Source of the DNA: a bacterium | GTDB lineage: Bacteria; SZUA-182; DTGQ01 | Direction of reading: 5' to 3' | Length of the DNA: 64,000 nucleotides | Assembly (NCBI GenBank): GCA_023512255.1 | Contig: JAILZY010000004.1 | Span: 1 to 64,000, forward strand | Shown here: positions 1 through 64,000 of the stretch, piece after piece | How the letters are laid out: every line of letters starts with the position of its first letter | Position numbering within the stretch: the stretch's first letter is position 1 | Translations under genes and position numbers: made by a program | The notes under the pieces: model-generated | Database searches by the model: none | The model's input: the letters and a program-made list of their open reading frames with translations, nothing else | Told to the model about the DNA's origin: nothing

Positions 1-217
1 GTAACTTTCTTCTCTCTTTATTTTCTCTCCTCCCCTTTATATTTTCAACATTATTTTTTCAACATGGGGAACATCTGGGGTAATATCCTCAAGATTGTCG
101 ATGGGTGTACCTACAATGTAGAGGGTACCTGTTTTCTCTTCTTCCATACTCCGGCGGTCTAGCTCCTTGAATTTAAGCTGCCAGTTCTCTGAGCTACCCT
201 ATGGGCTTTGGCTACTC

Positions 218-1186
218 TTAAGGGAGTAATATTTTCAAAATTTCCTTAAATTTACTGAGAGATTCAACTTTAGCTGTTTTTCTCAAGAGTCTCCGTAGGG
301 TCTCTAATTCATCTATTTGCTTGATTGATTGGACAAGCTCAGCAGGAACTAGGCCAAACCGCTCTTCAAGGAACTCGATAATCGCCAGTTGCATAGCCTC
401 CCTAGCCCCTTGTTGGATTCCCTGTTGGATTCCCTGTTGCATTCCTTGTTGCATTCCTTGTTGCATTCCTTTTTCAATACCCTGCTGAATTGCTTTCTCG
501 GTTGCCTCGTCAATCCATTCCTGGACAATATCAGCTTCCCTGATCATAGCTATTTCCTCCTTAAAATATTCTTTGACCCACTGTTCTTTAAAATAATGAA
601 AAGCCAAGGTCATAGCCATAGATAAAAGATTTGCTCTCTCTTTATCATCCTCAACCTGTCCGATCAGCTCTTTTTCCTTGCGTAACAACTGCTCATCGGG
701 ATGATCGGCTATCAGAATCAAAAAGGGTGCAAGCTCTTTCCTCTTTCCGCTCTCAATCTCTTGCTTATACTCCCATAGTCGTATGGTTACAAAGCGGTAT
801 TGATTAGAACACCCGTGCAGACTGACCTCATAGCTGTCCTGAACTTCGCTTCTGGTCAGATAGAGAATAACCCCAACTACTGGAAGGTCTGTGTCCCCAT
901 GAAGGAGAGCACATTTAATAAAGGCACTCTTTAATGCTTCACGATTAGGCTTGAGCTGAAATTCAAAGATGAAATATCCCTCCTGACCATCGCCATTGAC
1001 CACCCGCCAGGCATAATCGCATCTCATCTCAGGCAGATTAAGTTCAGGGTTTTCAACCACAATTTCCATCCCTTCGATCTCAGCAGGATCAATTAGCAGG
1101 CTGAGGAAAATCTGAGGATGATGCTTGGCCAGAATCTTAAGACTACGATCATACAGATTAACCTTCTTGGGCATTGCTTCTTTCAT
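218..1186 (-). CDS. Rpn/PD-(D/E)XK family nuclease-like protein (transposase_31/DUF4351-like)
   Basis: MPKKVNLYDRSLKILAKHHPQIFLSLL..., core GYFIFEFQLKP and C-terminal GMQQGMQQGIQQG repeat tract typical of Rpn-like proteins. Confidence 0.75.
   Translation of the reverse strand: MKEAMPKKVNLYDRSLKILAKHHPQIFLSLLIDPAEIEGMEIVVENPELNLPEMRCDYAWRVVNGDGQEGYFIFEFQLKPNREALKSAFIKCALLHGDTDLPVVGVILYLTRSEVQDSYEVSLHGCSNQYRFVTIRLWEYKQEIESGKRKELAPFLILIADHPDEQLLRKEKELIGQVEDDKERANLLSMAMTLAFHYFKEQWVKEYFKEEIAMIREADIVQEWIDEATEKAIQQGIEKGMQQGMQQGMQQGIQQGIQQGAREAMQLAIIEFLEERFGLVPAELVQSIKQIDELETLRRLLRKTAKVESLSKFKEILKILLP
408..475. repeat. 12-bp tandem repeats encoding (G-M/I-Q-Q)n inside the Rpn-like CDS
   Basis: Consecutive ttggattccctg / ttgcattccttg units. 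Confidence 0.85.
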
Positions 1187-1508
1187 GACATCCTTTTGTG
1201 ATGAGAGAGTAGAAATATGCCTTGATTGTTGATAACTTCCAGCCCCTTAGTACTTTATAGTATAATTATACACTAATTTAATCTACACTGCCTTATTTAA
1301 ATTCGCTACTTGACAGTTTTACTGAACCTTACCCCACACAGAATAGAAGTAAAATAGACTTAATATGAAAAATTCACGCTTGACAACTACCAGCCTCATC
1401 GTTCATTATGAACAAAACAAAGCTCTATCCAAAAGAAGCTCATAGCAAATCATGAGCAATTGATATTACCCCTGGGACACTTCTAGGTTGATAAACTGAA
1501 GATGAGAT

Positions 1509-3731
1509 ATGATCATGATAGGTAAATTAAAACCCATTTTTTCTCTCCTAACAGCGACCTTGATTGCTCTTAGCTTTGCTGGCTGCTCCCCTCGCCTCCC
1601 CCTATTTTCTCACCAGACCCAGGCTGGCCGCGATCAGTCAGCCAGAAAGCCTTTCTTTGGCCCCTGGCCACGTAATTTAGTCTTAATTACTATCGACACC
1701 CTCCGGGCCGACCATCTTGGATGTTATGGAAACCAGACAATCCAAACCCCGGCCATAGATACTCTGGCCAGCCAAGGGATTCTGTTTCGCCAGGCCTTTA
1801 GCCCGGTTCCCCTTACTTTGCCGGCTCATGCTTCTATCCTGACCGGTCTTTATCCGCCAGTGCATGGCCTTCGGGACAACGGCTATTTTATCCTCGACGA
1901 TAGATATAATACTCTGGCCGAAATTCTCAAGGAGCAGGGCTATGCCACGGCGGCTGTAGTAGCTTCTTTTGTCTTGAATTCCCGCTTTGGTTTGGCTCAA
2001 GGGTTTGATTTTTATGAGGATAACATTGCTCCTGATCCAAACCGCAGCGACCCTTTCCGCTACGAGCGCAAGGGCGATGAGGTATTAAGGTTAGCCAAAG
2101 ACTGGCTGAAGCAAAAAGGCGGGACGAAATTCTTCCTCTGGCTGCACTTTTACGATCCCCACGATCCCTATGAGCCGCCAGAGCCCTACAGAAGCTCCTA
2201 TGTCCAAGAGCCCTATGGTGGTGAGATCGCCTATACCGACAGCTGCATCGGACAGCTCCTGGCCATCCTGGATGAGCTAAAATTGCGGGACAATACCCTG
2301 CTAGTGATAACCTCCGATCACGGAGAGGGGCTTGGAGAGCATGGCGAAAAAACTCACGGTGTTTTCATCTATGATACTACCCTTCACGTTCCCCTAATTA
2401 TCAGCCATCCAAGGCTTGACCTGAGGTCCACATCCCTGGATTTTCTGGTGCGCACGATTGATATCCTGCCAACCACCCTAGGTCTTCTTGGTTTGGCTGA
2501 GCCGGGCAGAAGCTATGGGCAAGGGGTAAATCTGCTGCCTTGGCTTATTGATGACAAGAAGCCTTCACCTAACTTGCAGCTTTATGCCGAATCCCTGTAT
2601 ACTAAATTGAACTTTGACTGGGCCAGCCTAACAGGAGTGCGGACCAGTGAGTTTAAATATATCAGAGCGCCTCAACCAGAACTCTATCGGATTGGCTCTG
2701 ATCTGAAAGAAGTGCACAATCTTCTCCTTGAAGAGCCTAAGCTAGCTAGCAGGTGGGAGAAGGAGCTTCAGGAGATGGAAAAAGGCTTTGCCGCTGTCCG
2801 ATCAGCGCAGGGAGTGGCTAGATCTAAGGTGGTAGCTGACCAGGAGATCCGCAGGCGACTTGAAAGTCTTGGCTATCTGTGCGCTCCTCGGCAGGAGAAG
2901 CCGCGTGATAAGAGCAAATCTAACCGCTCTTCCCCTGATCCCAAGGATATGGTCCAGGTTCTCGAATCTTTGGATCAGGGCCAGATCTTGTATGCCACAG
3001 GGAAACTGGAAGCAGCGGCTCAGCAGTTTGAAAAAATTCTCACCCTAGATCCAGGGAATATCTTTATCCACTACCTGCTTGGAGATGTTTACAGTCGACA
3101 GGAGCACTACCACAAGGCTCTTGACCATTATCTGGCTGTGCTCAAGGAGCAGGAGGATTACCTTGAAGTGCACAACAAGATTGGCTCGGTCTATGACCAC
3201 CTGAATGACTATGAGCGGGCCGCTCAGCACTTTCATAAAGCAGTCGCTTTGCACCCTGATCAGCCGCGGGCTTATAGCAACCTTGGGATCATCTATATCA
3301 AAACCAATCGACTGCCCGAGGCGGAAGAGGTCTTACTCCGGGCCCTCACCTTGAGCCGAAAGCAAGATGATGATCAGGAGATGGCCTTCAGCCTGCGCTG
3401 TCTGGGAGATGTCCGACTGCGGATGAACGATGAGGAAAAAGCCAAGGAATACTATCAGCAAGCACTCAGGATTAGACCCTCTATGGTCGAGGTTTACCTT
3501 GAGCTGGCCAGATACTACACCAGCCAAGGGCGCTATGCGCTGGCTATTCCTCAGTGGGAGCAGGTAATTATGCTCTTGCCCCAGGATGCCCAGGCTATGT
3601 TTGCTCTAGGGCATTGCTACCTGTTGACTGGAGACCGGCAGAAGGCCGCACGACTTTTTCGACACTGTCTCCAGATTCAGCCTGACCATGCTCAGGCGCG
3701 GTGGCTTCTTGAAGAGCTGGAGGGGAAATGA
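1509..3731 (+). CDS. Sulfatase/alkaline-phosphatase superfamily protein fused to C-terminal TPR repeats
   Basis: LITIDTLRADHLGCYG, LTLPAHASILTGLYPPVHGLRDNG, SDHGEGLGEHG metal-site motifs, then several TPR units; N-terminal lipoprotein-like signal. Confidence 0.88.
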   Translation: MIMIGKLKPIFSLLTATLIALSFAGCSPRLPLFSHQTQAGRDQSARKPFFGPWPRNLVLITIDTLRADHLGCYGNQTIQTPAIDTLASQGILFRQAFSPVPLTLPAHASILTGLYPPVHGLRDNGYFILDDRYNTLAEILKEQGYATAAVVASFVLNSRFGLAQGFDFYEDNIAPDPNRSDPFRYERKGDEVLRLAKDWLKQKGGTKFFLWLHFYDPHDPYEPPEPYRSSYVQEPYGGEIAYTDSCIGQLLAILDELKLRDNTLLVITSDHGEGLGEHGEKTHGVFIYDTTLHVPLIISHPRLDLRSTSLDFLVRTIDILPTTLGLLGLAEPGRSYGQGVNLLPWLIDDKKPSPNLQLYAESLYTKLNFDWASLTGVRTSEFKYIRAPQPELYRIGSDLKEVHNLLLEEPKLASRWEKELQEMEKGFAAVRSAQGVARSKVVADQEIRRRLESLGYLCAPRQEKPRDKSKSNRSSPDPKDMVQVLESLDQGQILYATGKLEAAAQQFEKILTLDPGNIFIHYLLGDVYSRQEHYHKALDHYLAVLKEQEDYLEVHNKIGSVYDHLNDYERAAQHFHKAVALHPDQPRAYSNLGIIYIKTNRLPEAEEVLLRALTLSRKQDDDQEMAFSLRCLGDVRLRMNDEEKAKEYYQQALRIRPSMVEVYLELARYYTSQGRYALAIPQWEQVIMLLPQDAQAMFALGHCYLLTGDRQKAARLFRHCLQIQPDHAQARWLLEELEGK

Positions 3732-3838
3732 GGAGCTAGTCAGTGAAATTAATTCAATAATTAAATTAATCAAAATTTAGTAATTAATTAAAATAAGAAC
3801 CAAAAAATTAAACAACAAACAAATTTGAGGTATCACCT

Positions 3839-5146
3839 ATGATTGATCGATACACCCTGCCCAGAATGGGGAAACTCTGGGAACCACAGAATCGGTTTGA
3901 AACTTGGCTAAAGATTGAAATCTGGGCTGTTGAGGCTTGGGCAGAATTGGGGAAAATTCCTCATGAAGCAGTGGAAAAGATCAAAAAAGCCGCTCGATTT
4001 GACCTAGCCCGAATCCAAGAAATTGAGCAGGAGGTCAAGCATGATGTTATTGCCTTTGTAACTGCGGTCTCAGAAAATCTAGGGGATGAGTCTCATTATC
4101 TCCATATGGGGCTTACCTCTTCCGATATCTTGGATACTGCCCTGGCTATGCTGCTGGCTGAGGCAGCCGATATCCTGATTGAAGATGTAACCAGTCTTCT
4201 GACCGCTCTTGAGCACAAGGCCTGGCAGTACAAAGATACACTTATGATTGGCCGCTCTCATGGGGTCCACGCCGAGCCTATCACCTTTGGTTTGAAAATG
4301 GCCCTTTGGTATGCTGAAATGAGGCGGAACCTGAGGCGCATCCAGCAAGCTCGAAAAACGATTGCTGTGGGCAAGATTTCGGGTGCGGTGGGCACCTTTG
4401 CCAATGTTCCCCCTGAGGTTGAAGCCATTGTCTGCCAGAAGGCAGGCTTGAGGCCAGCGGCTATATCCACCCAAGTGATTCAGCGGGACAGACATGCAGA
4501 ATTTTTTACCACTTTGGCCATCATTGGGGCCAGCATCGAGAAGATGGCCACTGAAATCAGGCATCTTCAGCGCACCGAGGTGCTTGAGGCCGAAGAGGCT
4601 TTCGGCAAAGGACAAAAGGGCTCATCAGCTATGCCCCACAAGAAGAATCCGGTCGTCTCAGAGCAGATGTGCGGTCTGGCCAGAATCCTGCGGGCCAATG
4701 CCATAGCCGCTATCGAAAACGTACCCTTGTGGCATGAGCGAGATATTAGCCACTCCTCGGTTGAGCGAATCATAGCCCCGGACAGCACTATCTTGCTCGA
4801 TTATATGCTAAACACCATGAGCCGGCTAATTGAAAACCTCCAAGTCTATCCAGATAGAATGCGAAAGAATCTTGAGCTGACTCAAGGGTTGATTTTTTCA
4901 CAGCGGGTTTTGCTTGAGCTTGTAGCCAAAGGGGTCCTGCGCGACGAGGCCTATCGGATGGTGCAGCAAAATGCCATGAGGTGCTGGCAGGGTGAGGGCA
5001 GCTTTCAAAATCTTTTGAGCCAGGATCCTGACATAAGCCGTTATCTTACGCCGCAAGAGCTTGCAGCTTGCTTTGATGTCTCATATCATTTAAAATATAT
5101 CGATATCCTGTTTCATCGGGTTTTTCATGAGCAGGAGATGGATTGA
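3839..5146 (+). CDS. purB: Adenylosuccinate lyase
   Basis: Signature GSSAMPHKKNP; MIDRYTLPRMGKLW N-terminus; purine cluster context. Confidence 0.97.
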   Translation: MIDRYTLPRMGKLWEPQNRFETWLKIEIWAVEAWAELGKIPHEAVEKIKKAARFDLARIQEIEQEVKHDVIAFVTAVSENLGDESHYLHMGLTSSDILDTALAMLLAEAADILIEDVTSLLTALEHKAWQYKDTLMIGRSHGVHAEPITFGLKMALWYAEMRRNLRRIQQARKTIAVGKISGAVGTFANVPPEVEAIVCQKAGLRPAAISTQVIQRDRHAEFFTTLAIIGASIEKMATEIRHLQRTEVLEAEEAFGKGQKGSSAMPHKKNPVVSEQMCGLARILRANAIAAIENVPLWHERDISHSSVERIIAPDSTILLDYMLNTMSRLIENLQVYPDRMRKNLELTQGLIFSQRVLLELVAKGVLRDEAYRMVQQNAMRCWQGEGSFQNLLSQDPDISRYLTPQELAACFDVSYHLKYIDILFHRVFHEQEMD

Positions 5147-5204
5147 TTCTTTATGGATTGATTCTTTTTAGATTTTTTCAAGACAAAGAAGGGAAGGAAG
5201 AATA

Positions 5205-5921
5205 ATGGAAAAAAGAGAAAAGCTCTATGAGGGCAAAGCCAAGATCCTCTATGCGACCGATGATCCAAATTTGATTATTCAATATTTCAAAGATGATGCC
5301 ACTGCTTTCAATGCTCAGAAGAAGGGCACTATCGTCGAGAAGGGAATCTATAATAATCGGATCTCAAGCCATATTTTCAAACTTCTAGCCCAGGAGGGAG
5401 TTGCCAGCCATTTCGTGCAGCATCTGTCCGATCGGGAAATGTTGGTTAAGCGGGTAAATATCATTCCGGTAGAGGTTGTAATCAGAAATCGAATTGCCGG
5501 AAGTCTGGCTAAGCGGTTTGGTCTCGCTGAGGGAGGAGTATTATCTCGTCCGATCTTGGAATTTTACTATAAAGATGACGCTCTTGGGGATCCGATGATC
5601 AACGAGGATCACATTGCTGTCTTTGAGTTGGCAAGCCAGAAGGAGATGGAGGAAATCAAGAAAATATCCCTTTCGGTTAATACCTTTCTAAAGAGCTGGT
5701 TTCAGGAGATTAGAATCTCCCTGGTTGATTTCAAGCTCGAATTCGGCAGATACGATCATCAGGTCCTTCTGGCTGATGAAATTACCCCTGACGGCTGCCG
5801 GCTGTGGGATATTGAGACCGAGGAAAAGCTGGACAAGGATCGCTTCCGTCGAGATCTTGGCCAGATTGAGGAAGCCTATCGGGAAGTTTGGCGGCGGATC
5901 AGTGAGCACTCAGCAAAATGA
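5205..5921 (+). CDS. purC: Phosphoribosylaminoimidazole-succinocarboxamide synthase (SAICAR synthetase)
   Basis: [34 protein letters not shown]. Confidence 0.97.
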
Positions 5922-5991
5922 TCACAGCGGTCAGCGAGAAGGCAGCAGCAGGCCATCATATGGCAGGAGGCTCATCGTACCGGAGGGGAGT

Positions 5992-7395
5992 TTGAAGGAA
6001 TACTGTGGTTTGGTTGGCATTTATGGGCATCCCGAGGCGGCACGGCTGGCTTATCTAGGGCTGTATGCTCTTCAGCACCGAGGACAGGAGAGTGCAGGAA
6101 TCATCTCGTGGGATGGCCATGAGGTAAGGGCAGAGCGAGGTATGGGCCTTGTGGCCGAGGTATTTACCGAGGGGCAACTTGACCGGCTGGCAGGAGATGT
6201 GGCTCTTGGGCATGTGCGATATTCTACTGCTGGAGACAGCAGTCTCAACGAGGCCCAGCCTCTGGTGGTAAGGTATAGCGGCGGATTTATGGCCGTAGGC
6301 CACAATGGCAATATTGTCAATGCCTTGGAGATTAGAGCACACCTAGTGGAGGAGGGGTCTATTTTCCAATCCACCTCAGACAGTGAGGTAATTGTTCATC
6401 TCATAGCCCGCTCACGACAAAAGAGCTTTGCCGACCGCATCGTCGATGCCTTATCCAAAATTAGGGGCGCTTATTCATTATTATTTCTCAAAGACGACGA
6501 ACTAATCGCCATCAGGGACCCTTACGGTTTTCGGCCTCTGGTGTTGGGGAAACTTGCAGACTCATCCTGGGTAATAGTCTCAGAGACCTGCGCCCTCGAT
6601 CTGATCGAGGCTCGGCTTGTCCGGGAGCTAGATCCTGGCGAGATGCTGATCATAAACCGCCAGGGAATAGTCAGCCACAAGCCCTTTGCCTCTCAGCCGC
6701 AGAGGTTTTGTGTGTTTGAGTATATCTATTTTGCCCGACCTGACAGTGTCCTTGGAGGACGCAGCGTTCATGCGATTCGCAAAGAGCTTGGCCGACAATT
6801 GGCTAGGGAGACAAAGGTTGAAGCTGACCTGGTTATTGCCGTACCTGATTCTGGGACCAGCGCGGCCCTTGGATTTGCCGAGGAGTCAGGTATAGCTTAT
6901 GATCTTGGCCTGATTCGAAATCGCTATGTAGGCCGCACCTTTATTGAGCCTCGCCAGTCTATACGTCATTTCGGAGTCAAGGTTAAGCTTAATGCAGTCA
7001 AAGATGTCCTCTGTGGGAAGCGGGTAATTATCATCGACGACTCTCTGGTTCGAGCTACCACCAGTCGCAAGATTGTGAAAATGATTAGAGCTGCTGGAGC
7101 TACCCAGGTCCATCTGCGGATCGCTTCTCCTCCGATGAGATATCCTTGCTACTATGGAATCGATACCCCAACCCGCAGGGAGCTGATCGCCTCAACTCAT
7201 TCAGTTGAGGAGATCTGCCGCTACATCACCTCTGACAGCCTTGCCTATTTGAGCATCGCAGGGATGAAAAAGGCTATTGATCCGGCTGCTGATCCTAAGG
7301 AGGAGGAAAATATCTGCCTGGCCTGCTTCACAGGCGACTATCCTATTTCCTTCCCAGGGGAGGAAATCATGCAGAGTGCTCGATATCGAGAATGA
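5992..7395 (+). CDS. purF: Amidophosphoribosyltransferase; start revised to TTG 5992 (GTG 5902 also possible)
   Basis: CGLVGIYG...[11 protein letters not shown] glutaminase motif and [18 protein letters not shown] motif; ggagggg SD just upstream of TTG giving (M)[11 protein letters not shown] with catalytic Cys near the N-terminus. Confidence 0.93.
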
Positions 7396-8186
7396 ATAAG
7401 GACTGTTTTCCAATCATTATTGTAGCTGCCCTGTATGCAGAAATCCAAGGATTAATCAGCCATCTAAAGAGGGTCTCATCCTGGCTATGGGAGGGTGAGT
7501 ACGCAGGATGGGGGCTTCGGGTCATAAAGACAGGCGTTGGCAGGAAGATGCTCCAAAAAAACCTCAGCCGGGCTTTGCTTGAGACTCATACCTCTTTGGT
7601 TATCAATATCGGCTGGGCCGGAGCGCTTCAGCCGCACCTTGAGGTCGGCTCGATTGTGGCTGCCCGGGAGATTTACGACCTCTCAGGTGAGGTCTCAGGT
7701 TTGGGTGATGCGGGTGGCATATCGGCGAATGCGGGCGGTATATTGAGCAATGAGGGTGGCGCATCGGGTGATGTGGGTGGCCTGGTGCCGCAGCCTTGTT
7801 TAACCCTGGCTGATTCTCCGCTGCTGGGTGTGCTTTCGACCCTTGACAGCGTCAGCTTTGGCACCTTTCTGACTGTCGATTATACGGCCGATGTAGAGAA
7901 AAAACATAGCCTTCACCAGCGCTATCCCCAGGCCCTGGCCCTCGATATGGAGTCGTTCCATGTGGTCGAACTCTGCCACAGGCAAAAGGTGCCAGCTCTG
8001 ATCCTGCGGGCAATTTTAGATCCGCTCTCTCTCCGGCTGCCAGCTCGATGGAGAAGGGATAAGAGCAGTGAGGATAATACCGACTCTTATAAAAGACTTT
8101 ATGGTCTGGCTCAGCAAGCGACGTGGGCTAATCTGCAGGCTCTGGATCGGTATTTAAATCGCTTACATAAGATCCTCCCACAATAA
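7392..8186 (+). CDS. Nucleoside phosphorylase / futalosine hydrolase-like (MTA/SAH nucleosidase superfamily)
   Basis: [45 protein letters not shown] overlap with purF. Confidence 0.75.
7704..7787 (+). repeat. Four 21-bp in-frame tandem repeats inside the nucleosidase-like CDS
   Basis: [28 protein letters not shown]; 4 x 21 nt read directly. Confidence 0.9.
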
Positions 8187-8193
8187 GGGCCTT

Positions 8194-8841
8194 ATGACGA
8201 ATATGCTTCGGGTAAATGAAATTTTTGTCAGTATTCAAGGCGAGTCAACCTACGCGGGGCAGTTGTGTGGAATAATTCGTCTTAGCGGCTGTAATCTTCG
8301 CTGTCGCTATTGTGATACCCGCTACGCCTATGATGATTATTTTCTGGCTACGGTTGATGAAATATGTAACCAGATAGGCCAATATCAGACGCCTCTTTTG
8401 CTCCTGACCGGGGGAGAGCCCCTTTTGCAGGAGGAAAGCTATGAACTCATGGATCGTCTATCTTGCCTTGGCCATACTGTCTTACTGGAAACTAATGGAA
8501 GTATTGATATCAGTCGGGTGCCGTCCGGGGTAGTCAAAATCGTTGATATAAAATGCCCAGGCAGCGGGGAAAGTCAGCAAATCTGCTGGAAGAATCTGGA
8601 GCGGCTTGCTCCCTCGGATGAGGTAAAGTTTGTTATTTCAAATCAGGAGGACCTTGAGTGGGCTACCCAGATAGTGGCTCACTACCAATTGGGCAAGGTT
8701 TGTCGAGTATTGTTTTCCCCTGCCTTCGGCTGGATCAAGCCTTCGACCCTGGCTGAGTGGATTATCAACCATCATTTGCCGGTCAGGCTACAGCTTCAAT
8801 TGCACAAGATAATCTGGGGAAAGGAGGCCAGGGGGCGATGA
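8194..8841 (+). CDS. queE: 7-carboxy-7-deazaguanine synthase (radical SAM)
   Basis: SIQGESTYAGQLCGIIRLSGCNLRCRYCDTRYA; LLTGGEPLLQ; adjacent to queC. Confidence 0.94.
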   Translation: MTNMLRVNEIFVSIQGESTYAGQLCGIIRLSGCNLRCRYCDTRYAYDDYFLATVDEICNQIGQYQTPLLLLTGGEPLLQEESYELMDRLSCLGHTVLLETNGSIDISRVPSGVVKIVDIKCPGSGESQQICWKNLERLAPSDEVKFVISNQEDLEWATQIVAHYQLGKVCRVLFSPAFGWIKPSTLAEWIINHHLPVRLQLQLHKIIWGKEARGR

Positions 8842-9572
8842 AAGATCAGATAAAAGATCAGATTGATAGGCAGCCCAAGGGACACAAGGCCGCGGTTGTC
8901 CTCTCAAGCGGCGGGGCGGACTCAACCACAGCGATGGCTATTGCCGCGTGGGAAGAGGGGTTTGAGATTTATTCCCTAAGCTTTGATTATGGGCAGAAAA
9001 ACCGCTACGAGCTAGAATGTGCCCGCAAGGTGGCTAGATTTTTCAAAGTGCGGGAGCATCTCATCATCCCATTGAATCTTCGTCTAATCGGAGGATCGGC
9101 CTTGACCGCTGATGAAATCGCTATCCCCCGCCGCCGGCCCGATGAAGAGCTCTCATCTGCTATTCCGCCAACCTATGTCCCGGCCCGCAATCTAATTTTT
9201 CTTTCCCTAGCCGTAGCCTGGGCCGAGGTTTTAGGTATTGCCGATATCTTCATTGGGGTCAATGCCATTGATTATTCCGGCTATCCAGATTGCAGGCCAG
9301 CTTTTATCGACTCTTTTCAAAAAACAGCCAATCTTGGCACCCGAATGGGGACAGAGGGGGGGGAGGGGCGAATCACGATCCATGCTCCGCTGATCAATTT
9401 AACTAAGGGAGAAATACTGCGCAAAGGGCTGGCTCTGGGAGTGGATTATCATCTGACCTCAAGTTGCTATGAGCCAGATCCCTTCTCAGGCAGACCCTGT
9501 GGACAGTGTGACAGTTGCCGGATTCGACAGAGGGGGTTTGCTAGCCTTGGGTTGGATGATCCCTGCAGATAA
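8838..9572 (+). CDS. queC: 7-cyano-7-deazaguanine synthase; ATG 8838 overlaps queE stop (ATGA)
   Basis: AVVLSSGGADSTTAMAIA, C-terminal CGQCDSCRIRQRGF zinc motif. Confidence 0.95.
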   Translation: MKDQIKDQIDRQPKGHKAAVVLSSGGADSTTAMAIAAWEEGFEIYSLSFDYGQKNRYELECARKVARFFKVREHLIIPLNLRLIGGSALTADEIAIPRRRPDEELSSAIPPTYVPARNLIFLSLAVAWAEVLGIADIFIGVNAIDYSGYPDCRPAFIDSFQKTANLGTRMGTEGGEGRITIHAPLINLTKGEILRKGLALGVDYHLTSSCYEPDPFSGRPCGQCDSCRIRQRGFASLGLDDPCR

Positions 9573-9600
9573 TGAATTTTATATAATAAAATTTAGGTAT

Positions 9601-9664
9601 AATGAATTATCTATTGATAGATAAGAAATTATTTCTTGACAATGAATTATCTATTTGTGATAAT
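9601..9664 (+). promoter_or_regulatory. Candidate sigma70 promoter with duplicated upstream motif (aatgaattatctatt at 9601 and 9641)
   Basis: TTGACA 9636-9641, 17-nt spacer, GATAAT 9659-9664; palindrome TATCTATTGATAGATA 9608-9623. Confidence 0.6.
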
Positions 9665-9686
9665 TGAATTTTCTGAGTTTGCGGCT

Positions 9687-9734
9687 ATCGAGTAAGAAGC
9701 TTTAAAGTATATCGAGTAAGGAGCTTTAAGGTAT
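9687..9734. repeat. 24-bp tandem duplication in the HEPN gene 5' leader
   Basis: atcgagtaagaagctttaaagtat / atcgagtaaggagctttaaggtat (2 mismatches). Confidence 0.9.
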
Positions 9735-9748
9735 AAGGAGAAAAAGAG

Positions 9749-10207
9749 ATGCATGATCCGAAAGAGATTGCCGAGGCTTACCTGCTGGAGAGCGAGATCG
9801 ACATCCAAGCGGCAAGACTGACCTATGTAAATGGTCTTTATAGCCGGACCATTCATTTTGCCCAGGAAGCAGTCGAGAAGATAACCAAGGGGTGTTTAAC
9901 TCTCCGAAACGTAGTAACCAGGGACCATAAAACATCAACCCTTTTTGTAGCTGTCTTTCAAAAAGATATTCCTGAGATTGAAAAACTCTACGAGGCGATT
10001 ACCTCTCTAGAAAAGCATGGAGCAAGAACACGCTTTCCCTTATATCAGCGCAAAGACCTGCCGCTTTGGGTACCCTCGAAGGTATACGGAGAGGCTGAAG
10101 GGATGGATGCTCTCACCAAGGGCGAGTATGTATATCGGGTACTTAAAGAATTTTTAGTCAAAAATATCGGACGGAAAGATGAATCCTCCCAGCAGCAGCA
10201 ACCCTGA
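9749..10207 (+). CDS. HEPN domain protein
   Basis: IAEAYLLESEIDIQAARLTYVNGLYSRTIHFAQEAVEKITKGCL, RTRFPLYQ region typical of PF05168-like HEPN. Confidence 0.78.
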   Translation: MHDPKEIAEAYLLESEIDIQAARLTYVNGLYSRTIHFAQEAVEKITKGCLTLRNVVTRDHKTSTLFVAVFQKDIPEIEKLYEAITSLEKHGARTRFPLYQRKDLPLWVPSKVYGEAEGMDALTKGEYVYRVLKEFLVKNIGRKDESSQQQQP

Positions 10208-10580
10208 GAGTATCAGACCATATATTTTAGTCGTTGATGATGAGGAGGAGTTTCGTACAGCCCTAAAAGCCCTCCTGGAAGGAGATGGGTATGCTGTTCT
10301 TACGGCCTGTGATGGTGAAGATGCTTTTCGTTTGACTAAAAAATATGATATCCGGCTGATTATCTCGGATTTGCGAATGCCGATCTTGAACGGGATCGCT
10401 TTGCTTGAGCTGATTCGAGATCAGAATCCTCAGATCAAGGTAATCATTGTAACTGCCTATGAGGAAGTGGCCTCTTATATCAAAGTGATGAGCCTGGGTG
10501 CTTTTGAATATCTGAAAAAACCCCTGGATATGAACAAATTGAAGGAGTTGGTGGCCGGGGTTATGAGTGATGAGGAATAA
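10179..10580 (+). CDS. Stand-alone response regulator receiver (CheY-like)
   Basis: YILVVDDEEEF, LIISDLRMPILNGIALLE, VTAYEE, LKKPLD. Confidence 0.93.
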   Translation: MNPPSSSNPESIRPYILVVDDEEEFRTALKALLEGDGYAVLTACDGEDAFRLTKKYDIRLIISDLRMPILNGIALLELIRDQNPQIKVIIVTAYEEVASYIKVMSLGAFEYLKKPLDMNKLKELVAGVMSDEE

Positions 10581-12975
10581 GCTTACCTACCTTGTTTTTT
10601 GGGGCCTGCTGTTTGCGGTCATTGGGGTTGGCATTGGAGCAGGGTATATTTATCACGCCGCCTGCACCCTCCCTGATGTTGGCTTTTTGCGGGACTATAA
10701 CCCCGGACAGCCTACCCGAATATATGCAGACAATCGTGAGCAGATAGCCAATTTTTGCCTTGAAAAAAGGATTCCTGTTTCTTTGTCTGAAATTAGCCCA
10801 AATCTTATCAAGGCGGTCCTGGCCATTGAAGATGTCAATTTCTATCAGCATAAAGGTATCTACTGGCCCCGTGTCCTGCGTGCTTTTGGGAAAAATCTCA
10901 TCGCTGGCCGATTTATTGAAGGGGCAAGTACCATTACTCAGCAGCTGACGCGGCTTGTATTTCTCTACCCTCAAAAGACTATCGAGCGAAAAATCAAGGA
11001 GATTCTCTTAGCCTACAAGATCGAGCGGAAATACTCTAAACAGGAGATTTTGGAGCTATATCTCAATCATATCTACTTTGGACATAGTGCTTATGGTATT
11101 GAAGCTGCCGCCAGGGAGTACTTCGGGAAAAAGGCTATTGATCTGAATCTGCCCGAGGCTGCCCTGTTGGCTGGATTAATCCGGGCACCGAGCAGATATT
11201 CTCCCTTCTGTAATCCTGATCTGGCCAAAAGAAGATGCTGCGTGGTCTTGCGGAGGATGCAAGAGGAAGGCTTTATCACCGAGAAGCAGTATTGGTCAGC
11301 CTTGCGATTTCCCTTTCAATTTCGGAAAGAAGAGGAAAAAACACCCGCTTCGTATTTCGTTGAATACGTCCGCCAGGAATTGCAAAAAAAATATGGCTCA
11401 CCTGGTCTGTATAAGGGGGGCTTGAGAGTTTACACTACCCTGGATCCGGCGTTGCAGAGGATTGCCCAATCTGCTCTGCGCTGGGGATTGGAGGAGCTCA
11501 GCAAGCGGCAGGGATTTCGACCGCTGTCACCTGAGTGGTCGAGCAGCATGAGTGAAGATGAAATCCGTGAGGCTATCGAGGGGCGAAAATCTATAGCGGA
11601 AAAACTTCCGGCGCGGGTCAGAGCTGTTCTTGATGATCGGGTTTTAGTAGATGTGGCGGGATTTCACGGAGAAATTCTTTGGGATAGCATGAAGTGGACC
11701 AGGGCAAGGATTCCGGCTGAAATTCTGAAAGCTGGGGATAGGATTCTTGTTCGGATCAAAAAATATCCACCGCCGGGGCAGGAGGGGCTAATTCTCTCCT
11801 TGGAGCAGGAGCCATCGGTCCAGGGAGCCTTGGTAGCTATTGATCCGAAAACTGGCTTTATTCGGGCCATGGTCGGGGGGTATGATTTTTCGCGAAGCCA
11901 GTTTAACCGGGCCGTTCAGGCGCGCCGGCAGCCTGGCTCAGCCTTCAAACCCTTTATCTATACGGCAGCACTTCTCAAAGGGAGAACCCTGGCTGACATT
12001 ATCATTGATTCTCCAATCGTCTATAAGGATGGCATTCAGGCCAAGGGGTGGAAACCTGAAAATTATTCCGGCAAGTTCAGCGGCCCGACTACGATCCGCA
12101 AAGCTCTTGAGCGCTCCAGCAATGTGGTTACTGTCAAGCTTCTCGATCAGGTAGGAGTAAATCGGGTCATTAATCTGGCCAAAAAGATGGGCATAAGCTC
12201 TCCCCTGGCTCATGACCTTTCCCTGGCTCTGGGAACTTCAGGAGTCTCACTCCTTGAGATCACCTCCGCTTACGGCATCTTTGCCAATCAGGGAGTGTTT
12301 AATCCTCCGGTGGCTATAAAATCTATTCTCAACGACAAAGGAGAGGCGCTGGAGAGGCACGATCCATCTCCCCGCCGAGTACTGGATGCCCAAACTAGCT
12401 ATCTTATAACCTCTTTGCTCCAGGGCGTCATCCAGCACGGAACCGGCTGGCGGGCCAAGCGTCTTGGTCGTCCCTTGGCTGGTAAAACCGGAACCACAGA
12501 TGACTACATTGATGCCTGGTTTATTGGCTTTAGCCCTGAGCTAGTAGCTGGAGTGTGGGTGGGATTCGATGAGTATAAGAGTTTAGGAGAGCGGGAGACC
12601 GGCGGTGAAGCAGCCTGTCCTATCTGGGTAAATTTTATGGAGCAGGCATTGGCCGGAAAGCCCTCTGCTGATTTTCCTGTGCCTAGCGGAATCACTTTCA
12701 AACTCATTGATGCCGACACGGGGCTTTTGGCCACGCCAGATTGCCCTAGAGTCATTCTGGAAGCCTTCCGTGAGGGAACCGAACCTGAACAGTTCTGCAG
12801 CGCTCATAAAATAGCTACCGATCGCTTCTTAAGCATTGATTCTCAGGCTCCGCAGCCAAAAGGGCTGCAATCAACTGAGCAACAGCAGCCATCTCCTCAA
12901 CCACAGCCTCCCACCATGCCTGATGATCGTCGGAAGCCGGCAGATCAAGAGATGGATGAGCCTATCAATGATTAA
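10567..12975 (+). CDS. Penicillin-binding protein 1A (bifunctional transglycosylase/transpeptidase)
   Basis: EDVNFYQHKGI, GASTITQQLTR, SAFKPF, SSNVVTVKL, GKTGTTDDYIDAWFIG. Confidence 0.96.
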   Translation: MMRNKLTYLVFWGLLFAVIGVGIGAGYIYHAACTLPDVGFLRDYNPGQPTRIYADNREQIANFCLEKRIPVSLSEISPNLIKAVLAIEDVNFYQHKGIYWPRVLRAFGKNLIAGRFIEGASTITQQLTRLVFLYPQKTIERKIKEILLAYKIERKYSKQEILELYLNHIYFGHSAYGIEAAAREYFGKKAIDLNLPEAALLAGLIRAPSRYSPFCNPDLAKRRCCVVLRRMQEEGFITEKQYWSALRFPFQFRKEEEKTPASYFVEYVRQELQKKYGSPGLYKGGLRVYTTLDPALQRIAQSALRWGLEELSKRQGFRPLSPEWSSSMSEDEIREAIEGRKSIAEKLPARVRAVLDDRVLVDVAGFHGEILWDSMKWTRARIPAEILKAGDRILVRIKKYPPPGQEGLILSLEQEPSVQGALVAIDPKTGFIRAMVGGYDFSRSQFNRAVQARRQPGSAFKPFIYTAALLKGRTLADIIIDSPIVYKDGIQAKGWKPENYSGKFSGPTTIRKALERSSNVVTVKLLDQVGVNRVINLAKKMGISSPLAHDLSLALGTSGVSLLEITSAYGIFANQGVFNPPVAIKSILNDKGEALERHDPSPRRVLDAQTSYLITSLLQGVIQHGTGWRAKRLGRPLAGKTGTTDDYIDAWFIGFSPELVAGVWVGFDEYKSLGERETGGEAACPIWVNFMEQALAGKPSADFPVPSGITFKLIDADTGLLATPDCPRVILEAFREGTEPEQFCSAHKIATDRFLSIDSQAPQPKGLQSTEQQQPSPQPQPPTMPDDRRKPADQEMDEPIND

Positions 12976-13142
12976 GCCGTCAATTAATTAATTCTTCTCC
13001 CTCTCCCTTCACTCCTCCCACCTACTAGAAGGGTTTTCGAGGGATAGGGTGGTGGGAAACATCTGTACAAACCTGCAATTCCCTTGAATCCTGATTGGAA
13101 AGAAGGTAATATTAAAATGTTATCGGAGATTAAGCTTGCATT

Positions 13143-14885
13143 ATGGAGATCAAACTTGCTAAAACTGCTGGTTTTTGCACCGGTGTCCAGCGGGCGATGA
13201 ACATTTTGTTGGACACAGCTCGACGGGAAAAGCCGCCGATCTATACCTTTGGGCCGCTCATCCATAATCCCCAGGTGATCGCTCTACTTGAGAGGCGGGG
13301 AATTGTCGCTCTGTCTGATCCTGAATCAGCTCCCTGCGGCACGCTGATCATCCGCGCCCACGGCATTGCGCCCAAAACCAGACAGTTTCTGAAAAAGAAG
13401 GGATTCAAGCTCTGTGATGCCACCTGTCCTCATGTGGCTCAGGTGCAGTCGATCGTCAAGTCTCACAGCCGAAATGGATATGATATTATCATCATTGGTG
13501 ACAAGGGACATGCCGAGGTAGCCGGTATCCTGGGATTTGCCGAAGATCGTGGAGTGGTAGTCAGCAGCCTGGCTGAAGTGGATCTTCTGTCCCTTGGGGA
13601 CAAGATCTGCGTAGTAGCTCAAACCACTCAAAATATTGAGGATTTTCAGCGGATCACTGACCGGATCCTTAGCCGCTTTCCGCAGGCCAAAATCTTCAAT
13701 ACTATCTGTTCCTCAACCCAAAAGCGGCAGGATGAGGCCATGCAGATCGCCCATCAGGTTGAAGCTATGGTCATCGTCGGGGGAAAAAACAGCGCTAATA
13801 CCGTCCGGCTGGCCAATATGGTCAGAAGTATCCCCAAGCCTACCTTTCATATTGAGGTCCCAAGTGAGCTGCCGATAAAAGAGCTTGAAAAATTTGATCG
13901 AATTGGAGTAACAGCCGGAGCATCCACCCCGAATTGGATCATTGAGGGGGTAGTGGAAAAGCTGAATTCCATAAAGCAGCGCAAGGCTCATTTCCTCATA
14001 CGCTGGCTGCTTCAGACCCTTGGATTTTTGGACCGCAGCGATCTTTTTGTCGCTCTTGGCGCTTTCAGCATTAGCTATGCAGCCAGTCTCCTGCAGGGGA
14101 TCAGACCTGATTTTCCCTTGCTGATCATCCCTGCCTTGTACGTATTTGCCATGTATCTTTTCAACCATCTGATGGATAGGCATGACTTTGAAGGCTGCGG
14201 GCCATCCAGGCTATGCGGGCTCTCCCGCTATACCATCCTGAGGCTTGGGATGGCTATGGTTTCGGTTGTCCTGGCTCTTTCGCTCTCTCTGCATCTTGGT
14301 TTCTATCCCTTCCTCTTTCTTCTTCTGGCCAGCATAGCCGGTATCATTTACAGCATCCCGCTGATTCCTCACCGGTGGCAGGTTTATGTTCAATTCAGGC
14401 GACTAAAGGATATTCCAGCCTCCAAAGATATCTTTCTGGCTGCATCCTGGGCTAGTGTTACGGTGATCATTCCGCTTCTCTATGGCGTAGATTCAGTCAG
14501 CATTCATACTGTAGTCTGTTTCATTTTTGTAGCCACCCTGGTTTTTATCCGCTCAGTGCTTCAGGATATTCGCAACATCCAGGCAGATCGGATCGTGGGC
14601 CGAGAAACCCTGCCGATCATTATTGGCCAAAAGAGGATTGAGCTGCTTTTGTTTGCCATTTCCCTGCCGGCGCTAGCTCTCCTGATCGCTGCCGGATATT
14701 TCGGCTGGACCACTTCGGTGGGCTATGCCCTCACCCTGTGCATTCTGTTTGCCTGGATATTTCTTTTGCTTTCTCACTATAGTGCCCTGCCAAAGGGAGT
14801 TTTCTCCAAGCTGATTATTGACAGCAATTTCATTTTAAGCGGTCTTGTAGCTATGTTCTGGAACATCTTTTTATATCGTTCTTAA
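13143..14885 (+). CDS. ispH: 4-hydroxy-3-methylbut-2-enyl diphosphate reductase (IspH/LytB) fused to UbiA-like prenyltransferase domain
   Basis: N-term KLAKTAGFCTGVQRAM...TCPHVAQVQ...GVTAGASTPNWIIE (IspH); C-term polytopic with NHLMDRHD and DIRNIQADRIVGRETLPI (UbiA Asp-rich motifs); one uninterrupted 580-aa ORF. Confidence 0.9.
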   Translation: MEIKLAKTAGFCTGVQRAMNILLDTARREKPPIYTFGPLIHNPQVIALLERRGIVALSDPESAPCGTLIIRAHGIAPKTRQFLKKKGFKLCDATCPHVAQVQSIVKSHSRNGYDIIIIGDKGHAEVAGILGFAEDRGVVVSSLAEVDLLSLGDKICVVAQTTQNIEDFQRITDRILSRFPQAKIFNTICSSTQKRQDEAMQIAHQVEAMVIVGGKNSANTVRLANMVRSIPKPTFHIEVPSELPIKELEKFDRIGVTAGASTPNWIIEGVVEKLNSIKQRKAHFLIRWLLQTLGFLDRSDLFVALGAFSISYAASLLQGIRPDFPLLIIPALYVFAMYLFNHLMDRHDFEGCGPSRLCGLSRYTILRLGMAMVSVVLALSLSLHLGFYPFLFLLLASIAGIIYSIPLIPHRWQVYVQFRRLKDIPASKDIFLAASWASVTVIIPLLYGVDSVSIHTVVCFIFVATLVFIRSVLQDIRNIQADRIVGRETLPIIIGQKRIELLLFAISLPALALLIAAGYFGWTTSVGYALTLCILFAWIFLLLSHYSALPKGVFSKLIIDSNFILSGLVAMFWNIFLYRS

Positions 14886-14897
14886 GGAGTTAGTCAT

Positions 14898-16355
14898 ATG
14901 GAGCCACTTTCTGATATTATCAATGGATTACCTAACTTTTGCGGACTTGAAACCCTAGTAGAAGAGACTATGGCTCGGAGCTTGCCAGCCTTTCTCGGTC
15001 GCACCTCGGTAGATCTAAGTCGTCTGGAATCATCCTTTGGGATTGCCCTTCACATGCACCAGCCGCTGATTCCGGCAGGTGGGCCGGATTTTAAAACTGC
15101 GGCCATTATCAGCAACCTGCAATATATGATGGAAAATCAACATATTCATGATAATCACAACGCCCCTATCTTCGCTCAGTGTTATGCCCGTATGGCTGAT
15201 TTCATCAAGGAGCTGGTCGATGAGGGGAAAAATCCCAGGGTGATGCTGGACTACTCAGGCAATCTCTTCTATGGGCTTCGCCAAATGGGCAGGGGTGATA
15301 TTTTGGAAAAATTTCAAAAGGTTATGTCTCAGGAGCCCTACAGCCGCTGTATCGAATGGCTGGGAACCATGTGGTCGCACGCCGTAGCCTCCTCTACCCC
15401 ACCTGCTGATATAAAACTCCACGTTCAGGCCTGGCAGCAACACTTTGCTTCGCTTTTCGGCTGGGATGCCCTGGCTAGGGTCAGGGGATTCTCACCCCCG
15501 GAGATGCATCTTCCGATACATCCTGATGTCTGTTATGAATACATCAAGACACTAAAAACATGTGGATTCCGCTGGCTCATGGTTCAAGAGCACACTATCG
15601 AGAACCTGGATGGCAGCCGCATCCGAAAGCCTCATCTGCCACACCTTCTAGTGGCTAGAAATTCGCAGGGTGATGAGGTGTCAATGATCGCCCTGGTGAA
15701 GACCAGGGGCTCTGATACTAAGCTAGTGGGACAGATGCAGCCTTATTATGAAGCCAAGGGGCTTAGCCGGCAGGAGTTTGGAGGACGGATGGTGCCGCCC
15801 TTTGTTCTCCAAATTGGAGATGGAGAAAATGGTGGGGTGATGATGAACGAATTTCCAGCAGCCTACAAGACTGTCATGCGCCAGATCGGAAACTCAGGCA
15901 CCGTCTGTTTGGGTGGCAGTGAGTACCTTGAGCTTCTTGAGTCAGAGGGAATTAACCTTGAAAAGGCTGCTTTCCCAGTTCAGCCAGTAGGGCAGAAAAG
16001 AATCTGGGATCGGGTTCCTCATCCTAATCCTGAGGCGGTCAGACGAGCTATTAGCGACCTTGAGAGAGAGGACCGCAGCTTTCACCTGGATATGGGTTCC
16101 TGGACCAATGACCGCAGTTGGGTCAAGGGATATGAAGGGGTCTTGAGCTCTATGGAGCAGTTAAGCGTCCTATTTCATCAAAAGATTGATCAGAGGACAG
16201 ATATTGATAAGAGAAGCCCTGCTTATCAGCGGGCCCTTTTTTATCTCCTGGTTAGCCAGACCAGTTGCTATCGGTACTGGGGACAGGGAATCTGGACCGA
16301 CTATGGGCTTGAAATTTGCCGGCGGGGAATAGAATTTATAGAGCGCGAGTTTTAA
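14898..16355 (+). CDS. Glycoside hydrolase family 57-like protein
   Basis: FGIALHMHQPLIPAGG, MWSHAV, FSPPEMHLP..CGFRWLMVQEHTI. Confidence 0.78.
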   Translation: MEPLSDIINGLPNFCGLETLVEETMARSLPAFLGRTSVDLSRLESSFGIALHMHQPLIPAGGPDFKTAAIISNLQYMMENQHIHDNHNAPIFAQCYARMADFIKELVDEGKNPRVMLDYSGNLFYGLRQMGRGDILEKFQKVMSQEPYSRCIEWLGTMWSHAVASSTPPADIKLHVQAWQQHFASLFGWDALARVRGFSPPEMHLPIHPDVCYEYIKTLKTCGFRWLMVQEHTIENLDGSRIRKPHLPHLLVARNSQGDEVSMIALVKTRGSDTKLVGQMQPYYEAKGLSRQEFGGRMVPPFVLQIGDGENGGVMMNEFPAAYKTVMRQIGNSGTVCLGGSEYLELLESEGINLEKAAFPVQPVGQKRIWDRVPHPNPEAVRRAISDLEREDRSFHLDMGSWTNDRSWVKGYEGVLSSMEQLSVLFHQKIDQRTDIDKRSPAYQRALFYLLVSQTSCYRYWGQGIWTDYGLEICRRGIEFIEREF

Positions 16356-16408
16356 TTCCGAAGGCTGGTGGTGGGGGGAAAAGAAGGAGAGAGGGGAGAG
16401 CTTTTGAG

Positions 16409-17770
16409 ATGAAAAATGCCAGTGTGCCGCTGATGCTTCTGGTTTTCTTCATAGCTCTTTTTCCCCAGCGGCTGGCTGCCGAGGATGCTGATGACTGTGC
16501 CAAAGCTAGAGAATGGTATGAGAGAGGGGTTGCCCTAAGCAACTCTTCGGGTGAGGAGATAGCTTGTTATCAGAGGGCGATAGAGCTTTGCCCGCAAGAT
16601 GCGGCCAGAGCCCATGAGCGGCTTGGCATGATCTATAAGGCCCGCGGAGAGCTTGATTTGGCCATCGAGGAGCTTCAGCAGGCCTGTAAAGGAGGGGCCT
16701 CTTCTGAGCCTCACACCAATTTGGGTGAGGTGTACCGGATGCAGGGTAAATATGAGTTAGCCATCCATGAATTTCAAACTGCGCTCGATATCAGAGAAGA
16801 TGATCGCCGTGCTCAGGCTAACCTGGAATATCTCTATCGGAGAATGGGCCGAGATGATTCTCCTGAGGATGAGAAATACTCCATGATTGCTGTCCCTATG
16901 TTCGGGAGGGAACCTGGATTTAGTCTGTCTCAGGGAATAACCTCGGTTGATCTGAATCTGGAATCCATGATGGTCAGGCGGGAGTGGATAGCCCCGATGG
17001 AGAGGCCGGTTGATATCTGGAGACTGACCTGCGGAATTCGCTCCGGGCTGACCAATGACCTTATGGTGGGAGTGATCCCCAAGCTGCTCTGGAAAAAGGT
17101 TTACATTCGTGATCTATGGGGGCATGAGTCTCAACCTGCGGTTTATGGCCTTGGAGATACGATGGTTTTACTCAAATATTGCCTCTGGCATTTCAGACAG
17201 ACCGCTTGGTCTATCTCCCTGGGCCTTAGCCTACCCACAGGTGATGAGCATAAGACGAGCTGGTATGGCACCCAGCAGTACTCCATTCCGCTGGGCTCTG
17301 GCAGGTATGAATTTATGCCCGGAGTGGCTTTCAGCACAAGCCTTCGCCACGTAGGATATCTTCATGCCAATGCTCATTATTTCCTTGCCCGGCGCAGGGA
17401 AAGTGGGCTTGATCCTGGAGATGAGCTAAGCTATAATCTTGCTCTATGCCGCCCCATTTCTCTGATTGGCGAGCCATATTTTTTCTCCCTGCCGGTCAAA
17501 GGCCTGGTGGGAGAGATAGAGCTGAACGGGAGCTGGCGGGGGCAAGGGGAGGGGCCAAAAGCGCAGTTTGGACCAGAATACTACGGAACAAGTAGCAAGG
17601 CCACCTTTGCGGGTGGGAATATGCTCTCCTGGGCTTGCGGGCTTCAGCTTCTAGTGTATGGGAATATGAAGATTGAGATCGGAGTGCAGGTGCCGGCCCT
17701 GGTCCCTGACCATCCCTGGAGCAAGAGGCCTGTTTATCGAATTGGATGGACGAGGTTTTTCCCCCGATGA
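16409..17770 (+). CDS. Secreted TPR protein with C-terminal outer-membrane beta-barrel-like region; start revised to ATG 16409
   Basis: Signal peptide MKNASVPLMLLVFFIALFPQRLAAED; TPRs; SLGLSLPTGDEHKT barrel-like C-terminal half. Confidence 0.65.
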   Translation: MKNASVPLMLLVFFIALFPQRLAAEDADDCAKAREWYERGVALSNSSGEEIACYQRAIELCPQDAARAHERLGMIYKARGELDLAIEELQQACKGGASSEPHTNLGEVYRMQGKYELAIHEFQTALDIREDDRRAQANLEYLYRRMGRDDSPEDEKYSMIAVPMFGREPGFSLSQGITSVDLNLESMMVRREWIAPMERPVDIWRLTCGIRSGLTNDLMVGVIPKLLWKKVYIRDLWGHESQPAVYGLGDTMVLLKYCLWHFRQTAWSISLGLSLPTGDEHKTSWYGTQQYSIPLGSGRYEFMPGVAFSTSLRHVGYLHANAHYFLARRRESGLDPGDELSYNLALCRPISLIGEPYFFSLPVKGLVGEIELNGSWRGQGEGPKAQFGPEYYGTSSKATFAGGNMLSWACGLQLLVYGNMKIEIGVQVPALVPDHPWSKRPVYRIGWTRFFPR

Positions 17771-19206
17771 TATTGGAAAAGAAGCATTGGCTCACTAAGA
17801 AAAAAGGAGCACTTCACCTTGTAGTCATAGCCACCTTCCTTTTTCTGCTGGTCTTTTGGCTTGTAGTGCTGCCTCCCTATCTTAAGAGCAAGGCCTTGGC
17901 TCAGCAGTCTATGGTCAAAGTCGGGCCAGATGAGCCGAAGGAGCAGACTGAAAAGAGCGCCCCCTCCACTCCTATTATTATCCTGGACAATGATATCTCT
18001 GGCAATAATATCTGCGGTCTGTATATTAAGGGGAGCCGGGTTTTGGTTGAAAAATGTCGAATTTACCAAAATGGTAATGCAGGTCTGGTTGTAGATGATG
18101 ATGCCCAGGCTCTCATTCAGGACAGCCAAATATTTCGTCAGCAGGGTGCAGGGATCATGGTCATGGGGGAAGGTTCATCAAGGGTAGCTGTCAGCGGAAG
18201 TCGAATCTATCTGAACAAAATGGCCGGTGTGCAATTAGGGGGCAAGGAGCGAATCAAGGTGGTAGCTAGAGAAAGTTTCAGAAAAAACCCATCAGCTATC
18301 CTTGCTAAGGAAAAAGCCCGGCCCAAAGAGGGAAATGTCATTAGCGCAAAGATCCATAACAGCCGGATTTTTCGCAATGGCGAAAGCGGCATAAAATGCC
18401 AGTCCGAATATCCGAATCAGTCTATTCATCTGAACGCGGCCAAAAATAAAATCTTTCAAAACCGCAAAGGAGGCATTTTTTTGGCCAATGCGGCTAAGGT
18501 AATTTTGCATGACAACGCGATCTGTGATAACCGCAAGGCTGGAGTTTCAGCCAATCATACCTTGGCTAACTCTTTTCCCCAGGTTGATATCTACCGAAAT
18601 ATTATCCGGGGGAATGAAGAGGCTGGGCTTGAGATCATCGCTGCCAGGTGTGGCTCGGTTGGTGTGTGCAATAACTTGATCTTAAATAACGGCGGATCAG
18701 GAATTCGCTTCAAGATTACACCCATGAGGATCGCGAATAATACCATTGTCTCAAATGGCCGTCTTACTGAAGGCTCAGGCATTGATCAAGAGGGGAAAAA
18801 CACTCCATTTATTGTTAACAATATTCTGGCCTATAATATGAAAACCGGTCTCAATGTGGCCAAGATAAAGGGGTGTTCGTATAACCTACTCTTTGCCAAT
18901 GGCGGATCAGGCACCTGCTGCGATGATTGTACATCCTCCAGCAAACTGATTGAGAGCAAGCAACTAGGGGGACACAGCCGAAGGAGGGGAGATTTGATCT
19001 GCGATCCGCTGTTCAAAAATCCGGATAGGTTTGATTACCGACTCAGAGAATGGTCTCCAGCCATCGACGCTGGCCTCCCCTCTGCTGAGTTTTTTGACTC
19101 ACCCGGCGGTCTCCCATCGCAGGGAGGTAAGCGCAATGACCTTGGGATGACAGGGGGGCCGCTGGCTGTCTGCTGGGATCCGAATGATCTTGCTTTGGAT
19201 AAATGA
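17746..19206 (+). CDS. Membrane-anchored right-handed parallel beta-helix (NosD-like) protein
   Basis: N-terminal TM (LVVIATFLFLLVFWLVVLPPY) then repeated I..N.I..N...G coils. Confidence 0.8.
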   Translation: MDEVFPPMILEKKHWLTKKKGALHLVVIATFLFLLVFWLVVLPPYLKSKALAQQSMVKVGPDEPKEQTEKSAPSTPIIILDNDISGNNICGLYIKGSRVLVEKCRIYQNGNAGLVVDDDAQALIQDSQIFRQQGAGIMVMGEGSSRVAVSGSRIYLNKMAGVQLGGKERIKVVARESFRKNPSAILAKEKARPKEGNVISAKIHNSRIFRNGESGIKCQSEYPNQSIHLNAAKNKIFQNRKGGIFLANAAKVILHDNAICDNRKAGVSANHTLANSFPQVDIYRNIIRGNEEAGLEIIAARCGSVGVCNNLILNNGGSGIRFKITPMRIANNTIVSNGRLTEGSGIDQEGKNTPFIVNNILAYNMKTGLNVAKIKGCSYNLLFANGGSGTCCDDCTSSSKLIESKQLGGHSRRRGDLICDPLFKNPDRFDYRLREWSPAIDAGLPSAEFFDSPGGLPSQGGKRNDLGMTGGPLAVCWDPNDLALDK

Positions 19207-19213
19207 GCCTATC

Positions 19214-21220
19214 TCATGGCGAGAGCATCTCAACCGCCTTATCCAAAGCTGCATGGTTGCCCATCATTACCAGAATATCCCCAGAATTGATGACCGTGTC
19301 AGAGCCAGGGCTTGCAATCGGCTCACTCCCCCTGATAATGGCGATTACGGTAACCCCTGTTTTTAGACGCAGGGCAAGCTCACCCAAGCTCTTGCCAACC
19401 GCAGCAGACTCAGGAAGCACCAGGAAGGTCTCGGTCAGGGTTTCAGCAATTAGATGTTGAATATTTTTAAATCTCATATCAGGGAGTTTTAGTCCACGGA
19501 GCATACTGTAGCCTTCCTGCCGAATGAGCTGAACCTGAAGCTCGATCATATTGCGGGGGATATGGTATTGCCGCAAAACATGAGCAAAGATTTCTATTGA
19601 AGTTTCAAATTCTTCTGCAATTACTTGACTGGCCCCTAAGTTGTACAGCTCTTCAATCTCTGCCACTAAGCGAGTTCGGACCAGGAGAAAAATTTCAGGG
19701 TTCAAACGCCGGATCAGCCAGACGACCCTTCGGCTCATGGCAGGGTCTGAGATGGCCACTACGGCTACCCGAGCTCTGGGGATGCCAAGGCGCTCTAGGA
19801 TCTCGCTACTGCTTGCATCAGCATAGAAAATAGGGTGCCCCTTCGCTTTTCCCCGACGGACATTCAGGATATCCAAATCCACAATTAGGTAAGGAATTGC
19901 CGTTGCCTCCAAAACCTTAGCCAGGTTGCGGCCATTTTCTCCATAGCCGGCAATGACTACATGATCCTGCCAGGGGTAGTTTTCCTCATCGAGCGAGCCG
20001 AATTGAGATTTTACTCCCAGGATGGCATCCAGCCAGGTAGAAAATGGCTGCAAGTAAAAGCCCACTTTCGGCGCCAGGTGTATAAGGAAGGGAGCAGCCA
20101 TCATGCTAATGATAGCTGAGGCGAGAAACTGCTGGTAGGTATCGGGAGAGAGCAAATGATAAGCAAGTCCTGTTTGAGCCAGAAGGAGGGAGAATTCACC
20201 AATCTGGGCTAGCCCCAGAGAGGCGTTAATTGCCGGACGCGTGGGCAGCCGAAGCAGTAGAGCAGTGATAAAGGCCGCCACTATTTTACTTGTGAAAATA
20301 AGAGCCACCAGACCCAGCACCAGCCAGGGATTGTTCAGAATGGTTTTGAGATCGGCTAACATGCCGATTGAAATAAAGAAAAGGCCGGCAAAGCTGTCCC
20401 TTAGGGGGAGTACATTGGCTAGGGCCTGAAAGCTATATTCAGATTCGGATAGCAGCAGTCCGGCAATAAATGCCCCAAGGGCCAGTGAAAGGCCAAGCCG
20501 TGAGGTCAACCAAGCAGTACCCAGACAGAGCAAAATAATGAATAGGGTAAAAATTTCCTGACTTTTCATCCGCACGATATGATCAATTACTCGCGGCAGA
20601 AGAAACCTGGCCGAGATTACAATCGCACTCATGGCGGCTAACCCTATAAGCAGAGGTGAGATGATCCCAACCCATGATTGTTGACTTCCTGGTGCGGCCA
20701 GAACCGGAGTCAGTAGCATCATGGGGACAATGCATAGATCCTGGAACAGGAGAACCCCAAGAGCGAAATTCCCATGAAGGGTGGCCAGCTCTCCCCTGCT
20801 TCCATACACCTTTAGGACAATAGCCGTGCTGCTCAGAGAGAAAAGAAAGCCAAATAAAATCGCCTCCTGCACTCTATGGCCAGCTAAATAGGCTATTTCG
20901 GTCACCAGGGTGGAAGTCAACAGCACCTGGAGCCCTCCGCCCATGATGATTGCCCGCTGGATTTCCCTCAGCCGATTGAGAGAAAATTCCAAACCAATGG
21001 TAAACAGGAGTAGAACAACTCCAATTTCAGCCAGAATTTCTATTTGTTGAACCTCTTGGATAAATCCCAAAACCGATGGGCCGATAATGACCCCAGCCAA
21101 TAAAAAGCCAACCACTGAGGGCATATGGATTAGGTTGACTAAATTAACCGTTAAAATGGCTACGGCTAGAATCAGAATCAGATCCAGTAATATCGGTATC
21201 TGAGGGGTTGTTGAGCTCAT
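19214..21220 (-). CDS. CPA2-family cation:proton antiporter with TrkA-N/TrkA-C (KefB/YbaL-like)
   Basis: VGFLLAGVIIGPSVLGF, HVVIAGYGENGRNLAKVLE, C-terminal TrkA-C LPESAAVGKSLGELALR. Confidence 0.92.
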   Translation of the reverse strand: MSSTTPQIPILLDLILILAVAILTVNLVNLIHMPSVVGFLLAGVIIGPSVLGFIQEVQQIEILAEIGVVLLLFTIGLEFSLNRLREIQRAIIMGGGLQVLLTSTLVTEIAYLAGHRVQEAILFGFLFSLSSTAIVLKVYGSRGELATLHGNFALGVLLFQDLCIVPMMLLTPVLAAPGSQQSWVGIISPLLIGLAAMSAIVISARFLLPRVIDHIVRMKSQEIFTLFIILLCLGTAWLTSRLGLSLALGAFIAGLLLSESEYSFQALANVLPLRDSFAGLFFISIGMLADLKTILNNPWLVLGLVALIFTSKIVAAFITALLLRLPTRPAINASLGLAQIGEFSLLLAQTGLAYHLLSPDTYQQFLASAIISMMAAPFLIHLAPKVGFYLQPFSTWLDAILGVKSQFGSLDEENYPWQDHVVIAGYGENGRNLAKVLEATAIPYLIVDLDILNVRRGKAKGHPIFYADASSSEILERLGIPRARVAVVAISDPAMSRRVVWLIRRLNPEIFLLVRTRLVAEIEELYNLGASQVIAEEFETSIEIFAHVLRQYHIPRNMIELQVQLIRQEGYSMLRGLKLPDMRFKNIQHLIAETLTETFLVLPESAAVGKSLGELALRLKTGVTVIAIIRGSEPIASPGSDTVINSGDILVMMGNHAALDKAVEMLSP

Positions 21221-21403
21221 AGGAAGATGCCTCTGGATTATAAATCGCCAGATTACGAATTACTCTAAAAATTACTCTACTATACCATCATTTCATCGTA
21301 TTGTCTCATCTAAAATTATACTGCTATTTCGTTGTATTGTCTCATCTAAAGATCACTTTAGATAATTTTCTAGATATTCCCCACAATCCCCACCTCACTC
21401 GTC

Positions 21404-21487
21404 CTTCTCATCGCCGGGGTAGGCTCTCACTGATCAGGCGCTCCAAAATCAGCCTGGCCTCTCGCCCTCCCCATCGCGGTGGTAGGC
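21404..21487. repeat. Pair of related short motifs ~63 bp apart in an intergenic region
   Basis: cttctcatcgccggggtaggct and cctccccatcgcggtggtaggct; atcgc at 21410 and 21473. Confidence 0.5.
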
Positions 21488-21683
21488 TGGAAGGGAAATT
21501 TTGTCGCTTTTCAGCAAGGAAGTAGGCGAGAAGAAGAAGAGAGCAGGATTTTGCGGTTGACGGAAATCCCCTATTACAATACAATGTATTTCAAAACCAT
21601 ATCTTGAGGTAAGGTAAGGTTAAGAGAACAAAGAGCCGGCAGAATTTAGCCTGGCAGCAAGTCGATCAAATCTAAGCTTAACC

Positions 21684-23663
21684 ATGTTGGCTTTAAAAAA
21701 GGTATCAAAACAGTTTGGCCCCAAATTGCTATTTCAGGATGCAGACCTTCAGGTCAGCCTGAATGACCGCATCGGCCTGATCGGACCAAACGGGGCGGGA
21801 AAGACCACTATCTTTTCGCTTATTCTGGGCGAGCAGACCCCGGATTCCGGACAGATCGAAAAAAATAAGAATATGGTGATTGGCTGCCTTAGGCAAGAGG
21901 TGTTGGAAGACACCTCACGTCCTTTGCTTCAAGAGGCCATTGATATCTGTCCTCATCTAAAACGGCTGAGGGAGCGGATTGACCTTTTGCAAGAAGAGAT
22001 AGCCCAGGAGAAAGACCCTCGGAAAATTCAGGATTATGTCCAGAAAATCGGCGAATATCAAGCTGAATTTGAAGCCCGCGGCGGCTATGACCTAGAGTAT
22101 CAGGCCAAACGCATTTTGTTTGGTCTGGGGTTCCGGGATGAGGACCTAAGGCGGCCAATCAGCGAATTCAGTGGAGGGTGGCGGATGCGGGTTTGTCTGG
22201 CCAAACTGCTTCTTCAAGAGCCTGACCTGCTGCTGCTGGATGAGCCTACAAACCACCTGGACCTAGAATCGATCATTTGGCTGGAGGAGTTTCTCAAGGG
22301 ATATCAGGGGGCCATAATTTTGATTTCCCATGACCGGAAATTCCTCAATAATGTCGTTACCAGGATTGTGGAGATCGATCAGAAGACACTCCAACACTAT
22401 ACGGGAAACTACGATGATTTTCTTGCCCAAAAGCAGGCCAGGCAGGAAATTCTTGAGTCTTCTTACCGCAATCAGCAAAAAAAAATCGAAGCCACTGAGC
22501 GATTTATCGAGCGATTCCGCTACAAGGCCACCAAAGCTCGACAGGTACAAAGCAGGATCAAGACCCTGGAGAAAATGGAAAAGATTGAGCTTGGCCAAAC
22601 AGCCAGCCGATTTTCTATTACCATTCCCACTCCTGCTGCCTCAGGGAAGGAGGTTTTGCGACTAAAAAATGTGCACAAGCAGTATGGAAATCGGACCGTG
22701 TATCATGGTCTGAACCTGACTGTCCAGCGTGGGGATCGGATTGCCCTGGTTGGCCCTAATGGATCTGGGAAATCCACCCTGCTCAAAATAATGGCTGGAG
22801 TGCTCGAAGTAGAAGGGGGTGAGGTAGTGGTGGGCTATAATGTTACCAGAGCTTACTTTGCCCAGCACCAGCTTGAAATCCTCAACCCAAATAATACGGT
22901 TCTTGAAGAGATTGCTCCCTGTTTTGGCCCAGATTCTCCTCTCTCTGCCCGTTCTTTTCTAGGGGCGTTTCTGTTTCGGGGAGATGATGTGTTTAAAAAA
23001 GTGGCTGTCCTGAGCGGAGGTGAGAAAAGCCGTCTGGTTCTGGCCAAGCTGATCGCCCAAAAGCCTAACTTCCTCCTGCTGGATGAGCCTACCAATCATC
23101 TTGACATCCCGTCCCTGGATTGTCTCCAAGAAGCCCTGAGCCAGTATAGCGGCACCCTGTGCATGATTTCCCATGACCGTCTGTTCATCAATCGCCTGGC
23201 GAACAAAATCATCCATATTCAGGATGGACGCATTGAGGTTTTTCTGGGCAACTATGATGACTACCTTTATCAGATGGAGCAAAGGAAGGAAAAAATCGAC
23301 TTCTCATCTCCCCAGCGGCTTGATTTTCGCTCAGAACTTGACACTAGCAGCAGCAAAGAGGGAAGAGCTAAGAGCAGAGAGCAAAAGCGGCTTGAGGCAG
23401 AGAAAAGGAACCAGAAATTCCGCCTCCTTAATCCCCTTAGGAAAGAATCAGAGAGAGTGCAGGTGGAATTGAGTCTGATTATGGATAAGATGGACATGAT
23501 GAAGCGCTTGTTTGCCGATCCAACCTTCTACCAACAGCCTGAATTCTCAAAAAAACTATATGAATATAAAGAGCTTGAAGCCAAAAATGAAGAGCTAACT
23601 ACCCGCTGGGCTGAGCTTGAAGAGCAGATTGAGACTATTGAGCAGGAATTTGAGGAAAGATAG
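21684..23663 (+). CDS. ABC-F family ATPase (Uup/EttA-like)
   Basis: Two Walker A (GPNGAGKTT, GPNGSGKST), two ABC signatures (EFSGGWRMRV, VLSGGEKSRL), LLLDEPTNHLD x2, coiled-coil C-terminus. Confidence 0.95.
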   Translation: MLALKKVSKQFGPKLLFQDADLQVSLNDRIGLIGPNGAGKTTIFSLILGEQTPDSGQIEKNKNMVIGCLRQEVLEDTSRPLLQEAIDICPHLKRLRERIDLLQEEIAQEKDPRKIQDYVQKIGEYQAEFEARGGYDLEYQAKRILFGLGFRDEDLRRPISEFSGGWRMRVCLAKLLLQEPDLLLLDEPTNHLDLESIIWLEEFLKGYQGAIILISHDRKFLNNVVTRIVEIDQKTLQHYTGNYDDFLAQKQARQEILESSYRNQQKKIEATERFIERFRYKATKARQVQSRIKTLEKMEKIELGQTASRFSITIPTPAASGKEVLRLKNVHKQYGNRTVYHGLNLTVQRGDRIALVGPNGSGKSTLLKIMAGVLEVEGGEVVVGYNVTRAYFAQHQLEILNPNNTVLEEIAPCFGPDSPLSARSFLGAFLFRGDDVFKKVAVLSGGEKSRLVLAKLIAQKPNFLLLDEPTNHLDIPSLDCLQEALSQYSGTLCMISHDRLFINRLANKIIHIQDGRIEVFLGNYDDYLYQMEQRKEKIDFSSPQRLDFRSELDTSSSKEGRAKSREQKRLEAEKRNQKFRLLNPLRKESERVQVELSLIMDKMDMMKRLFADPTFYQQPEFSKKLYEYKELEAKNEELTTRWAELEEQIETIEQEFEER

Positions 23664-23934
23664 ACTGCCACAAGCTCAACCTCCCCCCAGAGGTTGAGCA
23701 AATCCCTTCCAAAAGAGAGTGGCGACGATCTCATGAGGTAGCTCAGGTTTCCTCCCTAGTCCTAAACGAGATGATACACATAATGCAAGATAACGGTTAT
23801 ATAATAGAGAATAAAAAGGAGCAACGGCGGCAAAAGATATCTAAACATATTCCTAATCCCTCATACACCTCAAAAAAATAAATACTTCCAAAACATTACC
23901 TTAATACTACTATCCCTCTTCCGAATTTTCCCCG

Positions 23935-23969
23935 ATAAAACAAAAGCCACCTTTTACTTACTGGTGGCT
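23935..23969 (-). terminator. Candidate intrinsic terminator for the minus-strand two-component genes
   Basis: AGCCACC..GGTGGCT stem (23945-23969) followed on the minus strand by TTTTGTTTT. Confidence 0.55.
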
Positions 23970-24161
23970 GGGGGTAAAAAATAACATCGCTTGTCTAATT
24001 AAGCTTAAACAGACTATTTTTATTATAAACAAACTGATTTGTGAAAAGCAAGAAAAATTGATCCCCAGAGATTAAAAATTTTGGCCTAATCCTAATAAAG
24101 GATAAACCTACCAGTATAGACAATAATAATTCAATAAGAATTATAGAATAAGATTGCTATC

Positions 24162-25466
24162 CTAACGGCCTGCCACTGCTTCAATGTCAGGAGCTGCTTT
24201 GATCTCAGAGGGCGGGTTGGGATTTTTGGGAATAACAACGGTGAATTCACTCCCCTCACCAAGCTTGCTCTTCACCAGAATCGTTCCTCCGTACCATTGA
24301 ATTAGGCTGAGGGATGCAGAAAGCCCAAGCCCGATCCCTCCCTCCTGAAGTCGTTCTCTTTTCTCCGATGGCTGAGAAGGCTTTTGGTAGTGTTTGGTAG
24401 TAAAATGCGGGGTAAAGATCTTTTTCAAATTTTTGGCTGGGATTCCGCAGCCAGTATCCTGAACCTTGATCCAGACGTTTTGCTCATCCTGTCCGGTGGT
24501 AATCGTCAGCTCTTTGGTTGGAGAATCATACATAGCTTCGATAGCGTTTTTCAGCAGATTATCCAACACCTGAGAAAGGTGGCTGTAAATCACTTTCACC
24601 TTAGGAAGGTTTGGATCAAGGTGCTTTGAGAGTTTGATATTGTGCTTGAAATATAAATCCGACTGGAAAAACTCAAGCTCATCGAGCACGAGCTGATTTA
24701 TATCCAAAGGAGCAAGATATTCTTGGTGCTCTCGGTAAGATTTGGTCATGATGGTGTCAATAATGGCCGCGATCTTTTGGGCATTTTTTAAGATTACATT
24801 CACTTCGCTGATTCGCTTGTCGAGGTCTTCCTGCAGAGTCGGATTTTGTTCAACTTGCGGCATACTTTTAAGCTCTTTGAGCTTGGTAGCCAGATACTCA
24901 GCCCGGCTTGAGACTACAGCCAGCGGAGTGGAAAGATTATGGATAATGCCAGCCACCCGGCTGCCGATCGCGGCTTGCTTTTCGGCCTGGATGAGCCTCT
25001 GAGTGCGGTCCTCCAAGGCCTCCTCCAGCCGGCTTATGTACTGGGTAGTTTTTATCTTATTTTTGATCCGCTCTTCTGCCCGCTTTATAGCAGTAAAGAG
25101 CTGCTGGGGACGGATGGGTTTGGCCAAAAAATCCGCGGCCTGCAAGTGCATGGCCTCAATGGCCAGATCAGCCCGATCATAGGCAGTAATCATGATGACC
25201 TCGGTATCGGCATTAATTCGCCGTATTTTTTGCAGCAATTCCAACCCATCCATGTCAGGCATCATGATATCGGCCATTACAATCGGCGGGCGCTCCCTTT
25301 TAAAGTGCTGCAATCCCTCTTCAGCGCTCTGAGCCTTAATCACCTGATAGCCCTTCATCGACAACATCTCGCCGAGAGAGTGGAGAATGAATCGGTCATC
25401 ATCGATCAAAAGGATTTTTTTCTGTACTTTCGCTATCGGGCGAATAATATCCTGGGCAATAAGCAT
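24162..25466 (-). CDS. Receiver-histidine kinase hybrid (REC-DHp-HATPase_c), no obvious sensor domain
   Basis: ILLIDDDRFILHSL, VMADIMMPDMDG; H-box IIHNLSTPLAVVSSRAEYL; N box DNLLKNAIEAMYD; G boxes DTGCGIP, GIGLGLSAS. Confidence 0.93.
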   Translation of the reverse strand: MLIAQDIIRPIAKVQKKILLIDDDRFILHSLGEMLSMKGYQVIKAQSAEEGLQHFKRERPPIVMADIMMPDMDGLELLQKIRRINADTEVIMITAYDRADLAIEAMHLQAADFLAKPIRPQQLFTAIKRAEERIKNKIKTTQYISRLEEALEDRTQRLIQAEKQAAIGSRVAGIIHNLSTPLAVVSSRAEYLATKLKELKSMPQVEQNPTLQEDLDKRISEVNVILKNAQKIAAIIDTIMTKSYREHQEYLAPLDINQLVLDELEFFQSDLYFKHNIKLSKHLDPNLPKVKVIYSHLSQVLDNLLKNAIEAMYDSPTKELTITTGQDEQNVWIKVQDTGCGIPAKNLKKIFTPHFTTKHYQKPSQPSEKRERLQEGGIGLGLSASLSLIQWYGGTILVKSKLGEGSEFTVVIPKNPNPPSEIKAAPDIEAVAGR

Positions 25467-25708
25467 AAATGTTTTCAGATCGCCGAATCAAGTTAAAAAA
25501 ATAGCCAATTGTACATAAAATTATAATATATTCATGCACACTTATTCGGCTTTTTTAGAAATTATCCAGGAATTAAAAGAGCTAAAAAGTATTTTTTACA
25601 CTCTGGCTGGTATAAAAAGATATTTATGCTAATTGGAGAAAAAGAGGCCTCAAGAGGAGGTATAAAAATATCCCTCCTCTTGAGCGGAAGATTTTTGTCG
25701 CTAGGATG

Positions 25709-27550
25709 TTAAATCCTCTCGTTCATGCCGTGCTGAAGCATTTTATTGTACAGAGTCTTGTAATCGATATTTAAGATCTTGGCCGCCTCGGTTTTGTGCC
25801 CGTGGGTTTTTTCAATGGTTTTTTGAATCAATTCCTTTTCCATAGCCGATAAGGCGATTTTGCAGGCCTCGGTTAGACTAAGTTCGCTGCTCAGATCCAC
25901 CCCAAGAAAGTAGCGTGGGATCTCCTCCTCATAGATGGCCTTATTGTCGATTTTGTACTTTTTAGATTTAAGCCATAAAGTTTTATAATCAACCTTAAGT
26001 TTTTTGGCCGCATAATACTTTTTCCCCTCGGTCTCCCGCAGGGCTTTGATGATAATCCATTTTTCCAGTTTTTCTCTGACCTGATAGGCAGCCTCCTGGA
26101 GAGTCATGCCGGCAGAGAAGATTATTGGCTCATTCTTCTTCTCATTCGGTTCCCTGGACTTGAGGCAAAGATTATGCTTGTTGAGCTTTCCATAGAGGGT
26201 CTTAAGGCCGATACCAAGGAGCTTGCTGGTTTCATACTTCTTGTAACCTGTCTTCAGAAAGATTTTCTGAATATAGGCCCTCTCAACCTGTTCGGCAGTG
26301 GTTTTCATCACTTTTTTTAGAGAGGCATTAACTGGAATATCAATTGACAGCTTCATCCAGGCAGAGGTTTTACTTTTTATTCGATAGTTTAAGTGCTCTG
26401 GCCGGATCTGATCCTTGGCCAAGATGGAGGCTCCGTGGATAACGCTCTCTAGCTCACGGACATTGCCCGGCCAATCATATTGAAGAAGAATATCTATGGT
26501 TTCCGGAGACAGAGTCTTGACGGGGTGGCCGTTTTTAGCCGCAGCCCGCTCTAGGAAGAAGTTAGCCAGGAGGATGATATCTTCTTTTCGCTCCCGTAAG
26601 GGAGGAAGATGAATGTTGAACTGGTTGATCCGATAGAAAAGCTCTTCACGGAAGCCGCATTTTTGCATGGCTTCTTGAAGGTCTAGATTGGTGGCGGCAA
26701 TAATGCGGACATCGACATCAATCAGCTCTTTTCCACCGAGGTATTTAATTTTTTTCTCCTGAATGGCCCGAAGTAGCTTGATCTGGTTAGCAGGCTGCAA
26801 GTTGCCGATTTCATCCAGAAATAGCGTCCCGCGGTGAGCCATCTCAAATAAGCCGTTTCTTTTCTGATCGGCACTGGTATAAGCACCCTTTTCATGGCCA
26901 AAAACTTCATTTTCGAACAGAGTCTCAGGGATGGCCGCACAATCAACAGGAATAAAGGGGCCTTCCTTTCGGAGGCTGTTTTCATGGATAGCCCTGGCGA
27001 TTAGCTCCTTTCCTGTACCGCTTTCGCCAGTAATTAGAATGGAAATATCTGAAGGGGCGACCTTTTCAAGCTCATGAAAAACCTTAAGCATTGCTGGCGA
27101 GGCAGTGATGATGTTAGAAAAGTTCGGCTGGCGGTAAAACTCCTTCCGCAGCTTCAGCACTTCTTCCCGCAACTCTTTCTCCCGCAGAGCCTTTCTCAGT
27201 TTCTCTTTCGTCTCCTTGAGGTTAAATGGCTTGGGGAAATAATCATGTGCGCCCCCCTTGATCGCCTTGACCGCATCTTTGACATCAGAATAGGCAGTCA
27301 TGATAAAAACGATAATATCCTCATCATATTCCTTGATTCTCTTAAGGGTTTCCAGCCCGTCTAGGTCGGGCATCTTGACATCCAGAAGAACAAGATCCGG
27401 AGGATTATAGGTAATAAGCTCAAGCCCCTTGGTTCCCCGATCAGCGGTGGTTACCACATAGCCTTCCGCTCCCAGAACATGCGAAAGGCCATTGAGAATT
27501 TCTGCTTCGTCATCAATGATGAGAATTTTCTCCTTGGTATTTTTGGTCAT
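25709..27550 (-). CDS. NtrC-family sigma54-dependent response regulator with three tandem Fis-type HTH domains; start revised to ATG 27550
   Basis: REC ILIIDDEAEIL; AAA+ GESGTGKELIA, GHEKGAYTSA, GTLFLDEIG; three HTH_8-like segments at the C-terminus. Confidence 0.92.
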   Translation of the reverse strand: MTKNTKEKILIIDDEAEILNGLSHVLGAEGYVVTTADRGTKGLELITYNPPDLVLLDVKMPDLDGLETLKRIKEYDEDIIVFIMTAYSDVKDAVKAIKGGAHDYFPKPFNLKETKEKLRKALREKELREEVLKLRKEFYRQPNFSNIITASPAMLKVFHELEKVAPSDISILITGESGTGKELIARAIHENSLRKEGPFIPVDCAAIPETLFENEVFGHEKGAYTSADQKRNGLFEMAHRGTLFLDEIGNLQPANQIKLLRAIQEKKIKYLGGKELIDVDVRIIAATNLDLQEAMQKCGFREELFYRINQFNIHLPPLRERKEDIILLANFFLERAAAKNGHPVKTLSPETIDILLQYDWPGNVRELESVIHGASILAKDQIRPEHLNYRIKSKTSAWMKLSIDIPVNASLKKVMKTTAEQVERAYIQKIFLKTGYKKYETSKLLGIGLKTLYGKLNKHNLCLKSREPNEKKNEPIIFSAGMTLQEAAYQVREKLEKWIIIKALRETEGKKYYAAKKLKVDYKTLWLKSKKYKIDNKAIYEEEIPRYFLGVDLSSELSLTEACKIALSAMEKELIQKTIEKTHGHKTEAAKILNIDYKTLYNKMLQHGMNERI

Positions 27551-28216
27551 GTGAGCCCCTTCTTTCCTCAAGTGACACATAGCTTATTTTTAATAGTTAC
27601 CTTTTTTGTATCCGGTATTGCTATATCGCTATACTATATTATATTTATAGCAATTTTACAACATAATTTTGACTACTAGAAGATATTTTTGAAGATATTT
27701 TTAAAGATAAGGAAACCACGATTATTAAGGAGTAGGTACGTTATTCCCCTTGATTTTATCTTATCTTTGATCTATGATTTAAATGATTGAGTAAATAAGA
27801 ATAGCCTATAACTTCCGAATAAGTAACCATCCTCAGCAAATTCCAAAATTTCCCCAGCCTGGATTTATCTTTCAATGCCCTTGAATTATCTTTTGTTATT
27901 ATAGGCATAGGCTTAATGATAGCCTTGGGAGATGACGATATGTGATAATGAAACCTAGTTTAATGCGGTCTTATATTTTGGATCATAGGTAAGTGATAAG
28001 ATTTACTTAAGATTTACTAATGATCATTAATTTTTAGGTGGTAGGGGGGAAAATGATTGTAGGTTAGAATTTTTGATAAATATAATACATTCCCGGCCGG
28101 TCTTATCGAGCCAGAATTTGATCAAAGATACTATCATCTAGCAAGCGAGGGGTGATTTTGGGCTGGCTCATGGCCCGGATGAAGACCTGGGGGAAAGATC
28201 GGAGCAGAGGCTTGTT

Positions 28217-29578
28217 ATGGATATACTCACCAAAACCTTCATGAATCCCATAACAGAAGGTCAAAAGGGGCAGTTTAGAACGCAGATAGCCCGATTTCGA
28301 GAATGGATGGCAGAGTTTAGCCTTGAGGGAATACAAAAGGCGCTCAGTGATGTATGTGGTTATGATGTCTCAAAATTTTTGGGTGTAATTTTTGGAAAGG
28401 AATACAAAAAAATCCTGCTCCCCACTCCCGAGATTCTTAAACCCTACTATGGTCAGGGGGAAATTTCGATTACCGAGGCCAAAGCCTACCTGGTGAGCCT
28501 CTATATCTTTAAAATCTGCCTGAATGCTCAAAATTGCGGCTTGATTACCCAAGATCCTTTATTTGGTGAATCGCTCTACCAGCTCCTGAAAGCCAAAATG
28601 GGGGACATTCTCCCTTACGCTGACTGGGAAGCAATCAATCGGTGTCAAAACCTGGCTAGCCTTTTAAATCGAGTAGCCGCACTGTTTCTCCAAAAAAACC
28701 CTCCCTATGCCGTTTATCTCCAGCGGGAAGCCAGACCAGTTGAAATTATCGACCGTGAGGATATGATCGGAGTTTTTATCAACAGCATGAGTTCCCGCTG
28801 GGTAATTCAATTCATGTTTTCACAAGGCTTTTTCGGGGTTTCCTTACTGTGTTCGGTTCAATTTATTCTTAATGCCCGGCGTATGACTCCATTTTTCAAG
28901 TGGGGAGTGGTAACTCTTGGGGGAGTTGCTCTGGTGGTTTCGGTAATATTGCTTATCAACTCTATCATCCAGGCCTGCCGGGATCTAGGTGAGATTGATA
29001 AGATTAAAAGCGGCTATCTCAAATACTTGCCGCAATGGCTTAGCCCGCAGGCTCTGGAGAGGGCAAAACAGCAGATCGTGCCTCAGTTTCTGGCTGCCGA
29101 ATATGGACAAGGTGAACATAACAAAACAAGGCAGCAGGCCCAGGCAGATGAAGAGGGAAGCCTTCAGCTTTTTCTCTTTAAGATAAGAAAGAGAATCCAA
29201 AGAGAGAATCCCTTGGTTGATGAGGAGCAGATGCTGGAGCTGCTCCGGGATGGCCTTGAAAAAATGCATTCCTGGTCAGGATTTCAAGAATTTATAAGAC
29301 AGAAGATCCAAAATGAAGTCCTGCCCCTCATAGACCGAATGGTTGGCGGAAAAAGAAGCCTTGCCCAAAAAATCAATGACCTGAGAAGAATAATCAAGTC
29401 GATGGCCCAGCCTATTCCAGAGCGCCAGATTCGCCAATTGATGATCGAAGGAGTGAAAAAATCAGAGGATCTACAGCAGTTTCGGACCTTTATAGTTAAA
29501 AGGCTTAAGGAGCTTAATTTGATCAGGAATGTATCTTTTGCCGATCGCTTTGCTAGAATTTTTATATTTATGGACTAA
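28217..29578 (+). CDS. Hypothetical protein with central hydrophobic (TM) segments
   Basis: 453-aa ORF; VVTLGGVALVVSVILLINSII hydrophobic segment; no family recognised. Confidence 0.7.
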   Translation: MDILTKTFMNPITEGQKGQFRTQIARFREWMAEFSLEGIQKALSDVCGYDVSKFLGVIFGKEYKKILLPTPEILKPYYGQGEISITEAKAYLVSLYIFKICLNAQNCGLITQDPLFGESLYQLLKAKMGDILPYADWEAINRCQNLASLLNRVAALFLQKNPPYAVYLQREARPVEIIDREDMIGVFINSMSSRWVIQFMFSQGFFGVSLLCSVQFILNARRMTPFFKWGVVTLGGVALVVSVILLINSIIQACRDLGEIDKIKSGYLKYLPQWLSPQALERAKQQIVPQFLAAEYGQGEHNKTRQQAQADEEGSLQLFLFKIRKRIQRENPLVDEEQMLELLRDGLEKMHSWSGFQEFIRQKIQNEVLPLIDRMVGGKRSLAQKINDLRRIIKSMAQPIPERQIRQLMIEGVKKSEDLQQFRTFIVKRLKELNLIRNVSFADRFARIFIFMD

Positions 29579-29587
29579 AGGCTAAAG

Positions 29588-29715
29588 AAGGGGGAAACCC
29601 TTTTGAAAAAGGGTTTCCCCCTTATACCCCTTTCCCAAAACTTTAATTAATATTAATTAAAGTTTTGGGAGGATGGTTTGGAAGGAACACTTTCTCAAAA
29701 GGGTTCCTTCCAAAA
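29588..29715 (+). repeat. Three-hairpin intergenic element, copy A
   Basis: Stems 29588-29623, 29634-29669 (perfect 36-nt palindrome), 29677-29714; same order as copy B. Confidence 0.88.
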
Positions 29716-29784
29716 GAAAAGGCTTGCTTAAATCAGTCTGCTAAAGGTAAAATGGAAAGCTAAAAAAGAGGGGGTACGCAATCC

Positions 29785-31527
29785 ATGATGAGCATCCTGC
29801 GGCTGGCTATGGCCCAGATTAATCCGGTAGTTGGAAATCTTGAAAGCAACAAGCATAAGATCTTGCACTATCTTGCTTTGGCCAAAGAGTTAGGGGCGGA
29901 CCTTGTAACCTTTCCCGAACTTTCCATCTGCGGCTATCCACCTGAGGATCTTTTACTTAACCCATCTTTTATCCAGGACAACTTGAGTATTTTGCAGCAG
30001 ATCAGGGAGTCTGTTGACTCATCTCCTATTGTCTGTGTAGGATTTGCTGATCGTGCAAGCGACGGAAAAGTTTATAACGCCGCGGCCCTGATCCAGCAGC
30101 GAGAGATCAAGGGTGTATATCACAAGATTCATCTTCCCAATTACGGAGTCTTTGACGAAAAGCGCTACTTTCATCCTGGGGACAGATGTCTCATAGTAGA
30201 GGTGGCAGGAGTTAGCCTGGGCATTACCATCTGCGAGGATCTGTGGTATGAGGATATTATCAGGCAGTTAAGCCAAAGTGGGGCTGATTTGGTGATCAAT
30301 ATTTCATCCTCTCCCTATCATCAGGGCAAAAGGCACCTGCGAGAGCGGATGCTTGGTAGAATGGCCAGAGAAAATCAGGTCTTTTTGGCCTATACCAATC
30401 TGGTAGGCGGACAGGATGAGCTGGTTTTTGATGGGCATAGTTTTGTTTTGGATGATCGAGGAGATCTTTTGACCAGGGGCAAATCCTTTGAGGAAGAGCT
30501 CCTGATCGCAGACCTTGAGGTAGGTGCCCTGACCAGGGCCCGCACCATCCGTCAAAAGCAGGAAAAGGTGCAGGAGCCAGTATATCCGGTTCAAAGGCTC
30601 TGTCTTCCCGCGGCCTCTCACCCTTTGAATCACCGCTCTCCTTTGCCGCTGCGCAAATCTGCCTGTCTTTCTCCTTTGGCTGAGGTCTATCAGGCCCTGC
30701 TTTTGGGAATTCGGGATTATGTGCGCAAAAACAATTTTCGCAAAGTGGTCATTGGCTTGAGCGGAGGCGTTGATTCGGCTCTGACCGCTGCCTTGGCCAC
30801 CGATGCCCTGGGATGTGAAAACGTGGTCGGCGTGATCATGCCATCTCGCTTTTCCTCTGCTGAAACTCAGGCCGATGCTCGGCGGGTAGCTGAGAATTTG
30901 GGCATTCAACATCTTGAGCTGCCTATTCAGGAGATTCAAAATACCTATTTGCAGGTCCTAGCAGAAACCTTTCGATCTTATCCGTCCGATGTAACCGAAG
31001 AGAATCTTCAGGCCAGAATTAGAGGGAATCTCCTAATGGCTCTGTCGAACAAATTCGGCTGGCTGGTGCTGACCACTGGCAACAAGAGCGAGACCAGTGT
31101 TGGCTACTGTACCCTTTATGGTGATATGGCTGGCGGATTTGCAGCCATCAAGGATGTATTTAAAACTATGGTCTATCACCTGGCCAGATACCGTAACAAG
31201 CAGGCTGGATTCGACCTCATCCCTCAAACTATCCTGGATCGGCCACCTACGGCTGAGCTTGCCCCTGGGCAGAAGGATCAGGATCTTCTGCCTCCCTATC
31301 CCGTTTTGGATGCTATCTTGCGTCGCTATATTGAAAGGGATGAATCCTTGGCCCAGATCGTGGCCGCAGGCTATGAGCCAGAGCTAGTCAAGAAGGTCTT
31401 AACTATGGTTGACCGCAACGAATACAAGCGCCGCCAAGCCCCGCCCGGCATCAAGATTACCCCTAAAGCCTTTGGCCGCGATCGGCGCATGCCCATAACT
31501 AACGGCTATTGGCTCAACCGGCATTGA
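29785..31527 (+). CDS. nadE: Glutamine-dependent NAD+ synthetase
   Basis: N-terminal nitrilase domain (FPELSICGYPPEDLL, ITICEDLW), ATP-pyrophosphatase GLSGGVDSALTAALA, TTGNKSETSVGYCTLYGDM. Confidence 0.97.
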   Translation: MMSILRLAMAQINPVVGNLESNKHKILHYLALAKELGADLVTFPELSICGYPPEDLLLNPSFIQDNLSILQQIRESVDSSPIVCVGFADRASDGKVYNAAALIQQREIKGVYHKIHLPNYGVFDEKRYFHPGDRCLIVEVAGVSLGITICEDLWYEDIIRQLSQSGADLVINISSSPYHQGKRHLRERMLGRMARENQVFLAYTNLVGGQDELVFDGHSFVLDDRGDLLTRGKSFEEELLIADLEVGALTRARTIRQKQEKVQEPVYPVQRLCLPAASHPLNHRSPLPLRKSACLSPLAEVYQALLLGIRDYVRKNNFRKVVIGLSGGVDSALTAALATDALGCENVVGVIMPSRFSSAETQADARRVAENLGIQHLELPIQEIQNTYLQVLAETFRSYPSDVTEENLQARIRGNLLMALSNKFGWLVLTTGNKSETSVGYCTLYGDMAGGFAAIKDVFKTMVYHLARYRNKQAGFDLIPQTILDRPPTAELAPGQKDQDLLPPYPVLDAILRRYIERDESLAQIVAAGYEPELVKKVLTMVDRNEYKRRQAPPGIKITPKAFGRDRRMPITNGYWLNRH

Positions 31528-31534
31528 TCTATTT

Positions 31535-33157
31535 TCAGGGAGCGCAAAAGACCTGCCGCAGCGAGATGAACTCACCACCCGGATAGAGCACAAACCCCTG
31601 CACCCTGCGGCTTATAACCGCCACATTGGTCTGATACCACAGGCTGACATAGGGAAGATCGGCGGCAATGATCTTTTGAGCCGCGCTGTAGATTTTTTTG
31701 CGGGCTGCAAGATCCATCGTTTTTCTCCCCTCCTCTAGGAGAAGATCAAGGTCGCGGTTTCGATACCGACCTCGATTGGCTCCGTGCGGCGGAACACTAG
31801 AGGAGTGAAAGAGGTGATAGTAAATATCAGGGTCGGTTACTCCCACCCATTGAAGTGAGCAGAGCTGAAAATTACCCGATCTAATATCAGAGAAAAAGGT
31901 GCCCCACTCATAACTTCTGATCTCAACGGCGATGCCGATCTCAGCCAGCTCCTGCTGAATGATCTCAGCTACCTTTTTGCTTAGCTCATTCTGTGAGGTT
32001 TTATACACCAGAGAAAATCGGCTGGCTGGCCCCTGCTGGCCGTCAGGATCGGTGAATCCTGCCTCATCTAAAAGCTGCAGCGCCTCTTTTGGGTTATAGT
32101 CGTAGCGAGCCACCTTGGGCTCATAAGCCCAGTTGCTCGGAGCGAGCACACCGCTGGCTGGCTCAGCTAACCCTCCCATGAGCTGTTGGATAATCAGCGG
32201 GCGGTTGATAGCCAAGGCGATGGCTTTTCTCACCGCGAGGTGTCTGAGAATTGGATCCTCAAGATTAAAGGCCAGATAGGTGTAATTGGTGCCCATCTTT
32301 TTGATAATCTGAACTTGGGGATTATTCTTAAGCGAGTCGAGGGCATCTGGGGATAGGGCATTTTGCACAAGGTCTAGGTTGCCCTTTTTCACCTCAAGCA
32401 GCCTGATGGTTTCATCCGGTATGATCCGATAGATCAGGCCGCTAAGCCGCGGGCGCCCTTCAAAATACTGCTCGAAGGGCTGAAAGGTCAGCGACTCATC
32501 AGGCTCCCAGTCAGTAAGCCGATAGGGGCCGCTGCCTACAGGCCGCGTGGTGAGTTTGCTGCCACCACCAGGCTTTTCAGCCACATGCCGAGGAACAATC
32601 CCTAGGGTCATGTTAGTCAGAAAAGGGGCAAAGGGCTCCTTTAGCTTGAATCTGACCGTGTATGGATCGAGGACCTCGATTCGCTCGATCTGGCGATATG
32701 ATTCTTTGAGCGGCGAGGGAAAGTCAGGCTTTAGGATACTTTCGAAGGTATATTTGACATCTTCTGCGGTCAGCTCGGCTCCATCATGGAATCTGACTCC
32801 TTGGCGCAAAAAGAAAATATAGGTAGTCTCATCCGGCATCTCCCACCGCTCGGCAAGGTCTGGGACCAGACTAGAGTCGGGCGTTTTTTTGACCAGGCCG
32901 TTGTAGACAATCTGAATTACCCGGGCCGAATAGGCATCCGTAGCTAGCCGCGGATCAAGGGTAATAGGGCTTCCCTCCATACCAACGACCAGAGGAGACT
33001 GGCTACTGCCCGAAGGCCCCTTGGACTGACAGGAGGAGCAAAGCGCCACCACCACAAGACACAAGATAAGGCAAGCCAAACCACTTGGCAGAATGGCTGG
33101 CCAAATTTTTGTCCAAGACCTCTTTTGGCTTCTCATAGCCCTGCTCATCATAGCCAC
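31535..33157 (-). CDS. Peptide/oligopeptide ABC transporter substrate-binding lipoprotein (SBP_bac_5)
   Basis: Lipobox-like ALCSSC; ITLDPRLATDAYSARVIQIVYNGLV; VRFHDGAELTAEDVKYTFE. Confidence 0.92.
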   Translation of the reverse strand: MAMMSRAMRSQKRSWTKIWPAILPSGLACLILCLVVVALCSSCQSKGPSGSSQSPLVVGMEGSPITLDPRLATDAYSARVIQIVYNGLVKKTPDSSLVPDLAERWEMPDETTYIFFLRQGVRFHDGAELTAEDVKYTFESILKPDFPSPLKESYRQIERIEVLDPYTVRFKLKEPFAPFLTNMTLGIVPRHVAEKPGGGSKLTTRPVGSGPYRLTDWEPDESLTFQPFEQYFEGRPRLSGLIYRIIPDETIRLLEVKKGNLDLVQNALSPDALDSLKNNPQVQIIKKMGTNYTYLAFNLEDPILRHLAVRKAIALAINRPLIIQQLMGGLAEPASGVLAPSNWAYEPKVARYDYNPKEALQLLDEAGFTDPDGQQGPASRFSLVYKTSQNELSKKVAEIIQQELAEIGIAVEIRSYEWGTFFSDIRSGNFQLCSLQWVGVTDPDIYYHLFHSSSVPPHGANRGRYRNRDLDLLLEEGRKTMDLAARKKIYSAAQKIIAADLPYVSLWYQTNVAVISRRVQGFVLYPGGEFISLRQVFCAP

Positions 33158-33160
33158 AAG

Positions 33161-34468
33161 CTAGCGCTCCCCAGCTACTGCTTCTGCTGTATCCCTGGGG
33201 AAAACTACCCTTCCGGCCCGTAGGGTCATGACCACGCACCCTTTCAGTTCCTGGCCATGGAAAGGAGTATTTCTTCCCTTGGAATAAAATCGGCTGGCAT
33301 CCACTACAATCCTCTTTTCAGGATCAATGAGGCAGATATCAGCCGCGCTTCCCACCGATAGGGTCCCGGCAGGCAAGTTTAAAATTTTGGCTGGATTGAC
33401 CGTGAGTTTGGCTATCAGGGTAAGCAGATCAAGCTTTCGGGTATGATAGAGATTGGTCAGGGAGACAGAGAGCAGGGTTTCGAGTCCCACGATGCCAAAG
33501 GGTGCAAGATCATACTCTTGCTCCTTCTCGGCCAGGGTATGCGGTGCATGGTCACTGGCAATGGCATCAATTGTGCCATCAGCCAAGGCCTCGATCACTG
33601 CCTGGCGGTCAGCCTGGGTGCGAAGTGGAGGGTTTACCTTAGTATTGGGGTCAAAATTGGCCACAAGATCTTCCGTCAGGCTGAAATGATGGGGGGTAGC
33701 CTCAGCCGTAACCTGCACCCCCTCTTGTTTGGCCTGACGGATCAGGGCGCAGCTTGTGGCTGTAGACACATGAGCAATGTGCAGGCGGCCCTTAGTCATT
33801 TTGGCCAGCAGCAGATCCCTGGCCACCATAACCTCTTCTGCTGCCGCCGGGATCCCTTTGAGGCCGGTCAGGGTAGAAATATACCCTTCATTTACCACTC
33901 CATCGGCGCTGAGGTTGAGATCTTCGCAGTGAGAAATTAGGGGAAAGTCAAACAGCCGAGCATATTCCAGCGCCCGGCGCATGAGGAGAGCATTCATAAC
34001 CGGCCTGCCGTCATCGGAGCAGGCCACAGCCCCAGCTTCCCAAATCTCGGCCATCTCGGCCATCTCCTCACCCCGCAGCCCTTTTGAGATAGCCCCTATC
34101 GGATACACCCCCACTAGATCCACCTCGCGGGAGCGGCGCAGAATAAATTCGGTTACCGACTTATTATCATTCACCGGCGAGGTGTTTGGCATACAGGCCA
34201 GCGAGGTTACTCCTCCGGCCGCCGCGGCTGCACAGCCCGTAGCAATCGTCTCTTTATCTTCTCTGCCCGGCTCGCGAAGATGGACATGCATATCGATTAG
34301 CCCCGGTGTAACCAGCAGCCCCCGGGCATCAATCAGTCGAACATCTTGCCCAACCGGCAGATTTTTCCCCACCGCCTTGATCTTTCCATCCTCAATCAGA
34401 ACATCAAACAGGCCATCGGTCTGATTAGCTGGATCGACAACTCTTCCCCCTTGAATAATGATTTTCAA
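33161..34468 (-). CDS. pyrC: Dihydroorotase
   Basis: [40 protein letters not shown] overlap with pyrB. Confidence 0.96.
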
Positions 34469-35409
34469 CTTTCACCCCCAAGAATGAGATAGAGTAAGGC
34501 CATGCGGACAGCAAGCCCATTGGTTACCTGATCGAGAATGAGAGAGAAGGGAGCATCCGCTACCTGCGGATCGATCTCAATTCCCCGGTTGATCGGGCCA
34601 GGATGCATAATGAGTACATCTTTTTGCGCCTTAGACAACTTGGCTAAGGTCAGACCATAGAGTCTGGAATACTCTCGAATCGAAGGGAAAAATAATCTAT
34701 TTTGCCGCTCAAGTTGTATCCGCAAAAGGATGATCACATCACAGTCAGCAATTCCCCGCTCAAGGTTGTACTCAACCACCACCCCAAGCTTCTCGATCAG
34801 CGGCGGGATAAGGGTTGGTGGGCCAACCACCTTGACCGCAGCTCCCATCTTCACCAGGGCGAAAATATCCGACCTGGCCACTCGGCTGTGGATAATATCA
34901 CCAACAATAGCTACCTTCAGCCCCTCGATTTTCCCCTTGTGCTCCCTTATGGTAAGCAGATCCAAAAGAGCCTGGGTTGGGTGCTCATGCGCTCCATCGC
35001 CGGCATTGATAACGGCAAATTTCGCTTTTTGAGCCAAAAAATGAGGCGCTCCTGGTATAGGATGCCGGATGACAATAATGTCGGGATTCATAGCCTCCAG
35101 GGTCTTAGCCATGTCTTTTAGACTCTCCCCCTTGGTTAGACTGCTGGCTGAGGGCGAGATATTGATCGTGTCAGCACTCAGTCTCTTGCCAGCGATTTCA
35201 AAGGAAACCCTGGTCCTGGTGCTAGGCTCGTGGAATAGATTGATTACTGTTTTTCCCCGAAGTGTGGGGACCTTTTTGATTGGCCGGGTGAGCACTTCCT
35301 TAAAGGATTCTGCTGTATCGAGAATAAAACATATCTCCTCCCGGCTCAATTCCTGAATACCTAATAAGTCCTTCCTCTTGAACAACCTTTCTGATCCTTC
35401 TTCAAACAC
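34465..35409 (-). CDS. pyrB: Aspartate carbamoyltransferase catalytic subunit
   Basis: [51 protein letters not shown]. Confidence 0.97.
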
Positions 35410-35519
35410 TGCTTTTTATACAATAAATATTCAATAAATATTGCAAAAATAAATAGTGTAAATAATAAAATAACAAAAAATAATGAAATAATAAAAGATA
35501 CTGCAATAAAAATACTGCT

Positions 35520-36077
35520 CTACCACCTGGTTTCCTCAGGGTGAGGGAGAATGAAAACCCCGTCTTCCTCCCCCGCCTCCTCCAGAGTAACTTTGACTGA
35601 CTCATCTTGACTGGTGTCCACTGTCAGGCCGATATAATTGGCGCAAATAGGCAATTCCCGATGTCCCCTGTCGACCAAAACAGCTAATTTGATGGTCTTA
35701 GGCCGGCCAAGATCAATCAGAGCATCAAGCGCCGCCCGGATAGTTCTTCCAGTATACAAAACATCATCTACCAGGACAATATCTTTATTAGTAACGGGAA
35801 AATTTATCTCTGTTTTTTTTAAAACCGGCTTGCACGATGAGCCACCGATATCATCACGGTAGAGGGTAACGTCAATCGCCCCGATCGGCAAAAGGGCACC
35901 TGAAAGCTCTTGAATGATCATGCTCAGCCGCCTGGCCAGCTCAACCCCTTTTGACCTGATTCCTACTAAGGCCACATCATTAAGATGAGAATGTTCAGCC
36001 AGAATCTGCCGCGACATCTTCCGTAGGGCACTCTGAATGTCTTCCTTGGTCATAATTGTTCGCCACTCTTTTTCCAT
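35520..36077 (-). CDS. pyrR: PyrR bifunctional pyrimidine operon regulator/uracil phosphoribosyltransferase
   Basis: VALVGIRSKGVELARRL, IVLVDDVLYTGRTIRAALD, LVDRGHRELPICANYIG. Confidence 0.95.
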   Translation of the reverse strand: MEKEWRTIMTKEDIQSALRKMSRQILAEHSHLNDVALVGIRSKGVELARRLSMIIQELSGALLPIGAIDVTLYRDDIGGSSCKPVLKKTEINFPVTNKDIVLVDDVLYTGRTIRAALDALIDLGRPKTIKLAVLVDRGHRELPICANYIGLTVDTSQDESVKVTLEEAGEEDGVFILPHPEETRW

Positions 36078-36131
36078 AATTCGCTCTCCTCTTGCAGGCG
36101 GTGTGTGGTCTGACTAATTTCTGACACGGCT

Positions 36132-37073
36132 TCAATGGATAAGGCCGATCTTCTTCCGCATCCATTCCAGAGTTTTGGTCAACCCTTCCTCTAACCCGTA
36201 GCGTGGGCTCCAGTTGAGCAGCTTTTGAGCTTTACGAATATCTGGTTGGCGTACCTTGGGATCATCTACCGGCAGAGGCTTAAAGACGATCCGACTGTCT
36301 GTTCCGGTGAGTTTGCGAAGAGTTTCGGCAAATTCTAGGATGGTCATCTCACAGGGATTACCAAGATTGACCGGAGTCTGGCAATCTGAAATGAGCAGCC
36401 GATAGATTCCCTCAACCATATCTTCCACAAAGCAGAAACTGCGGGTTTGCCTCCCGTCGCCGAAAATGGTCATCTCCCGCCCCTGGAGGGCCTGAGCCAT
36501 GAGGGTCGGCACTACCCGCCCATCATTAATCCGCATCCTAGGGCCATAGGTATTGAAGATGCGAGCAATTCTAGTTTCAATCCCATGATAGCGGTGGTAA
36601 GCCATAGTTAGGGCTTCGGCAAACCTCTTGGCCTCATCGTATACGCCCCTTGGACCAATGGGATTGACATTTCCCCAATAGTCTTCAGATTGAGGATGGA
36701 CAAGTGGATCTCCGTAGACCTCCGAAGTTGAGGCCAGAAGGAAAACGGCTTTCTTCTCCTTGGCCAGACCTAGAGCTTTATGAGTACCCAAAGAGCCTAC
36801 TTTCAGGGTCTGAATGGGCAACTGCTGGTAGTCAACCGGGCTAGCCGGGCTGGCAAAATGCAAAATATAATCCAGCGGACCATCAAGATAAAGATAATTG
36901 GTTACATCTTGTTTAATGAATAGAAACTTTTCCGAGCGAATATGAGCGATATTTGAGATATCTCCAGTGAGAAGGTTATCCATACAGATAACCTCAAAGC
37001 CTCTGTTTAGGAAATAGTCACAGAGGTGAGATCCGAGAAAGCCTGCTCCACCGGTAATCAATACTCTTGGCAT
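36132..37073 (-). CDS. NAD-dependent epimerase, UDP-glucuronate decarboxylase-like
   Basis: [56 protein letters not shown]. Confidence 0.9.
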
Positions 37074-37079
37074 ATAGAA

Positions 37080-37502
37080 TCACCTCCGCGCCTTTGGGAT
37101 CGGCTTTCCCTTCGACAGATGGTGATATCGATAAATAATTTCACCCGGTTTGGCCAATCCCAGATCTTCACGAGCTATGCGGGCTATGTACTCAGGGTCT
37201 GAGCGCAGCCTCTCGATCTCTTTCCGCAGAAGTTGATTTTCTTCCATAATATGAACGATATCCCTCCTTATACGCTCCCGCTGTTGGCGAAACTGATAGA
37301 TGCGCACCAGGCTGTAGCGTCCCCAAAAGGAAGACCACACCAGCAACCCAAAGGCAAGGATAAGAAGGATATAGCGAGCAGGCTGCCTCGCTCGGTTTAA
37401 AGACATCTTGCGCCCTCTTTCATCAATCACCCCCTCGCCCTCTTCCCAATTTTTGAGTGGAGGGTGAGGGAGAGACAGATTTGATAAGTTATGAGAGATC
37501 AT
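37080..37502 (-). CDS. Septum formation initiator family (FtsB/DivIC-like)
   Basis: Single TM then coiled coil; YIARIAREDLGLAKPGEIIYRY. Confidence 0.82.
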   Translation of the reverse strand: MISHNLSNLSLPHPPLKNWEEGEGVIDERGRKMSLNRARQPARYILLILAFGLLVWSSFWGRYSLVRIYQFRQQRERIRRDIVHIMEENQLLRKEIERLRSDPEYIARIAREDLGLAKPGEIIYRYHHLSKGKPIPKARR

Positions 37503-37583
37503 CGCTTATCCTATCCTCATCAATTCGAGAATTCGAGAAGAGTAGGATTACCCTCATACTTGTCTCGATCATACTTCCTTTGT

Positions 37584-37836
37584 CTTCTCCCCGCGCTCGG
37601 GTGGAGGCAGATGTTCGGTAGCTTCCCGCTCCGACCTGCTAGCCACTTCTACCCGCGCTCGGGTGGAGGCAGAGCCGCCAGGAATCAATAAGTGCCCGTC
37701 GGCACTCCTTCTCCCCGCGCTCGGGTGGAGGCAGCGCCCACTGCCCACTGCTCCCCGCACTCGGGTGGAGCGCAGGGTTAAAGCTACATGGCTTACCCAC
37801 CATGCTAGTCCTCTTCCTGCTCTTCGGTGGAGGCAG
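37584..37836. repeat. Degenerate interspersed repeat array, five ~22-27 bp repeats, starts at 37589, 37651, 37713, 37753, 37815
   Basis: ccccgcgctcgggtggaggcag units; periods 62, 62, 40, 62 bp; intervening sequences unique. Confidence 0.85.
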
Positions 37837-37874
37837 GGAGATTGAGGCGCTATTTTGTGAAGGAGCAGGGTCAA

Positions 37875-39200
<1,326 letters not shown>

Positions 39201-39350
39201 TTATTAGGTTAACATAACTTTGGTTATTAAGTTAATACGGCTTAATATTGTTTTTCTCGGCTCTGGCCGATCAGCTTTGCGGGTCAAAAATATCACAAAT
39301 ACTTTTCAGATTCAATAGAAAAACAGGTACTAACAGGGGGAGGGAGAAAA

Positions 39351-39409
39351 GAGTAATATTAGAGTAATATTAGTGAAATGTTTAGAAAGAGTAATATTAG
39401 TGAAATGTT
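39351..39409. repeat. AT-rich direct repeats gagtaatattagtgaaatgtt beside the DnaA boxes
   Basis: Copies at 39362-39382 and 39389-39409, partial copy at 39351-39361. Confidence 0.9.
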
Positions 39410-39942
39410 AGGAAGATTTTCCACAATTTCTTTGGATAACCTGTGGATAACCAAGATAAATTCGGCTGGAACTGCCTGAGAAATTAGCCAGGATAGCACT
39501 TTTGCCTCTCGATGAGCCTTTCTCTATTAAGATAATATATCAAATAGTTACCAGATATAATAGCTACTTTTTGCTCTATCCTCAGGATGAAATCCGATGG
39601 CGGGAGAAGTTATCCACAGATGATCGACTCGCGGCTGTCTCCTCTAATTCATTATCAGACATTTTTGAAAAAGGGGGATGGACATTTGGGGCAATAAGGA
39701 AAAAAATTGATTTTGTCAGAGATTAGGAAAATTTTCCACAGAAGTTATGGATAAGTTGTGGATAACTAGAGGGACAAAGGAGAAAAAGCCGTAGAAAAAC
39801 AAAGGCAATAGCAATTTTGCTTGGCATGGAATCTATTTTTATTGGCAGATATTTCAAATATTTAATTAAGATTAGCTAATCAGCTTCCCCTCTCTCGAAA
39901 AGCAAGGATGAAAAAATGAAAGTTATCCACAGGTTAGTGTTT

Positions 39943-39974
39943 AAACTGAAAATCCTAAATAGGATTTTCAGTTT
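39943..39974. other. Perfect 14-bp stem hairpin at right edge of the DnaA-box region (possible terminator)
   Basis: AAACTGAAAATCCT-AAAT-AGGATTTTCAGTTT. Confidence 0.7.
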
Positions 39975-40059
39975 TCTGATGATTGCGGAATCAAGAAGCA
40001 TAAACTCTGAAACTTGCTTGACACGAAATCCTCCTAGTGTGGTATGATAATGCTGCTAC

Positions 40060-40106
40060 CTACTATATATAGTAGTATCTCCTTAAAACTATACAATATG
40101 ATCTAC
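40060..40106. promoter_or_regulatory. Candidate NrdR-box pair upstream of nrdD
   Basis: Perfect palindrome CTACTATATATAGTAG 40060-40075 fits NrdR core CwAtATaTwG; degenerate second site ATACAATATGATCTAC at +31 bp. Confidence 0.55.
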
Positions 40107-40230
40107 TTTTAAATTAGAGTCTATCCGAAAAAATACTTAAATGAGGCGGCATCATTATTGGAGCTGCCGCCTTACCCTTAGGATAGGTTCTTAAACCAGA
40201 TTGAAGACAACAGAGCTAGGAGATTTGAGG

Positions 40231-42324
40231 ATGAGTAATGTAGAAACCACGGATATGGCCCTTTTCGTTCGAACCTCAGAAGAGGATTTTCGAAGTTGGG
40301 ATCGACAGAAAATTGTCGATGCCCTGGTACGTGAAACCTATATTGATGAGGACACAGCTATTCGCATCAGTAAGGAAGTGGAAAGTCAGATTATAGCCTC
40401 GAATCTCAAAATCATTACCGCTCCTCTGATCCGTGAGCTAGTAGATGCAAAGCTCATTGAGCATGGACTAGAGCGGGCTCGCTGGATGCATACCCGCCTT
40501 GGGATGCCACTTTATGACGTCAATCAGCTCATTCTCCATCCTAACCGGGAAAATGCCAATGTACCTCATGGCCCTGAAGCCACTAACCTGACCCTGGCCG
40601 AGCATATCAAGAAAGAGTATGCACTTTTAGCTCTTTTTTCTCAGGAGGTGGCTGATGCCCACTTGCGGGGAGATATCCATATCCATGATCTTGGCTTCTG
40701 TGACCGTCCTTACTGCTCCGGCCAATCCCTTGAGTATGTCAAAAAATTCGGTCTGAACCTGCCGAATGCTCTGTCTATGGCCAAGCCGGCCAAACATCCC
40801 GAGGTGCTGCTGGCCCACATGGTAAAATTTGCCGCTGCCCTGCAGGGGAATTTCGCCGGGGCTATCGGCTGGGATGCGGTCAATCTCTTCTTCGCCCCCT
40901 ATCTTTCGGGGATGTCGGATCGAGAGATTCGCCAGCTGGCCCAGATCATGATTTTTGAGTTTTCCCAACAGGCCGTAGCCAGGGGAGGACAGGCGATCTT
41001 CAGCGATATTAATATCTATTGGGAAGTGCCTAGTCACTTTGAAAATGTTCCGGCCATTGGCCCCGGGGGAATCTATACTGGCAAGACCTACGGTCAGTAT
41101 CTTGAGGAGTCGCAAAGATTTGCTCGAGCACTTTTTGATGTTTACCTGGAAGGAGACGCATCAGGCAGACCCTTCTTTTTCCCCAAGCCACTGGTTCACA
41201 TTACCGAAAAATTTTTCAAAACTCCAGGGCATCAGGACTTTCTTTTCCATATCTGCGAAGTGGCCGCGGAGAAAGGGAACACCTACTTTGTGTTTGATCG
41301 TGGGGATACGGCCAAAATTTCCGAGTGTTGCCGACTGAGTTTTAAACTCAGGGCCGAAGATCTTGAAGATGCTAAAGAACCCTGGAAGATGAGATACTGC
41401 GCTCTTCAGAATGTTACCCTAAACCTGCCACGGGTTGGCTATGAGGTCAAGGGAGACAACTGTCGGCTCTTTGAGCGGCTAGGAGATTTGATGGAGCTGG
41501 CTGCCGAGGCTCATATGCAGAAGCGAGTTTTTATCGAAAAGCTCTTGGCTCTTGGGGAGAGCGGGCCTCTATCCCTTCTGACCATGAGTCGGGATGGTGA
41601 GCCCTATCTTCGACTAGAGCGCGCCTCTCATCTGATCGGTATGGTTGGGCTGAATGAGCTGGTAAAAATCCAGACAGGCCAGGAAATGCATGAATCGAAA
41701 GAGGCCTTCATGATGGGACTCAAGATCATTTCCCATTTGAAACTCTTGGCTGACCGTCTGTCCAGCAAGCATAAAATGCATTTTGTGCTTGAGCAGACCC
41801 CGGCAGAGAGCACCAGCTATCGGTTCGCCAAGCTAGATCTTCGCCACTATGGATCGGCCGCGGAGAAGACTGTGCAGGGAGATTTGGCCAAGGGAGAGGT
41901 ATACTATACTAACTCTACCTACTTGAATGTGAGTGCTCCGATTAACCCGATTGAGCGGGTCAGGCAGGAAGGACTATTTCATCCGCTGATCGAAGCTGGA
42001 GCCCTGACCCACATCTGGCTGGGGGAGGCAAGGCCATCGCGGGAGTCTTTGGCTAATTTCGTGGTTAAGACCTTTCAGAAGACCTTAAATGATCAGATCG
42101 CCTTTTCTCCAGAATTTACGACCTGCAACAGTTGTAGTCAAACGGCACGGGGGCTGAAAGAGACCTGCCCCTATTGTGGCTCAGACCAAGTTGACGGGAT
42201 TACCCGAATTACTGGCTATTTTACCAAGATTTCCAGTTGGAACAAGGGTAAGAGGGGAGAGCTTCGGGACCGATATCGAAATCAGATCTATTTGCAAAGG
42301 GAGAGTGTTGGAAATGAAATTTAA
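40231..42324 (+). CDS. nrdD: Anaerobic (class III) ribonucleoside-triphosphate reductase; start revised to ATG 40231
   Basis: ATP-cone-like N-terminus, C-terminal CNSC..CPYC zinc site, glycyl-radical loop RITGYF. Confidence 0.96.
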   Translation: MSNVETTDMALFVRTSEEDFRSWDRQKIVDALVRETYIDEDTAIRISKEVESQIIASNLKIITAPLIRELVDAKLIEHGLERARWMHTRLGMPLYDVNQLILHPNRENANVPHGPEATNLTLAEHIKKEYALLALFSQEVADAHLRGDIHIHDLGFCDRPYCSGQSLEYVKKFGLNLPNALSMAKPAKHPEVLLAHMVKFAAALQGNFAGAIGWDAVNLFFAPYLSGMSDREIRQLAQIMIFEFSQQAVARGGQAIFSDINIYWEVPSHFENVPAIGPGGIYTGKTYGQYLEESQRFARALFDVYLEGDASGRPFFFPKPLVHITEKFFKTPGHQDFLFHICEVAAEKGNTYFVFDRGDTAKISECCRLSFKLRAEDLEDAKEPWKMRYCALQNVTLNLPRVGYEVKGDNCRLFERLGDLMELAAEAHMQKRVFIEKLLALGESGPLSLLTMSRDGEPYLRLERASHLIGMVGLNELVKIQTGQEMHESKEAFMMGLKIISHLKLLADRLSSKHKMHFVLEQTPAESTSYRFAKLDLRHYGSAAEKTVQGDLAKGEVYYTNSTYLNVSAPINPIERVRQEGLFHPLIEAGALTHIWLGEARPSRESLANFVVKTFQKTLNDQIAFSPEFTTCNSCSQTARGLKETCPYCGSDQVDGITRITGYFTKISSWNKGKRGELRDRYRNQIYLQRESVGNEI

Positions 42325-42592
42325 GCTATTCTGGAAAGAAGGCTGTCCGATGTGCCCGGCAGCCAAAAATGTTATTCACCAATTAATTTGCAGCGGCTAT
42401 CAGGCCATGGAGTATGATCTTGAAACCACTGAAGGGCTGGCTGAAGCGGCATTTTACGCCGTGCTCTCAACCCCAACCATTATCCTACTCGATGAGCAGG
42501 ACAATTCGATTGCCGAATGGAGGGGAAAAGTGCCTACCTTTGAAGAGGCGCAAGCAGCGGCCTCAGCTTGGCAGACGGCTAAAGTAAGCTAA
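42314..42592 (+). CDS. Thioredoxin/glutaredoxin-fold protein; start revised to ATG 42314, overlapping nrdD
   Basis: MKFKLFWKEGCPMCPAAKNVIHQL, STPTIILLDE cis-Pro motif. Confidence 0.85.
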   Translation: MKFKLFWKEGCPMCPAAKNVIHQLICSGYQAMEYDLETTEGLAEAAFYAVLSTPTIILLDEQDNSIAEWRGKVPTFEEAQAAASAWQTAKVS

Positions 42593-42691
42593 TTAGAGTT
42601 CTCACCGCTCAAGGCCTCATCTCCTCAGGATGGGCTTTGCGGCCGCGGCTGATCTTCAGGAGCTGATCTTTGGGAGAAATAAGATCATGGG

Positions 42692-43417
42692 ATGAAAGCG
42701 ATCAACACCTGCCCTGCAGGACAAATCAAGGGATTCATCGAGACCTCTTTCAGCGACTGGCCTGGCAAGGTTGCGGCAGTGGTTTTTCTTTCAGGCTGTA
42801 ACCTGCGCTGTCCCTACTGCCATAACTATACCCTGGTTCTTTCCCCGCACTTCTACGAGACGATACCTCGCCCCTGGATAGCCAGCCGTCTGAGGGAATT
42901 CAGCGGCTGGATTGATGGAGTGGTGATTTCAGGTGGAGAGCCTTGTCTCTCCCCGCGGTTGCCCCAGTTGATCAGATTTTTCCGCCATCTCTCATTTCCG
43001 GTAAAATTGGATACCAATGGCACTAAACCTGAGCTGCTCGCGGCTTTGCTTGAAGATGGTCTTCTCGATTATGTGGCTATGGACGTCAAGGCGCCCCTTG
43101 ATGATATTCGCTACAGCCGCTGCGCTGGAGTGCCACAGAGTGTTTCCCCTATTCGAAGGAGTCTGGCCATTTTAGCCCAGTCTGGGATTGAGTATGAACT
43201 GCGGATGACTGTCTGCCCATCCCTGACCACCAGGGAGGATATCCAAGATTTGGCCAGACAGATCGAGGGAGTAAAGCGATTTGTTCTGCAAGGATTTAAT
43301 CCAAAAGACCCCCTGAGGCCAGAACTTAAGAGCGTATCTCCCTACAGCCGGCAAGAGATGCTGGAATTTCAACGGATTCTAAAAGAGTACGTAGCCGAAT
43401 GCACGGTGGCTGGATGA
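42692..43417 (+). CDS. nrdG: Anaerobic RNR-activating protein (radical SAM)
   Basis: FIETSFSDWPGKVAAVVFLSGCNLRCPYCHNYTLV; downstream of nrdD. Confidence 0.92.
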   Translation: MKAINTCPAGQIKGFIETSFSDWPGKVAAVVFLSGCNLRCPYCHNYTLVLSPHFYETIPRPWIASRLREFSGWIDGVVISGGEPCLSPRLPQLIRFFRHLSFPVKLDTNGTKPELLAALLEDGLLDYVAMDVKAPLDDIRYSRCAGVPQSVSPIRRSLAILAQSGIEYELRMTVCPSLTTREDIQDLARQIEGVKRFVLQGFNPKDPLRPELKSVSPYSRQEMLEFQRILKEYVAECTVAG

Positions 43418-43544
43418 GGGTTTAAAGGTGGCTTTGGGTGGCAGGTGCTTTGAGTGGCAAGAATTTATAGTAGGAAAATCAGGCCAAAGTAGGCCGCAGG
43501 TGAGATGTGCAAGGTTCATTGATTAGAGCTCCATTAATTGATGA

Positions 43545-44645
43545 CTACTCCAGGGGATCGGGCCCGCCATAGGCGCCAAGGGTATTTCGGGAGCCATCAG
43601 GGTTGTTATAGACCTTTTGCGGATGGCCTGAATGGTGGCAGATAGATTCTGGCCTGAGCCGATAATCTCCATGATTAGGGTCAATGAAGAGCGGATCCTG
43701 AGAAATATTTCCATTGACTCCAAGATAATCGGCATCAGTGATATTGGAAAATTGAGGCCGGCAGGTCATGGCAAAATCAACCAGACAAAGGTCGTCTTGA
43801 TTTTTCCAGAGAATATTGTTAAGCTGTTGGAATCCTCCGGCTAATCCAAAAACGCCTCCTCCAAACAGAGCGCTATTGCCACAGATGGTGTTATTGACTA
43901 GCGAGGCCGAAGAGTCGATGAAAATGCACCCTCCGCCGGCATGAGAGGCTGTGTTTTTAACGATGAGGTTATTGTGGATCACGGAGCGGTCAGCATTGCA
44001 AAATAGCCCGCCGCCAAAAGAGGCGCTGTTTCGCAGCAGCCGATTTTTGGCGATCTTAGCCGAGGCATGAAAAGAAAAGATTCCTCCTCCGCAAACCTGG
44101 GCCCGATTGTCGACAATCGTATTGTGAATGATTTTCGGACAGGAGAACTCCGCACAGTAGATCCCGCCGCCGAATTTAGCCTTATGGTTAACAATGAAGT
44201 TATTGATGATGGTGGGAGAGGAGTAGGGAGCACAGTAGATTCCCCCTCCCTGAAGTGGGCAGGCACGATTGGGATCGGAATCTGAAACGGTGAGGGTGAA
44301 GCCATCGAGAGTGGCCTGACAGCCTTGGTCAAAAGAGATTAGCGGAGCCTCACCCGTTCCGATTAAAACCGTCTCGCCCGCTCCCAGAGCAGAGCGAAGG
44401 ATCAGGTTTTTCTGGGTAATATGAATGCCTGCCGGACAGATCCGATATCTTCCTGGTCTGACGATAATAGTGTCTGCTGCGGCTGAATTTTTCACCGCCT
44501 CCTCAATGGTAGAAAATTCAGCTGGAACAAAAAGATTTCTCTGCCTGATGAGGGCTTTCTGACAAGAGAGAAAAAACCAACAGCAGGAGAAGACCAGCAT
44601 AACGAGACATCTTTTGAAGAGGGGGTATTTTTTATCAATCAGCAT
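43545..44645 (-). CDS. Secreted right-handed beta-helix protein (DUF1565/Pmp-like)
   Basis: FVPAEFSTIEEAVKNSAAADTIIVRPGRY; repeated GGGIYC/GGGIF coils. Confidence 0.83.
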   Translation of the reverse strand: MLIDKKYPLFKRCLVMLVFSCCWFFLSCQKALIRQRNLFVPAEFSTIEEAVKNSAAADTIIVRPGRYRICPAGIHITQKNLILRSALGAGETVLIGTGEAPLISFDQGCQATLDGFTLTVSDSDPNRACPLQGGGIYCAPYSSPTIINNFIVNHKAKFGGGIYCAEFSCPKIIHNTIVDNRAQVCGGGIFSFHASAKIAKNRLLRNSASFGGGLFCNADRSVIHNNLIVKNTASHAGGGCIFIDSSASLVNNTICGNSALFGGGVFGLAGGFQQLNNILWKNQDDLCLVDFAMTCRPQFSNITDADYLGVNGNISQDPLFIDPNHGDYRLRPESICHHSGHPQKVYNNPDGSRNTLGAYGGPDPLE

Positions 44646-45849
44646 TGGCTATCCCTTGACCTCCCTGGCTTTGAGGGAGGAGCATAATACCGGCATCGAG
44701 ATTATAACCGATCCGATTTTGCTCAATCAGAGCTTTTTGGGCCTCTATGACTAAGCCAGCAGAAATATTACCCAAGATGCTGTTTTGAATAATCCTGATT
44801 ACTCCTCCCCCATGCACGGCAATACCCGCCCGTAGGTTGTGATTAACCTGATTGCCTCTGATCGTAGCCTCAGAGATATTCTCAAGCCGTATGCCAGCTT
44901 TGAGGTTCCCATACACTTCATTTTCCTCTATTGAGGCAACAATATGTTTCTGCTGATTGTTGATCGCGGTCAAACTGATTCCTGCCCGCCAGTTGTGGCG
45001 AAGAATATTGCCTTGAATCACGATAGGCTGATCGTGGCTAACCAGATCAAGCCCACCGATCCCGCTTCCATTCTGATAGCAGAGATTGTGGAGAATCCTT
45101 GGCCTGGCGTATTCCCTGATTCCAATACCGGGGGCATCCTGCTCTTTATCTTTGGCCTGCGGAAAATGATTATTGAAAATCTCATTATCCTGGATAAGGG
45201 CCATAGAATTTGGTCCATTGGCAATACCGGTGCCAAAATTGTCGTATATAACATTGTGTTGAACAGTCGGCTTGGCTACTGTCTCTAGGGGAGGTCCCAT
45301 AGACGGGCCTAATCCTGTCAGGAGCAGACCGCCACCCTTGCCTTTTGAGTGGTTTTGGCAGATGATGTTGTTGATGATGACGGCGGCAGAACAGCCTCGC
45401 ACTTCCACAAGGTATAACTTATCGATAGCCTTGGTGGGAAGGTTGCGGATGGTAAAGCCGTCGAGTTTCATCGGCGCTGTGCTCTCTTTTTGAAAACTTA
45501 CCAGATAGTCGGGCGGATCAAGTTTTGATCCGTCGATAATAGTCTGAAGAGCTCGCTGGAGAACCTGTTTTTCCCCCGGGCCCTTTACCAGCCGCTCGCC
45601 CTCGGGGCCGCTGTCGCTGATCAGCGAGATACCCGCCTTGATGACCACCCGCTCGTAATAAATACCAGGTCTGACCCGGACAGAATCCCCAAACTCCGAG
45701 GCATCGATGGCCTCCTGAATGGTGGGGAAATCTTCGGGGACAAAAATATCCCGGCCGCGGCCCTCACGGGACACTAGTAAAAAGGCCAGAAAAAAGAGGA
45801 AAGCGGTCGGGAGTTTTTTCCCAAGGGTAAATCTTTTGGCAATAAGCAT
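44635..45849 (-). CDS. Secreted right-handed beta-helix protein (DUF1565-like)
   Basis: FVPEDFPTIQEAIDASEFGDSVRVRPGIYYERV; repeated I..N.I..N coils; 11-bp overlap with the downstream paralog. Confidence 0.83.
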   Translation of the reverse strand: MLIAKRFTLGKKLPTAFLFFLAFLLVSREGRGRDIFVPEDFPTIQEAIDASEFGDSVRVRPGIYYERVVIKAGISLISDSGPEGERLVKGPGEKQVLQRALQTIIDGSKLDPPDYLVSFQKESTAPMKLDGFTIRNLPTKAIDKLYLVEVRGCSAAVIINNIICQNHSKGKGGGLLLTGLGPSMGPPLETVAKPTVQHNVIYDNFGTGIANGPNSMALIQDNEIFNNHFPQAKDKEQDAPGIGIREYARPRILHNLCYQNGSGIGGLDLVSHDQPIVIQGNILRHNWRAGISLTAINNQQKHIVASIEENEVYGNLKAGIRLENISEATIRGNQVNHNLRAGIAVHGGGVIRIIQNSILGNISAGLVIEAQKALIEQNRIGYNLDAGIMLLPQSQGGQGIANAD

Positions 45850-46207
45850 AATGATCAGCTTGTCCTTATGTGAGAGTTACCCTATTGCTGAAAAGCTGCC
45901 TTTTTATGGAAAGATCTTCTGCAAAGAAGAATTTTATCAGGAAATTGGGGATTTATCCAGCTCAAAATTTTTGGCAAAAAAGCTCAGGCCTTTACAAGGC
46001 CTTGATATTACTTAATTTTAAACTCGCTGCTTTAGATAATTGCTTAGAAATGAGGCAAGGATTAGGGCAAGGTTTCAATATTTCAAGCAATTTCAAAATC
46101 GAAATAAACTATAAATTTTCACCAAAATAGCTAATCAAAACGCTATTAAATCATGCCTAAAAAAACCAAAGTTGAAGCACTATCTCGGTGGTGAGGGGAG
46201 GGAGGAT

Positions 46208-46264
46208 CAACTCCCCCGGTCCTTCTTCTCTTATGAGGAGAGGACCGGAGGGAGTTGGTTTTTT
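46208..46264 (+). terminator. Long imperfect hairpin followed by T-run (plus-strand orientation)
   Basis: CAACTCCCCCGGTCCTTCTTCTC-TTAT-GAGGAGAGGACCGGAGGGAGTTG then gTTTTTTc. Confidence 0.55.
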
Positions 46265-46324
46265 CAAAAATCAGTCTAATAGGGCTGATTTTTCGTTGCC
46301 GGAAGGCTAAGTTTGCGCAAATTC

Positions 46325-47797
46325 TCAGGCAGCCGTCCGTTTTTTTATCGCGGTTTCGTATAGACTCACATACTCCTTTGCCGAAGCCTTCCATGAGTGG
46401 TCTTCGCTCATGCCGTTTTTCATAAGCTTGATCCATTTAGGTTTGTCTTCAAAAAGGCTCACAGCTCTCTTTACGGTTTCAAGCAGAGCCTGGGATGAGT
46501 ATTCGCTAAACTTGAAGCCATTTCCCTTGCCAGTCTTAGGATCATAGTCCTGAATGGTATCATCAAGGCCGCCAGTAGCTCTCACAATCGGCACAGTGCC
46601 ATACTTTAGACTGTAGATTTGGTTAAGACCGCAGGGCTCATATCGTGAAGGCATCAAAAACATATCGCTACCAGCTTCAATTTTGTGAGCCAGTTTATTG
46701 TTGAAGGCAATGACAACTCCCAGCTTCTGTGAATACTCCTTCTTTAAATTGGTGAATAGATCATGATATTTCTGCTCTCCAGTCCCTAGCACCACCATAG
46801 CCAGATTCATCTTCATCAACTCGGGCATAGCCTCAGACAGGATATCGAATCCCTTCTGATCGGCCAGCCGGCTAATCATGCCAATGACCGGGGCATCTTC
46901 CGGCACTTTCAATTGAAATTCGCCAAGCAAATCCTCCCGACAGATTTTCTTTCCCTCCAGGTTATTGATGTCATACGTGCTTTTGATGAACTTGTCTTTT
47001 TCTGGGCTCCATTCATCGTAGTCGACTCCATTGACGATCCCGTAGATATCCTTGCTGCGGTATTGCAGCACCCCTTCCATGCCGAGCCCATATTCTGTGG
47101 TCTGAATTTCCCGGCTGTATCCCCTGCTGACGGTAGAGATGACATCGGAATACATCAGACCAGCTTTGAGAAAACTAATATCTCCATAGTATTCTATCCC
47201 ATTGATGGAGAAGACATCCCAGGGCAAAGTAGTCATCGGCATATCCAGAGCCCAGAATTTTCCCTGATAGCCTAGGTTATGAATGGTAAAAACCGTAGCT
47301 GTGTGTTTAAAGAATTCATCCTGAGCATAGAGAACTTTCAGGTAGGTAGGAACAAGCCCTGTCTGCCAGTCGTTACAGTGGATAACGTCTGGGGCAAAAT
47401 CTAGTTTTTTGAGCATCTCCAGGATTGCTCGGCTGAAGAAGATAAACCGCTCGGCATTGTCCGGGTAGTCCCCTTGCGGGGTAGTGTAAAGATATTCCCG
47501 ATCATAGTAGCGGTCATGTTTGATGAGGTAGGTTGGAACCGTATCATAGAGCATCGTTGACAGAACGACGGCCTGCTCCTTGCGGTCAGCAATAGGGACC
47601 TGAAGGTCTGAAATTTCTTCTTTTAATTTTGGATTCTGCTGCTTGACCATGGCGTAGAGGGGCAAAACCACCCTAACGTCATGGCCAAGGGCTTTCAGAG
47701 CCTTGGGCAGAGATCCGGCCACATCAGCCAGACCGCCTGTCTTAGCCAATGGAGCGACCTCTGGAGAAGCGACGAGTACTTTTAGTTTCTTAGGCAT
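46325..47797 (-). CDS. glgA: Glycogen/starch synthase (ADP-glucose type); start revised to ATG 47797
   Basis: KVLVASPEVAPLAKTGGLADVAGSLP, HNLGYQG, PSRYEPCGLNQIYSLKYGT; SD ggagg upstream of MPKKLK. Confidence 0.97.
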   Translation of the reverse strand: MPKKLKVLVASPEVAPLAKTGGLADVAGSLPKALKALGHDVRVVLPLYAMVKQQNPKLKEEISDLQVPIADRKEQAVVLSTMLYDTVPTYLIKHDRYYDREYLYTTPQGDYPDNAERFIFFSRAILEMLKKLDFAPDVIHCNDWQTGLVPTYLKVLYAQDEFFKHTATVFTIHNLGYQGKFWALDMPMTTLPWDVFSINGIEYYGDISFLKAGLMYSDVISTVSRGYSREIQTTEYGLGMEGVLQYRSKDIYGIVNGVDYDEWSPEKDKFIKSTYDINNLEGKKICREDLLGEFQLKVPEDAPVIGMISRLADQKGFDILSEAMPELMKMNLAMVVLGTGEQKYHDLFTNLKKEYSQKLGVVIAFNNKLAHKIEAGSDMFLMPSRYEPCGLNQIYSLKYGTVPIVRATGGLDDTIQDYDPKTGKGNGFKFSEYSSQALLETVKRAVSLFEDKPKWIKLMKNGMSEDHSWKASAKEYVSLYETAIKKRTAA

Positions 47798-47945
47798 GAA
47801 TAATTCCTCCTTTTTACTTTCTCCCCCACGCTGGGAGCTTATCATTGCCTGAAAATGCTTGCTTGTACGCCTTGGTATGTATTTTTTCGGATTAACATGA
47901 TGATCTTTATGATAAATTTATGATTATATGATTATCTAATTATTA

Positions 47946-47979
47946 AATTATATAATTATTATATAATAATTATATAATT
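47946..47979. repeat. Perfect 34-bp AT-only palindrome upstream of glgA
   Basis: aattatataattattatataataattatataatt equals its own reverse complement. Confidence 0.92.
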
Positions 47980-48317
47980 ATATAATAATTATATAATTAT
48001 TAATTTAAATACGGTAAATATGGACTCATCAATATGAATATGGACTCTACCCGTTATCTTAAATGAACGTAGTTAATTGAATCAAGGGAAAAGCGCAAAA
48101 ACTAACCTTTTCGGCCAATAAATTTTTTGCTGCTCAAATCAAGGGAATTGACCGGCTTGTTTATTCACTTTTTCGGAATGCTTTAAGTCTATGATCGGAA
48201 GGATAAAAATTTTAAAAAAAGATCTTTCCGAGCGCCGAAATCGATATGAACCTTGGTTGACAGGAAAGGAACAAGGTTATATAATGGGAGAAAATTAATA
48301 GATATTGTTTTTTCAAT

Positions 48318-49127
48318 ATGTTTACTCCAAGAAGGGAGTTTTTCAAGGAGGCTTTTTTGATCCGATATTCGACCTGCGGTCCCCCGCCTGCCGAGCACTC
48401 TGAAAATATATCTGCTGCTGCGGCCAACCTCATGGTTTTTCGAACCTGCGGATTGTCAAAAGAGCAGATAAACGACCTTGTGCAAGATCTTCTCACCGGC
48501 GATAGGCGGCTGTCTTTCTCCCTTGACTCACATCCCTTGGGGGTAGACATCCAGATAAGGCTTTCTTCTCCTCAGGTTGCCATTGAACCTGAGCTTCTAT
48601 CCAGGTTGAGCGATGAGGTTCGTCTACGGCTAGGAGCATATCTTTACGGTGAGGGGAGCGAGAGCATGGAGGAGGTGGTCGGCAAGCTACTTCGGCAAAA
48701 TCACCATACCCTGGCTACAGCGGAATCCTGCACTGGCGGTCTGATCGCCAGCCGGATCACTGATGTGCCTGGGAGCTCGGAATACTTCTTGCAAGGGGTA
48801 ATCACTTACAGCAATCAGGCCAAAAAGGACCTGCTGGGGGTCAGAGAGGAAACGCTGCGTCAGCTTGGAGCAGTCAGCGGGCCAGTGGTTCAGCAGATGT
48901 GTATCGGCTTAAAGAGAATAAGCGTCGCCGACCTTGTCCTTGCCGTTAGCGGCATTGCCGGACCAGGCGGAGGAAGTGTCGAAAAACCAGTAGGTCTAGT
49001 CTTTATCGGCCTCTATGATGGGCAAGACTTTAAACTAAAAGAATACAGATTTCAGGGCTGTCGGAAGGAGATCAAGCTTCAGGCTTCACAAATGGCCCTA
49101 GATCTAGTTCGAAGGTATTACCTATGA
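48318..49127 (+). CDS. cinA: CinA-family protein (middle and C-terminal PncC domains; no N-terminal MoCF-type domain)
   Basis: LATAESCTGGLIASRITDVPGSSEYFLQGVITYSNQAK, VSGIAGPGGGSVEKPVGLV. Confidence 0.9.
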   Translation: MFTPRREFFKEAFLIRYSTCGPPPAEHSENISAAAANLMVFRTCGLSKEQINDLVQDLLTGDRRLSFSLDSHPLGVDIQIRLSSPQVAIEPELLSRLSDEVRLRLGAYLYGEGSESMEEVVGKLLRQNHHTLATAESCTGGLIASRITDVPGSSEYFLQGVITYSNQAKKDLLGVREETLRQLGAVSGPVVQQMCIGLKRISVADLVLAVSGIAGPGGGSVEKPVGLVFIGLYDGQDFKLKEYRFQGCRKEIKLQASQMALDLVRRYYL

Positions 49128-49732
49128 AAGAGCAGAGACTGCGGAGAGAGCAGCAGGGAGTCGTTCGATCCTTTGTGGCCATGGCCATTGAGTCGAGTGT
49201 TCAGAAGGAGATCGACGATTTTCAAGCCAGGCTGAGGCAAAAGGTCCAAGAAACAGGCTGTCGGGTTAGTTGGGTTAAGCCGGAGACGATTCACCTGACT
49301 GTAAAATTTCTGGGAGATATTCAGATCGGCCAAGTTGAGCCTATTTTAGGCGCACTTCGGAGGGCTGCTGAGGGAGTGGGTGCCTTTGGTTTGAAAATTG
49401 AAGGTATTGGGGTCTTTCCCAGCCAGCGAAACCCACGGGTGGTGTGGGTCGGCATTTCGGAAGGGGTGGAGAAGCTGCGAATCATCCAGCCAAGAGTTGA
49501 AGAAGAGTTGGCTGCTCTTGGTTTTGCGCGGGAAAAAAAAGAGTTCAATCCCCATCTTACCCTGGGTAGGATTCGATTTTCAGAGGCCGCGGCAGCTTTG
49601 GGCAAAATTTTAGCTGATCTTCCCTATCCGGTGTTTGGTCAGGTGATGATTCAAGACCTTAGGCTGATGAAAAGTGACCTGCGGCCTGAAGGTGCAATCC
49701 ATACGGAGTTAGGACGGATTCCGCTAAGCTAA
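49124..49732 (+). CDS. thpR: RNA 2',3'-cyclic phosphodiesterase (2H family)
   Basis: HLTVKFLG and HLTLGRI 2H motifs; cinA-thpR-recA order. Confidence 0.94.
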   Translation: MKEQRLRREQQGVVRSFVAMAIESSVQKEIDDFQARLRQKVQETGCRVSWVKPETIHLTVKFLGDIQIGQVEPILGALRRAAEGVGAFGLKIEGIGVFPSQRNPRVVWVGISEGVEKLRIIQPRVEEELAALGFAREKKEFNPHLTLGRIRFSEAAAALGKILADLPYPVFGQVMIQDLRLMKSDLRPEGAIHTELGRIPLS

Positions 49733-49783
49733 TCTTTTATTAAGCCAAATGGAGTTTTCTTCTCAAGGAGAATAATAACAACT

Positions 49784-50863
49784 ATGGAAGATAAGGTAAT
49801 CAATATGGAAGATGCCAGAAAAGAAAAACTCAAAGCGCTCGATCTGGCCATGCATCAGATCGAGCGAGCCTTTGGCAAGGGCTCGATCATGAGGCTGGGA
49901 TCGAATTTCGCTATGGATATTCCGGTTATCCCCACCGGAGTGCTGACCCTGGATATGGCTCTCGGGGTGAATGGGGTGCCTCGCGGCCGGGTTATTGAAA
50001 TCTACGGCCAGGAATCTTCAGGTAAGACGACCCTGGCTCTACACATCGTGGCTGAAGCCCAAAAATTAGGTGGGCTGGCTGCTTTCATTGATGCCGAACA
50101 TGCTATGGATCCGGTTTATGCCAAAAAGCTTGGGGTCAATACCGATGACCTTCTGATCTCACAGCCCGACACAGGAGAGCAGGCCCTTGAAATTACCGAA
50201 ACGCTGGTCCGAAGTACTGCCTTAGATGTCATCGTAGTCGATTCGGTGGCAGCTCTTGTGCCGCGAGCCGAGCTTGAGGGAGATATGGGAGATTCCCACA
50301 TGGGGGTTCAGGCCCGGCTGATGTCGCAGGCTTTGCGGAAGTTGACCGGCGCCATTTCCAAATCCAGAACCTGTGTTATTTTTATCAATCAGGTTCGGGA
50401 GAAGATCGGAATGATGTTCGGCAATCCCGAGACTACCACCGGCGGGCGGGCCCTGAAGTTTTATGCTTCTATTCGGATGGAGATTCGAAAGGGGAGCCCG
50501 ATCAAGGTTGGCGAAGAGGTGATCGGTAGCCGAGCTGTGGTTAAGATCATGAAGAACAAGGTGGCTCCTCCATTTCGAAGCGCTGAATTCGATATTCTCT
50601 ATAGCGAGGGAATATCCAAAGAGGGAGCCTTGCTTGATGTAGCTTTGCAAAAGGAGCTGATCCAAAAGAGCGGAGCCTGGTTTAGTTACGGAAATGAGAA
50701 GCTAGGCCAGGGACGTGAGAATGTTCGGCTTTTTCTGAAAAATAATCCCGCCATCTACCAGGAGATTGCTGACAAGATAAGGGCCATGGGAAGTTTGGCT
50801 TCATCGGGCAGCAAGGGGATAATAGGGGCCGAAGATGGTGAGGCGTCTGAATTCGAGGAATAG
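49784..50863 (+). CDS. recA: Recombinase RecA
   Basis: GPESSGKTT-like [44 protein letters not shown]. Confidence 0.99.
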
Positions 50864-50910
50864 GTCTCAAAAAAGGGGTTATGCCCCTACTGTTATTTAA
50901 TTAAATTATT

Positions 50911-50967
50911 AAAAGTTTTAGGAAAGGGGTTTGAGGGGAAAACCCTTTTTCAAAAGGGTTTTCCCCT
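50911..50967 (-). repeat. Three-hairpin intergenic element, copy C (partial, inverted)
   Basis: Reverse complement carries hairpin 1 (50935-50966) and linker cccctttcctaaaactttt as in copy B. Confidence 0.85.
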
Positions 50968-50996
50968 ATTAATGTTTTCTCCTAAAATTATAAATC

Positions 50997-51518
50997 ATGG
51001 TTGCAGAAGAGGAAAATTGCCACAAAGCTAGGGAAGTGGCTCTTAATTATCTCTCTTACCGCGCTCGAAGCAGCAAAGAAGTGTATGAGCGGCTGAGGCG
51101 CAAGGGTTTCTCCGCTCAGGTGGCCGAAGAGGTCATTAGCTATCTGACCGAGCGCCGGTATTTGGATGACCGTGCCTTGGCCGAGGACTTAGCTGAGTTT
51201 CTGGTTAATCGCAAGCTGGTCGGCAGATTATGGCTCAGACATGAGCTTCAGCTAAGAGGGATTGCGGCAGAAATTATCGATCAGGTGGTCAAAAAGGTCT
51301 ATGATCCTGAAGAGAAAGAGAAGGAAGTAGCTCTTCGACTTGTGCAAAAGCGCCTGCGAACTCAAAAGGGGGATAGGGAAAAACTTAGGCGAAGTCTCGC
51401 TAGCCTTCTTGCTCGACATGGGTTTCCTCATCTCATAATTCGACAAGTGGTGCTAGAGGCGCTTGGCCGGACAGCGGCAGGAGATGAGAGTGGCGAAGAT
51501 GGTGATTACATTGAGTGA
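50997..51518 (+). CDS. recX: Regulatory protein RecX
   Basis: ALNYLSYRARSSKEVYERLRRKGF, YLDDRALAEDLAEF; downstream of recA. Confidence 0.93.
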   Translation: MVAEEENCHKAREVALNYLSYRARSSKEVYERLRRKGFSAQVAEEVISYLTERRYLDDRALAEDLAEFLVNRKLVGRLWLRHELQLRGIAAEIIDQVVKKVYDPEEKEKEVALRLVQKRLRTQKGDREKLRRSLASLLARHGFPHLIIRQVVLEALGRTAAGDESGEDGDYIE

Positions 51519-51551
51519 GCGCAGTGATAATAATTAAGTGATAATAATATT

Positions 51552-51920
51552 TGGTGGAGGCGGGGGGAATCGAACCCCCGTCCGAAGATATTCAGCGAAG
51601 GATATCTACATGTTTAGCCTCGTCTTTTTCTTCTCGTGAGCCCTCACTCCGAGAGGCGAGGATTAAAGGGCTCACCAGCTCAAAGGTTTTCACCAGCCCT
51701 CCCCGAGCCAGGGGGAGCTAGCTATCCTTGTGTTTATGACGCCCGACCCTGCCCCCACAAGGCAAAAGGGCAAGGGGACGTGACCGCACTAACGGCTAGT
51801 TAGGCAGCCAGAGCCAATTCGTTGTTGGCAGTTGTATTTTTCCTATTGTTTTACGAGGGAACAGGAACCTCGACATGCAATCCTTGCCTCAACTATCCCC
51901 GTCGAAACCAGATCGCCCCC
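51552..51920 (-). ncRNA. ssrA: tmRNA
   Basis: 5' GGGGGCGATCTGGTTTCGACGGGG and 3' GGTTCGATTCCCCCCGCCTCCACCA on the minus strand; tag frame ANNELALAA-stop; next to smpB. Confidence 0.97.
51800..51829 (-). other. tmRNA proteolysis-tag reading frame, ANNELALAA*
   Basis: GCC AAC AAC GAA TTG GCT CTG GCT GCC TAA on minus strand. Confidence 0.85.
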
Positions 51921-51946
51921 TTTGTATTACTTTCGGCCCCCTGCTC

Positions 51947-52414
51947 TTAGCGGTACTTAGCCTTCAGAGCCCGGGCCATATCCTTTTCTTCTTCTTTCCG
52001 TTTTAAACTCTCTCGCTTATCGTATAACTTTTTTCCTTGGCCTAAGCCAAGTTCTACCTTAACCAGATTCCGCTTCAGGTACACCTTAAGCGGCACCACA
52101 CTCATGCCCTTCTCAAGCGCTTTGCCAATGAGCCTTTTGATTTGTCGTTTTTTGAGCAGAAGCTTTCGCTTTCTGGTCGGCTCATGGTTATAAAATGCGC
52201 CATGATTATAAGGGCTGATGTGGCAATTCAGTAAAAACACCTCATCGCCTTCAACCTTGGCATAGCTATCCTTTAGGTTGATCCTTCCCTCACGGATGGA
52301 TTTTACCTCTGTCCCCTGAAGGACAATGCCAGCTTCCAGGGTTTCCTGGATAAAGTAGTCGAAAGCAGCCTTTTTATTTACGGCGATAACCTTCTCATCG
52401 CTTTCTTTTTTCAT
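51947..52414 (-). CDS. smpB: SsrA-binding protein SmpB; start revised to ATG 52414
   Basis: VNKKAAFDYFIQETLEAGIVLQGTEVKSIREGRINLKDSYA. Confidence 0.96.
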   Translation of the reverse strand: MKKESDEKVIAVNKKAAFDYFIQETLEAGIVLQGTEVKSIREGRINLKDSYAKVEGDEVFLLNCHISPYNHGAFYNHEPTRKRKLLLKKRQIKRLIGKALEKGMSVVPLKVYLKRNLVKVELGLGQGKKLYDKRESLKRKEEEKDMARALKAKYR

Positions 52415-52455
52415 ATAAAATATAATATCACGAGATTCGTAAAAAGGCAATCGCT

Positions 52456-52591
52456 TACAAGGGGAAAACCCTTTTGAAAAAGGGTTTTCCCCTTGTACCC
52501 CTTTCCTAAAACTTTAATAACTTATAGCTATTAAAGTTTTAGGAGGATGGTTTGGAAGGAACCCTTTTATTGAATAAGGGTTCCTTCCAAA
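52456..52591 (+). repeat. Three-hairpin intergenic element, copy B
   Basis: Stems 52456-52497 (20-bp perfect), 52505-52543, 52551-52591. Confidence 0.9.
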
Positions 52592-52719
52592 TAATAAGGG
52601 GAAAAAATGAGCTTGATTTGTTTTTCTGAGTATGCCATAATTCAAAAAAAATTATAATTATTAGATAGTTAGCAAGATCAAGGGGGGAATGGTTTGTGCT
52701 CCTTGCTGAGGGAAAGCCC

Positions 52720-53211
52720 ATGTGCTGTAAAAGTAAAATTATTACTTATTTTTGGCCAAAATCAATTTGTTGGCTGTTGAGCCTTATGCTCCTGACAGGA
52801 TATTTGGTGAGGGGTGAGTTGGCTTGGGCTAAACAAGATCTGATGCGCCAGCCTTGGTCGGCCAAGGCAAGGGCCTTGCGGCTTTGTGCTCCGGCTGTCT
52901 CCTCAGAAGCAGGGGGGGGGAGTAAGGAAGCTCCTTCCCGGGGTCTTCTTCAGGAGCAACTACTCCTAGCGCTTTGGCTGTTTCAGCTTTTTATCTCACC
53001 GGCTGATGGCGATCGCTGCCCTATGTTTCCTTCATGCTCACAATATGCGGTTGAGGCCATAAGCCGCTATGGGGCCTTTTGGGGAGTGATTCTTACTTCG
53101 GAGCGTCTTTTGCGCTGTGGCCGTGAGAGCGGCTATCCGCTGGTTCAAGATCAGGGAGAATACCGTTTCTTTGATCCGCTGGAAGGCAATGTAATATGGC
53201 ATTCAAGATGA
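52720..53211 (+). CDS. yidD: Membrane protein insertion efficiency factor YidD-like; start uncertain (GTG 52696 or ATG 52720)
   Basis: LFQLFISPADGDRCPMFPSCSQYAVEAISRYGAFWG. Confidence 0.85.
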   Translation: MCCKSKIITYFWPKSICWLLSLMLLTGYLVRGELAWAKQDLMRQPWSAKARALRLCAPAVSSEAGGGSKEAPSRGLLQEQLLLALWLFQLFISPADGDRCPMFPSCSQYAVEAISRYGAFWGVILTSERLLRCGRESGYPLVQDQGEYRFFDPLEGNVIWHSR

Positions 53212-53741
53212 ACACTGCCAATAAATTGACGGTCTTTAGGATTATATTGATCCCCTTTTTTGTCATTCTCCTGATTTATCGTTATACGAGCGCTGCCCTG
53301 TTAATTTTTGGCTTAGCAAGCATAACTGATGCCATGGATGGGTTTATTGCTCGCCGATGGAATCAAAAAACCCGGCTGGGGTCTTTTCTTGATCCTATGG
53401 CTGACAAGGCTATGCTGATCACCTCATTCATTACCCTGGCTATTTTGCATTTTTTGCCGGGTTGGTTGGCCGTGATCACTATTTCCAGGGATCTTATCAT
53501 TGTTCTTGGAGCCCTGATTGTTTACATTTTGACTGGAAACTTGAGTTTTTCGCCCACTTTTTTGGGAAAGATGACCACGATGGTTCAGATCTTGACTATT
53601 CTGATTACCTTGTTAGGGCATCAATTTCAGAAAGTCAAGCTTTGCCTTCCGATATTTATCTGGCTGACCGCGATCATAACTGCTGTTTCCGGTTTCCAGT
53701 ATCTTTCGATCGGCATGGAAATGTTAAATGAATCATCATAA
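53208..53741 (+). CDS. pgsA: CDP-diacylglycerol-glycerol-3-phosphate 3-phosphatidyltransferase; likely start ATG 53208
   Basis: NTANKLTVFRIILIPFF; CDP-alcohol motif DAMDGFIARRWNQKTRLGSFLDPMADK. Confidence 0.94.
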   Translation: MNTANKLTVFRIILIPFFVILLIYRYTSAALLIFGLASITDAMDGFIARRWNQKTRLGSFLDPMADKAMLITSFITLAILHFLPGWLAVITISRDLIIVLGALIVYILTGNLSFSPTFLGKMTTMVQILTILITLLGHQFQKVKLCLPIFIWLTAIITAVSGFQYLSIGMEMLNESS

Positions 53742-55323
53742 GCTCTCGATCAAGCATATCTGCCTGGCTCTTCTGTCTGGCGGTTTGCTCACGCTGGCCT
53801 TTCCCCGGTTTAATATTTCGATCCTAGCCTGGATTGGTCTGGTGCCGCTGCTTTTTGCTCTGGAGCGGACATCCTCCCTGCGATCATCCTTTACTCTCGG
53901 ATGGATTTGCGGCTTAGCCTATTTCGGGGGCACGCTGTATTGGATTGTTAACACTATGGCTGTCTATGGCCATATTCCCCTCTGGCAGAGCGTGCTCATT
54001 TCACTGGCGCTGGTGAGTTATCTATCTTTATACATTGGGGGTTTTGCTCTGGTATGGAACTGGCTCCGTCGGGGTTTTCCACCACTGGCCAGCCTGCTGA
54101 TCGCGGGGCTGGCCTGGACATCTGTGGAATTTCTTCGGGCCCATGTCCTGACTGGTTTTCCGTGGTCTAGTCTAGGCTACTCTCAGTATTCTCACTTGCA
54201 ACTTATTCAGTTTGCAGACATTACCGGAATTTATGGCCTATCTTTTGTTATCAGTCTGGTCAATGGCGGTCTAGCCACTCTCCTTGAGAATCTTTTGGCT
54301 AAAATAACAAATGGACGGGCAACTCGTCTCGGCCCATCCTCCCTCATTTGGACCTGTGCTATTCTTATAGCTGTGATTGGTTTGGTTGAAAGCTACGGGG
54401 CATATAGATTGCATACTAGCCAGGGCAAATCGGCAGAAGGGGTTTTGAATATCGGCATCATCCAGGGCAATATTCCTCAGGAGGATAAGTGGAACCGGCA
54501 GCTTCAGGATATAGTCTATGGCGCCTATCAATCCCTGACTCTTTTGGCTGCCGAACAAAAGCCTGATTTGATCATCTGGCCTGAAACATCGGCTCCCTTT
54601 ATCAATGAGCGCTACGGAGACTACCTTGAGCGTATCTCTCCCCTGGTTCAGAAGGCTGGTGTGGCTATGGTGGTTGGAAGTCCACGGATCGAGCGGGATG
54701 AGGCTACAGGAGAAGTCCAGCTTAGGAATAGTGCCTTTTTTCTTGCGCCTGATGGAAAGATTTTGGACTATTATGATAAAATACACTTGGTCCCATTTGG
54801 TGAATATCTCCCGCTGGGAGAGATTTTGTCCCATTTGGGATCTGTAGTTAATGAGGTCGGGGAGTTCAGTCCTGGTGAGCGCCACACTATTTTTCATCTC
54901 GATTGCTGGCGGTTTGGTTTGGTTATCTGTTACGAAGTGATCTTTCCCGACCTGTTTCGAGAATTTGCCCGGCAGGGGGTGAATTTTATGGTCAATATTA
55001 CTAATGATGCCTGGTTTGATCGCAGCTCTGCTCCATATCAGCATTTTTCGATGGCTATCTTCCGGGCTATTGAAAATGGAATAAGTGTAGTCAGGGTGGC
55101 CAATACTGGTATTTCCGGTCTCATTGATCCGTGGGGGAGGGTTATTCTGGAGACACCGCTATTTCGCCGGCTAGCTCTGGTCAGGCCGCTGCCTCTCTTG
55201 AGAAGAGATACCTTTTATGTTCGGCATGGAGACCTTTTCGCTAGATCCTGCTTGGCTGCTTTGGGGCTTTTGCTGCTTCTGGGATACGGAAGAGCCTATC
55301 GAATGAAAAAAATGGAGGGATAG
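53728..55323 (+). CDS. lnt: Apolipoprotein N-acyltransferase
   Basis: Polytopic N-term, C-N hydrolase WPETSAPF, VICYEVIFPDLFREF. Confidence 0.95.
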   Translation: MNHHKLSIKHICLALLSGGLLTLAFPRFNISILAWIGLVPLLFALERTSSLRSSFTLGWICGLAYFGGTLYWIVNTMAVYGHIPLWQSVLISLALVSYLSLYIGGFALVWNWLRRGFPPLASLLIAGLAWTSVEFLRAHVLTGFPWSSLGYSQYSHLQLIQFADITGIYGLSFVISLVNGGLATLLENLLAKITNGRATRLGPSSLIWTCAILIAVIGLVESYGAYRLHTSQGKSAEGVLNIGIIQGNIPQEDKWNRQLQDIVYGAYQSLTLLAAEQKPDLIIWPETSAPFINERYGDYLERISPLVQKAGVAMVVGSPRIERDEATGEVQLRNSAFFLAPDGKILDYYDKIHLVPFGEYLPLGEILSHLGSVVNEVGEFSPGERHTIFHLDCWRFGLVICYEVIFPDLFREFARQGVNFMVNITNDAWFDRSSAPYQHFSMAIFRAIENGISVVRVANTGISGLIDPWGRVILETPLFRRLALVRPLPLLRRDTFYVRHGDLFARSCLAALGLLLLLGYGRAYRMKKMEG

Positions 55324-55334
55324 AAGCTAACACT

Positions 55335-56457
55335 ATGTATGAGGAATACATTTCTGAGTATCAAAAATTAAAATTCAAGGTTGAAAATCTTCGAGGCTAC
55401 CTTTGACCTTGAAGGGAAAAAGAAACGGCTGGAGGAGCTTGACCGGCAGATGGGAGCAGCCGATTTTTGGTCGAACAACGAGACAGCCCAGGCAGTGATT
55501 CAGGAGCGATCCGCTCTCCTTGAGTGGATCGAAAAACTCACCCGGCAGGGGAAACACCTTGAGGAGCTTGAGGTAGCCATTGAGCTAGGGCAGGAGAGTG
55601 ATGATCAGTCGATAGCTGAGGAGGTTAGGAATCTGCTGAAAATACTCCAGGAGGAAGTAACTCAACTTGAAATTCAGGCTCTTCTTAGCGAAGAAGATGA
55701 CCATCGGAGTGCTATCGTTTCCATTCACTCAGGAGCGGGGGGAACCGAATCCCAGGACTGGGCCGGAATGCTGCTTCGAATGTATCTGCGCTGGGCGGAA
55801 AAGAGCGGGTTTAAGGTTCAGCAGGTCGATATTTTGCCCGGAAGTGAGGCTGGAATCAAGAGTGTTACCTTCATGGTTTACGGGAAATACGCCTATGGGT
55901 TTTTGCGAGGAGAGGCAGGTGTCCATCGTCTGGTTAGAATCTCTCCCTTCGATGCCAACCGGCGCAGACACACCTCTTTCGCCTCAGTGGCTGTCTACCC
56001 GCAGATAGATGAAAATATTGAGGTTGAGATTGATGAAGCAGACCTTCGGATCGATACTTACCGCTCGAGCGGTGCTGGCGGACAGCATGTCAATGTTACT
56101 GACTCGGCGGTTCGAATTACCCATATCCCCACTGGCATTGTGGTTCAGTGTCAAAATGAGCGCTCTCAGCATCAGAACCGGGCCGTAGCCATGAACATTC
56201 TACGGGCTCGATTATACGAATTGCAGAAAGAGGAGCAGCAGAAAAAACGGGAAGCACTGGAAGAGGGCAAGCGAGAGATTGCTTGGGGCAGCCAAATCCG
56301 ATCTTATGTTTTTCAGCCGTATCAGCTGGTGAAAGATCATCGCACCAATCTGGAGATTGGGAATATCGAGGCGGTCATGGATGGAGAGATCGATCCCTTC
56401 ATTCAGGCCTATCTCAGGCTTAAGGTGCAATCAGGAGGGGCACCTTCAAAATTATGA
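55335..56457 (+). CDS. prfB: Peptide chain release factor 2 with +1 programmed frameshift (join 55335..55403, 55405..56457)
   Basis: Zero frame MYEEYISEYQKLKFKVENLRGYL-UGA; +1 frame DLEGKKKRLEELDRQM; slip site CTT TGA C at 55401; GGAGGQHVNVTDSAVRITH. Confidence 0.96.
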
Positions 56458-57710
56458 ACATGCCATATGAGCTCATGATTGGGCTGCGCTATTTGCGAGC
56501 CAAACGCAAGCAGACCGTGATTTCAGTGATTAGTATCATCTCGATTGCCGGTGTGGCCCTTGGGGTTATGGCTCTGATTATCGTTTTGGCGGTCATGAGC
56601 GGTTTTGAAATGGATTTGCGGGATAAAATCCTTGGCACTAATTCACATATTGTTGTTTTGGACTACAATGGCCAGGGAATTCAAAACCATAGCCAGCTTG
56701 TCTCTAAGATCGCTCAGGTGCCTGGGGTTCGCTCTTGTGCTCCCTTTATCTATGGTCAGGTTATGCTCTCCTCTAGCCGAAATGCTGTTGGGCTGGTGCT
56801 GCGTGGAGTTGATCCCGCCGAGGAGCTTCAGGTAACCGATCTTGCTCGAAATATTGTAGCCGGAGATCTGCGGCAACTAGAGGAGGCCTCCCTGTCGGGG
56901 GAGGAGAGCGAGCCGCGAATGGCTGGGATCGTTCTTGGGCAGGAGCTGGCCAGGGGGCTTGGAGTGTTTGTGGGGGATGTGATTACCGCTATCTCGCCGG
57001 TTGAGCGGATCTCGCCTATGGGGCTTGCCCCAAAATTTTTGCGCTTTAGGGTAGTGGCAATCTTTAATTCAGGGATGTATGAATATGACAGCAGCCTGGC
57101 CTATGTTTCGATCAGGACTGCTCAGCGTCTATTTAATATGCAAAATCGGGTTACTGGCATTGAAGTCAAGGTTGATAACATCTTTCAAGCCCAGAAGGTC
57201 TCTGAGGAGATTCAGAAAGCTGTGGGCTTTCCCTACTGGACAAGGGATTGGATGGAGATGAACAAAAATCTTTTTTCAGCTTTAAAACTAGAGAAGCTGG
57301 CCATGTTTATTATTCTGGTGCTGATTATTCTGGTGGCGGCCTTCAATATTATCAGTACCTTGGTAATGATGGTCATGGAGAAGAATAAAGATATCGCCAT
57401 CTTAAAGTCTATGGGAGCTACGGCCCGCAGCATTTTGTTGATTTTTATCACCGAGGGGTTAACCATCGGTCTGGTGGGGACATTGCTCGGCTGTCTGGGT
57501 GGAACCCTGGCCTGCTGGATTGCCGATACCTATCAGTTGATTAAGCTTCAGGGAGATGTGTACTATATCAGCTATCTGCCCTTCAAGATGAAGGTGCTGG
57601 ATATTGTTTTGGTATCCTGTTCTTCTCTACTGATTAGTTTCCTGGCAACCATATATCCGGCCTGGCAGGCGTCAAGGCTTGATCCAGTTGTAGCCTTGAG
57701 GTATGAATGA
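56454..57710 (+). CDS. Lipoprotein-releasing ABC transporter permease (LolC/LolE family)
   Basis: YELMIGLRYLRAKRKQTVISVISIISIAGVALGVMALI; IALKSMGA-like IAILKSMGATARSI; next to lolD. Confidence 0.94.
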   Translation: MNMPYELMIGLRYLRAKRKQTVISVISIISIAGVALGVMALIIVLAVMSGFEMDLRDKILGTNSHIVVLDYNGQGIQNHSQLVSKIAQVPGVRSCAPFIYGQVMLSSSRNAVGLVLRGVDPAEELQVTDLARNIVAGDLRQLEEASLSGEESEPRMAGIVLGQELARGLGVFVGDVITAISPVERISPMGLAPKFLRFRVVAIFNSGMYEYDSSLAYVSIRTAQRLFNMQNRVTGIEVKVDNIFQAQKVSEEIQKAVGFPYWTRDWMEMNKNLFSALKLEKLAMFIILVLIILVAAFNIISTLVMMVMEKNKDIAILKSMGATARSILLIFITEGLTIGLVGTLLGCLGGTLACWIADTYQLIKLQGDVYYISYLPFKMKVLDIVLVSCSSLLISFLATIYPAWQASRLDPVVALRYE

Positions 57711-58381
57711 CGCTGATCGAGGCTAGAGGCATTTATAAATCCTATATTAACGGCCGGGGTGAGCTGCGGGTTCTTGAGGATATCACCCTTAAGGTCGAGC
57801 AGGGGAAAATTTTCAGCATTGTGGGCGCCTCAGGGGCAGGGAAAAGCACTCTTCTTCATATCTTAGGGGCTCTTGATCGCCCATCGAGGGGAGAGTTGTG
57901 GTATAATAATAGTAATTTATTTTCTCTCAGTGATCGGCAGCTAGCGCGGTTTAGGAATCAAAAGGTAGGGTTTGTTTTCCAATTCCATCATCTTTTGCCG
58001 GAATTCACTGCGCAGGAAAATGTCATGATGCCGATAATAATTAACAGGCAAAATCGTACTATGGCTGAGCTTAGGGCTCAGCAGTTATTGGCAGAGGTTG
58101 GATTGCAGGGCCGGGAACATCACAAACCGGGAGAGCTCTCCGGGGGGGAGCAGCAGCGAGTGGCTATTGCTCGGGCTCTTTCAAATCAACCTGAGTTGCT
58201 TTTAGCCGATGAGCCAACAGGAAACCTCGACTCAAAGACAAGCGAAAAGATCTATGCCTTGCTTCAGCAAATCAATCGAGAACATGGTGTTACGATAATC
58301 ATGGTAACGCATAATGAGATTTTGGGAAGCAGGGCTGATTACTGCTTAAAATTATCCGATGGGAAATTACAATTTGTCTAA
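57707..58381 (+). CDS. lolD: Lipoprotein-releasing ABC transporter ATPase LolD
   Basis: GASGAGKSTLLHILGALDRP, LSGGEQQRVAIARAL, LLADEPTGNLD. Confidence 0.95.
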   Translation: MTLIEARGIYKSYINGRGELRVLEDITLKVEQGKIFSIVGASGAGKSTLLHILGALDRPSRGELWYNNSNLFSLSDRQLARFRNQKVGFVFQFHHLLPEFTAQENVMMPIIINRQNRTMAELRAQQLLAEVGLQGREHHKPGELSGGEQQRVAIARALSNQPELLLADEPTGNLDSKTSEKIYALLQQINREHGVTIIMVTHNEILGSRADYCLKLSDGKLQFV

Positions 58382-58640
58382 TAGACCTCTCTTACAACTA
58401 TTGCTTTCTGCCAGTTATACTGGCTATAAATAAATATGCTTTTAAGCTATAAGATTTAATTGAAATCAAATTGCTTTTATCGTAGAATATAAATCGAAGA
58501 AGAGTTGTAAGTTGGGGAGAAGCCGAATATAGGTTGGGAAGACCCAAATATATTCGATAGAGGTTGGGGATTGAGTAAAAGAGGAGAAGTTTTTCTCTAT
58601 GTATCATTAAACTCCTGAAAAAAGTGGCAGGGTTGTAAAA

Positions 58641-61079
58641 ATGTTTGAACGGTTTACTGAAAGAGCAAGAAGAACTATAGTCTTGGCTCGCGAAGAAGCG
58701 ATAAGGTTAGGAAATCCATATCTGGGAACGGAGCACGTGCTCCTTGGACTGGTCAAAAAGGATGATAATACAGCCGCAAGGATTTTGAAGGAAAGCAACA
58801 TTGAACTGGACGAGATTCGGTTCGAGGTTGAGCGGAGAATCACTAAGCAGACGCCCAGGCCAGAGATAGGAGAAATCCCATTTACAGCCAGATCCAAAAA
58901 GGTGCTTGAGTTGGCTATTGATGAGGCAAAGTTGATGGGACATAACTATATCGGCACCGGGCATTTGCTTCTGGGACTGATGCGGGAAGGTGAGGGAATC
59001 GGTGCTGGTGTGCTGGAGGATATGCGGCTTGACCTGGCCGAGGTGCGCAAGAAGGTTATGGAATATGCTAACGCTTCTAAGTACGACTTGAAAGAGGCTC
59101 CAAAGACTGAAACCTTGGATGAGTTTGGTCGGGACATCACCAAATTGGCCCGCAGTGGAAAGCTCGATCCGGTTATCGGCCGTGATGATGAAATCGAGCG
59201 AGTTATCCAAATCCTGAGCCGTCGGACCAAGAACAACCCAGCTCTGATCGGAGAGCCCGGGGTTGGGAAAACGGCAATTGTCGAGGGTTTGGCTCAACGG
59301 ATCGTCGACAATTCCGTACCGCGGATTTTGGCCAACAAAAGGATTGTAACCTTAGACCTTGGGCTTTTGGTGGCTGGGACCAAATATCGCGGTCAGTTTG
59401 AAGAAAGGCTCAAGGCCATTATGAAGGAAATTTCCCAGGCCGACAATATCATCCTCTTTATTGATGAGCTGCATACCCTGGTTGGGGCTGGAGCCGCTGA
59501 GGGCTCAATCGATGCTTCTAACATGTTAAAGCCTGCCCTGTCCAGAGGAGAGTTGCAGTGTATCGGGGCCACTACCCTGGGAGAATATCGAAAATATATC
59601 GAAAAGGACGGGGCTTTGGAGCGCAGGTTTCAAACAGTAATGGTCAACCCTCCGACTGTAGAGCAGACCATTCAGATTATCAAGGGGCTGCAAAACCGGT
59701 ATGAGGAGCATCACGGGGTTCACTACAGTGAGGAGGCCATTATTGAGGCTGTTCGGCTCTCCGACCGCTATATCACTGACCGTTTTATGCCGGATAAGGC
59801 TATTGATGTGATTGACGAAGCTGGCTCTCGGGCCAGGGTCAACAGTACGGCTTTGCCTGCCGAGCTGAAGGAGATCAAAGCTAAGATCGAAGAGACTAAG
59901 CGGGAAAAAGAGACGGCTATCCGGGTTCAAGATTTTGAGAAAGCCGCTTCCCTGCGAGACATGGAAAGGAAAATGCGGCTTAAGTTTGAAACCCTAAGCA
60001 AGAAGTGGTTTGAACGGCAGAAGAAAGCCACCTTGACCGTAACGGCCGAGGATGTGGCCTATGTAGTCTCTAAATGGACCGGTATTCCGCTCTTCAAGCT
60101 GGAAGAGAAAGAGTCAACCAGGCTGCTGCATATGGAAGATGAGCTGCGCAAGAAAATTATTGGTCAGGAGGAGGCTATTCAAGCCGTAGCTCGGGCTATA
60201 AAACGATCCCGGACCGGGGTCAAGAGTATCAGTCGGCCTATCGGCTCCTTTATCTTCCTTGGGCCTACCGGAGTGGGGAAGACAGAGCTGGCCAAGAGAC
60301 TGGCTGAGCTGTTATTTGGTAAAGAAGATGCCATGATCCGGATCGATATGTCAGAGTATAGTGAGAAATTCTCGGTCTCCCGGCTGGTTGGTGCTCCCCC
60401 GGGCTATGTGGGCTATGAAGAGGGTGGACAGTTAACCGAGCGAGTGCGTAGGCGGCCCTATTCAGTGGTTTTGATTGATGAGATTGAAAAAGCCAATCCC
60501 GAAATATTCAATATCTTGCTGCAGGTTTTGGATGAGGGACAGCTAACCGACAGTCATGGGCGACACGTGGATTTCAAGAACACTGTTCTGATCATGACTT
60601 CTAATCTTGCGGCTCGAAACATCGAACAGAAAACAACTCTCGGTTTTCAGAAATCAGATGAGGTTTTCTCCTACAATCGGATGAAAGATATTATCATGGA
60701 TGCCATGAAGAAGACCTTCAATCCAGAATTTTTAAATCGGATTGATGAAATTATTATCTTCCATCCTCTCAAGGAGGAACATATTCGGAAAATCATGGGT
60801 TTAGCTATTCAGGAGCTGAACTGTCGGCTAGAGAGCAAAAAGCTCTCTATAGAGCTGAAGCCGGAAGCAGAAGAGTGGCTTTTGAAGAAAGGGTATCAAC
60901 CCGATTATGGTGCTCGGCCAATTAAGCGGGTCATTCAGCGGTATATTGAAGATCCAATTTCGGAAGAGTTGCTGAAGGGAAATTTCAAGGAAGGGGATTC
61001 TATCCAGATTGGGGTTGAGAATGGAGAGATTACCTTCGTTAAGAAGAGCCCTCGGAAGGAACAACTTGTGCTACTCTAG
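58641..61079 (+). CDS. clpC: ATP-dependent Clp protease ATP-binding subunit ClpC
   Basis: Clp_[21 protein letters not shown], two AAA+ modules, UVR-like [23 protein letters not shown]. Confidence 0.97.
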
Positions 61080-61168
61080 GAGCAAGCTTTTGATAGCTAT
61101 ACACTTTATGCAGGAGAGGGAAAGGTTGATTGTTGCCAGCCGCCCCCGAAATCTGGTAAAGTAGGGGC

Positions 61169-63430
61169 ATGCGAGTTCAGACTACAGTAGTTTTCCGGCT
61201 ACTATTATGTGTGGCGGCTGGTCTTATCCTGGGAGCAGGATGGGAAGGCCTTGCTGTTAAGGAAATTAATATCCAAGGGAACCGGAAAATCGAGCGACAG
61301 GCTATCCTGCATAAAATTCAAACGAAAATTGGGCAACCATTTAGTCAGGGGAAGATTGACCAAGATATAAAAGCTATCTATGCGATCGGATATTTTGAAA
61401 ATATCAAGGTAGATGTCAAAGAAGTTGAAGGAGGCCTTTCAGTAACCTATATAGTTACTGAAAGGCCTTTAATTAAGAAAATCACCTTTTCTGGCAACAA
61501 AAAGATTAAGACCGAGACCCTTCAAGAGAAGATAGATCTGACGAGTGGAAGTATTCTAAATCCCTACCTGGTCAAAAAAAATGTCCAAGGCTTGACCCAG
61601 TTTTATAGAGATGAGGGCTATTATCTTGTTCAGATTAGCTACCGGACAGAGAAAATTTCCGAAGATCAGATCGAGCTAATCTTTGATATTCAGGAAGGAA
61701 AAAAGGTTAAAATCCGCCAAGTAATCATTGAAGGCAACCGCAGCTATTCGGAAAAAGAGCTTAAGAAGGTTTTGAAAACTAAAAAGCGCGGCCTCTTTTC
61801 CTTTATTACCTCATCAGGATATCTGAAAAAGGACGTCCTATCTCAGGATATCGACAGACTTGAGGATTTTTACCTAAATCATGGCTTTATTCACGTTGCT
61901 ATCGGGGAGCCGAAAGTTTCCTTTGATCCGCAAAAACAGGGGCTAACGATTACGATTCCTCTTTCGGAAGGCGATCAATACCGGATTGGAAAGATCAGGA
62001 TAGAGGGGAACAAGGTCATTTCAACCAGCCAGATTTATCTGCAACTTAGGATCAGGGAAGGCGAGATCTTCAATCGGGCCAAGCTGCGCCAGGATGTGTC
62101 GGCTATTCAAGATCTATATGCCAATCAAGGGTATCTCTTTACCCATATCCTGCCGATGACCAATGAAATACCCGAAGAAAAAAAGGTTGATCTAACCCTT
62201 AAGATTGAAGAGGGAGGGTTGACCTACGTAAACCGGATCAAGATTTTGGGCAATGTCAAGACCAGGGATAAGGTTATCCGCCGAGAGATGGAAGTTCAGG
62301 AAGGGGATATTTTCCGCAGCCACAAGGTGCGGCAAAGCTATAATAACATCAACAACCTGGGATTCTTTGAGGAAGTCAATCTCGATATTCAACCTGAGCC
62401 GGAGAAGAATAAGGTTGACTTATTGATTAAGGTCAAAGAGCGCATGACTGGCCAGATGAGCATCGGCGGAGGCTATAGCTCGGTGGATAACTTCGTCGGT
62501 ACGGCTGAAATCAAGCAGGGGAATTTATTTGGGCTGGGCGAGCAACTATTTTTATCCGCCGAGATCTCCAGTAGGAGAAGCACCTACGATCTAGGTTTTA
62601 CCGAGCCCTGGCTATTCGATATCCCTTTGAGCGCGGGATTTGATATCTACTATGTAGATAAGGAGTTTGATACCTTCACCAAGACCTCGCGGGGAGGAGA
62701 TCTTCGACTTGGCTATCCGGTGGCTGAGTATAGCCGGCTCTCCGGGACCTATCTCTATGAAAAGGTAAATATTAAAGTTGAGGATCCTAATTCGGCTTCG
62801 TATGACATCAGGGAAGCCGAGGGCAAATCCTCAACCAGCAGTCTTCGTCTGTCGCTGGCCAGAGATAGCCGAGACAACCGGATCAAACCTACCAGCGGCT
62901 CGCTAAACAGGATCTCGTTTCAATTTGCCGGTGGCTTTTTAGGAGGGAGTAATTACTTTACCAAGACCATCCTGGAAAGTGGCTGGCATTTTCCGATTTG
63001 GAAACAACTTGTTCTCTCCTTGCACGGCAAAATCGGCTATGCCGCCGGGTATGAGAGTCGGCCGCTGCCTGTGTTTGAGCGATTTTATGTCGGTGGGCTA
63101 GATACGGTGCGGGGATACCGCGACCGCTCCATCGGGCCTAAGGATGAGCGGGGAGATCCTGTGGGCGGGAATAAATTGGTGGTAACTAATGTGGAGTTTA
63201 ATTTTCCCATCTATGATATTATTCGGGGGGTTATATTTTGGGATGCAGGAAATGTGTTTGTCGAGGGGGAGGAATTTTTTGACCAGCCTCTAAGGATGGG
63301 GGCAGGGCTGGGGGTTCGCTTTTTTACCCCTATTGGCCCCTTAAGGCTAGATTGGGGACGGGTGATAAACTATCGTCCTGAAGACAGAAGCCGCTCCCAG
63401 ATTCATTTTGCTATTGGTACCTATTTTTAA
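61169..63430 (+). CDS. bamA: Outer membrane protein assembly factor BamA
   Basis: Signal peptide, five POTRA-like repeats, Omp85 barrel with GGLDTVRGY, C-terminal F. Confidence 0.96.
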   Translation: MRVQTTVVFRLLLCVAAGLILGAGWEGLAVKEINIQGNRKIERQAILHKIQTKIGQPFSQGKIDQDIKAIYAIGYFENIKVDVKEVEGGLSVTYIVTERPLIKKITFSGNKKIKTETLQEKIDLTSGSILNPYLVKKNVQGLTQFYRDEGYYLVQISYRTEKISEDQIELIFDIQEGKKVKIRQVIIEGNRSYSEKELKKVLKTKKRGLFSFITSSGYLKKDVLSQDIDRLEDFYLNHGFIHVAIGEPKVSFDPQKQGLTITIPLSEGDQYRIGKIRIEGNKVISTSQIYLQLRIREGEIFNRAKLRQDVSAIQDLYANQGYLFTHILPMTNEIPEEKKVDLTLKIEEGGLTYVNRIKILGNVKTRDKVIRREMEVQEGDIFRSHKVRQSYNNINNLGFFEEVNLDIQPEPEKNKVDLLIKVKERMTGQMSIGGGYSSVDNFVGTAEIKQGNLFGLGEQLFLSAEISSRRSTYDLGFTEPWLFDIPLSAGFDIYYVDKEFDTFTKTSRGGDLRLGYPVAEYSRLSGTYLYEKVNIKVEDPNSASYDIREAEGKSSTSSLRLSLARDSRDNRIKPTSGSLNRISFQFAGGFLGGSNYFTKTILESGWHFPIWKQLVLSLHGKIGYAAGYESRPLPVFERFYVGGLDTVRGYRDRSIGPKDERGDPVGGNKLVVTNVEFNFPIYDIIRGVIFWDAGNVFVEGEEFFDQPLRMGAGLGVRFFTPIGPLRLDWGRVINYRPEDRSRSQIHFAIGTYF

Positions 63431-63533
63431 TTTCTTACAGTTTTTCATTTTTCTGGTTAACAGACAACCTTAAAGAAGGGAAGGGTGTGCTGTTACCGGA
63501 AGAAAAGATATAATCAGACAGGAGAACGAGAGA

Positions 63534-64000
63534 ATGATGAGGATAATGGAGTCAAAATGTAAATTTTTCGTTTCACTTGCTGTGATTGCCACAGGAGTTA
63601 TTTTCTCTGCTCACCCTTTGTTTGCGGCTCAAAGCCAGCTCAAAGCTACTAACACAGGCGGCGTTGCCTATATTGATAGCCAGCGGGTTGTGGATGAGTC
63701 CAAGGCCGGTCGCGCCTCTCTTAAGGAACTGGAGGATTTTAAAAAGAAAAATGAAGAGGAGCTGGCTAAGCGGGATAGGGAAATTAAGGAGCTGGAAGAT
63801 GAGCTTCAGAAGCAGAAGATGGCCCTCTCTGCCGAGGCTCAGAATAAAAAGGAGGAGACCATTCGCCGCAAAGGCATTGAGTTAAAAAGGTTCAAAGAGG
63901 ATAAGGAGCAGGAATTAAAAGAGCTGTATTTCAAACATCTGAATAAGATCAAAGAGGAAATCATCCAGATTGTCCGCAAAATCGGCCAGGAGAAGGGATA
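63534..64000 (+). CDS. OmpH/Skp-family periplasmic chaperone (truncated by window end)
   Basis: MMRIMESKCKFFVSLAVIATGVIFSAHPLFAAQ..GGVAYIDSQRVVDESKAGRASLKELEDFKKK; downstream of bamA; open to 64000. Confidence 0.9.
   Translation, partial: MMRIMESKCKFFVSLAVIATGVIFSAHPLFAAQSQLKATNTGGVAYIDSQRVVDESKAGRASLKELEDFKKKNEEELAKRDREIKELEDELQKQKMALSAEAQNKKEETIRRKGIELKRFKEDKEQELKELYFKHLNKIKEEIIQIVRKIGQEKG

Follow-up and report, generated by a model that had tools for sequence, protein, structure and literature searches.

The gap between eno and nrdD in the 64-kb window (the whole 64,000-nucleotide stretch of DNA analysed here) contains a cluster of DnaA boxes that, on balance, appears to consist of two tandem copies of a DARS-type DnaA control element. 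The element is best filed as one that works like DARS, as a putative member of that class; the assignment is backed by the boxes themselves, a fixed geometry, conservation, dispersal to other loci, intergenic position, a box I-II spacing shared with DARS1 and DARS2 of E. coli, and the presence of genes of the IHF type.

DnaA Boxes and Modules Between eno and nrdD

The source assembly (G000; 3.83 Mb in 172 contigs) was examined together with a sister genome of the same genus (G001), the class set comprising ten genomes. The gap is bounded by the divergent genes eno (enolase; 37875-39176, minus strand; Pfam Enolase_C, 3e-135) and nrdD (class III ribonucleotide reductase; 40231-42324, plus strand; Pfam NRDD, 3e-146). 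A preliminary description of the region had reported four perfect boxes within about 490 bp, and all four copies of TTATCCACA were located in the gap, at 39442-39450 (-), 39610-39618 (+), 39757-39765 (-), and 39923-39931 (+); with four one-mismatch boxes, they occupy the interval between 39417 and 39931. The window holds a fifth exact copy, at 34887, and 32 matches when one mismatch is allowed, versus 12.7 +/- 3.3 expected, while the whole assembly holds 65 exact copies versus 15 in a reversed-sequence control. No other part of the assembly has four exact boxes within 500 bp, and at the genome's own box density, the probability of such a four-box cluster is about 2e-10 per 490-bp stretch.

In both halves of the cluster, a forward box is followed after 5 bp by a reverse box and after another 2 bp by a second reverse box, at 39417-39450 in module A and 39732-39765 in module B, precisely as the preliminary description had it. 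Box I, read from the sequence as TTTTCCACA in both modules, lies on the plus strand at 39417-39425 (A) and 39732-39740 (B). In module A, it is followed at 5 bp by box II in the opposite orientation (TTATCCAAA; 39431-39439, minus strand) and, 2 bp further on, by the tandem box III (the exact copy at 39442-39450); in module B, box II is TTATCCATA (39746-39754, minus strand) and box III is the exact copy at 39757-39765. The remaining exact copies, at 39610-39618 and 39923-39931, form the distal boxes of A and B, respectively, and stand 159 and 157 bp from their cores, in agreement with the lone forward box previously placed about 160 bp after each module. Between core and distal box, module A carries an IHF-like site, TATCAAATAGTTA (39538-39550, plus strand), which is a perfect match to WATCARNNNNTTR, with 87 bp separating it from the core and 59 bp from the distal box; its counterpart in module B, TTTCAAATATTTA (39852-39864, plus strand; one mismatch), lies at 86 and 58 bp.

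Modules A and B are 52% identical to one another, and the two halves are 60% and 63% identical to their own counterparts in G001. As each half is nearer to its G001 counterpart than to the other half, the duplication predates the split of the two species, and the ancient tandem duplication that had been proposed from the alignment of the halves is borne out. The nrdD region of G001 contains a third, more degenerate module copy.

The edges of the cluster are likewise as described: the AT-rich direct repeat GAGTAATATTAGTGAAATGTT occurs twice on the left (starting at 39362 and 39389; 39362-39409), and a perfect 13-bp inverted repeat with a 6-bp loop lies on the right (39943-39974). A role for these features as a DNA unwinding element or terminator was considered and rejected; the direct repeat is single in the sister genome, the hairpin lacks its left arm there, and both were therefore left out of the element definition. 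Elsewhere in the window, a tmRNA gene (51552-51920) specifies the tag peptide ANNELALAA.

A Rigid Geometry Around an IHF-Like Site

The preliminary description had overlooked the IHF-like site at equal offset in each half, the fixed geometry, and the copies elsewhere. Eight copies are linked to nrdD in five genomes of two families (two in G000, three in G001, and one each in G002, G003, and G004), and in every one of them, the core and distal box are separated by 155-159 bp, and the motif T[TA][TA]CA[AG]N4TTA lies between them, at 85-87 bp on the core side and 57-59 bp on the side of the distal box. This motif resembles the IHF consensus, which module A matches in full. The element is an ordered one (three-box core, about 86 bp, IHF-like site, about 58 bp, distal box) whose nrdD-linked copies drift to 42-53% sequence identity while the spacing stays fixed. 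Spacing that holds constant while the sequence varies this much suggests a bent protein-DNA complex. The loss of box I from three of the eight nrdD-linked copies counts against a DARS-type reading.

The IHF-like consensus recurs at its fixed position in nearly all full copies, a position unlike that in DARS2, and the assembly encodes an IHF-alpha-like and an IHF-beta-like protein, each scoring best to its own subunit family, at 2-3 bits below the curated cut-offs. Most copies further contain a conserved dyad, TTGC-N11-GCAA, about 52 bp from the core (e.g., L289, L312, and L313); the Fis-like dyad is found at 52 bp in many copies, and its slots in the window, at 39503-39517 (module A) and 39818-39832 (module B), are both degenerate. 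The dyad often matches the Fis consensus perfectly, even in lineages where Fis may not exist.

Copies Elsewhere in the Class

With a gap pattern, G002, G003, and G004 were each found to have this arrangement at a second locus. A sequence-only profile, R1, built from 11 copies, returned 11 further loci from the ten class genomes (E-values of 2e-26 to 2e-4), all of which have core spacings of 5 and 2 bp. The full-length copies among them (one each in G002, G006, G007, and G008 and two in G005) have core-distal spacers of 156-159 bp, and core-only copies are present in G000 (C60 and C69), G001 (C1 and C2), and G003 (C472). The core-only copies of the source assembly (C60:3454-3584 and C69:73667-73818), which have neither IHF slot nor distal box, recall the short DARS1; the former lies near ftsH and has its same-genus counterpart on contig C1 of G001. 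Overall, a three-box core with box I opposed to boxes II and III is found in both window modules and in 17 of the 20 other class copies. The class copies are all intergenic, and their neighbours are unrelated (hrcA, gltX, cmk, pgi/rnc, hypD, ftsH, and others).

The Replication Origin

The region had been put forward as a candidate oriC, an identity that we consider highly improbable; the cluster is probably not the chromosome's replication origin. The proposal draws on this being the strongest box cluster of the assembly, on the AT-rich repeats that adjoin it, and on a weak inflection of the local skew near 39 kb. It is disfavoured by the very condition that the preliminary description had named as counting against it: dnaA lies on another contig, C48 (gene order gyrA-gyrB-dnaA, then rpmH-rnpA-yidC-mnmE), where box clusters of its own, conserved in three relatives, flank dnaA on both sides and where gene strand and third-position skew switch at the dnaA-rpmH junction. 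In G000, all genes to the left of this junction run left, all those to the right run right, and third-position GC skew flips its sign; the same switch of strand and skew occurs in G001. The GC-skew inflection by which the proposal was to be checked is only weak and local at eno-nrdD, versus clear at the dnaA-rpmH junction of G000 and G001, an indirect comparison made over stretches of a 172-contig assembly in which skew and gene strand are confounded. As a counterpoint, the switch at dnaA is itself partly confounded with gene orientation, and the more distant G006 has no strand or skew switch at the dnaA-rpmH junction. The left 31 kb of the window's contig, for its part, is mostly transcribed toward eno-nrdD, which also speaks against an origin there.

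The number of copies argues in the same direction. The uniqueness expected of an oriC is lacking, given the tandem copies, the core-only copies on C60 and C69, and the full copies elsewhere in relatives; modules that are repeated and dispersed, with several copies per genome at unrelated loci, are a poor fit to a unique origin. In G000 to G003, by comparison, a box triple stands at the start of dnaA, and more boxes, together with AT-rich DNA, are found in the dnaA-gyrB gap, a layout around dnaA that resembles bipartite origins. The box triple (L035:13280-13330 and relatives) has spacings of 2 and 3 bp in an arrangement unlike that of the module, and is a probable site of autoregulation or part of the origin.

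The Link to nrdD

The preliminary description had also proposed a DnaA control region, and this holds in general terms, as boxes accompany nrdD in most class relatives; the module, on the other hand, is not specific to nrdD. A DnaA-dependent transcriptional switch of nrdD, similar to that of E. coli nrdAB and with the DnaA array acting together with NrdR on the promoter, is a possible and supported explanation to which we would give slightly less than an even chance, and it and the DARS-type reading are not mutually exclusive. E. coli DARS1 and DARS2 are located in the promoter regions of uvrB and mutH, and a DnaA switch is thus compatible with the preferred explanation. The expected conservation in relatives was found, with DnaA boxes retained at nrdD in eight of nine class relatives, some of which do not have eno next to it. 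Between the modules and nrdD lies a palindrome that is NrdR-like in sequence (CTACTATATATAGTAG; 40060-40075), and an nrdR gene is present in the assembly; a switch is further favoured by E. coli DnaA, which binds upstream of nrdD by ChIP-seq (PMC11317965). The palindrome upstream of nrdD reads ATACTATATATAGTGT in the sister genome.

In G006 to G009, plain tandem arrays of boxes are situated just downstream of the apparent nrdD-operon promoter, which also suits a switch; boxes and nrdD are therefore linked in two ways within the class. These arrays (L046, L047, L048, and L049) have tandem boxes 2-3 bp apart in G006 to G008 and a looser arrangement in G009. When the DNA upstream of nrdD was scanned in about 70 further deltaproteobacterial genomes, the cluster was found in almost none, which confines the nrdD link to this class. 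A switch of nrdD fits less well with the full module copies at unrelated genes in G002 to G008, with the distance of about 130 bp from the NrdR-like site to the nearest box, with the lack of a box cluster at nrdD of G005, and with a fixed 157-bp arm, which is unusual for a simple repressor site.

Matches Beyond the Phylum

When R1 was applied to 192 genomes, full-length matches were obtained outside the phylum, whose cores are spaced 5/2 or 5/3 and which carry an IHF-like site at around 86 bp and a box at around 157 bp; the box II-III spacing is 3 bp in two or three copies outside the phylum. A second profile, R2, combines 15 class copies with five found outside the phylum and contains no E. 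coli sequence. Among 386 genomes, 62 have an R2 match at E <= 1e-4, and 17 held-out genomes outside the phylum have one at E < 1e-8, with the proviso that profile E-values are rough (shortened calibration) and that plain box arrays can score high. Inspection of 16 held-out loci found a core I-II spacing of 5 bp in 14, and in many of the 16, the Fis-like dyad (GNNYRNNWNNYRNNC, also TTGC-N11-GCAA) is placed 51-52 bp, and an IHF-like site 84-87 bp, from the core. In a control set of 73 other deltaproteobacterial loci, totalling 1.16 Mb, three matches had E < 1, one of them at E < 1e-3, the best being 8e-5. Several strong R1/R2 matches were set aside, namely L287 and L293 as simple box arrays and L291 as a dnaA promoter.

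In G071 and G212, which belong to different families, the element lies 19 and 27 bp upstream of hda (Bac_DnaA and Hda_lid domains); the G071 copy was an R1 match used in training, and the G212 copy was held out. These copies occupy L292:1493-1715 and L315:1501-1709. A DnaA-like match on C46 was weighed as a possible Hda and discarded, being closest to loaders of the DnaC/DnaI type. A second DnaA-like gene of about 400 amino acids, besides full-length dnaA, was observed at G006:C87:25078-25554, G007:C250:32873-33349, and G008:C23:3276-3743 (L172, L171, and L173).

Published DARS sequences come from E. coli and its gamma-proteobacterial relatives (PMC4245941); a review places them in many proteobacterial species (PMC10380432). 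The module may, more tentatively, exemplify an ancient DnaA-recharging element that would occur throughout bacteria, would consist of a head-to-head core, the dyad, an IHF/HU bend, and a distal box at fixed spacing, and of which DARS1 and DARS2 would be derived members and which, in some lineages, would sit in the hda promoter and so join the recharging and inactivating branches of the DnaA cycle; we hold this broader proposal to be a possibility with roughly one chance in three of being right.

Proposed Mechanism and Significance

From the sequence, we infer that the element binds DnaA and IHF, forms a loop, supports nucleotide exchange, and has an effect on nrdD. DnaA would fill the three-box core, where boxes I and II would put two DnaA molecules face to face, and a bend introduced by IHF (or HU) 86 bp from the core would fold the arm, such that DnaA on the distal box, 58 bp past the bend, could meet the core complex. 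If DARS of E. coli is a guide, the two DnaA molecules facing each other on the core would give up their ADP, and ATP-DnaA would thereby be restored for the next initiation. The complex at the nrdD promoter region may, in addition, couple deoxynucleotide supply to the state of DnaA, and the presence of two copies in tandem there may increase the dose. The opposite catalytic direction, a datA-like hydrolysis, could also apply.

If the module is functional, the recharging of DnaA by a chromosomal site would go back much further and extend much more widely than has been thought, the architecture of such a site would be readable from sequence, and R2 would make the question testable across many lineages. 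The arms of constant length would likewise offer a natural set for studying the coupling between bending by IHF and nucleotide exchange on DnaA, and the distribution of the element raises the question of why such sites occur at nrdD and at hda.

Comparison With Known Systems

With a bacterial oriC (bipartite, around dnaA), the element shares clustered DnaA boxes and AT-rich neighbours; it differs in lying away from dnaA, in being multi-copy, and in being without a demonstrated unwinding element, the canonical candidate being at dnaA. In common with the DnaA control of ribonucleotide reductase genes in E. coli (nrdAB and nrdDG), boxes lie upstream of such a gene in tandem, 2-3 bp apart (PMC11317965), whereas here, they form a long module of fixed geometry that is also found away from ribonucleotide reductase genes.

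The comparison with datA bears on a further alternative, that of a datA-type element, in which looping by DnaA and IHF would stimulate DnaA to hydrolyse its bound ATP, or which would simply titrate DnaA. In datA, as in the module, a single IHF site of the same orientation is flanked by boxes, with arms of 56 and 84 bp versus 58-59 and 86-87 bp here, distances nearer to the module's than those of DARS2 and hence a point against the DARS-type reading; datA also requires IHF looping between boxes (PMC5742627). This match in spacing amounts to two numbers and could be due to chance, and datA is without the three-box DARS core and its 5-bp I-II spacing and has other distal box orientations. When R2 was run over five control regions of E. 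coli MG1655, it gave 26.1 bits to DARS1 and 22.7 to DARS2, versus 10.9 to nrdD and 8.2 to datA and to oriC. We therefore regard a datA-type element as unlikely, at about one chance in five.

It is chiefly through the core that R2 matches DARS1 and DARS2. The E. coli arm segments gave no significant match, except for a marginal IHF slot in DARS1 (P = 0.012), in a test that is descriptive given that the sequences had been selected by the profile and hence were not independent. An arm unlike that of E. coli is among the points against a DARS-type reading: the IHF-like site is 86 bp from the core here and about 58 bp in DARS2, and the arm measures 155-159 bp here and 176 bp in DARS2. Further differences from DARS are the TTGC-N11-GCAA/Fis-like dyad that separates the core from the IHF-like site and the tandem arrangement of the copies (two here and three in the sister genome).

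The cores are more alike. The DARS core consists of three boxes, with box I opposite to boxes II and III and with identical spacing at both sites, and boxes I and II bind DnaA head-to-head, which leads to ADP release (PMC5742627, PMC8682772). Measured in MG1655, the cores of DARS1 and DARS2 read box III, 3 bp, box II, 5 bp, and inverted box I; in the same reading direction, the window modules read III-2-II-5-I. The II-III spacing is thus 2 bp rather than 3, a difference that counts against the DARS-type reading, and tandem boxes 2 or 3 bp apart are both accepted by DnaA (PMC11317965). The module shares with DARS1 and DARS2 a three-box core in which box I opposes a tandem II-III pair at a I-II spacing of 5 bp, as well as an intergenic position near a promoter. 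The IHF-bent arm of DARS2, with its further outward box, has a possible counterpart here in the IHF-like site and the distal box, which lies to the same side of the core and is oriented alike.
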